Assembly (NCBI GenBank): GCA_945919295.1
Contig: CAMEJC010000007.1
Span: 1 to 38,119 of the forward strand
Length of the DNA stretch: 38,119 nucleotides
Direction: 5' to 3'
Origin: an uncultured Mycoplasmatota bacterium
GTDB lineage: Bacteria > Bacillota_I > Bacilli_A > RF39 > UBA660
Part shown: one piece after another, positions 1-38,119 of the stretch
Layout of the letters: each line of letters begins with the position of its first letter
Position numbering within the stretch: position 1 is the first letter of the stretch
Made by a program: the position numbers and the translations under genes
The notes under the pieces: generated by a model
What the model was told of the DNA's origin: nothing
Database searches by the model: none
The model's input: the letters and a program-made list of their open reading frames with translations, nothing else

Positions 1-1266
<1,266 letters not shown>

Positions 1267-1269
1267 ATC

Positions 1270-1495
1270 ATACCTCCAAAAAAAAGATGCCACCTTCAAA
1301 GGACGAATAAAATCCGTGGTACCACCTTATTTTATATTTATAATATACACTCTTTAGTTATAACGTAACAATCGTTTATACCTATTAGATATAACAGCTC
1401 CAGAACCATTTATAATAGTTTTTCTTTATCTAATTTCCACCAACATAGACTCTCTATAAAATACTCTTCTATTACTCTTTCCTTCTTCGCTTTCT
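1270..1495 (-). promoter_or_regulatory. T-box leader (tRNA-Met-sensing riboswitch) of dut-metG
   Basis: The minus strand carries a T-box sequence, AGGTGGTACCACGG (1314-1328), an antiterminator of the GGGUGGNACCGCG type. The bulge reads UGGU, which would pair with an ACCA acceptor end, as in tRNA-Met. Upstream, an AGAGAGTC...GTTGGTGGAAA segment resembles stem I (AG bulge and distal loop), and an AUG at 1409-1407 followed by G is a good specifier candidate. The competing terminator pairs GGTACCAC with GTGGCATC (7 of 8 pairs, about 1286-1323) and is followed by eight T residues (1285-1278). Uncharged tRNA-Met should promote read-through into dut-metG. The specifier assignment is inferred from position and from metG lying downstream. 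Confidence 0.88.
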
Positions 1496-1501
1496 AAAAA
1501 A

Positions 1502-1530
1502 ATTCTACCACAATATTTATAATAAATCAA
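1502..1530 (-). promoter_or_regulatory. Promoter of the T-box dut-metG operon
   Basis: On the minus strand TTGATT (1530-1525) is followed after exactly 17 bases by TAGAAT (1507-1502), preceded by TGTGG. The predicted transcript start near 1495 is just ahead of T-box stem I. Confidence 0.7.
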
Positions 1531-1551
1531 CTTTTTTCTTTATTTCACTAA

Positions 1552-1578
1552 TAAAAAAATCATAGAAACAATCTATGA
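1552..1578 (-). terminator. Terminator after spoVT
   Basis: The inverted repeat TCATAGA-ttgtt-TCTATGA on the minus strand is followed by a T-run, starting six bases past the spoVT stop. It separates spoVT from the dut-metG promoter. Confidence 0.75.
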
Positions 1579-1583
1579 CATTT

Positions 1584-2114
1584 TTATTCAGGCAAGCTAT
1601 TACTAAGTAATTTAGATAATATAATGCACATCTTATCTTCTACATCTGTAATAGGAACATCAGTAGATATAATAATGACAGAACCAATAGCATCACCATT
1701 ATTTACAATTGAAGCAAAAGTATAATAACCATTTTCTTCTTCTTCTTTGATTATTTTAAATTCTTTCTTTTGCTTTTCTGAAAAAGAATCTCTTCTTTCA
1801 ATAGATCTCTCAGTAAACTCACTTATCTCTTTATTAAGATATTTCTTCTTTAAAGGACCAGATACTGCTACCACTTTATCTCGATCAGTAACAATGATAT
1901 TATGCTTAATAATTTGATTGAAAACTTCAACATAATTAACCGAAACATTCTCTAAACTTTCTATTTGAGAAAACTTTTTAAGTATCACACTATCACCTTC
2001 AACAAAAATTTCTAAACTTTCACCATTCTTAATTCTTAAATTCTTTCTGATTTCTTTTGGAATAACAATTCTTCCAAGTTCATCGATTCTTCTAATAACT
2101 CCCGTCGTTTTCAT
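1584..2114 (-). CDS. spoVT: AbrB-type transcription regulator SpoVT
   Basis: SpoVT is a DNA-binding regulator that in Bacillus tunes sigma-G dependent genes in the forespore. The first 50 residues form the AbrB swapped-hairpin domain, MKTTGVIRRIDELGRIVIPKEI, close to the Bacillus sequence. Residues from about 56 to 176 match the length and character of its GAF-like ligand domain. The 176-residue size is normal. The ATG at 2114 has GGTGACA three bases upstream. Its place directly after pth and mfd is the Bacillus order. A TATAAT at 2166-2161 upstream is a possible -10 with no clear -35; a TTGACA closer to the gene spaces 17 from TATGGT, but that would leave almost no leader. Whether the organism sporulates cannot be judged here. 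Confidence 0.9.
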   Translation of the reverse strand: MKTTGVIRRIDELGRIVIPKEIRKNLRIKNGESLEIFVEGDSVILKKFSQIESLENVSVNYVEVFNQIIKHNIIVTDRDKVVAVSGPLKKKYLNKEISEFTERSIERRDSFSEKQKKEFKIIKEEEENGYYTFASIVNNGDAIGSVIIISTDVPITDVEDKMCIILSKLLSNSLPE

Positions 2115-2173
2115 TTTGTCACCATACTTTCTCTTTTATATTTTGTCAAATATATAAAGAATTATACAGCAAA

Positions 2174-2207
2174 TAAAAAAATTAAAGACGTTTTTAATCT
2201 TTAATTT
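2174..2207 (-). terminator. Terminator overlapping the mfd stop codon
   Basis: On the minus strand ATTAAAGA-ttaaaaacg-TCTTTAAT (2181-2205) is followed by a T-run. The mfd stop codon (2203-2201) is inside the 5' arm of the stem. Confidence 0.8.
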
Positions 2208-5200
2208 TCTATAATTTCAATTATCTTATCAAATAATTCGTTAAGATAATATATAAAATGCTTATCTAATTTAACAGTATCCAAAATAATATGTATACAT
2301 TTATCATTATAACTTAATCTAAAATATTTACTAATACCATATGCACTATAGAATAATTTTTCCCCATCAATTTTAGAAGAAATATAACTAGGTAAAACAA
2401 TCTCTACAAATGTTTTCGTTTGTTTAGTTTGAGTAACACCAAGTTTTTTAGCCTGTTTTTCAAACCACTCTTCATGCATATAAATAATCATTTCATTTGT
2501 AATTTTACCAAATCTATTTTCTAACTTATCTTTAATTTGACTAACATCCTCATAACATTTAATGTCATTAATCATCTTATGAATTTCAATCTTAATCTCA
2601 TCATCTGGAGCATAATCATCAGATATATGTGTCTCAACTTCAAGTAAAGGCTTATTAAGTTCTTCTTTTTCTTCTTCAACCTTAATTCCTTTTAATTTAT
2701 CAACTTCTTCTTTAAGCATTTTTAAATATAAATCAATACCAATACTGTCAATAAATCCTGACTGTTCACTACCAAGAATATCTCCAGCTCCTCTGATTGA
2801 TAAATCTCTCATAGCTATTTTAAAGCCACTTCCTAAATCAGTAAATTCTTTAATTGTATTAAGTCTTTTAACTGCCAAATCATTAAGCTCTTTCTTACCA
2901 TTATACATTAGATATGCATATCCAATACGATCACTTCGCCCAATCCTACCTCTAATTTGATAAAGCTGTGATAAACCAAAACGATCAGCATCAAAAATAA
3001 TAAGAGTATTAACATTAGGAATATCAATCCCTGTTTCAATAATTGTCGTGCAAAGTAAAATATCAAACTCATGATTAATAAAATCATTCATAATATTTTC
3101 AAGTTCAATTTTAGTCATCCTACCATGTGCATATCTAATATCAACTTCTGGAATCATCTGTTTAATATCAGATAACTTATTATCAATTTTTTCAACACTA
3201 TTATATAACATAAATATTTGACCATCTCTCGCAAGTTCTTTATATATAGCATCTTTGATAATATTTTTATTTTCAGGCATCACATAAGTCTGAATAGGTC
3301 TCCTTTTTTCTGGTGGTGTCTCAATAAGAACAAGTCCTCTAATACCAGACATCGACATTTGAAGCGTCCTTGGTATTGGAGTAGCAGACAAAGTAAGTAC
3401 ATCAACAGTATTCTTGTATTTCTTAATTTTCTCTTTATGAACAACTCCAAATCGTTGCTCCTCATCAATAACAAGTAATCCCAAATCCTTAAATTCAATT
3501 GCATCATTTAATAACTTATGAGTACCAAATAAAATATCAATCTTACCATCTTTTAACTTTTCCAATATATTTTTTTGTTCTTTAATTGACGTAAACCTAT
3601 TAAGTAAAGCAATATTAACAGGAAAATCAACAAATCTCTGTATAGCAGAATTATATTGCTGACTAGATAAAATTGTTGTAGGACATAAATAAGCAACTTG
3701 CTTACCATCATTTACCGCTTTAAATATAGCTCTAAAAGCAACTTCTGTCTTACCATATCCAACATCACCACATAAAAGCATATCCATTGGTCTGTCTTTT
3801 TCCATTTCTCTCTTAATCAAAGCAGTAGCCCTAAATTGATCAGCAGTAGGTTCATATTTAAATTTACTCTCAAATAAAAGCTGATTTTCATCATCCGAAG
3901 AAAAAGCAAAACCCTGCATAGCTTCTCTCTCCGCTGAAACTTTCATAAGATCTCCAGCAATACTCTCAAGCCTCTTTCTAACTCTTGCTTTTCTTTTTCT
4001 CCAAGCATCACTACCAAGACTATCAAGCCTAATAACACTACCTTCATTACCTGAAAATTTACTGATCTTATCAATCTTTTCAACTGGTAAATATAAGATA
4101 TCACCATCAGCATAAATAAGTTTAATATAATCCTTTTTAAGTCCATTCTTAGTTAAAGTACATATTTCTAAATATCTACCAATACCATGATCAATATGAA
4201 CAATATAATCCCCTTTTTCAAGATTATTGATATTACTAATTTTAGTACCAACTTTAAATTTACTTTTACTTTTTTTTCTCTCTTCAGTTTTACCAAATAA
4301 ATCATTAACAGAAATAACTACATAATCTTCAAAAATAAAACCATTATAAATAAACTTATTTAATACATTAATTTTATTAAAAATAATATTTTTTTCATCA
4401 GTTAAAACAATATCATCTATAATATCCAAATAACTAATAATTCTCTTTAAAACATTTTTATTATCAATGCAAAAAACAACAGTCTTTCCTTTACTAATAA
4501 ATTTATCAATGTCATTCTTAATTCTTTCAAAATTACCACCATAATTATCAATACTAAAAGATAAATAATTATATTTATTTTTAACTTTAAAATCAATCAA
4601 ATTATCAATTTCCATAATATATATATTGTCTTTAAAGTTAATATCTTTAATATCAAACATATAATCAGTTTTTATATTATCATTATTTTCTCTATCATAA
4701 TCAAGAATTGTTTTTCTAAGTAAATTATAACTAGTTATAATCTGATTATAATCATAATAAAATAATGTTCCAGAGTCAATATAATTCCAAAGTCCTTCAA
4801 TCTTATTCGAAAAATTAGGTAAATATTTTTGTTTTTTATACTTTTCTTCTATTTCTTTATCTTCGATTAAAAACTCTGTAAAAGCATAGATACAAACATT
4901 ATTAATCTCTTTACTTGATATTTGACTATCTAAATCAAAATATTTGATACTATCAATCGTATCTCCCCAAAATTCAATTCTAATAGGATTATCAAAATCA
5001 ATAGGAAAAATATCAATAACATATCCCCTAATTGCCATTTCTCCTGTTTTAGTAACAAGAGGAGCCTTTTCATAACCAAGATCATACAAATTATTAATAA
5101 AAGTATCTCTATCAATATCTTGATTCTTCTCTAGTTTAATAATTTTACTCTTATATAAATCCCTACTAGGTAAATATCTTAAAATACCCATGAGGTTAGT

Positions 5201-5515
5201 CACAACTATATACCCAGTATCATTAACAAGTTTATTTAAAGTACTAAGTCTATCTATCGTAAACTCTGGACTAATAGTAGTGGCCTCACTAGTAATAAAA
5301 TCATCCATTGGAAAGAACAAAATTTTTTCAGTATAACTTAAAAGTCTATTATAAATATCATTAGCCTCATATAAAGAATTAGTAACAACCAGAACATTTT
5401 CATTTTTCTTAATAAAATATTCATAAATATAAATAGCATTAAGCTCCCTATTCAATCCAGTTACACAATAATCACTATTTAAGTTGATATCAAATAAATT
5501 ATCAAAAAATTTCAT
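2201..5515 (-). CDS. mfd: Transcription-repair coupling factor
   Basis: Mfd is an ATP-driven translocase that removes RNA polymerase stalled at lesions and recruits UvrA. The roughly 1,100-residue protein has the expected order: UvrB-like N-terminal modules, a CarD-like polymerase-interacting domain (GDYIVHIDHGIGRY near 450), then a RecG-like SF2 motor with Walker A CGDVGYGKTE, a DEEQRFG box, LTLSATPIPRT (motif III) and the QIRGRIGRS motif VI, then the TRCF C-terminal domain. I start at the ATG at 5515, five bases after AAGGTG; an ATG at 5518 is also possible but only two bases from it. It follows pth by about 45 bases and ends in its own terminator. Slightly shorter than the usual 1,150-1,180 residues. 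Confidence 0.97.
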   Translation of the reverse strand: MKFFDNLFDINLNSDYCVTGLNRELNAIYIYEYFIKKNENVLVVTNSLYEANDIYNRLLSYTEKILFFPMDDFITSEATTISPEFTIDRLSTLNKLVNDTGYIVVTNLMGILRYLPSRDLYKSKIIKLEKNQDIDRDTFINNLYDLGYEKAPLVTKTGEMAIRGYVIDIFPIDFDNPIRIEFWGDTIDSIKYFDLDSQISSKEINNVCIYAFTEFLIEDKEIEEKYKKQKYLPNFSNKIEGLWNYIDSGTLFYYDYNQIITSYNLLRKTILDYDRENNDNIKTDYMFDIKDINFKDNIYIMEIDNLIDFKVKNKYNYLSFSIDNYGGNFERIKNDIDKFISKGKTVVFCIDNKNVLKRIISYLDIIDDIVLTDEKNIIFNKINVLNKFIYNGFIFEDYVVISVNDLFGKTEERKKSKSKFKVGTKISNINNLEKGDYIVHIDHGIGRYLEICTLTKNGLKKDYIKLIYADGDILYLPVEKIDKISKFSGNEGSVIRLDSLGSDAWRKRKARVRKRLESIAGDLMKVSAEREAMQGFAFSSDDENQLLFESKFKYEPTADQFRATALIKREMEKDRPMDMLLCGDVGYGKTEVAFRAIFKAVNDGKQVAYLCPTTILSSQQYNSAIQRFVDFPVNIALLNRFTSIKEQKNILEKLKDGKIDILFGTHKLLNDAIEFKDLGLLVIDEEQRFGVVHKEKIKKYKNTVDVLTLSATPIPRTLQMSMSGIRGLVLIETPPEKRRPIQTYVMPENKNIIKDAIYKELARDGQIFMLYNSVEKIDNKLSDIKQMIPEVDIRYAHGRMTKIELENIMNDFINHEFDILLCTTIIETGIDIPNVNTLIIFDADRFGLSQLYQIRGRIGRSDRIGYAYLMYNGKKELNDLAVKRLNTIKEFTDLGSGFKIAMRDLSIRGAGDILGSEQSGFIDSIGIDLYLKMLKEEVDKLKGIKVEEEKEELNKPLLEVETHISDDYAPDDEIKIEIHKMINDIKCYEDVSQIKDKLENRFGKITNEMIIYMHEEWFEKQAKKLGVTQTKQTKTFVEIVLPSYISSKIDGEKLFYSAYGISKYFRLSYNDKCIHIILDTVKLDKHFIYYLNELFDKIIEIIEN

Positions 5516-5559
5516 CATTACACCTTCTTTCACGACTAAAAGATACATTTTTATGTATC

Positions 5560-6135
5560 TTAGTTATTATTATTTATATTATTATACTTTTGTTTTAATT
5601 TATCCATATCATATAGAACAAAGTCATCAACAATACTTTCAAGTTTAACATAAAGATTATCTAAACTTCTTCTCTCATCTTCATTAAATTTACCCAAAAC
5701 ATAATCCTTAGTATCGATATTTTTATCTTTAGAAATACCAACCTTAAGTCTTGTAAATCCTTTAGTACCAAGCATTTCTATAATATTATTAATACCATTA
5801 TGTCCACCACTAGAACTATCAAAAAGAATTCTAGTCTTTCCAAATTCCATATCCAAATCATCTTGAATAACCAAAATATCATTAACAGAAATATCATAAA
5901 ATTTAACATACTTAAAGACTACCGTTCCTGATAAATTCATATAAGAAAGAGGCTTAATTAATAAAACTTTTTCTCCATTCACAATCATATCAACACTCAT
6001 CGCATTAAACTTTTTATCATTCTTAAATTGTAATCCATTTCTATTAGCAATAAAATCCAAGAGTTCAAATCCAATATTATGTCTTGTATTTTTATATTCA
6101 TTACCTGGATTACCAAGTCCAACTATTAATTTCAT
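5560..6135 (-). CDS. pth: Peptidyl-tRNA hydrolase
   Basis: Frees tRNA from prematurely released peptidyl-tRNA, recycling it for translation. The sequence opens MKLIVGLGNPGNEYKNTRHN, with the catalytic His in NTRHNIGF (residue 20) and the conserved Asn of GNPG (about residue 10). The QDDLDM segment carries the conserved Asp near 94, and SGGHNGINN forms the substrate loop. Length, 191 residues, is normal, with an Asn-rich tail of low complexity. The start ATG (6135) overlaps the rsmI stop by one base (TAATG) and has a strong GGAGG upstream. Named spoVC in Bacillus, where it also precedes mfd. Confidence 0.97.
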   Translation of the reverse strand: MKLIVGLGNPGNEYKNTRHNIGFELLDFIANRNGLQFKNDKKFNAMSVDMIVNGEKVLLIKPLSYMNLSGTVVFKYVKFYDISVNDILVIQDDLDMEFGKTRILFDSSSGGHNGINNIIEMLGTKGFTRLKVGISKDKNIDTKDYVLGKFNEDERRSLDNLYVKLESIVDDFVLYDMDKLKQKYNNINNNN

Positions 6136-6974
6136 TACTTATCCTCCTTGTGATATTCTTTATAAATATCATTTTTAGGAAGCCCTCTATCTTTTGCCAC
6201 CTTTTTTATTGATGTCATAACATCAAATCCAGACTTAATATATAAATTAACCGCTTCTTTAATAGTTATATTTTCTTCTATTTTACTTTCCTTATTTCCT
6301 TCAACAACAATGACAAATTCCCCTTTTAACGAGATAGATTTGATAACCTCACTAATTTTACCTCGATAAATAGTTTCAAACTTCTTAGTTAATTCCCTTG
6401 AAATACTAATATTTCTATCTCCAAATACTTCTAACATCATCTCTAGAGTATTAATTATTCTATGTGGCGCTTCATAAAAAATAATCGTTTCTTCTCGATC
6501 TTGTAAAAGCATAAGTTCATTTTTCTTCTTACTATCTTTACTATTTAAAAAACCATAAAATAAGAACGGTTTAGGATTAATACCTGAGACAACAAGAGCA
6601 GGAACAAATGCTGTAGCTCCTGGTAAAGAAACAACATTATATCCACTATCAATAGCAAATTTTACAGTTTTAAAACCAGGATCACTAATTATAGGAGTCC
6701 CCCTATCAGTAACTAGTGCTACTAATTTTCCTTCTTTTAAAAATTCAATAACTTTTTCTTTAACTAATTCTTCATTATGATCATGAAGTGCAATTAATTT
6801 TTTTTTAATATGCAAATATTCAAGTAGACTTGCAGTAACTCTAGTATCTTCCGAAAAAATAACATCTACTTCCTGTAAAACCTTCACTCCACGATAAGTA
6901 ATATCATCTAAATTACCAATCGGTGTCGGAATTAAATATAAAGTTGCTGTATCATTATAACTATTTTGTATCAT
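6135..6974 (-). CDS. rsmI: 16S rRNA (cytidine1402-2'-O)-methyltransferase
   Basis: RsmI adds a 2'-O-methyl group to C1402 of 16S rRNA in the decoding centre, using S-adenosylmethionine. The tetrapyrrole-methylase fold is recognised by LYLIPTPIGNLDDIT near the N-terminus, SEDTRV, TDRGTPIISDPG, SLPGATAFVPAL and IFYEAPHRI. The start is set at the ATG at 6974 because GGAG lies nine bases upstream; longer readings to 6989 would start inside the upstream gene with no ribosome site. It overlaps the stop of the upstream methyltransferase by 14 bases and the pth start by one base. This is the yabC position of the Bacillus cluster. Confidence 0.95.
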   Translation of the reverse strand: MIQNSYNDTATLYLIPTPIGNLDDITYRGVKVLQEVDVIFSEDTRVTASLLEYLHIKKKLIALHDHNEELVKEKVIEFLKEGKLVALVTDRGTPIISDPGFKTVKFAIDSGYNVVSLPGATAFVPALVVSGINPKPFLFYGFLNSKDSKKKNELMLLQDREETIIFYEAPHRIINTLEMMLEVFGDRNISISRELTKKFETIYRGKISEVIKSISLKGEFVIVVEGNKESKIEENITIKEAVNLYIKSGFDVMTSIKKVAKDRGLPKNDIYKEYHKEDK

Positions 6975-7701
6975 TATTATCATCTCCAAACATATTACTA
7001 ACTTCTAAAGAATAAACATCAACATTATCATAAACATATAATGGAGGTAATATTTTCAAGCCAGATCTACCATTTTTAGTTCCTTCAATCAAAACAAGAT
7101 CACTATTTTTATTTCTGTTAGGATAAACAAATCTAATCTTTTTAGGTTCAATATTATAAATTTTCATAAGATGTAAAATTTCAATTAATCGCTCTGTCCT
7201 ATGAACAATAGCAAGCCTTCCATTACTTTTAAGTAAAATTTTACTCATTTTAAAAATATCTTCTAAAACAAGAGTTTTTTCGTGACGTGCTAGAGACTTA
7301 ATATTATTATCATTTTCATAAATAACATTATTAGTTCTAAAATAAGGAGGATTACAAGTAATAACATCAAAAAAATCTGATTTAAAAATATTAGACAGAT
7401 TTTTAGCGTCATCATTAATCAAAGTAATTTGTTCATCCATCTTATTTTCTTTAATAGAAATCATTCCTAAATCAAAAACTTCTTTTTGTAATTCCACACC
7501 ATATAACTTAGCCTTAGTTCTAAAAGTCAAAAGCATAGGAATAGGAGCATTTCCAGTAGCAATATCAAGAATATTCTTGTCACTTAAATTAATAGTAACA
7601 AAGTTAACAAGTAAAAGAGAATCCAAGGACATTTTAAAATATTCTGTATCTTGATAAATATAAGTATTTTTAAAATTCAATAAATTATTCTTTACTATCA
7701 T
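6961..7701 (-). CDS. yabB: tRNA1(Val) (adenine37-N6)-methyltransferase-like protein (YabB/TrmN6 family)
   Basis: A class I SAM-dependent methyltransferase probably modifying adenine 37 in a tRNA, by homology with TrmN6. The SAM-binding loop is LDIATGNAPIPMLL near residue 45; the NPPY catalytic motif of adenine-N6 methyltransferases is at about residue 120 (VITCNPPYFRT). About 246 residues, normal for the family. The ATG at 7701 lies within the 3' end of ricT (17-base overlap); a TTG at 7716 is the alternative, and neither has a strong ribosome site, so coupling to ricT is likely. It lies between ricT and rsmI as in Bacillus. The exact tRNA target is inferred, not visible. Confidence 0.85.
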   Translation of the reverse strand: MIVKNNLLNFKNTYIYQDTEYFKMSLDSLLLVNFVTINLSDKNILDIATGNAPIPMLLTFRTKAKLYGVELQKEVFDLGMISIKENKMDEQITLINDDAKNLSNIFKSDFFDVITCNPPYFRTNNVIYENDNNIKSLARHEKTLVLEDIFKMSKILLKSNGRLAIVHRTERLIEILHLMKIYNIEPKKIRFVYPNRNKNSDLVLIEGTKNGRSGLKILPPLYVYDNVDVYSLEVSNMFGDDNNDTK

Positions 7702-8461
7702 TATTATCAACTTCAATTACTTCATTATCAACTAAAACTTTATATTTACCAATTAACGGATCAGAAGAAATAACTTTTCCATCTTTTCCATCAACTACAA
7801 CTCTTTTTCCAACATCAGGAATATCTTTTTTAGCCGCAACATATTGATCATTTTCATAATTTAAACAACACAAAAGCCTACCGCAAACTCCATTAATTTT
7901 TGTAGGATTTAAAGCTAAACCTTGATTCTTAGCCATACTAATAGAAATTGTATCAAAACTAGTTAAAAAGCTACTACAGCATAAAAATCTACCGCAAGGA
8001 CCTATTCCACCCACTTCTTTAGCTTTATCCCTAACACCAATTTGCCTAAGTTCAATTCTCGTTTTAAGTTTAGCACCCAAATCCTTAGCAAGCTGTCTAA
8101 AATCAACTCTTTCATCAGATAAAAATCTAAAAAGTAACTGACTTTTATCAAAATTATAATTAGCATCAAGAATAGTCATATTTAAATTATTTTTTATAAC
8201 AAGTTCCTTACATTTTTCCAATGCAATCTTCGCATCATTCAAATTTTTTAAATATTGAAGATAATCCTTTTTAGTAGCAATTCTAATAACTTTATCATAA
8301 TCAGAATTATCAATAACATTTAAAAATTGAACCACAGTAGCAAATTGTAAACCTCTATCAGTATTTACAATAACAGTAAGATTAATTTTCAAATTAAGAT
8401 TATTTGTATCATAATATAAAATTTTACTATTATCACTAATTTTTACTCCAACGATTTCCAT
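7685..8461 (-). CDS. ricT: PSP1-domain protein RicT (YaaT)
   Basis: RicT is one of the three proteins of the Bacillus Y-complex (RicA-RicF-RicT), which supports RNase Y dependent mRNA maturation and affects competence and sporulation. The PSP1 domain is clear: FRFLSDERVDFRQLAKDLG and TRIELRQIGVRDKAK. Two cysteine clusters, GPCGRFLCC and GVCGRLLCC, carry the residues known to bind an iron-sulfur cluster. The start is the ATG at 8461, preceded by GGTGATAAAA. Its 5' end overlaps holB by 26 bases. About 258 residues; the acidic, Asn/Asp-rich C-terminus is shorter than in Bacillus. RicA and RicF are not in this window. Confidence 0.93.
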   Translation of the reverse strand: MEIVGVKISDNSKILYYDTNNLNLKINLTVIVNTDRGLQFATVVQFLNVIDNSDYDKVIRIATKKDYLQYLKNLNDAKIALEKCKELVIKNNLNMTILDANYNFDKSQLLFRFLSDERVDFRQLAKDLGAKLKTRIELRQIGVRDKAKEVGGIGPCGRFLCCSSFLTSFDTISISMAKNQGLALNPTKINGVCGRLLCCLNYENDQYVAAKKDIPDVGKRVVVDGKDGKVISSDPLIGKYKVLVDNEVIEVDNNDSKE

Positions 8462-9395
8462 TTTTATCACCACACATATCTATAATTAATTTATCTATAA
8501 GTAAATTAATATTCAAATTTCTCTTAAAATTATTTTTAATTTCATCTAAAATTTCTATTTTTTTAGCAACACTAATCAAACTATTTTTTTTAGATACATT
8601 TTCAATATATTCAATTTTATCTTTAAAAAAATTAATTTTTAAATTAGAAATAAATTTCATAACATCATAATAAAAATTAATAATAAGTTCAATAGCCATA
8701 ATATTATCATTTCTATCTTTAAATTTATTATGCCAAATATTTTTAGTATATATTAATGTATCTAATCCACTATTTTCAATCATCATAATAAAATTAATAA
8801 CATCATCAATAAATTGTCTTTTTTCAGCATCACTTAAACAACGATATTTTGTATTATTACATAAATTAGAAAAATTAAGTAAAGAAGATTCTTCATATTT
8901 TTTCTTGTTAAGTTTAATAATTTGACATCTAGAGATAATAGTTGGAATAACCAAGTTAATATTATCCACAATTAAAATAGCAATAATATCATCAACAGGC
9001 TCTTCTAAAAATTTCAAAATAGAATTAGCGGTTTGAATATTCATTTTATCAGCGGATTTAATAATATATATTTTTTTACTTCCTTCAATTGCACTTTTAC
9101 TAAATTCACTTTGTAAATCCAAAAGCTGTTCTTTTTTTATCCAAAGACCATCAGGTTCAATTATCTTAACATCAATATAATTACCATTATCAATTCTATC
9201 ACAAATATTCAATATTTCTTCATCAGATTTTTTATCCATACAAATAATTATCTTTACAAAAGATAAAACAATATTCATAACATCAGAATTACCATTAGAA
9301 TCAAATAAATAAGCATGTGACAATTTATTATTATTAATAGCGTTCATCATAATATTATAAGCAACAGCTTGTCCATCTTTATATGCATCAAGCAT
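8436..9395 (-). CDS. holB: DNA polymerase III delta-prime subunit
   Basis: Delta-prime is part of the clamp loader that opens the DnaN ring and places it on primed DNA. The N-terminus shows the clamp-loader pattern AYNIMMNAINNNKLSHAYLF, a degenerate P-loop (FDSNGNSDV), KIYIIKSADKMN in the Walker B position, ANSILKFLEEP and the SRCQ motif, as expected for an ATP-inactive delta-prime. The Lys/Asn-rich C-terminal half is poorly conserved. 319 residues, normal length. The ATG at 9395 follows GAGGTGAGATA. It is preceded by bofA and overlaps ricT by 26 bases, giving the bofA-holB-ricT order. Confidence 0.93.
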   Translation of the reverse strand: MLDAYKDGQAVAYNIMMNAINNNKLSHAYLFDSNGNSDVMNIVLSFVKIIICMDKKSDEEILNICDRIDNGNYIDVKIIEPDGLWIKKEQLLDLQSEFSKSAIEGSKKIYIIKSADKMNIQTANSILKFLEEPVDDIIAILIVDNINLVIPTIISRCQIIKLNKKKYEESSLLNFSNLCNNTKYRCLSDAEKRQFIDDVINFIMMIENSGLDTLIYTKNIWHNKFKDRNDNIMAIELIINFYYDVMKFISNLKINFFKDKIEYIENVSKKNSLISVAKKIEILDEIKNNFKRNLNINLLIDKLIIDMCGDKNGNRWSKN

Positions 9396-9407
9396 TATCT
9401 CACCTCT

Positions 9408-9596
9408 CTAAAAAATAAATAGTGAAAATAAACAAAGTCCAATTATTGCAGGAAATCCAAAAAAAGTAACAAGTAAAATAGTAACCAAATTAAATGCAAT
9501 TGTCATATTCAAAGGAAATATAATAACATTATAAGCATATATAAAAAGTACACCTAAAATAAATTTTTTTACTAACAAAAATATTTTTTCAATCAT
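9408..9596 (-). CDS. bofA: BofA-family membrane protein (pro-sigma-K processing inhibitor homologue)
   Basis: A 62-residue, almost wholly hydrophobic protein with two or three membrane segments (about residues 5-28, 32-48 and 50-62). The NLVTILLVTFFGFPAIIGL stretch resembles the C-terminal signature of BofA, which in Bacillus holds the SpoIVFB protease inactive until sigma-K is needed. The ATG at 9596 has GGGTGA upstream; the TTG at 9608 has none. Its position just after recR is the Bacillus order (yaaL, normally between them, is missing). BofA homologues occur in non-sporulating Firmicutes too, so the role may differ. Confidence 0.78.
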   Translation of the reverse strand: MIEKIFLLVKKFILGVLFIYAYNVIIFPLNMTIAFNLVTILLVTFFGFPAIIGLCLFSLFIF

Positions 9597-9631
9597 AATT
9601 TCACCCAATAAAATATATGATTGAATCTTAT

Positions 9632-10225
9632 TTATATGTCTTTTCTACCTTCTAAAGCAAATTCCAAAGTCATAGGATCAATATATTCAATATCCGTACC
9701 AATAGGTATTCCAGTTGCAATTTTTGTAATCTTAACATTTTTATTTTCTAATATTTTTTTAATATATTGCATTGTCGTTTCACCCTCAATTGAAGGTTTT
9801 AAAGTTAAAATAATCTCTTCAACATTATCTCTTTTAATTCTTGATATTAAACTATTAATATTAATATCATCAGGACCAATACCTTCAAGTGGAGAAATAA
9901 GACCACCCAAAACATGATATTTACCATTATAAGCATTAATTTTTTCAAAAAGAGAAATATCTTTGGCTTTTTCAACAACAAAAACAATTTTATTATTTCG
10001 TTCCTTATCATTACAAATACTACAAACTTTATCCTCCGTAATATTTCCACATATTTCACAATTAGTTATTTTATCTCTTACAGAAATAATAGCTTCAGAA
10101 AAAGAAGTAAGTTTTTCTTTACTAAAATTAATTAAAGAAAAAGCAAGTCTTTCGGCCGTTTTTTCCCCAATACCAGGCAAATCCTTAAAACAATCAATAA
10201 TATTTTTAATACTATTTGGATACAT
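9632..10225 (-). CDS. recR: Recombination mediator RecR
   Basis: RecR works with RecF and RecO to load RecA on gapped DNA. It shows a helix-hairpin-helix (LPGIGEKTAERLAF, residues 16-29), a Cys4 zinc finger (CEIC...CSIC, about 57-72), and a TOPRIM domain. The usual TNPT(V)EGEATA stretch reads LKPSIEGETTMQYI here, keeping the Glu of the TOPRIM core but changing the residues before it. It ends GRKDI, the family's usual ending. 197 residues, normal. Two bases separate its ATG from the ebfC stop. The dnaX-ebfC-recR trio is conserved across bacteria. Confidence 0.95.
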   Translation of the reverse strand: MYPNSIKNIIDCFKDLPGIGEKTAERLAFSLINFSKEKLTSFSEAIISVRDKITNCEICGNITEDKVCSICNDKERNNKIVFVVEKAKDISLFEKINAYNGKYHVLGGLISPLEGIGPDDININSLISRIKRDNVEEIILTLKPSIEGETTMQYIKKILENKNVKITKIATGIPIGTDIEYIDPMTLEFALEGRKDI

Positions 10226-10226
10226 A

Positions 10227-10523
10227 TTACATCAATCCATTAAACATTTGGCCATATTTTCCAAATTTAGCTTCTTTGTCTTCTTCCATTTTATCAATTG
10301 CACTATTTACTGCTACTAAAATCATATCTTCCAATAATTCTTTATCATCATTTCCAACTTCATCCATATCAATTTTTATAGAAATAAGTTTATTTTTTCC
10401 ACTAACAGTAGCAGTTACTAATTGTGACTTTCCTTCATACACTTTACTTTCCAACTCATTTTGCGCATTTTCAATATCCTTTTTCATTTTTTTTGCTTGC
10501 ATCATTAAATTTTGCATATTCAT
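10227..10523 (-). CDS. ebfC: YbaB/EbfC family nucleoid-associated protein
   Basis: A small DNA-binding protein of the YbaB/EbfC family, between dnaX and recR as in most bacteria. The N-terminal helix MQNLMMQAKKMKKDIENAQ and the VSGKNKLISIKID strand are family hallmarks. I choose the ATG at 10523 (98 residues) because GGAG at 10537-10534 is ten bases away; the ATG at 10532 is only one base from it. The function is structural and poorly defined in Firmicutes. Confidence 0.92.
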   Translation of the reverse strand: MNMQNLMMQAKKMKKDIENAQNELESKVYEGKSQLVTATVSGKNKLISIKIDMDEVGNDDKELLEDMILVAVNSAIDKMEEDKEAKFGKYGQMFNGLM

Positions 10524-10541
10524 TTTAATCATTCTCCTTTT

Positions 10542-12215
10542 TTATTTATATTCTATAATATTATCTCCCACTAAATCAATAAGTTCATCAACAGGAGTTT
10601 TTTCATTATGAAAAACATTATTAATTTTATGTTCCTTTATAGTGTACTTAATACCACTTCGAACATTATTAATATAATTTTTCTTTTCAATATTCCATTT
10701 TTCTATAGTAATTCCTACCACAAACAATTTATAACCAAACATCTTTTTAAATAAACTTTCAATAATTTTCGTATTTTCATTAATCCTATCAACGATTGAT
10801 GTTAATTCACTAGCAATAATAACGTATTTTTCAGATCCAACAACAACAGAAGAATCCTTAAGTAATCCAGAAACAATAGAAAATTGATCATCATAAATAT
10901 ATTCATCAATTAAATTCCAATTATTTTTAATATTCTCAAGAACTTCTTTTGAAGCTAAAGCTAAAGCATTATTAATTCTCACATTAATTTCTTCGTTAGA
11001 AAGATTACTTTCTTTTAAATTATCAATATTTTTAGTTTTAATTATTTCCCGGGAAATATTTTTATCTTTATCACAAACATTTGTTTCTAAATTATTATTA
11101 ATTGAATTAGAATTATTAATATTATCAGTAATTTCAATTTTATTAAAATATGTATCAGAAAACTTCAGTAATGAAGTCATAAAAAGAATCGAACCATTAG
11201 TAGACATTCTGATCATATTTTGCACATTATTCAAAGTTTCAATCAAATCGTAAAGTACCTTACTATCATATAATTCACTAATTTTTTTAATATTCGTATT
11301 TTTACTTTCAATAGTGGATAGAAGATTAGTATTTTTATACAGAATAACATCTTTAAGAAAAATAATCAATTCCTCAACAAATTTATTAATTTCCTTACCA
11401 TCTTCATCAAATCGATCTATAAACTCAATTACCTTAATTTTATCACTTGTAATAATACTTTTTAATAATTCAGACAAATCGTCATAAGAAACAGATCCAT
11501 TTACTTTATAAATATCATTTAAAGTAATATTAGAATTACTATAAGCAATTAATTGATCCAACATATTAATAGCATCTCTCATCCCACCATCAGCAAGTCT
11601 AGCTATTTCAAATAAAGCATCATCTTCAATAATGATATTTTCAATTTTAGAAATTTCTTTTAATCGATCAACAATCTGATCATCACTTATTTTAGAAAAT
11701 CTAAATTTTTGACATCTAGAAGCAATAGTGAGAGGAATCTTATGAGGTTCCGTAGTAGCAAGAATAAATATAACATGTGCTGGAGGTTCTTCTAATGTTT
11801 TAAGTAAAGCATTAAAAGCTTGATTAGTAAGCATATGAACTTCATCAATTATATAAACTTTATACTTAGAATTACTAGGAACTAAATTAACTTTATCACG
11901 CAATTCTCTAATTTCATCAACACCATTATTTGATGCTGCATCAATTTCAACAATATCACTGCTATTCAAAAAATTAAGACAACTATAACATTTACCACAA
12001 GGTTTACCATTATCTAGATGCTCACAATTAACCAATCTAGCAATTATTTTAGCAATAGTAGTTTTTCCAGTTCCTCTAGGACCACAAAAAAGATAAGCAT
12101 GAGAAACTTTATTACAATTAATAGCATTTTTAATAACAGTAACAACCTCTTTTTGTCCATAAACATCATCAAAATCAATTGGTCTATATTTCCTATATAA
12201 AGCTAAATAACTCAC
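10542..12215 (-). CDS. dnaX: DNA polymerase III subunit tau (and possibly gamma)
   Basis: The ATPase of the clamp loader, which also tethers polymerase. Walker A is CGPRGTGKTT (about residues 43-52), with a zinc module CEHLDNGKPCGKCYSC, Walker B IIDEVHML, sensor 1 region FILATTEPHKIP and the SRCQ arginine finger. The C-terminal third (after about 365) is Asn-rich and ends in a tau-like tail, so the gene is full length at 557 residues. The start is GTG at 12215 behind GGGAGG. No clear programmed-frameshift slippery site was found in the visible reading. A perfect Noc-type palindrome lies inside the gene at 11044-11057. A TATAAT at 12244-12239 may serve as its -10. Confidence 0.96.
   Translation of the reverse strand: MSYLALYRKYRPIDFDDVYGQKEVVTVIKNAINCNKVSHAYLFCGPRGTGKTTIAKIIARLVNCEHLDNGKPCGKCYSCLNFLNSSDIVEIDAASNNGVDEIRELRDKVNLVPSNSKYKVYIIDEVHMLTNQAFNALLKTLEEPPAHVIFILATTEPHKIPLTIASRCQKFRFSKISDDQIVDRLKEISKIENIIIEDDALFEIARLADGGMRDAINMLDQLIAYSNSNITLNDIYKVNGSVSYDDLSELLKSIITSDKIKVIEFIDRFDEDGKEINKFVEELIIFLKDVILYKNTNLLSTIESKNTNIKKISELYDSKVLYDLIETLNNVQNMIRMSTNGSILFMTSLLKFSDTYFNKIEITDNINNSNSINNNLETNVCDKDKNISREIIKTKNIDNLKESNLSNEEINVRINNALALASKEVLENIKNNWNLIDEYIYDDQFSIVSGLLKDSSVVVGSEKYVIIASELTSIVDRINENTKIIESLFKKMFGYKLFVVGITIEKWNIEKKNYINNVRSGIKYTIKEHKINNVFHNEKTPVDELIDLVGDNIIEYK
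11044..11057. promoter_or_regulatory. Noc-type binding site (NBS) inside dnaX
   Basis: ATTTCCCGGGAAAT, an exact match to the Bacillus Noc consensus, embedded in dnaX codons and flanked by T and A as in the 16-bp form. Binding is inferred from the match. Confidence 0.75.
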
Positions 12216-12255
12216 AAACTACCTCCCATACCGCTTATATTATATCATAAAATAA

Positions 12256-12277
12256 GAGAAAAAGTTATTTTTTTCTC
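12256..12277 (-). terminator. Hairpin over the tadA stop codon
   Basis: GAGAAAAA-AATAAC-TTTTTCTC on the minus strand, with the tadA stop in the loop and a T-rich stretch after it. Probably a weak terminator or attenuator before dnaX. Confidence 0.5.
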
Positions 12278-12689
12278 CTATTTTTAAAAAAATCAGATAA
12301 TATTTTAGAACACTCATCATCATCTAAATTAAACAATTTAATATTTTTTGAAAGCTTATTAATATCATACATTTGTTCGTTATTATTTTTAGTACCATAA
12401 TAAACAGTTTTAATGCGACTTTCCAAAATAGCACCCATACACATCATACAAGGTTCTAAAGTAACAAACATAACACAATCATCAAGTCTCCAACTTTTAA
12501 GTTTTTTACAAGCCTTTTCAATAGCAATAATTTCAGCATGCAAAATAGCATTAGATTTAGATTCTTTTTTATTGTATCCACAAGCAATAATTTCATTTTC
12601 CCTAAAAATAACACACCCAACTGGAATTTCATCAAGTTTGTATGCCTTTCTAGCTTCATTAAGAGCCAACATCATTTTATTTTTATTCA
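12265..12689 (-). CDS. tadA: tRNA-specific adenosine deaminase
   Basis: TadA converts A34 to inosine in tRNA-Arg(ACG), allowing one tRNA to read three codons. The zinc-dependent deaminase signature is present: HAE (in LHAEIIAIE, about residue 54) and PCMMC (in LEPCMMCMGA). The start is the ATG at 12689 behind GGTGATA. The frame is open upstream to 12750, but that extension would translate a parS palindrome (12706-12721) and lacks family similarity, whereas starting at 12689 gives the usual MNKNKMMLALNEARKAY opening. 141 residues, slightly short. The pairing of tadA with the SRP RNA and dnaX is as in Bacillus (yaaJ-scr-dnaX). Confidence 0.94.
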
Positions 12690-12705
12690 TATTATCACCA
12701 ACTCT

Positions 12706-12721
12706 ATGTTCCACGTGAAAC
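12706..12721. promoter_or_regulatory. parS site 1
   Basis: TGTTCCACGTGAAACA, within the known ParB consensus TGTTNCACGTGAAACA. It lies just upstream of the tadA ribosome site. Confidence 0.88.
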
Positions 12722-12732
12722 ATAAACATATT

Positions 12733-12762
12733 ATCATATAAATTATTCATTTACAATATCAA
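12733..12762 (-). promoter_or_regulatory. Possible tadA promoter
   Basis: TTGATA (12762-12757) and TATGAT (12738-12733) on the minus strand, 18 bases apart. The expected start near 12726 is beside parS site 1, so ParB binding could influence tadA. Confidence 0.45.
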
Positions 12763-12843
12763 AAACAAAACAATTATCTTTATTAGTCAAAATTATTATT
12801 AATTATAAATTTCATAATCAGCAAAAATTGTTGATAAGAATTA

Positions 12844-12859
12844 TGTTTCACGTGAAACA
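12844..12859. promoter_or_regulatory. parS site 2
   Basis: TGTTTCACGTGAAACA, a perfect 16-bp palindrome and an exact match to the ParB/Spo0J consensus. Confidence 0.93.
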
Positions 12860-13104
12860 TAAAAATAAAATTTAATTTTTTTAAAAAAATTAATATTTAA
12901 AATAAAAATTATTTCATTATTAAAAATAATTTAATAAACACTATAATTATCCACTAAATAAGTTAATAACTGCAATATTTCATATAAAATATTAATATCA
13001 ATTAAATTTGCAAAATAAACTGATCTCATAAATAATTTAATACAATTTAAAATTGTTAAACATAATTAAAAATTTATTCACAAAATCTGTTGATAAAAAA
13101 AGCA

Positions 13105-13120
13105 TGTTTCACGTGAAACA
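13105..13120. promoter_or_regulatory. parS site 3
   Basis: TGTTTCACGTGAAACA, identical to site 2, about 260 bases further on. Confidence 0.93.
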
Positions 13121-13278
13121 TGAATCTAAAATTGCTTATATATAATTATAGTTATTTCAACTACTTTTAACATACTTTGTTAATATGATCCTATATTTTA
13201 CATAAATATTAATTGATAAAATATAAATATTATTTAAATAGTAAAAATTAATATCAACTAAAAATAGCGATAAGTTCA

Positions 13279-13294
13279 TGTTCCACGTGGAACC
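13279..13294. promoter_or_regulatory. parS site 4 (variant)
   Basis: TGTTCCACGTGGAACC keeps the CACGTG core and a symmetric C/G change; the last base departs from the palindrome. Confidence 0.75.
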
Positions 13295-13386
13295 TAAAAC
13301 TGATAATAAATTTATAATTAATTTAAATTCTTATTAAGAATAATTAAACTAAATTATATCTATTAATAAATTCTGTGGATATCTTA

Positions 13387-13402
13387 TGTTTCACATGAAA
13401 CA
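13387..13402. promoter_or_regulatory. parS site 5 (variant core)
   Basis: TGTTTCACATGAAACA has one change in the CACGTG core; otherwise perfect. Confidence 0.72.
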
Positions 13403-13436
13403 TAAGATTCATAGTTGCATATAAACATACATATGA

Positions 13437-13452
13437 TGTTCCACGTGGAACA
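13437..13452. promoter_or_regulatory. parS site 6
   Basis: TGTTCCACGTGGAACA, a perfect palindrome with symmetric C/G changes, 34 bases after site 5. Confidence 0.82.
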
Positions 13453-13502
13453 TTAAATAAATTTTGGTCCATCAACAATCTACTATATGAAATTAAAAGA
13501 AT

Positions 13503-13582
13503 AAAAAAGATACACACATTAATAAAGTGTTAAAGCTGCTATCTTCCGATCCTGACTTGGTTCCACTAATTAATGTTGTATC
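13503..13582 (-). ncRNA. ffs: Signal recognition particle RNA, minimal 4.5S type
   Basis: The RNA scaffold of the signal recognition particle, binding Ffh for co-translational membrane targeting. The minus strand reads CCAAGTCAGGATCGGAAG followed by ATAGCAGC, matching the universal SRP domain IV core (GUCAGG...CGGAAG...AGCAGC). The flanks pair as a long hairpin: GATACA-ACATTAAT-(T)AGTG with CACT(T)-ATTAATGT-GTGTATC. A T6 run at 13508-13503 ends it. At roughly 75-80 bases it lacks the Alu domain present in the 270-base Bacillus scRNA, although the tadA-dnaX neighbourhood is the same. The 5' end is inferred from the promoter. Confidence 0.93.
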
Positions 13583-13588
13583 AACAAC

Positions 13589-13617
13589 ATAATACCATAT
13601 TTTTTTAGATAATGCAA
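13589..13617 (-). promoter_or_regulatory. Promoter of the SRP RNA
   Basis: TTGCAT (13617-13612), a 17-base spacer ending TATGG, and TATTAT (13594-13589), placing the start at the first G of the RNA hairpin near 13582. The tmcAL promoter has the same two hexamers and spacing. Confidence 0.8.
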
Positions 13618-13650
13618 TATTTATTATATTCGAACATTTGTTTGATATTT

Positions 13651-13664
13651 ATTTCCTGGGAAAT
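13651..13664. promoter_or_regulatory. Noc-type site (one mismatch) upstream of the SRP RNA
   Basis: ATTTCCTGGGAAAT differs from the NBS consensus at one central base. It lies about 35 bases upstream of the SRP RNA -35. Confidence 0.6.
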
Positions 13665-13754
13665 ATTTTTATTTATAAATTATATCTATCAACAAACTCG
13701 AAATCTTATTTTAACCTACATTTTTCCTTTAAAACTACCTTTATAACAATAATT

Positions 13755-13768
13755 ATTTCCCGGGAAAT
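13755..13768. promoter_or_regulatory. Noc-type binding site (NBS), perfect
   Basis: ATTTCCCGGGAAAT, exact, inside a longer palindrome AATTATTTCCCGGGAAATAATT from 13751 to 13771. A half-site (TTTCCCAG) follows directly. Confidence 0.8.
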
Positions 13769-13834
13769 AATTTCCCAGCATACAAAACACTATAAAAGTA
13801 TAAGTATAAACAAATACTAGTAAAGGTATATGGA

Positions 13835-13867
13835 GAAATCCAATGGATTTCGGGGGCGCCGTTAGGC
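13835..13867. other. GC-rich structured patch, unknown
   Basis: In DNA that is otherwise nearly all A and T, this patch holds a perfect hairpin GAAATCC-AAT-GGATTTC (13835-13851), then GGGG, then the palindrome GGCGCC and a small GCC-GTTA-GGC hairpin (13858-13867). Local GC content this high usually marks structured RNA or a protein site. I do not recognise the family and cannot assign a strand. Confidence 0.4.
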
Positions 13868-13876
13868 AAGATTAAT

Positions 13877-13913
13877 AAAGAAAAAGAAAGTGATCTTATT
13901 CAGAATCACTTTC
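13877..13913 (-). terminator. Terminator overlapping the gyrA stop codon
   Basis: GAAAGTGAT and ATCACTTTC (13886-13913) pair over a loop that includes the gyrA TAA, followed on the minus strand by TTTTTCTTTATT. Confidence 0.85.
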
Positions 13914-16439
13914 ATTACTATTATTATCTTCTACTACTGTATCAACAGCTATATCAGTATTATTGCTTTCTTCAATCAAAGATTCAGAATTAATATTATC
14001 ATCAGTTTCTTCCTTATCAACAACCGATACCGAACTTACAACACTATTTTCTTTTAAATTAATAAGTCTAACACCTTGAGTAACTCTACTCATCGTAGAA
14101 ATCTTACTTGCATCAATTCTAATAACAATACCAGAATCAGTAATAATCATCACATCATTATTATTATCCACAGACTTAAATGATACTATAGAACCATTTT
14201 TATCGGTAATATTAACAGTTTTAACACCTTTGCCACCTCTATTAGTAATTCTATATTCTGAAGTAGGAGTCTTTTTACCATATCCCTTCTCAGTCACTGT
14301 TAAAATAAGTTCATCGTCATGAGCAATTTCCATGCCAACAAGTACTCCACCGTCTAAATTAATACCTTTTACACCAGAAGCACCTCTACCCATTACTCTG
14401 ACATTATCTTCTTTAAATCTTACCATTCTCCCTTTTGAAGAAGTCATTAAAATCTCATCTTTTCCAGTAGTTTTCTTAACAGATACAAGTTCATCATCAT
14501 CTTTTAAAGTAATAAACTTCTTACCATTATTCCTAATACTATCAAACTCGGATATATCAGTTCTCTTAATTAAACCACTCTTCGTAGCAAAAACTAAATA
14601 CTTATAATCATCATCTTTTGTTATCTTAAGTAAAGAATTAACTTGCTCATCCTTATCCAAACTAAGTAGATTAACAATTGGTAATCCTTTTGATTGTCTA
14701 CTATATTCTGGAATTTCATACCCTTTAATTCTATAAACCTTACCTTTATTAGTAAACATTAAAATAAAATCATGAGTAGTAGCATTAATCAAATGTTCTA
14801 CAAAATCCTCTTCATTAGTAGACATTCCTTTAACACCCATACCACCTCGATTTTGAGTTTTATAGGTATCAGAGGTTAATCTTTTAATATAACCCTTATT
14901 AGTAAGAGTAATAACAATATTTTCGACAGGAATTAAAGATTCATCTTCAATATAATCAATCGCAGTCATATCAATATGTGTTCTTCTCTCATTAGCATAT
15001 TTTTCTTTAATTTCTAACATTTCACTTTTTATAACTTCAAGAATTCTATTTTCACTAGCCAAAATTTCTTCTAATTCTTTAACCAATTTTTCAAGTTCCG
15101 TTATTTCATCTTCAATTTTAGATTTTTCTAAACCAGTTAAACGCTTTAATCTCATATCAAGAATAGCCTGTGATTGAACCTCCGATAATCCAAAACCAGT
15201 CATCAAACCTGCTTTTGCTTCTTCATCATCTTGAGATTCTTTAATAATTTTAATAACCCTATCAATATTATCTAAAGCAATTTTCAAACCATCTAATATA
15301 TGTAAACGATTTTTATATCTTTTTAAATCAAATTCACACCTTCTATAAATAACATGTTTTTGATGTTCCACATATTTTTCTAATATTTCCTTCAAACCTA
15401 AAGTTCTAGGACTTCCATCAACAAGCATCAAAAAATTAATACCATATGAAGTTTGTAAAGGAGTATGCTTGTATAAATTATTTAAAACAACATTTGCATT
15501 TGATTCTCTTTTAACATCTATTACAATCTTAATACCTTCTAAAGCTGATTCATCACTTAAATTAGAAATACCATCAATAACTTTATCCCTTACTAACTCA
15601 CCAATCCTAGTAATTAAAGCTTTCTTATTAACTTGATAAGGAATTTCTGTAATAACAATTCTTTCTCTTCCATGATGATCTTCTACTTTTGCCATTCCTC
15701 TAATAGTAATAGTCCCTTTACCTGTTTCATATGCTTTTTTAATACCAGCATTACCTAAAATCACACCAGCAGTAGGAAAATCAGGTCCTTTTATATATTG
15801 CATTAATTCATTAACACTAATAGTAGGATTATCAATATAAGCAATACATCCATCAATTACTTCACCTAAATTATGTGGTGGAATGTTTGTAGCCATACCA
15901 ACCGCAATACCCATATTACCATTAACTAAAATATTAGGAAATCTACTAGGTAATACAACAGGTTCTTTCCTCTGACCATCATAATTTTCAGAAAAATCAA
16001 CAGTATCCTTATTTAAATCTCTAAGTAATTCCATAGATACCTTAGCAAGTCTTGCTTCAGTATAACGACTAGCTGCAGCTCCATCTCCATCGATGGAACC
16101 AAAATTACCATGTCCATCGACAAGGGTATGCCTATAAGTAAAATCCTGAGCCATACGAACCATTGAATCATAAATTGCAGCATCGCCATGTGGATGATAA
16201 TGTCCCATAACTGCACCGACAGCATTAGCACTCTTTTGATACTTCTTATCAGGAGTCATACCTTCTTCATATAAAGTATATAAAATTCTTCTATGAACTG
16301 GCTTTAATCCATCTCTCACATCAGGTATTGCTCTTGCAACAATAACACTCATTGAATAATCAAGGAAAGACTTTCTCATTTCCCCAACTATATTAACAGA
16401 GACTTTTCTATCTCTTTCTAATTCTAATTCATCTTCCAT
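13896..16439 (-). CDS. gyrA: DNA gyrase subunit A
   Basis: The breakage-reunion subunit of gyrase, introducing negative supercoils. The N-terminal domain has [10 protein letters not shown]-type sequence (here [14 protein letters not shown]), [19 protein letters not shown], and the active-site Tyr in [10 protein letters not shown] (about residue 120). The C-terminal domain has repeated beta-propeller blades with GyrA-box-like [10 protein letters not shown] and [10 protein letters not shown], favouring GyrA over ParC. 847 residues with an acidic, Asn/Ser-rich tail from about 805, poorly conserved. The ATG at 16439 has GGAGG upstream and follows gyrB by 12 bases. The stop lies in the loop of its terminator. 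Confidence 0.97.
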
Positions 16440-16451
16440 ACCAATAGCCTC

Positions 16452-18368
16452 CTATATATCCAGATTTTCTACAAATAATGCATTATCTTCAATAAACTTT
16501 CTTCTAGGTTCAACTTCTTCACCCATAAGTAATTGGAAAGTCTCATCAGCAGTAATAGCATCATCCATTGTAATTTGCTTTAATATTCTCTTTTCGATAC
16601 CCATGGTAGTCTCTCTTAATTCTTCTGGATCCATTTCTCCTAAACCTTTCATTCTACCAATTTCATACTTTGTATTTGATGGTAATGTCGCTAAATATTT
16701 ATCTCTTTCTTCCTCATTAAGCACGTATTTAATTGTTTTACCATGTTTTATTGAATATAAAGGTGGTTGCGCAGCGTATATATGTCCATTCTCAATAAGT
16801 GGCTTAAAATATCTATAAAATAGCGTTAAAAGAAGGGTTCTGATATGAGCTCCATCAACATCGGCATCAGTCATAATAACGATCTTATAATATCTAAGTT
16901 TACTAATATCAAATTCGTCTCCTATACCAGTTCCTAAAGCTGTAATCATTGTCCTAATTTCTTCATTAGCAAGTATTCTATCAAGTCTTGCTTTTTCAAC
17001 ATTAAGTATTTTTCCACGTATAGGAAGAATAGCTTGAGTTATAGGATCTCTTCCCATCTTTGCACTACCAGCTGCACTATCTCCCTCAACTATAAACATC
17101 TCTGAAATAGTAGCATCTTTTGAAGAACAATCAGTAAGTTTTCCCCAATAATTGGTTATTTCTAGTCCACCTTTTCTTCTAGTTAACTCTCTTGCTCTCT
17201 TAGCAGCTACTCTTGCTCTAGCAGCAGTCATCGATTTATCGATAATTATTCTTGCATCATTAGGATGTTCCATTAAAAATCTTTCAAAATCTTTAGCAAA
17301 AATACTAGCAGCTACTTTTCTAACTTCACTATTACCTAGTTTAGTCTTCGTCTGACCTTCAAATTGAGGTTCAGGTACCTTAGCCGATATTATCATCGTA
17401 ATACCTTCTCTTACATCATCACCATTTAATGGTTCATCATTATCTTTTAAAATTTTATTATTCCTAGCATAATTATTAATTATTCTTGTTAAAGCAAGTT
17501 TTACACCATCTTCATGAGTTCCCCCTTCTGGAGTTATAATATTATTAACAAAAGAATAAACTGTAGAATTATAACCATCATTATACTGAAGTGCAACTTC
17601 AACTGAAATATCATTTTCCATTCCTTCAACATATACAATATCTTCATGAATAGAAGTTCTATTTTTATTTAAGTATTCAACAAATTCTTTGATACCACCA
17701 TCATAAACAAAAGAATCCTTTTTACCATCTCTATCATCAATTAAAGTTATTTTTAATCCTTTATTTAAAAAAGCTAATTCCCTTATTCTTATTTTCAAAG
17801 TTTCATAATCAAAAGTAGTTGTTTCTTGAAATATTTGATCATCAGGCATAAAAGTTACCGTAGTTCCCGTTCTATCATCACTACACTTACCTATTACTTT
17901 AAGTGGTTCAATTGTTTTACCACCATTAATAAACTTTATATAATGTACTTTACCATCTTTATAAACCGTTACTTCAACCCATTTACTAAGTGCATTAACA
18001 ACGGAAGCTCCAACACCATGTAAACCTCCGGATACTTTATATCCTCCACCACCAAATTTACCACCTGCATGTAATACTGTATATACAGTCTCAACTGTTG
18101 ATAATCCTGTTTTAGGATGAACTTCAACAGGTATTCCTCTTCCATCATCTTTGACAGTTATAGAACCATCTTTATTTATTGTAATTTCAATATCATCGCA
18201 ATATCCAGCTAATGCTTCATCTATAGCATTATCAACTATTTCCCAAACTAAATGATGAAGTCCTCTGGCACTAGTAGATCCAATATACATACCTGGTCTT
18301 TTTCTTACTGCTTCAAGTCCTTCTAAAACTTGAATATCAGAAGCATTATAATGTTCATTATTATTCAT
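16452..18368 (-). CDS. gyrB: DNA gyrase subunit B
   Basis: The ATPase subunit of gyrase. The GHKL fold is seen in [19 protein letters not shown]-type sequence near residue 14, [21 protein letters not shown] and [14 protein letters not shown]. The TOPRIM domain has [25 protein letters not shown] and [23 protein letters not shown] and the C-terminal [17 protein letters not shown] complete it. 638 residues, full length. Start at the ATG at 18368 after GGAAGG. It follows recF by 26 bases, and a Noc-type palindrome sits exactly at the recF-gyrB junction (18397-18410). Confidence 0.97.
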
Positions 18369-18394
18369 TTTTCATCATCCTTCCTGCTTTAAAA

Positions 18395-19501
18395 TTATTT
18401 CCCGGGAAATAATTTTCCATCTTTTATTTTATAAACATTTGCTTTCTTTCTTATATTTTCATTAATATTTTCAATATCAGTAGTAGTTATTATCGTTTGG
18501 ACATTTTTATTTAAATATTTCAATATATTATTTCTTTTATTTATATCTAATTCACTAAAAATATCATCTAATAAGAGAATAGGACTATCCTCAACAATAT
18601 TAGTAAATAATTTTACCTCTGCTAATTTCAACGCCAATACAGAACTTCTTATCTGTCCTTGACTACCAAATAATGACAAATTTTTATTATTTAAAGAAAA
18701 ATAAAAATCATCTCTATTTGGACCAATCAAAGTCATTTTATACTGTAACTCTTTACTAAAATTATTTTTTATTTTTTCTAATAACAAATTTTTAATATCA
18801 TCGTTGCCATTAGCAGTAATATTAGATACATAATTTAATTTTAAACCATTAATATTAGTAATAGAATAAAACATATCATCTAAATAATTATTAATATCAT
18901 CTATATATTTTTTTCTATACTTCCATATTTGAACAGATAAATCTGCGTATTTATTATTAAGTACCTCTAAATAACTGATATCACTATCTTTATTTATATT
19001 CATGATCTTTAAAAATTCATTTCTTTGTCTCAAAACAATGTTATAATCATTTAATATTTTTAAATAACTTCTATTTATTTGACTAATTTGAATATTAAAA
19101 TACTTTCTTCTTAAATTAGGACTTTCTTTAAAAATTCTTATACTATCAGCATTAAAAATAACAACATTCATTACTGAAATATAATCACTTAATTTTTTTA
19201 TTTCTTTTCCATTTATTTTAACTATTTTTCTACTTTCATTAAATAAAATATCTAAACTAATATTATTATTTTTACACTCTAAAAATCCTTTAATAATCGC
19301 AAATTTATTATTAAATTTTATTAAATTTTTATCACTAATAGATAAAAATGATTTTGTCACAGCAAGTACATAAATTGATTCTAATAAGTTAGTTTTACCT
19401 TGAGCATTATCTCCAATTATAATATTTAAATTATCATTAAAATTTAATTCTATATCATTATAATTTCGGTAATTTTTTAATTTAATTTTTTTTATTCTCA
19501 T
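18395..19501 (-). CDS. recF: DNA replication and repair protein RecF
   Basis: RecF is an SMC-like ATPase that helps RecR/RecO load RecA at gaps. Walker A is GDNAQGKTNLLESIY (about residues 30-44), the signature region is LFGSQGQIRS, and Walker B is ILLLDDIFSELD (about 311-322). It begins MRIKKIKLKNYRNY, the usual RecF opening. 368 residues, normal. Its last codons (FPGK, stop) coincide with an exact Noc-type palindrome. A likely -10 (TATAAT, 19571-19566) lies upstream with a six-residue reading frame in the leader. The S4-domain gene usually ahead of recF in Bacilli is absent; comK takes its place. Confidence 0.95.
   Translation of the reverse strand: MRIKKIKLKNYRNYNDIELNFNDNLNIIIGDNAQGKTNLLESIYVLAVTKSFLSISDKNLIKFNNKFAIIKGFLECKNNNISLDILFNESRKIVKINGKEIKKLSDYISVMNVVIFNADSIRIFKESPNLRRKYFNIQISQINRSYLKILNDYNIVLRQRNEFLKIMNINKDSDISYLEVLNNKYADLSVQIWKYRKKYIDDINNYLDDMFYSITNINGLKLNYVSNITANGNDDIKNLLLEKIKNNFSKELQYKMTLIGPNRDDFYFSLNNKNLSLFGSQGQIRSSVLALKLAEVKLFTNIVEDSPILLLDDIFSELDINKRNNILKYLNKNVQTIITTTDIENINENIRKKANVYKIKDGKLFPGK
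18397..18410. promoter_or_regulatory. Noc-type binding site (NBS) at the recF 3' end
   Basis: ATTTCCCGGGAAAT, exact, running through the final recF codons up to the stop. Confidence 0.78.
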
Positions 19502-19502
19502 T

Positions 19503-19523
19503 TTAATGCCTTTTTTTACCCAT
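19503..19523 (-). CDS. Possible leader peptide MGKKRH before recF
   Basis: A six-codon frame with its own AAAGGTGAAATA ribosome site ends at a TAA two bases before the recF ATG. The only recF ribosome site candidate (AAAGG) lies inside it, so translation of the two may be coupled. Too short to judge by conservation. Confidence 0.3.
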   Translation of the reverse strand: MGKKRH

Positions 19524-19565
19524 TATTTCACCTTTTTCAAGTTTATGTACCCCTATACATATATA

Positions 19566-19571
19566 ATTATA
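19566..19571 (-). promoter_or_regulatory. -10 element of the recF-gyrB-gyrA transcript
   Basis: TGTGGTATAAT on the minus strand, an extended -10 without a convincing -35, placed about 65 bases before recF. Confidence 0.5.
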
Positions 19572-19588
19572 CCACATAATAACATAGA

Positions 19589-19625
19589 AGAAAAGAAAAA
19601 GATAACTTTTTTATTATCCTTTTCC
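19589..19625 (-). terminator. Probable terminator after comK
   Basis: AAAGGATAA-taaaaaag-TTATCTTTT on the minus strand with G-U pairs, followed by a T/C-rich tail, right after the comK stop. Confidence 0.5.
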
Positions 19626-20102
19626 TTATAAATTAAAAGAATTTGACATATTTTTAAGGTTTCTATTTCTAATATATTTTTCAATCTTAATACATTTAGT
19701 AATTTGATTATCAATAGTACTATAGGAAGCACTAATATTAAGAATTTTTCCACCTTTAAAATATATCTTAGTATAATTATTCTCTTTCACATATCTATCA
19801 ACATTATTATAAGAAATCCATATACAATCATCAGAAGAAGGTGTAGTTGTTGGAAAAAAAATAATCATATTGTATTCTGATAAAATAATTGGTGTTTTAA
19901 TATAAAAATCAAAATTATCTATTACAAATTGACGTTGCATACTATAAGAATGACCATATAGTCGACAACACTTTTTTAAAAATTTAAAACTATCACCATT
20001 AATGTTAAATTTTCTATTTTTTTCTATAACTAATATCTTATTTTTATTATCAGAATCCTGAGTAAAACATAAAACATCCTCATTTATAATATAGTTATTC
20101 AT
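19626..20102 (-). CDS. comK: ComK-family competence transcription factor
   Basis: ComK activates late competence (DNA uptake) genes in Bacillus by binding AT-boxes. This 158-residue protein matches the family in order: CRLYGHSYSMQR (Bacillus CRFFGSSYAGRK), an IIFFPTTTPSSDDCIWISYNNV stretch across 93-114 (Bacillus FLFPTLSSTRPQCGWISHVHV), and GGKILNISASYSTIDNQ (Bacillus NGKTMELPISYNSFENQ). The C-terminus after about residue 145 is shorter than in Bacillus, which runs to 192. Start at the ATG at 20102 after GGGGG. It is flanked by terminators on both sides, so it is its own unit between dnaN and recF. Two TTGTCGAAA boxes lie in its upstream region. Function in this organism is inferred. Confidence 0.85.
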   Translation of the reverse strand: MNNYIINEDVLCFTQDSDNKNKILVIEKNRKFNINGDSFKFLKKCCRLYGHSYSMQRQFVIDNFDFYIKTPIILSEYNMIIFFPTTTPSSDDCIWISYNNVDRYVKENNYTKIYFKGGKILNISASYSTIDNQITKCIKIEKYIRNRNLKNMSNSFNL

Positions 20103-20155
20103 AAATCCCCCTTTCCACATATAAAAATATGTAACATCTATTAAAACATATTTTA

Positions 20156-20184
20156 TTGTCGAAAAATGAAGAATTTTGTCGAAA
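20156..20184. repeat. 20-bp-period direct repeat upstream of comK
   Basis: TTGTCGAAA occurs at 20156-20164 and 20176-20184, exactly two helical turns apart, in the comK upstream region. It resembles an operator for a dimeric or tandem-binding regulator. On the coding strand each copy contains TCGACA, close to a -35 hexamer, but no well-spaced -10 is seen. Confidence 0.5.
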
Positions 20185-20191
20185 TAATATT

Positions 20192-20222
20192 AAAAAAAAG
20201 TTAAAAATAAATAATTTTTAAC
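20192..20222 (-). terminator. Terminator of dnaA-dnaN
   Basis: GTTAAAAAT-tattt-ATTTTTAAC followed by T8 on the minus strand, about 24 bases past the dnaN stop. Confidence 0.85.
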
Positions 20223-20245
20223 TAAATAACCAATATTAATAAATT

Positions 20246-21361
20246 TTAGCAAGTTTTAATTGGTAGTACTAACTGCACTAAAGAAGAATCTTCTTTATTT
20301 TTTACAACAATTGGTGAACTATCATTATTCATACAAAGTACAATTTTATCCTTATTAAAACTTTTAATAGCATCAAGCATAAATTTAGAACTAAAAGCAA
20401 TATTAATTTCTTTATCAGAAACAATAGCAATTTTTTCTTCTACTTTACCGATTTCTGGTGAATTAGAAGAAATCATAAGTTCTTCCTTAGTAAGAGATAA
20501 TTTAATAGTATTCTTTTCTCTATCAGAAGTAAGTAAAGATGCTCTATCTATCATATTAAATAAATCATTAAAAGAACATTCAAGTTCAATATCAAAATCG
20601 TTAGGAATAATACTTGAAGTTGTAGGATAAGTTCCACTAAGTAATCTAGATAAGAAAACAATATTCTTATATTTAAATAATACTTTATTACTAAATAAAT
20701 GTAATTCCACACTAGCATTATCATCATCAAGCATTTTAGTAAGTTCTATTAAATTTTTGCCAGGAATAACAATATTAACTTCATTTTCAATATTATTATC
20801 AATATTAACAACTTTTCTTGATAATCTATAAGAATCCGTAGCCAATACTTCTAAAATATTTTCATTAATTCTAAAATTAATACCTGTAAGTAATGGTCTT
20901 GTTTCACTTTGCGAAGTAGCAAAAACTGTTTGATTAATAATATCTTTAAAAATACCATTATCTATAATAATTGGTTCTTTTGTTTCATCTAAATCTAAAT
21001 TAGGAAATTCATTAGGATTAATACCATTTAAACTAAATTCAGTATTATCAGTGCTAACAATTAATTTATAACCATCGATAACTTCAAGTAAAATATCAAT
21101 ATTTGGCAATTTTCTAACTATTTCAACAATATACTTTCCTCCAATTACAATACTACCTATTTCTTCAACATTAGTTAATTTATCATTAGGAATAAAAGTT
21201 CTAATAGATACATCAGTATCACTAGCATATAAATATAATCCTTCTTTTTTTAGATCAAATTTAATACCTGTAAGTATTGGAATCAAATTTTTAGTCGATA
21301 TTGCTCTAGCAGTATTATTTAAACTTTCTAATAATATTTCTTTCTTAATCATAAATTTCAT
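20246..21361 (-). CDS. dnaN: DNA polymerase III beta subunit (sliding clamp)
   Basis: The ring that tethers polymerase III to DNA. Family features in order are MKFMIKKEILLESLNNTARAIS, PILTGIKF, a middle domain with TDSYRLSRK (about residue 170) and the C-terminal LVLPIKTC, equivalent to the usual LPMRL ending that forms the peptide-binding pocket. 371 residues, normal. The ATG at 21361 is preferred over 21370 because AGAAG then sits at a usable distance. It lies downstream of dnaA and shares its transcript, ending in the terminator at 20192-20222. Confidence 0.96.
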   Translation of the reverse strand: MKFMIKKEILLESLNNTARAISTKNLIPILTGIKFDLKKEGLYLYASDTDVSIRTFIPNDKLTNVEEIGSIVIGGKYIVEIVRKLPNIDILLEVIDGYKLIVSTDNTEFSLNGINPNEFPNLDLDETKEPIIIDNGIFKDIINQTVFATSQSETRPLLTGINFRINENILEVLATDSYRLSRKVVNIDNNIENEVNIVIPGKNLIELTKMLDDDNASVELHLFSNKVLFKYKNIVFLSRLLSGTYPTTSSIIPNDFDIELECSFNDLFNMIDRASLLTSDREKNTIKLSLTKEELMISSNSPEIGKVEEKIAIVSDKEINIAFSSKFMLDAIKSFNKDKIVLCMNNDSSPIVVKNKEDSSLVQLVLPIKTC

Positions 21362-21370
21362 ATTTATCAT

Positions 21371-21494
21371 CTTCTTTCTTTTATTTTTTATAATTATTAT
21401 TATACTGTTGATATTGTTAATAATTTCTCTTTTTTCTTTAATTTCTAATACTTTTTATTTCCACAATACATGTGGATAATCAATTTTTTATCAA
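21371..21494. other. dnaA-dnaN spacer with DnaA-box-like sites
   Basis: Contains TGTGGATAA (reverse of the exact consensus TTATCCACA) near 21471-21479, TTATCAACT near 21488, and TGTTGATAT near 21408. Together with the boxes upstream of dnaA this suggests a bipartite origin, as in Bacillus. Confidence 0.55.
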
Positions 21495-22859
21495 CTATAT
21501 TCGACTTTTTAATTCATTTATAACTACTTGAAGTTGACTACTTAATTTTAAATCTTTTTCTATTTTCTGATAAGCACTAATAATAGTAGAATGATCTCTA
21601 CCTCCAAAATAAGTTCCTAATTTCGGAAAAGATTCATTAGTCATTAATCTACATAAATAAATAGCTATTTGTCTTGGATAATTAATATCTTTACTTCTTT
21701 TTTTTCCTTTTAAATCTTCAATATCAATTTTAAAATACTCACAGACAATTCTTTGTATTCTATGAACATCATTTTTATAAACACTTCTGTCTGAAATTTT
21801 ATCTTTGAGAGCATCAATTGCTACATCGAGAGTTACAATACCCTTATTCATCATCAGCGCATAAGCAAAAACTCTTGTTATTGCTCCCTCAAGCTGTCTT
21901 ACATCAGAATCATTAATATTAGCAATATATTCAATCACCTCTATTGGTATATCTTCTGCGGCTTCTTGATGTGATATTTTTTTCTTTATAATATCAACTC
22001 TTAAATTAAAATCAGGAGGTGTAATATTAGCTGTAAGACCCCAATTAAATCGTGTTATCAATCTATCCTCAAGCATTTTTAAATCATCAACTGATCTATC
22101 TGAAGCTATTATAATTTGTTTATTAGAATCGTGTAATTGATTAAAAGTATGAAAAAATTCTTCTTGACCTTTAGTAGCAGTTCCTAAAAATTGTATATCA
22201 TCTATTATTAATACATCAATATTTCGATATTTATTTTTAAATGAATCTATTCTATCAAAATTATTTTTATCATTATTTCTAACAGCATATATATAATCAT
22301 TAACAAATTGCTCACTAGATACATAAAGAACTCTTTTATTAGAATTTTCTAATATATAATTACCAATTGCATGCATTAAATGTGTTTTTCCTAATCCACT
22401 TTTTCCATATAAAAATAAAGGATTATAAGCTTTGCCAGGTTTTTCTGCAACTGCTCTAGCAGCAGTAAATGCAAATCTGTTCGAATCTCCAACAATAAAG
22501 TTATCAAAAGTATATTCACTCTTTAAATTAGCAGATATATTACTTTGATATGGTACACCAGGTGTTTCTCTTACTTCTTGAATAATATCATCGTTTATTT
22601 TTTCTTCCAATAATTCACTTTCTAGTTTAAATTGAAACGTAAAATTTGTACCTGTTATTGAATTAAATATTTCTTCAATTTCATCTAAATAATTTTCTTC
22701 TAAATGTTTTTTATGTAAACTCATTGGGACTTCGATAATAGCAACATTCTTATCTATTTTTTTTAATTTAGTATCTTTAAACCAAGTATCATAAGATAAA
22801 GGAGAAATTCGTTCTTTAATTTTATCAAGAAAATTATTCCATAATATATCTGTATTCAT
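21495..22859 (-). CDS. dnaA: Chromosomal replication initiator protein DnaA
   Basis: DnaA binds DnaA boxes, forms an ATP-dependent filament and opens oriC. Domain I is residues 1-80 (LWNNFLDKIKERISPLSYDTWF), then a short linker. The AAA+ domain III has Walker A YGKSGLGKTH (about 155-164), Walker B LIIDDIQFLG and the box VII region. Domain IV holds the DNA-binding signature GGRDHSTIISAY near the C-terminus. 454 residues, normal. ATG at 22859 is seven bases after GGAGG; the GTG at 22862 is a possible alternative. Confidence 0.98.
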   Translation of the reverse strand: MNTDILWNNFLDKIKERISPLSYDTWFKDTKLKKIDKNVAIIEVPMSLHKKHLEENYLDEIEEIFNSITGTNFTFQFKLESELLEEKINDDIIQEVRETPGVPYQSNISANLKSEYTFDNFIVGDSNRFAFTAARAVAEKPGKAYNPLFLYGKSGLGKTHLMHAIGNYILENSNKRVLYVSSEQFVNDYIYAVRNNDKNNFDRIDSFKNKYRNIDVLIIDDIQFLGTATKGQEEFFHTFNQLHDSNKQIIIASDRSVDDLKMLEDRLITRFNWGLTANITPPDFNLRVDIIKKKISHQEAAEDIPIEVIEYIANINDSDVRQLEGAITRVFAYALMMNKGIVTLDVAIDALKDKISDRSVYKNDVHRIQRIVCEYFKIDIEDLKGKKRSKDINYPRQIAIYLCRLMTNESFPKLGTYFGGRDHSTIISAYQKIEKDLKLSSQLQVVINELKSRI

Positions 22860-23091
22860 CACAAAACCTCCTTAACTAAAGTTCCCATTAATTTTATTAT
22901 ATCTCAAATTTCAAATTTGTCTAGTAAAAATTTTACAATAACATGTAAATTAACAAGTTATAAACATTTTATCAACAATATAATAGCATATAAAATAAGA
23001 AATTAAAAGACTTATCAACAATTTTGTTAATTTTATTTATTAACATATTGTATTTTAATTATCAACATACCTGTTGATAATGTTGATAATT
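22860..23091. other. Probable origin of replication (oriC)
   Basis: The AT-rich leader of dnaA holds five TTATCAACA-type DnaA boxes: 22969-22977, 23012-23020 and 23059-23067 forward, and 23072-23080 and 23081-23089 in reverse, the last two abutting. The variant differs from TTATCCACA at one base and is used uniformly. Genes to the left read away from it. Genes to the right are of mixed strand, so the fork direction cannot be confirmed here. Confidence 0.72.
22896..22923 (-). promoter_or_regulatory. dnaA promoter
   Basis: TAGACA (22923-22918) and TATAAT (22901-22896), 16 bases apart on the minus strand, downstream of the DnaA boxes, which allows autoregulation. Confidence 0.65.
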
Positions 23092-23121
23092 AAAAAAACC
23101 TTATAAAATAAGGCTTTTTTT
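23092..23121. terminator. Terminator after the HerA-like gene
   Basis: AAAAAAAGCCTTA-ttttA-TAAGG followed by T7 on the minus strand, a stem flanked by A and T runs on both sides. It ends transcription before the origin and could work in either direction. Confidence 0.8.
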
Positions 23122-23123
23122 AA

Positions 23124-24881
23124 TTAATTTTTCCACTGTATCATCCACTTATTAAAAATACTAGCATTAGAACTTTGTGGAGCAGGATTAGGAAGCTGCA
23201 TTTTTACTATCATTGGTATTTTCATCATTTTACCAAAAGCAACACAAGTACCAGATTGAAGTGATTTTTGTTTTTCAATAACATCACTACTTATATTAGG
23301 AACCATCTTTTCAATATATTCTAAATCACTAGGATGATTAATTTTAAATATTAAGAAATTACTACATTGAGATAAAACTGTTTCTGATAGTTCAGTAGGT
23401 CTCTGGGTAATTAAATCAATAACAACACCAAATTTTCTACCTTCTTTAGCTATTCTCTCAAATATATTATATCCTAATATATTTATATCATTATCTTTTT
23501 GAACGTATCTATGAGCTTCTTCAAGCATTATATGTATTGGCATGCTACCTCTAGTAGGAAGACTTTTCATAAAACTAAATAATATTCTTGAATAGATTTT
23601 AACCAACGATTTAGCAAATCTATCATCAATATCTTCTAAAACAAAATTAATAATTTGTGCTCTTTTGTTATTTCCAACTAGTATTAGACTAGAAATAAAC
23701 TCATTAACAGTTACAAATTTATCATATTCAAAAAATTTTCTTAAAGAACTATTAGCGATCGTATGAAGTTTAACTTTTAAAGCTGTAGCTTCATTATATG
23801 ATTTTTCATTAAGTAATAGACCTTCCGAAATTAAAGTAAAGTTAAGAGCAATTTCTAAATCATCAAGAGTAAAGAAAGTAGGGGTATATTCTTCACTCCA
23901 TTTAGTCTCATTATCCAAAAAACTACTAATATATTGAGTTACAAGAATTTTCTCAACAAATTGACCTTGACTATCAATATCAAAACATTTTCTAAACTCT
24001 CTAACATATCCAACACCAGGAACCTCAACATCTAAATTAAGTTCTTTTGTATGACAATCAGTTAAAATAGAAAAAATTTGATCTCTAATTCTTGCAGATA
24101 CTTGATTAGAATAAAGAACAGAAATAATAGCTTTAGCAATTAAATGATTTTTATATTTATTAGATTCCTCATCATTTTTTGCAAATAATGAAACATAAGT
24201 AAGCATCTTTTCAATAATCATAATTTGTGAATATTCAGTAACATCAAGTAGATTAGCATAATCATCTACAGATAATAGCCAAAGTGGTAATTTTAATATA
24301 TTTTCACTTTTTTCAGTATTAGTAGTAAATAATTTATAATTAAAATTAAAATTAAAGTTATTAATAGAGTTAAAAGCATTATCATATTCATCAGTATTAT
24401 TAAAGATAAAGATAACACTGTTAAATGGAATAAAATTCTGCATCGTAAATAAATTTTGAACAAGTCTAGCTACGCCATAAGTTTTACCAGAACCAGTATT
24501 ACCAAATATTGCACTATGATTACTCCACATATCATCTATATTAATTTTAATAGGGCTATCATTATATAAAGGAGATAATCCAAGTAACATACTATTAGGG
24601 TCGTTATAACCAGTAAGCTCTGCAAGTTCAGTTGAATTAATTATTCTAATAGTTGAGGTAATACTAGGCTTTCTAATAATACCATCAAAAAACTTATCAT
24701 TATGAAACTCTCCCAAAAAATTAATTTTAGCTTCATTATTAATAATTTCTTCAATTTCTCCTAATATTTTTTTATTTTCTTCTTCAAAAATAACATTTAA
24801 GTTAAGTAAATCATCAGTAACTACATTATCAATTTTTACAATAGCATAATTCTTACTAATAGCAATTATTTCTTTAAACAT
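23124..24881 (-). CDS. HerA-like ATPase (DUF87)
   Basis: A 585-residue hexameric-type ATPase of the HerA/FtsK superfamily. The N-terminal 100 residues match a HAS-barrel (ending INFLGEF). Walker A is FGNTGSGKTYG near residue 130, Walker B is IMLEEAHRYV near 455, and LITQRPTELSETVLSQCSNF near 495 matches the HerA sensor region. HerA proteins translocate on double-stranded DNA and usually pair with the NurA nuclease or with defence effectors; no partner is next to it here. Start at the ATG at 24881 after GGAAGAAGGG. It lies directly upstream of dnaA but ends in its own terminator. The specific role is unknown. Confidence 0.82.
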   Translation of the reverse strand: MFKEIIAISKNYAIVKIDNVVTDDLLNLNVIFEEENKKILGEIEEIINNEAKINFLGEFHNDKFFDGIIRKPSITSTIRIINSTELAELTGYNDPNSMLLGLSPLYNDSPIKINIDDMWSNHSAIFGNTGSGKTYGVARLVQNLFTMQNFIPFNSVIFIFNNTDEYDNAFNSINNFNFNFNYKLFTTNTEKSENILKLPLWLLSVDDYANLLDVTEYSQIMIIEKMLTYVSLFAKNDEESNKYKNHLIAKAIISVLYSNQVSARIRDQIFSILTDCHTKELNLDVEVPGVGYVREFRKCFDIDSQGQFVEKILVTQYISSFLDNETKWSEEYTPTFFTLDDLEIALNFTLISEGLLLNEKSYNEATALKVKLHTIANSSLRKFFEYDKFVTVNEFISSLILVGNNKRAQIINFVLEDIDDRFAKSLVKIYSRILFSFMKSLPTRGSMPIHIMLEEAHRYVQKDNDINILGYNIFERIAKEGRKFGVVIDLITQRPTELSETVLSQCSNFLIFKINHPSDLEYIEKMVPNISSDVIEKQKSLQSGTCVAFGKMMKIPMIVKMQLPNPAPQSSNASIFNKWMIQWKN

Positions 24882-24993
24882 ATTAACCCTTCTTCCTATT
24901 CTAAATAGATTATATCAAAAAAACAAAAAAAAAGATATACTTTTTTCAAAAATGGTACAAGCAATATTCAAAAAACAATGCAAATTATAACTA

Positions 24994-25022
24994 TTTACAA
25001 AAAAATAAATATATAGTATAAT
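24994..25022 (+). promoter_or_regulatory. Promoter of the LtaS-like gene
   Basis: TTTACA (24994-24999), 17 bases, TATAAT (25017-25022). Start near 25029 gives a leader of about 13 bases with GGTGAT. Confidence 0.82.
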
Positions 25023-25041
25023 TTCAATAGTGGTGATTTCT

Positions 25042-27021
25042 GTGAAAAAAGAAATAAAAAAGAATAATAAAAAAAGTATTTTAAATAAAATAAAAAATAT
25101 AAATATTAAAAAAATATTATCAAAAACAAAAAATTTTTTTCAAAAATATTATTATATAATTCTAATGGCTCTACCTTTTATATTAATTGATTTAATAACT
25201 AGAATTTTAGGTAGAAAAATAAATTTTTTTTCTATTGGAAGATTAGTTCCTAATTTATTTACCTTGATATGGGTATTCTTAATGATTGGTATTTGTCTAT
25301 TTTTAGAAAAGAAAAAAGGAAAAATACTGTATATTTTTTTCTTTATACTATCTTTAGCCCTTTTTATAACCAACAATGTATATTATTCAATGACAAATTC
25401 ATTCTTTGATTTTAGTCTTATTATGATGGCAGGAGAAGGATCAGTATATATTATTGATGCTATTTTAAATTGTAATATATGGGTATATATATCAAGTATA
25501 ATAATAATAATATCATTCGTTTTTGCTTTAAAATATTTTCCATCAAGAAAAAAAACAAATTTAAAAAATATTATTAGGGTGTTTTTTATCTTTTTAATTG
25601 TTCATTTTATAATTCCTTTTCTTTTAGGAAGTCCAAATAATGAATTAACATGGAGTACTTGGAGAAACCCAAGAAATATATATATAAATTTTAATGATAA
25701 TAATAAAAGTATGACCATTACTGGAATATATGAATATAGTATTAGAAATTTTTATATAACTTTTATTAAAGCCAAAAAATCAAGTAACGAAGAAGAAGTA
25801 TTATTTCTTGAAGAAGTATATAATAATACCGAAGATAACTATTCAAATAAATACACTGGTAAATATAAAGATAAAAATTTAATAATATTACAACTTGAAG
25901 GAACTGATAATTGGCTTATAACAAAGGAAGATACACCTACGTTATATAAAATGATGAATAGTGGAATCAATTTTACTAATCATTATTCCTATTATAATGG
26001 AGGAGGTTCAACCTTTAATTCGGAATTTGCAGTAAATACTGGTTTTATAACTCCACTATCATATACACAAAATGCATATACTTTCAATAAAAATTATTTT
26101 CCATATTCCTTAGCTAATTTATTCAAAAAAGAAGAATATGCAGTCAACGCTTTTCATATGAACACTAGCGAGTATTATTCTAGGGGAACTAATTATAAAA
26201 ACTGGGGATATGATAATTATTATGGTCTTATAGATTTAGGAACATATAAAGATGATTCATATACATTAGATCGAGAATTAATTTTAAATGACACATTTAG
26301 AGAAAAAATGTTTAATGAAAATAAATTTGTCGACTATATAATAACTTATTCAGGTCATATGCCTTTTACTACAGAAAAAGGATTATGTAAATCATTAATA
26401 ACTGAAGATTTATTAAAGGAACAAGGAATAGAAGAATTATCAAAGGATCAAGTATTACCAAACTTAACTGAGGAAGAATGTGCTAGAAGACAAGCAAAAG
26501 AAACAGATTATATGGTTGAATTACTTATAAATACATTACAAGAAAAAATGCTTTTAGATGATACTGTAATAGTAGTCTTTACAGATCACTATTTATATAC
26601 ATTATCTGATCAAACCATACTAGATAAATACAAAGAAACAGATAATAATTTAATCAATCATACACCATTCTTTATTTGGTCTAATAATATTGAAAAAACA
26701 AAAATAACAGAAGTAACATCACAATTAAATATTCTTCCTACCTTAATAAATTTATTCGGATTAGAATATCATCCAAATTATTATATAGGCACTGATGCTC
26801 TAGATTCAAATTATAATGGATATGTTTTCTTTAGTGATTATTCCTGGTACGATGGTAATGTTTATGTCGATGGTGGAATAGTAACAAATAATAAAATTAT
26901 TGATCCATTATCACTTGAAGATAAAAATTACTATATAAATTACATTATCAGAAAAAACGACTTAACATTAAAATATAATTATTTTAAGACAATAGAAGCA
27001 TCAAAAGATAAAAGCATTTAA
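25042..27021 (+). CDS. LtaS-family phosphoglycerol transferase (sulfatase fold)
   Basis: An LtaS-like membrane enzyme that probably transfers glycerol phosphate from phosphatidylglycerol to a polymer or lipid outside the cell. Five membrane segments lie between about residues 35 and 195, after a Lys-rich cytoplasmic N-terminus. The extracellular domain begins near 275 with LIILQLEGTDN (metal-binding Glu), then GGGSTFNSEF, where Thr is the expected nucleophile, YSGHMPF, and VVFTDHYLYT with the metal-binding Asp-His pair. The GTG start at 25042 is behind GGTGATTTCT. It faces the GT2 gene tail to tail and shares a bidirectional terminator with it. Substrate and polymer are inferred; a teichoic-acid-like or glycolipid product is possible. 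Confidence 0.85.
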   Translation: MKKEIKKNNKKSILNKIKNINIKKILSKTKNFFQKYYYIILMALPFILIDLITRILGRKINFFSIGRLVPNLFTLIWVFLMIGICLFLEKKKGKILYIFFFILSLALFITNNVYYSMTNSFFDFSLIMMAGEGSVYIIDAILNCNIWVYISSIIIIISFVFALKYFPSRKKTNLKNIIRVFFIFLIVHFIIPFLLGSPNNELTWSTWRNPRNIYINFNDNNKSMTITGIYEYSIRNFYITFIKAKKSSNEEEVLFLEEVYNNTEDNYSNKYTGKYKDKNLIILQLEGTDNWLITKEDTPTLYKMMNSGINFTNHYSYYNGGGSTFNSEFAVNTGFITPLSYTQNAYTFNKNYFPYSLANLFKKEEYAVNAFHMNTSEYYSRGTNYKNWGYDNYYGLIDLGTYKDDSYTLDRELILNDTFREKMFNENKFVDYIITYSGHMPFTTEKGLCKSLITEDLLKEQGIEELSKDQVLPNLTEEECARRQAKETDYMVELLINTLQEKMLLDDTVIVVFTDHYLYTLSDQTILDKYKETDNNLINHTPFFIWSNNIEKTKITEVTSQLNILPTLINLFGLEYHPNYYIGTDALDSNYNGYVFFSDYSWYDGNVYVDGGIVTNNKIIDPLSLEDKNYYINYIIRKNDLTLKYNYFKTIEASKDKSI

Positions 27022-27050
27022 AAAGTTCATATTAATTTATGAACTTTTTT
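27021..27050. terminator. Bidirectional terminator between convergent genes
   Basis: AAAAAGTTCAT-attaattt-ATGAACTTTTTT: the LtaS-like gene ends at its left edge and the stop codon of the GT2 gene is inside its loop. Confidence 0.88.
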
Positions 27051-28542
27051 CATTACTAATATCATCAATAGTTACTTTACTTTCATGAGGAATCGGTTTC
27101 CAAGTAACTTTCATAAATAAAGCTGCATAAGTACTATATCTACCTATAATATCAAAGGTAGGCCAAGTTAAAGTATATAAAATTTTTTTCCTAAAAGGTA
27201 TTTTTTTGATATTTTTTCTCTCTACAATAAACAAATAAATAGCCACAAACATATTTTCAAAGTACTTACCAATCCTATATAATATCCTAAGCCATATTGA
27301 AGTAATCATTCCAATAAATAAAGCATTTAATCCTGGTTCGGCAACAATCTTAATTGTAAATAAACTTCTCAGTAACTTAGCAAAATAAGTACTACCTGCA
27401 AACATATTAACTCCATCAATACCAACATTATATGAGTAGCAGCCATACATAATAACAATTACCACCAACCATCTAAATAAATTAAAAACAGAAAATGGTG
27501 TCAATTGCATTAAAGTATCATATGAAGCAAATCTGTGTCTAATTGATTCAACAATAAGAAGTAAAATATCTTTAAAAGACTTTTTCTTTACCTTTTTTTC
27601 CTTTTCTTTCCATCTTGTCCTAATAAACAATTTTCCAAAAAATATATTAATAAATAAATATGGTCCGGATTCGGCAAAAGCTTGTAAATGTCCTTTACTC
27701 CATCTAAGTCTTTGTCTTAAAGCAATTTTTAAACTAATTGGCTGTTCATCATAAAACATAGCTTCATCATTATAAGTTATTCTATATCCTTGTGCTACAG
27801 CATCTGCCGTAAGAGCCCTATCTTCAGTAAGAGAAGTATATTTCCAACCATTTTTAACGATTTCATTAGTGAATAAGAAACCAGTTCCCTGAATATTAGT
27901 AGCAAGCCTAAACACAGATCTAGCTCTATGATTACATCTAATAGATCTAATCCAATGTAGTGCATAAGTTGATGCAACCCAATTTTCATCAAAATTTTTC
28001 GTATTACGATAAGAAGTAATAATTTTTTCTCCAGAATCAAAAGCATCATTCATTCTTGAAATATAATCTTTTTTTAACAAATTATCAGCATCAAAAATAA
28101 AATATCCTTCAAACGACATTCTACCATAATCCTCTTCAATTTTTTCCAATAAATATTGAAGAGCAAAACCTTTAGTTTTATGCTCATTGTCAAATCTTTC
28201 GTAGCAGATAGCTCCACATTTTCTTGCAATTTCTGCTGTATTATCTGTACAATTATCTGCAACTACAAAAGTAGTTAATAATTCTTGAGGATAATCTTGT
28301 TTTTTAATACTATCAAGTAAATTACCGATAACCGCTTTTTCATTTCTTGCTGCTATTAAAATTGCATATTTATGCTTATTTTTTGCCGGTTTGAATTTCC
28401 TAGTAAAAAATAGACCTACTAACCAATAAAATGTTTTATAAAAAAGCATAGCACTAAGTACAGCACCGATAATATCATAAATATTTTTCCAACTTAGATA
28501 AGAATTACCTATAAAGTTAATAATATTTAAAAAATTCATCAC
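27037..28542 (-). CDS. Family 2 glycosyltransferase, membrane-bound
   Basis: A processive-type GT2 enzyme related to poly-N-acetylglucosamine and cellulose synthases. One membrane segment lies at about residues 22-50. The GT-A domain follows: ILIAARNEKAVIGNLL, VVADNCTDNTAE, FDADNLL (DxD equivalent), LTEDRALT and QRLRWSKGH (the Q..RW product-binding motif). Several membrane segments follow from about 335 to 450. 501 residues. The GTG at 28542 is seven bases after GAGG; the adjacent ATG at 28539 is an equal candidate. It is convergent with the LtaS-like gene, so both may act on the cell envelope. The product is not known. Confidence 0.87.
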   Translation of the reverse strand: MMNFLNIINFIGNSYLSWKNIYDIIGAVLSAMLFYKTFYWLVGLFFTRKFKPAKNKHKYAILIAARNEKAVIGNLLDSIKKQDYPQELLTTFVVADNCTDNTAEIARKCGAICYERFDNEHKTKGFALQYLLEKIEEDYGRMSFEGYFIFDADNLLKKDYISRMNDAFDSGEKIITSYRNTKNFDENWVASTYALHWIRSIRCNHRARSVFRLATNIQGTGFLFTNEIVKNGWKYTSLTEDRALTADAVAQGYRITYNDEAMFYDEQPISLKIALRQRLRWSKGHLQAFAESGPYLFINIFFGKLFIRTRWKEKEKKVKKKSFKDILLLIVESIRHRFASYDTLMQLTPFSVFNLFRWLVVIVIMYGCYSYNVGIDGVNMFAGSTYFAKLLRSLFTIKIVAEPGLNALFIGMITSIWLRILYRIGKYFENMFVAIYLFIVERKNIKKIPFRKKILYTLTWPTFDIIGRYSTYAALFMKVTWKPIPHESKVTIDDISNEKSS

Positions 28543-28572
28543 AATACAACCTCACTTCAAAATCACAAAAGT

Positions 28573-28601
28573 ATTATATCATACATTCACTTTTTATACA
28601 A
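28573..28601 (-). promoter_or_regulatory. Promoter of the GT2 gene
   Basis: TTGTAT (28601-28596), 17 bases, TATAAT (28578-28573) on the minus strand; divergent from the tmcAL promoter. Confidence 0.8.
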
Positions 28602-28632
28602 CAACACTCATCGTTTAATCATTACCATTTTT

Positions 28633-28661
28633 TTGCATAATTTAATTAATTGTGATATTAT
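28633..28661 (+). promoter_or_regulatory. Promoter of tmcAL
   Basis: TTGCAT (28633-28638), 17 bases, TATTAT (28656-28661), the same hexamers as the SRP RNA promoter. Confidence 0.75.
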
Positions 28662-28677
28662 ATAACCGGTGATAATT

Positions 28678-29808
28678 GTGCATATAATTGGTTTAATAGC
28701 AGAATACAATCCATTTCATAATGGACATTTGTATCAAATAAATAAAATAAAAGAAATGTATCCCGATAGCATCATAATAGCGGTAGTATCATCTTGCTTT
28801 ACACAAAGAGGAGATGTTTCTGTTCTAAATAAATGGGATAAAACCCAAATAGCTCTAGATAATAATATTGATATCGTTATTGAACTGCCTTTTGTTTATG
28901 CAACACAAGGATCAGATATTTTTGCCAAAGGAGCAATTACAATTCTTGAAAAAATGAAAATAGACACACTCGTTTTTGGTACAGAATCCGATAATTTAGA
29001 TATCATCAATTTAATCGCAGATACTCAAATCAACAATCCTAATTACAATATTATTGTTAAAAAATATTTAAATAAAGGTATCAATTATCCAACTGCTACT
29101 AACAATGCAGTAAATGACCTAACAGGCTATAAAATAGATAGCCCAAATGATTTACTTGCTTTATCATATATTAAACAAATAAAAATAGATAAACAAAATA
29201 TCAATATCATAAATATCAAAAGAACTAATTCTTATCATGATAATAAAATAAAAGATAACATCGCATCTGCGTCTACTATTCGAAAATTAAATTTAGATAA
29301 TCAAAATATTGATAATTTAATACCATATAGTTCTAATTATTTATATAAAATAAGTATGAATGATTATTATCAATATTTAAAATATAAAGTAATTGAAGAA
29401 GAATCAAATTTAAATAAATATCAAACTGTCGATGAAGGAATTGAAAATCGTCTTATAAAAAATATAAATACAAGCTCTAATTATGAAGAGTTAATATCAA
29501 AAATAAAAACAAAACGATATACATATAATAAAATATCTCGAATGCTTCTTCATATTTTAGTAGATTTTACAAAAGAATCAGCAAAGGATATAGAAGTAGA
29601 CTACATAAGACTATTAGGATTTTCAACTAATGGAAAGAAATATTTAAATAAAATCAAAAAGTCAATAGATGTTCCTCTAATTACTGGATATAAAAAAAAT
29701 ATATCTAAAATATTAGATATCGAATTAAAAATTACAAAAATCTACTCTTTAGTAACTAATAGCAATTTAATAAACGAAGAATATCGCAATAAACCAATTA
29801 TCAAATAA
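28678..29808 (+). CDS. tmcAL: tRNA(Met) cytidine acetate ligase
   Basis: TmcAL makes N4-acetylcytidine at the wobble position of elongator tRNA-Met using acetate and ATP. It is a nucleotidyltransferase-fold enzyme: GLIAEYNPFHNGHLYQI near the N-terminus has the HxGH-type motif, followed by SSCFTQRGDVSVLNKWDKT, ELPFVYATQGSDIFAKGA and, near 195, ASASTIRKL with the conserved Arg. The GTG start at 28678 follows GGTGATAATT. 376 residues, close to the usual 390-410. Its last 8 bases overlap the convergent hypothetical gene. It fits with the other tRNA-Met theme, the T-box on metG. Confidence 0.93.
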   Translation: MHIIGLIAEYNPFHNGHLYQINKIKEMYPDSIIIAVVSSCFTQRGDVSVLNKWDKTQIALDNNIDIVIELPFVYATQGSDIFAKGAITILEKMKIDTLVFGTESDNLDIINLIADTQINNPNYNIIVKKYLNKGINYPTATNNAVNDLTGYKIDSPNDLLALSYIKQIKIDKQNINIINIKRTNSYHDNKIKDNIASASTIRKLNLDNQNIDNLIPYSSNYLYKISMNDYYQYLKYKVIEEESNLNKYQTVDEGIENRLIKNINTSSNYEELISKIKTKRYTYNKISRMLLHILVDFTKESAKDIEVDYIRLLGFSTNGKKYLNKIKKSIDVPLITGYKKNISKILDIELKITKIYSLVTNSNLINEEYRNKPIIK

Positions 29809-30205
29809 AATTATCGATAAGTATGTTTTTAATATTATTATCAAATAGAGATTTAATTATCTCTTTTTTTTCATCTTTATTATCACTTTTAAGAAGAGCA
29901 CCTAGTAAAATTAATTTATTTTTATTTCCATTTTTATATTCCTGATAGCAGGTTCCAACATTTACATAAATAATATCATCATCTTGAGTTTCAGTTTCAT
30001 TATCTGTAAAAATATAAGCCTTAAATCTATTATCCTCACTATTATCAAAAATATTTAGAATAATATTACCATTAACAATTTTATATTGTATGTAAACATA
30101 TTCATCTTTCTTTAAATTATAATCAAATATACAATTTACAAAATCATTAAGTAGATCGTTATTCATTATTTCAATTAAAGAAAGTCTAAAAGGTTCATCA
30201 CTCAT
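29801..30205 (-). CDS. Hypothetical acidic protein, 134 residues
   Basis: I do not recognise this protein. It is acidic and Asp/Asn-rich, with alternating strand-like stretches (KDEYVYIQYKIVNGNIILNIF) and no signal peptide or membrane segment. The ATG at 30205 has GGTGATATT upstream, a strong local signature of real starts. It ends at TGA, immediately followed by TAA, and overlaps the end of tmcAL by 8 bases in tail-to-tail orientation. A small single-domain cytosolic protein is the most that can be said. Confidence 0.7.
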   Translation of the reverse strand: MSDEPFRLSLIEIMNNDLLNDFVNCIFDYNLKKDEYVYIQYKIVNGNIILNIFDNSEDNRFKAYIFTDNETETQDDDIIYVNVGTCYQEYKNGNKNKLILLGALLKSDNKDEKKEIIKSLFDNNIKNILIDNFI

Positions 30206-30250
30206 AATATCACCAATTTAAAGGTATCATAACTATATTATCAAGTCAAT

Positions 30251-30284
30251 AAAAAAAGCAAAATGTAACCAAATAAGTTACATT
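30251..30284 (-). terminator. Terminator of polA-mutM
   Basis: AATGTAAC-ttatttg-GTTACATT, then TTTGC and a T7 run on the minus strand, after the mutM stop. Confidence 0.78.
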
Positions 30285-30308
30285 AATTATGTAAAATTCT
30301 TGTCAATA

Positions 30309-31130
30309 TTACTTTTGACACTTTTCACAATAGTAGGTTCCTCTACCACCAACTTTAATTTTTGAAATATTATTTTTACATTTTGGACATAAGCCCTTAT
30401 CCTTACCATGAACTAGTAATTCTTCTTGAAATAATCCATGAACACCATCTACTGAACTATAAGTTCTAATCGTGGTACCCCCCATCTTTATTGCCTTCTC
30501 AAGTACTTCTTTTGTATATTTAATAATATTGCTGGCTTCTTCTTCTGTAATTAAATTACAATGCTTTAAAGGATTAATTTTGCACATAAACAATATTTCA
30601 TCAGCATAAATATTTCCGATACCGACGATTATACTCTGATCTAAAAGTACACTTTTAATAGGAAGTTTTTTGTTCTTAAACTTATTGAGTAAATAATTAC
30701 TAGTCAAATTTTCATCCCATGGTTCCAATCCTAAATCTTTTAAAGGACCAATATTATCAATATCTTCCTTTTTTATAAGATACATCTTACCAAATTTTCT
30801 TGTATCTTTATATCTAAGTTCTTCTCCACTATCTAAATCAAAAGTAACATGTTCATGTTTGTCTAGCACATCATCTTTAGTTTTAAAGAAATATTTACCC
30901 TCCATTCTAAGATGTGATAAAAGATAATAATCATCTAAATCAAATAGTAAAAATTTACCTCTTCGTTTCATATCATTAATTGTCTGATTACTAATTTGCT
31001 TAATAAAATCTTTAACTTCGGGATAAGCAATAATATTATTATAAATGACATTTGCACTAAGTATTTTCTTTCCTTTAAGTCTTATTTTTAAAGACTCTTT
31101 AACAGTTTCAACCTCTGGTAGTTCTGGCAT
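30309..31130 (-). CDS. mutM: Formamidopyrimidine-DNA glycosylase
   Basis: Removes oxidised purines such as 8-oxoguanine and cuts the strand by beta-delta elimination. After the initiator Met come PELPEVET, with the catalytic Pro and Glu, a conserved Lys near 57 (RRGKFLLF), the YKDTRKFG region, VGIGNIYADEILF (helix-two-turn-helix), GGTTIRTY and a C-terminal zinc finger CPKC...CEKC. The ATG at 31130 is chosen because the mature Pro must directly follow Met; it has GAGGTG upstream. 273 residues, normal. It is downstream of polA, as in Bacillus. Confidence 0.96.
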   Translation of the reverse strand: MPELPEVETVKESLKIRLKGKKILSANVIYNNIIAYPEVKDFIKQISNQTINDMKRRGKFLLFDLDDYYLLSHLRMEGKYFFKTKDDVLDKHEHVTFDLDSGEELRYKDTRKFGKMYLIKKEDIDNIGPLKDLGLEPWDENLTSNYLLNKFKNKKLPIKSVLLDQSIIVGIGNIYADEILFMCKINPLKHCNLITEEEASNIIKYTKEVLEKAIKMGGTTIRTYSSVDGVHGLFQEELLVHGKDKGLCPKCKNNISKIKVGGRGTYYCEKCQK

Positions 31131-31165
31131 AATCTTCACCTCTTCATTAAAAAAATTTCCAAATT

Positions 31166-31179
31166 ATTTCCCAGGAAAT
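31166..31179. promoter_or_regulatory. Noc-type site (one mismatch) between polA and mutM
   Basis: ATTTCCCAGGAAAT differs from the NBS consensus at one central base; it is in the 52-base gap just past the polA stop. Confidence 0.6.
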
Positions 31180-31182
31180 AAT

Positions 31183-33759
31183 TTACTTAGCTTCATACCA
31201 ATTATTGCCAATTTCAATATCAACATCAAGTGGCACCAATAATTTATATGAATCATTCATAGTATTGTAAACAATTTCTCTTACTGTGTCAATTTCATCT
31301 TTATAAACATTAAATATAAGTTCATCATGTACCTGAAGTAGCATCTTACTTTTAATATCATTTTCCTTAAATATTCTACTAATATCAACCATTGCCTTCT
31401 TCAAAATATCAGAAGCAGACCCTTGTATAGGTGTATTGAGAGCCATTCTTTCACCCATACTTCTAACAGCATAATTAGAACTCTTCAGTTCTTCAATAAT
31501 TCTTTTTCGATTCATAATAGTTTTAACATATCCATTAGATTTAGCTTCTTCTATTTCATTATTCATATAATCACGAACACCTGGATAAGTTTCAAAATAT
31601 TTATTTATAAAATCTTTAGCATCTTTAACTGAAATACCTAAATCTTCAGAAAGCCCATAACTACTGATACCATATAGAATACCAAAGTTAACAGCTTTCG
31701 CCTGTCTTCTCATATTTTTAGTAACTCCCTCTTCTGGAACTTTAAATATATCCATAGCTGTTTTTGTATGAATATCTTCGTTGTGTTTAAAAGCTTCAAT
31801 TAAATCATTAACTCCTGATAAGTGAGCAAACACCCTAAGTTCAATTTGTGAATAATCTGCAGACATAATTACTGAATTATTTTCGGGTAAAAATGCTTTT
31901 CTAATAAGTCTTCCATATTCACTACGCATTGGAATATTTTGCAAATTAGGTTCAACTGAAGAAAGCCTTCCAGTTCTTGTAAGCGTTTGCATATAAATAG
32001 TATGAATTTTATTATCATCTTTAATAGCAGCTATAATACCTTCAATATAAGTAGAATATAGTTTAGAAAGAGCTCTGTATTCAAGTATTTTGTTAACAAT
32101 TGGATAGTCAGATAATTTTTTTAAAATATCTATATCAGTAGCATATCCAATCTTATTTTTCTTAGCATATGGAAGTTTTAATTTATCAAAAAGTATTTCT
32201 CCTAACTGTTTAGGAGAATTAATATTAAATTCACATCCAGCATAATTATATATATCTTTTGTAATAAGTTCTAATTTAATCTTAATTTCTTCGCCCATTT
32301 CTTTAAGAATATTTTTATCTACTCTAATACCTTCAATTTCCATATTTCCAAGTACTTTAGCTAAAGGCATCTCAATATCATTAAATAAATTAATAACTTC
32401 TTCTTTGTTCATTTCATCATATAAATAATCTTTCGTAGTCCATATAAACTTAGCTTTTAATATAGCTCTTTTAGCCTTTTCTTGATCCGTAAGTTGTTCT
32501 TTTTTATCATAAGTAGGAATATCTATATCCATCTTACTAGCTAAATAACAAATATCATCTTTTACTTCATAATTAAGTAAATAAGCACTAATCATGGTAT
32601 CAAAAATAACATTATTTATCTTAATATTATATTTATTAAATAATACAAGTAACTTTTTATAATCATAAGTATATTTCTTAACTTTATTATCTAGTATATC
32701 TAAATTATTAGAAAGCATCTCATATGGTATATAACAAGATATATCATCATTATATAAAGCCATACCAATTATTTCAGAATCATGATAATTACCATAAGTA
32801 GTATCCAAATATATTGCTACATCCTTATCTAAATTAATATTATCAACATCAGTAATAATAGTAAAACTATTAGTATTCCCAGTATCAATATTACTATTAT
32901 TACCTGTCTTTTTCATAAGGGAATAAAAATCAAGTTTTTTATATAATTCAAATAAATCATTGGTATTAATATCCTTATATAAAAGATCATCAAAAGTAAT
33001 ATTAAGAGGAACTTCTCTATATATAGTAACTAAATCTTTACTATAATAAGCATCATCTTTACCATCAATTAATTTAGTTTGTGTAGCACCTTTAATATTA
33101 TCTATATTTTCATATATTCCATCAATTGAACCATATTCTTTAAGAAGTTTAATAGCTCCCTTTTCTCCAATACCTTTAACACCAGGTATATTATCCGAAG
33201 CATCACCCATTAATGCTTTTAAATCAATCATTTTAATAGGATCAAAACCATAAGTATCAAAAAATGTATTTTTATCCATCATAATATGATCTTTTGTCTT
33301 TAATAATTTAACAGTAGTTTCATCACTAATTAGTTGAAGCAAATCTTTATCGCTACTTACAATAAGAGCTTCATACTTAGGATCTTTGTCACACCATAAA
33401 GATATAGTTCCAATAATATCATCCGCTTCGTATCCTTCACACTCTAGATATTTAATTCCCATAGCGGTAAGTATTTCTTTAGCAATTGGAAATTGTATTT
33501 TCAGATCATCAGGAGTCTCTTTTCTTCCATCTTTATATCTTTCATATTTTTCATGTCTAAAAGTTTTACCAATATCAAAAGCAACCATCATATATTTAGG
33601 TTTTTCTTCAGCAATAATTTTGTTAATCATATTAACAAAACCATATAAACCATTCGTCGGAAATCCCTCACTATTTCGCATAATATTACCAGTATATGCC
33701 GTTGCATAATAACTTCTAAATAAAAGATTATTTCCATCTACAAGTACAACTTTTTCCAT
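31183..33759 (-). CDS. polA: DNA polymerase I
   Basis: Fills gaps and removes RNA primers. Residues 1-290 are the 5' nuclease (VDGNNLLFRSYYA, CEGYEADDIIGT, SSDKDLLQL, GDASDNIPGVKGIGEKGA). The middle domain, about 300-460, has the 3'-5' exonuclease fold but lacks its acidic motif (YLDTTYGN in place of D-x-E), so proofreading is probably absent, as in Bacillus. The polymerase domain has DYSQIELR (motif A), RRQAKAVNFGILYG (motif B) and QVHDELIF (motif C). 858 residues. ATG at 33759 behind GGTGATATT. It forms an operon with mutM. Confidence 0.97.
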   Translation of the reverse strand: MEKVVLVDGNNLLFRSYYATAYTGNIMRNSEGFPTNGLYGFVNMINKIIAEEKPKYMMVAFDIGKTFRHEKYERYKDGRKETPDDLKIQFPIAKEILTAMGIKYLECEGYEADDIIGTISLWCDKDPKYEALIVSSDKDLLQLISDETTVKLLKTKDHIMMDKNTFFDTYGFDPIKMIDLKALMGDASDNIPGVKGIGEKGAIKLLKEYGSIDGIYENIDNIKGATQTKLIDGKDDAYYSKDLVTIYREVPLNITFDDLLYKDINTNDLFELYKKLDFYSLMKKTGNNSNIDTGNTNSFTIITDVDNINLDKDVAIYLDTTYGNYHDSEIIGMALYNDDISCYIPYEMLSNNLDILDNKVKKYTYDYKKLLVLFNKYNIKINNVIFDTMISAYLLNYEVKDDICYLASKMDIDIPTYDKKEQLTDQEKAKRAILKAKFIWTTKDYLYDEMNKEEVINLFNDIEMPLAKVLGNMEIEGIRVDKNILKEMGEEIKIKLELITKDIYNYAGCEFNINSPKQLGEILFDKLKLPYAKKNKIGYATDIDILKKLSDYPIVNKILEYRALSKLYSTYIEGIIAAIKDDNKIHTIYMQTLTRTGRLSSVEPNLQNIPMRSEYGRLIRKAFLPENNSVIMSADYSQIELRVFAHLSGVNDLIEAFKHNEDIHTKTAMDIFKVPEEGVTKNMRRQAKAVNFGILYGISSYGLSEDLGISVKDAKDFINKYFETYPGVRDYMNNEIEEAKSNGYVKTIMNRKRIIEELKSSNYAVRSMGERMALNTPIQGSASDILKKAMVDISRIFKENDIKSKMLLQVHDELIFNVYKDEIDTVREIVYNTMNDSYKLLVPLDVDIEIGNNWYEAK

Positions 33760-33786
33760 AATATCACCAAGTCTTTCTATATATTA

Positions 33787-33815
33787 ATTATACTAAAAAA
33801 AAGACTTAAAATAAA
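33787..33815 (-). promoter_or_regulatory. polA promoter
   Basis: TTTATT (33815-33810), 17 bases, TATAAT (33792-33787) on the minus strand. The -35 lies inside the upstream terminator hairpin. Confidence 0.62.
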
Positions 33816-33821
33816 GTCTTT
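33795..33821 (-). terminator. Terminator of the accessory operon
   Basis: AAAGACTT-tatttt-AAGTCTTT followed by a T8 tract on the minus strand. Confidence 0.83.
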
Positions 33822-33843
33822 CTATGTTATTTTTTGTTAGTTC

Positions 33844-33923
33844 GAGCCTATAGTCTCTCACTATCATTAAAGCCTAAGGTCTTTAATGAGTAATATGAAG
33901 CCTATAAAATAGTCTTCATATTA
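33844..33923. repeat. Three tandem hairpins with a shared core
   Basis: On the + strand: GAG-CCTATAGT-CTC (33844-33857), TCATTAAAG-CCTAAGGT-CTTTAATGA (33864-33889) and TAATATGAAG-CCTATAAAATAGT-CTTCATATTA (33891-33923). The outer stems differ in sequence and grow from 3 to 10 pairs, while the core CCTA...(A/G)GT stays. They lie in the 3' region of the ASCH gene, before the terminator. Changes that keep pairing argue for a structural role, as RNA or a protein-binding site. Family unknown. Confidence 0.55.
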
Positions 33924-33941
33924 AAGTTTATACATTAAAAA

Positions 33942-34283
33942 TCATAATAATTCAAACCCTATACCAATGATTTTATGATTATCAACTTCATCTTTACCAA
34001 ATATATCATACATACCTTTAGTAAAAGTTTCTTTATTATATTTTCCAGCATTCATATCATTACAATATCTATTCATAAGATCATTAATATCATTATAAAT
34101 AGTCAAACTAGTAACTCTAACTAATATATATTTACTCTCATCATTAATATTTTTAAATTTAATAATATCATTAATTTTAATTTTACTAGATTTCTCATTA
34201 TATAATCTAATTTCTACTTTTTTAGTACCATTAATCATATCATTTAGAACTTCTTCATAAACACGATATTCAAAATTATTCAT
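33942..34283 (-). CDS. ASCH-domain protein
   Basis: A 113-residue single-domain protein. The stretch INGTKKVEIRLYNEKSSKIK followed by NDIIKF near residues 18-42 is the typical ASCH pattern (K-x-E-x-R and G/N-D-x-I-x-F). ASCH domains have a PUA-like fold and bind RNA; one relative, YqfB of E. coli, deacetylates N4-acetylcytidine. ATG at 34283 behind AAAGGTG. Stop is TGA, unlike the core genes. It is the last gene of the accessory set. Confidence 0.75.
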   Translation of the reverse strand: MNNFEYRVYEEVLNDMINGTKKVEIRLYNEKSSKIKINDIIKFKNINDESKYILVRVTSLTIYNDINDLMNRYCNDMNAGKYNKETFTKGMYDIFGKDEVDNHKIIGIGFELL

Positions 34284-34287
34284 ACAA

Positions 34288-34465
34288 TCACACCTTTACA
34301 ACACTAATTAATTTATTATCATCATTAAACTCTAATTTAAAAGTTTCTAAATAATTTTGTATACCATTAAAAAATACATCACTATTTAAAATTATATTAC
34401 AACTTAATTTTTTAATAAAAATATAATTGAAGTACAATAACTTATTATAACTACTTTTTAATTTT
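34288..34465 (-). pseudogene. Small open frame without a start, probable gene remnant
   Basis: About 58 codons are open, ending at TGA (34290-34288), with composition like the neighbours (SDVFFNGIQNYLETFKLEF). No ATG or convincing ribosome site is seen. It is likely the tail of a decayed gene between the peptidase and the ASCH gene. Confidence 0.35.
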
Positions 34466-34476
34466 TATTGTTTTAC

Positions 34477-35124
34477 TTACTTACTCTTAATGTTTTTAAC
34501 ATATAATTTTGTTTCTTCATATATTCTAGGTGTTTGTTCTTCTAGTAAATTTTTATCTTTTAATAGTTTTAAAATATATTCTTTATCATAAGTATCAAAT
34601 AAATATTTTCCTATAGTATAATAATTAATATAGTCTACATATCCATTTAATAATTCATCTAAGGTGCAATTAATATATAACTCATAATTATTATACTGAT
34701 TAGACAATATAATAGCTAAGGCTTCGCCATACCATCTTAAAGTTTTTTTACTATATGTTGAATGACATATATGAACAAATTCATGAATTAAACACTCAAG
34801 CATATTTTCTATATTATCTTTACTATGACCTTTACATTTTTTTCTTTCTTCTAATGTTAAAATGTGAATTTCTCTATCGATATAATATGTCCTTGCAACT
34901 ACCAATTCTTCTTCATCAATATTAAGCTTATTTTTAGTATAATTTCTAAAATCAGTAACATTATTTCAAAGTTTTATTGTAATCTTTTTTTCTAAATTAT
35001 CTAAATTGAAAAAATTCATAATATCTTGATAACTTTTATCTAATGTACTGACAAATAAATCAATATATTTTTTATTTTTCTCATCGTATTCAATTATATA
35101 AAAATCACTTTCGTATTTTTTCAT
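34477..35124 (-). pseudogene. HEXXH metallopeptidase-like gene with in-frame TGA
   Basis: The frame starts at the ATG at 35124 (behind AGGAAG) and encodes about 215 residues. Codon 53 (34968-34966) is TGA; reading resumes in frame without any shift. The interrupted site reads TIKL-stop-NNVTDF, where Trp would be natural, so a TGG to TGA change is the simplest cause. The second part holds HEFVHICHS, a gluzincin-type HEXXH zinc motif, and LRWYGEALA, whose Glu could be the third ligand. No signal peptide or membrane segment, so it would be cytosolic. Restart inside (TTG at 34905) is possible but lacks a ribosome site. Family not recognised; a recent nonsense mutation, read-through or sequence error are the options. 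Confidence 0.6.
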
Positions 35125-35296
35125 ATTAACAATCTTCCTTTATTGATTCTACATTCTTCATTATTAACTTTGTAATTATGTTTATCTAATTTAATACTAT
35201 CTTTATATTCACAAAATTTATTTGATTAATTAATAATTCTATAGTACTACCTTTAAAATTATTTTTAACAAATTCAATATATTCTTTTTTATTCAT
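35121..35296 (-). pseudogene. Frameshifted small gene
   Basis: From the ATG at 35296 the frame reads MNKKEYIEFVKNNFKGSTIE and stops after about 37 codons. A second frame, opening just before, reads KFCEYKDSIKLDKHNYKVNN and runs to a TGA that overlaps the next ATG (ATGA). Joined by a single frameshift near 35225-35235 they give one protein of about 58 residues with perfectly coupled ends, which argues for a once intact gene. Function unknown. Confidence 0.5.
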
Positions 35297-35305
35297 AATA
35301 TTATC

Positions 35306-35869
35306 TCACTTTATACTAAGTTCATTATTAATAGTTAGTTCTCCTATATTAATAAACTCCTTCATTACCTGATTAATACCTGCTTCACTTTTATACCAAT
35401 CATTCTTACTAATATTTCTATTATCTACTACTCCATAGAAGTCACATTTATCTATAGGAAAATTATACCTCTTAGCATTCATATACCATCTTCTAGCTAC
35501 AAAATCTTTAGCTACTCTAAGTATTCTAGTATAATTATTAATATCAACTAACTTATCTATATTCTTTAAGATTTCAGGATTAGTAATGTATTTATCATCT
35601 ATAATAATTTTATTTACTAGTCCTTCTTTTCTTAAATAATTAGTTAATATATTAGCACTACTTCTATCGGTATTACCATGACTTTCACATATAATAAATA
35701 ATGTATTATTGTCAATAACATTCCTATCTAACATTAATTTCATATCTTTAGCTAGTTGTTCTTCAGCCCAATCAGCATTAATAATTAACAAGTCATAATG
35801 TGATAATTCTTCTATATCCTTTCCAACAAATATAAAATTAGTAATATCATTAATTGTATTTAATTTCAT
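35306..35869 (-). CDS. DUF218 (YdcF/SanA-like) family protein
   Basis: 187 residues. The INDITNFIFVGKDIEELSHYD opening across residues 6-26 and the later VAKDFVARRWYMNAKRYNF, near 122, match the DUF218 pattern, where a basic helix with His/Arg follows a Rossmann-type core. IICESHGNTDRSSANI near 58 resembles the TxxNA region, altered. The usual glycine-rich first strand is poorly kept. DUF218 proteins act in envelope or vitamin metabolism in other bacteria, but the role is unclear. ATG at 35869 after GGAG. Stop is TGA; the next gene starts nine bases on. It is cytosolic by sequence. Confidence 0.6.
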   Translation of the reverse strand: MKLNTINDITNFIFVGKDIEELSHYDLLIINADWAEEQLAKDMKLMLDRNVIDNNTLFIICESHGNTDRSSANILTNYLRKEGLVNKIIIDDKYITNPEILKNIDKLVDINNYTRILRVAKDFVARRWYMNAKRYNFPIDKCDFYGVVDNRNISKNDWYKSEAGINQVMKEFINIGELTINNELSIK

Positions 35870-35916
35870 AATAATTCTCCTTTAAATATTTATTAAGATA
35901 ATATTTATTTCTATTA

Positions 35917-35991
35917 CATAGATTTATAATGCCCACTAGAAATATCAATAAATTCATTTATACTTAAATCATTTCCAAAAAGACTACTCAT
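35917..35991 (-). CDS. Possible 24-residue peptide or gene tail
   Basis: A short frame (MSSLFGNDLSINEFIDISS...) lies between the large metallopeptidase gene and the DUF218 gene, ending in TAA. It has no ribosome site and is in a different frame from the gene upstream. It may be a remnant; there is little to support expression. Confidence 0.25.
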
Positions 35992-36019
35992 TTCATTCTG
36001 TATTTATTCATTTATATAG

Positions 36020-38038
36020 TTATCTAGTTTTTGGTTTTTCTTCTTGTGAGAGATTTTGTTGTCCAAGAATATTTTCTTTTTCACTTTGAAACGCATGAAC
36101 AATAGTAGATTTTCCAGCTTGAAATGTAATATTTCCATCACTATCAATTGGTATAACTTGCCTTGAACTATTTAAATTAGGTACTAAAATTTTAGATATA
36201 CTACCATAAACTTCATTGTACATACCAATTCCCTCTGAATCATATAATACTTCACTACTACCTTTATAAGCAGTTTTATATTTATCTCCAAATACATATG
36301 AAACATCTATTTTACCATTTGTTGTAGAAATAACAAATTTAGGATTTTGTCTTTTTATAATTTCAAATAGTTTATTTTTTTCCTCTTCAGCTAAATTATT
36401 AAAACTTTTTTCTGATAACAGATATATTGCTTCATATCTAATATTTTCTTCAGTGTCTTCAACATAGTATTCACTATTTTTATATTGTTGTATAGCTAGA
36501 TTTATTTGTTCTGGAGATAAAGATTTTGCTAACTGTTCAGCATATAAAGTCATTGCTCTCTTTTCTAATCCTTCATAACTTAATACAGAATACATAATAC
36601 CATTTTCTATACTTCCTAATTTATCTGCATATATTGCAGCAACTTTTGGATTAGTAGAAGTCATACCTATATATTTATTTAAATTCAAATTTTCTATATT
36701 ACCAATCTTACTAACATTATTTAAAATAACAATTCTGTCTTCATATGCAGCAACATAAATAGTGGTACTTTTTTGTTTTGTTTTTGAATCAAAGACAGGA
36801 ATAGTAAATTTTTGAATTTTTGTTAACTTTCCATTTTCTTTTGCTGCTTTACTTATAAATGATAAATCATTGATAGCCTCTTTACTAAAATAATTTGATA
36901 ATTCTTTTATTTTTCTAGTAATACTTCTTTCTCTAGCATTAAAATCTAATTCATTGACATTAATAACCATTTTTTTACCATTATTATTTAATGTCATTAT
37001 GCCTTCCCTTGGACTCCAGCTCCTAGACATTCCAATTAAATTTCCATACAAATTATAATTTTCATCAAGAACGAATTTTCTTCCTTCAAATTCAAATTCA
37101 TATACTTGCTTTCCTTCATATTGTTTAGAATCAACAATCTCATTTCTTAATTCATTTAATTTTTGTTGTAAAAATTCTTCTAAATTTGAATTTCTAAGGC
37201 CTAAACTTGAAATTAATGTTTTATCTAATTGTCTGACAATAGTATTATTAATATATTCAATATCTTGAACAGGTCTATCTATTAGTTTTTTAATACTATC
37301 AATATATTCATCAATAGTTTTTTTGCCATAAGGACGAACAAATAAACTGATTAAAGTTCTTTGTGCCTTAATAAAATTTTCATTAGTTTGAGCTTGAGCT
37401 AAATTAATATAACCAGCTTCATTAAAATCTTTTTGGAAACTGTTTGCATATTCCATAAAATTCTCCCAATCAGAACTACAGTATCTTGCATCAATAAAAC
37501 CTTGTAGAAATCTACTAAAATTATTGGTATTACCACTTACCATGTTTGCAAACTTTTGCATTGAAACTTGGGCATCATAAGCTTTACTTGTTGGATATAT
37601 CTGTTGAGTAAGCATCTCAGTTAGTGCTTCATTTATAAATCCACCTCTTATTATGTCTGGTTCTGCTTTTCCATTTTCTAAAGTATGCATAACAAGAAAA
37701 TGTATAAATTCATGACACAATGTAGAATCTAAACTTTCTATACTTCTATTTAACCTATCTTCGTTTATACATATTTCATGCTTCCATCTATTATAAAATC
37801 CACCAACACTTTTAGGTTCAATTTTATTAACATAAAATCTCATATTTTGTTCACCAGAATTTAACAAAAAAAGTTCTAAATATTCTTTATAATTTCTTTG
37901 AGAAGTATAACCATTTGCATTAAAGTATTCTTGAATTTTTTTCATAACTCTTTTAAACGAATCTATTAATCTTGGATCAATATCTATTTTATCAATAATG
38001 CTATCTTCAGTAAAACTTAAAAAGCTTGTATCTTCCAT
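36020..38038 (-). CDS. Large HEXXH metallopeptidase-like protein, unknown family
   Basis: 672 residues, cytosolic by sequence (no signal peptide or membrane segment). Residues 1-110 are helical; the zinc motif CHEFIHFLV lies near 108-116 and GGFINEALTEML, 25 residues on, offers the Glu that gluzincins use as third ligand. The middle, to about 300, is helical. From 300 on there are strand-rich repeats (YEFEFEGRKFVLDENYNLYG, then MVINVNELDFN and a RIVILNN stretch) that may form a sensor or adaptor domain. The C-terminus is Gln/Ser-rich. ATG at 38038 is behind AAAGGTGG. It heads a tightly spaced gene set with a second HEXXH protein. I cannot name the family or substrate. Confidence 0.7.
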   Translation of the reverse strand: MEDTSFLSFTEDSIIDKIDIDPRLIDSFKRVMKKIQEYFNANGYTSQRNYKEYLELFLLNSGEQNMRFYVNKIEPKSVGGFYNRWKHEICINEDRLNRSIESLDSTLCHEFIHFLVMHTLENGKAEPDIIRGGFINEALTEMLTQQIYPTSKAYDAQVSMQKFANMVSGNTNNFSRFLQGFIDARYCSSDWENFMEYANSFQKDFNEAGYINLAQAQTNENFIKAQRTLISLFVRPYGKKTIDEYIDSIKKLIDRPVQDIEYINNTIVRQLDKTLISSLGLRNSNLEEFLQQKLNELRNEIVDSKQYEGKQVYEFEFEGRKFVLDENYNLYGNLIGMSRSWSPREGIMTLNNNGKKMVINVNELDFNARERSITRKIKELSNYFSKEAINDLSFISKAAKENGKLTKIQKFTIPVFDSKTKQKSTTIYVAAYEDRIVILNNVSKIGNIENLNLNKYIGMTSTNPKVAAIYADKLGSIENGIMYSVLSYEGLEKRAMTLYAEQLAKSLSPEQINLAIQQYKNSEYYVEDTEENIRYEAIYLLSEKSFNNLAEEEKNKLFEIIKRQNPKFVISTTNGKIDVSYVFGDKYKTAYKGSSEVLYDSEGIGMYNEVYGSISKILVPNLNSSRQVIPIDSDGNITFQAGKSTIVHAFQSEKENILGQQNLSQEEKPKTR

Positions 38039-38119
38039 ATATTAACCACCTTTATTTTAACTTATATCTAAATTAATAATACCATAAATTTTAATCTTAT
38101 TAATAATAAATTATTATAT
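38039..38119 (-). promoter_or_regulatory. Upstream region of the large HEXXH gene
   Basis: Contains TATGGTATTAT on the minus strand, the same extended -10 as the SRP RNA promoter, with a weak -35 (ATTAAT) 17 bases before it. No other structure is seen. Confidence 0.35.

Follow-up and report, generated by a model that had tools for sequence, protein, structure and literature searches.

A short dispersed hairpin repeat with a constant loop core and variable stems in a genus of uncultured gut bacteria

Three hairpins located upstream of polA in a 38,119-nucleotide stretch of DNA from an uncultured Mycoplasmatota bacterium (the whole stretch analyzed, here called the window) together make up a single copy of a short, non-coding dispersed repeat that is confined to one genus of uncultured gut bacteria. 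Taken together, the anatomy, pairing and placement of its copies suggest that this genus-restricted repeat is probably a non-autonomous palindromic DNA element acting like the REP/BIME elements.

Structure and surroundings of the array

The array spans positions 33839 to 33923 of the window, and the minus strand is the informative one. H1 (33891 to 33923, minus strand) presents a perfect 10-bp stem (TAATATGAAG-ACTATTTTATAGG-CTTCATATTA), and its core, ACTATTTTATAGG, contains an A.G mismatch and a CTAT/ATAG inner stem. H2 (33864 to 33889, minus strand) has a perfect 9-bp stem (TCATTAAAG-ACCTTAGG-CTTTAATGA) around the core ACCTTAGG. Both are R1 matches in the covariance search, with 28.8 bits for H1 and 39.1 bits for H2. 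The terminal hairpin, H3 (33839 to 33862, minus strand), reads AGT-GA-GAG-ACTATAGG-CTC-GA-ACT and is composed of an outer 3-bp stem (AGT/ACT), a tandem GA/GA internal loop, a GAG/CTC inner stem and the core ACTATAGG; this architecture recurs in other three-hairpin copies. The sequence contains the three units with 10, 9 and 3 continuous Watson-Crick pairs reported in the first-pass annotation, to which the outer stem of H3 and its tandem G.A internal loop are an addition. All three hairpins share the core A-C-loop-G-G, where the A stands opposite the last G as a purine mismatch adjoining the inner C-G pair, which closes a loop, usually YNNA. The folding energy of the array is better than that of 200 out of 200 dinucleotide shuffles on both strands, as RNA (z of −4.2 and −5.2 for the two strands) and as DNA (z of −7.5 and −6.7). 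The three hairpins are genuine and well outside what chance would produce.

The array lies between a gene for a 113-amino-acid ASCH-domain protein (33942 to 34283, minus strand; Pfam PF04266, E value of 8.7e-5) and the downstream polA, encoding DNA polymerase I (31183 to 33759, minus strand; assigned with Pfam), both of which are neighbors outside the element. This position agrees with the earlier description. The terminator-like T-rich hairpin at about 33798 to 33821 does not belong to the array, because it also precedes polA in a species where the array is absent (G005).

Copies of the repeat and their sites

The core AGACYWTAGGCT occurs eight times in the genome of the window, versus zero times for the reversed control pattern. 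A covariance model built from ten hairpins retrieved 18 distinct hairpins at no fewer than 13 sites in this genome, and each of the 11 genomes of the genus gave between 1 and 52 matches, the 52 hairpin matches being in G009. The units thus recur in relatives and their stems covary, which bears out the earlier proposal of a conserved loop presented on hairpins with maintained stems. When 143 further genera of this family were searched, a single covariance match (E value of 0.0028) appeared, inside a coding region. More distant genomes gave two weak matches, both terminator-like, and the distant matches in G011, G039 and G124 were rejected as either coding sequence or ordinary terminators. Among named genomes, a scan with a DNA pattern gave matches solely in MAGs of uncultured Bacilli, Bacillales or Tenericutes. 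In IMG/VR, no match was found for the commonest H1 pattern, which argues against a viral source, and comparison with the Rfam covariance models gave no match to a known RNA family.

Approximately 70 copies were read for their anatomy. The unit measures about 55 to 90 bp. Its first hairpin has A/T ends, and its last is closed by C..G and in many cases contains purine mismatches (G.A, G.G or tandem GA); a middle hairpin may stand between them. Two layouts are found among these copies. The two-hairpin layout consists of a 10-bp hairpin with A/T ends and a final 9-bp hairpin with C first and G last, whereas in three-hairpin copies the purine mismatches of the last hairpin (G.A, G.G, A.A or tandem GA) are situated four to five positions from the core. 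Stems end abruptly, after 9 or 10 pairs; most are A/T-rich, and no T-run follows them. The ends of the element are defined by near-identical copies in unrelated flanks (L046/L047 and L052 to L055).

The copies are intergenic and tend to sit near gene 3' ends, with few in divergent gaps. Convergent gaps represent 8 of the 53 gaps with copies versus 6 of the 102 without. The orientation is mixed, with 17 sense versus 22 antisense copies in co-directional gaps. The positions upstream of the repeat are A/T-rich, and a search for a promoter hexamer at a fixed distance upstream found none, the best position reaching 9 of 45, a value matched in shuffles.

Occupancy of orthologous sites differs among species. 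Orthologues of polA are found in all 11 genomes, and the site next to it is filled in two of the 11 species, G000 and G009. The parA site is filled in G000, G009, G003 and G005, retains a remnant in G010 and is empty in G002, G006 and G001, and the rnjA site is filled in G000, G005, G008 and G009 and empty in G002 and G006. Target-site duplications were not visible by eye at L046/L047, a comparison made without an exact empty site, and a fixed insertion target was not found among the copies. The genes between adjacent copies (L083 and L044) are ordinary chromosomal genes, which excludes these as an autonomous parent element. Retro-copying is disfavored by the lack of a reverse transcriptase (PF00078) in the copy-bearing genomes G005, G006, G008, G010, G001, G002 and G004, several of the genomes being incomplete.

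From just before H1 to the start of polA, G000 and G009 are identical, and polA itself differs; either recent transfer or host selection could account for this identical block. The two genomes differ in the gene upstream of polA, which is the ASCH gene in G000 and the end of another gene in G009 (L117), and the breakpoint is immediately before the hairpin array. It is possible that the repeat marks a point of rearrangement. In G004, the stretch immediately before polA (L126) contains CTTTTCAAAAGATTACTTTTGAAAAGCGAGCGAAGCGATAATGC, in which a mini-hairpin of the GCGAAGC type follows a hairpin; it is perhaps a relic or another subfamily of the repeat.

Pairing and strand polarity of the stems

In a model-based alignment, 99.7% of the stem cells are paired, 232 cells are double-changed, and the covariation score is 0.641, versus 0.142 in shuffles. 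Distinct first stems show 124 double versus 1 single change and distinct second stems 65 versus 0, and the pooled ratio of 189 double changes to 1 single change is to some degree inflated, because the searches favor well-paired copies while decayed copies with single changes exist (L084 and the parA site of G010). Copies differ on average at about four of nine stem pairs, and at one orthologous site the stems differ across species with pairing retained. Cores are flipped within or beside arrays at L005, as compared with its orthologue L069, and at L090.

G-U pairs account for 0.3% of cells in the repeat stems, versus 6.4% in the SRP RNA of the same genus (16 of 249 cells). The counts of G.T versus A.C were 0 versus 3, 3 versus 4 and 5 versus 5, depending on the threshold, and G.T was not commoner than A.C except at the loosest threshold. 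The inner stems of H3 contain a few G.U pairs and no A.C, which could indicate RNA-level selection at that place. In strict hairpins, the mismatch adjoining the core is A.G in 91 cases and A.A in 10, and the position is paired in about six. As this purine mismatch beside the core is nearly constant, the element has a strand.

Explanations for the repeat

In the REP-like explanation that we favor, the strand with the purine mismatches would fold during replication or another single-stranded phase, and the folded core (GAC..GGC with A.G) would be recognized by a putative enzyme that spread the repeat, selection on this recognition preserving the core. The arms would stay complementary mainly through template switching during replication, by which both arms are altered in one event. 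At most sites the repeat would have no essential host function, settling close to gene ends and sparing promoters. Polymerase template switching has two reported outcomes, homogenization of the arms and inversion of the spacer (PMC8604942), and it has been proposed to maintain paired stems without G-U intermediates (PMC8794818). If this account is carried over to the repeat, template switching probably keeps its arms identical, and the flipped loops would have the same origin. Since many hairpins changed both arms together with almost no intermediates, the family offers unusually clean natural material for weighing template switching against stepwise compensation in stem pairing. It also points to a putative hairpin-recognizing activity in this genus of uncultured gut bacteria.

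REPs are mobilized by the Y1 transposase family. Like REP/BIME elements and REPINs (the REPtron with TnpA_REP/RAYT), the copies described here are short intergenic palindromes, present in tens of copies, clustered and non-autonomous, that would act as folded single strands. In REPs a conserved stem mismatch sets the strand polarity (PMC8266576), as the A.G or A.A mismatch does here. For E. coli REPs, the stem mismatch is a requirement and processing is limited to one strand (PMC8266576), so the two share a similar logic of design. However, REP families share a stem consensus and have a 5' GTAG adjoining the stem, whereas here the stems vary freely around a constant loop core and no GTAG is found at the foot. 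In addition, the cognate Y1 TnpA_REP (PF01797) was found in G003 only, and not in G000 or in G009 with its 52 hairpin matches, among 11 genomes that are incomplete. Membership of the REPtron was rejected on these three grounds.

Other known systems share single traits with the repeat. The streptococcal BOX elements of low-GC Gram-positive bacteria are modular intergenic arrays of two or three stem-loops without an encoded mobilizer, a description that fits the present arrays, but BOX modules are conserved in sequence. Integron attC sites fold as single strands, with unpaired bases that select the strand and a stem of variable sequence. In attC, however, the terminal core sites are constant and the tip varies, whereas the repeat has a constant tip on variable arms; cassette arrays were not noticed. 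MITEs are likewise small, dispersed and non-autonomous, but the element described here is not spanned by a terminal inverted repeat, and target-site duplications were not seen. It is conceivable, if doubtful, that the repeat represents a new class of mobile DNA, in which a constant loop (GAC-YNNA-GGC) with a purine mismatch is carried on stems of free sequence, is handled by a hairpin-processing enzyme outside the REP, IS200/IS605 and integron systems, and has its arms rewritten whole.

The first-pass annotation had offered a small RNA, an mRNA 3' element or a binding site for the ASCH protein. A structured RNA, either a small RNA or an mRNA element whose GAC..GGC loop is read by a protein, with the copies forming a regulon or a small RNA family, is unlikely. 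It would be consistent with the strong covariation, the tandem G.A and a few G.U pairs of H3, the purine mismatches favoring the folding of one strand and the block before polA that is identical between G000 and G009. However, strong covariation by itself is no proof of a functional RNA, and H1 and H2 are nearly devoid of G.U pairs, G.T being about as rare as A.C in a genus whose SRP RNA has 6.4% G-U. Copies are also decayed or missing at orthologous sites, no Rfam family matches, and the orientation shows no bias relative to the flanking transcripts. A small RNA with its own promoter is not supported, as no positioned −10 was found.

The unbiased orientation of the copies also speaks against an mRNA 3' element with a constant orientation to the surrounding genes. 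An element at mRNA 3' ends that works in either orientation, as a stabilizer or a transcription boundary of whatever origin, would fit the position of the copies near gene 3' ends, their rarity in divergent gaps and their share of convergent gaps. Such an element is nevertheless quite improbable: the A/T-rich stems lack a following T-run, it would leave unexplained why the core and H3 have a strand polarity, and many copies can decay or be lost. That the hairpins are the binding site of the adjoining ASCH protein is extremely improbable. The adjacency that suggests it is seen in this window only, and in G009 an array identical in position stands at polA with no ASCH gene alongside. The copies nearest to the two other ASCH genes of the genome are about 1.8 and 3.8 kb away, and G001 and G008, both incomplete genomes, have copies but no ASCH match. 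The ASCH target was discarded on the G009 polA site and the ASCH gene positions in this genome.

Other features of the window and the genus were recorded. The perfect palindrome TTTCCCGGGAAA occurs three times in the window (11045 to 11056, 13756 to 13767 and 18398 to 18409), versus zero expected in shuffles, and several species of the genus also have it upstream of polA; it may be a regulator site or a second repeat. A 215-codon frame (34480 to 35124, minus strand), which starts with MKKYESDF and contains a zinc-peptidase-like HEFVH motif, is broken by one in-frame TGA after IKL and is a pseudogene or a sequence error. The long genes of the window need no reading of TGA. The window also contains a T-box leader (1296 to 1496, minus strand) and a bacterial small SRP RNA (13494 to 13592, minus strand).
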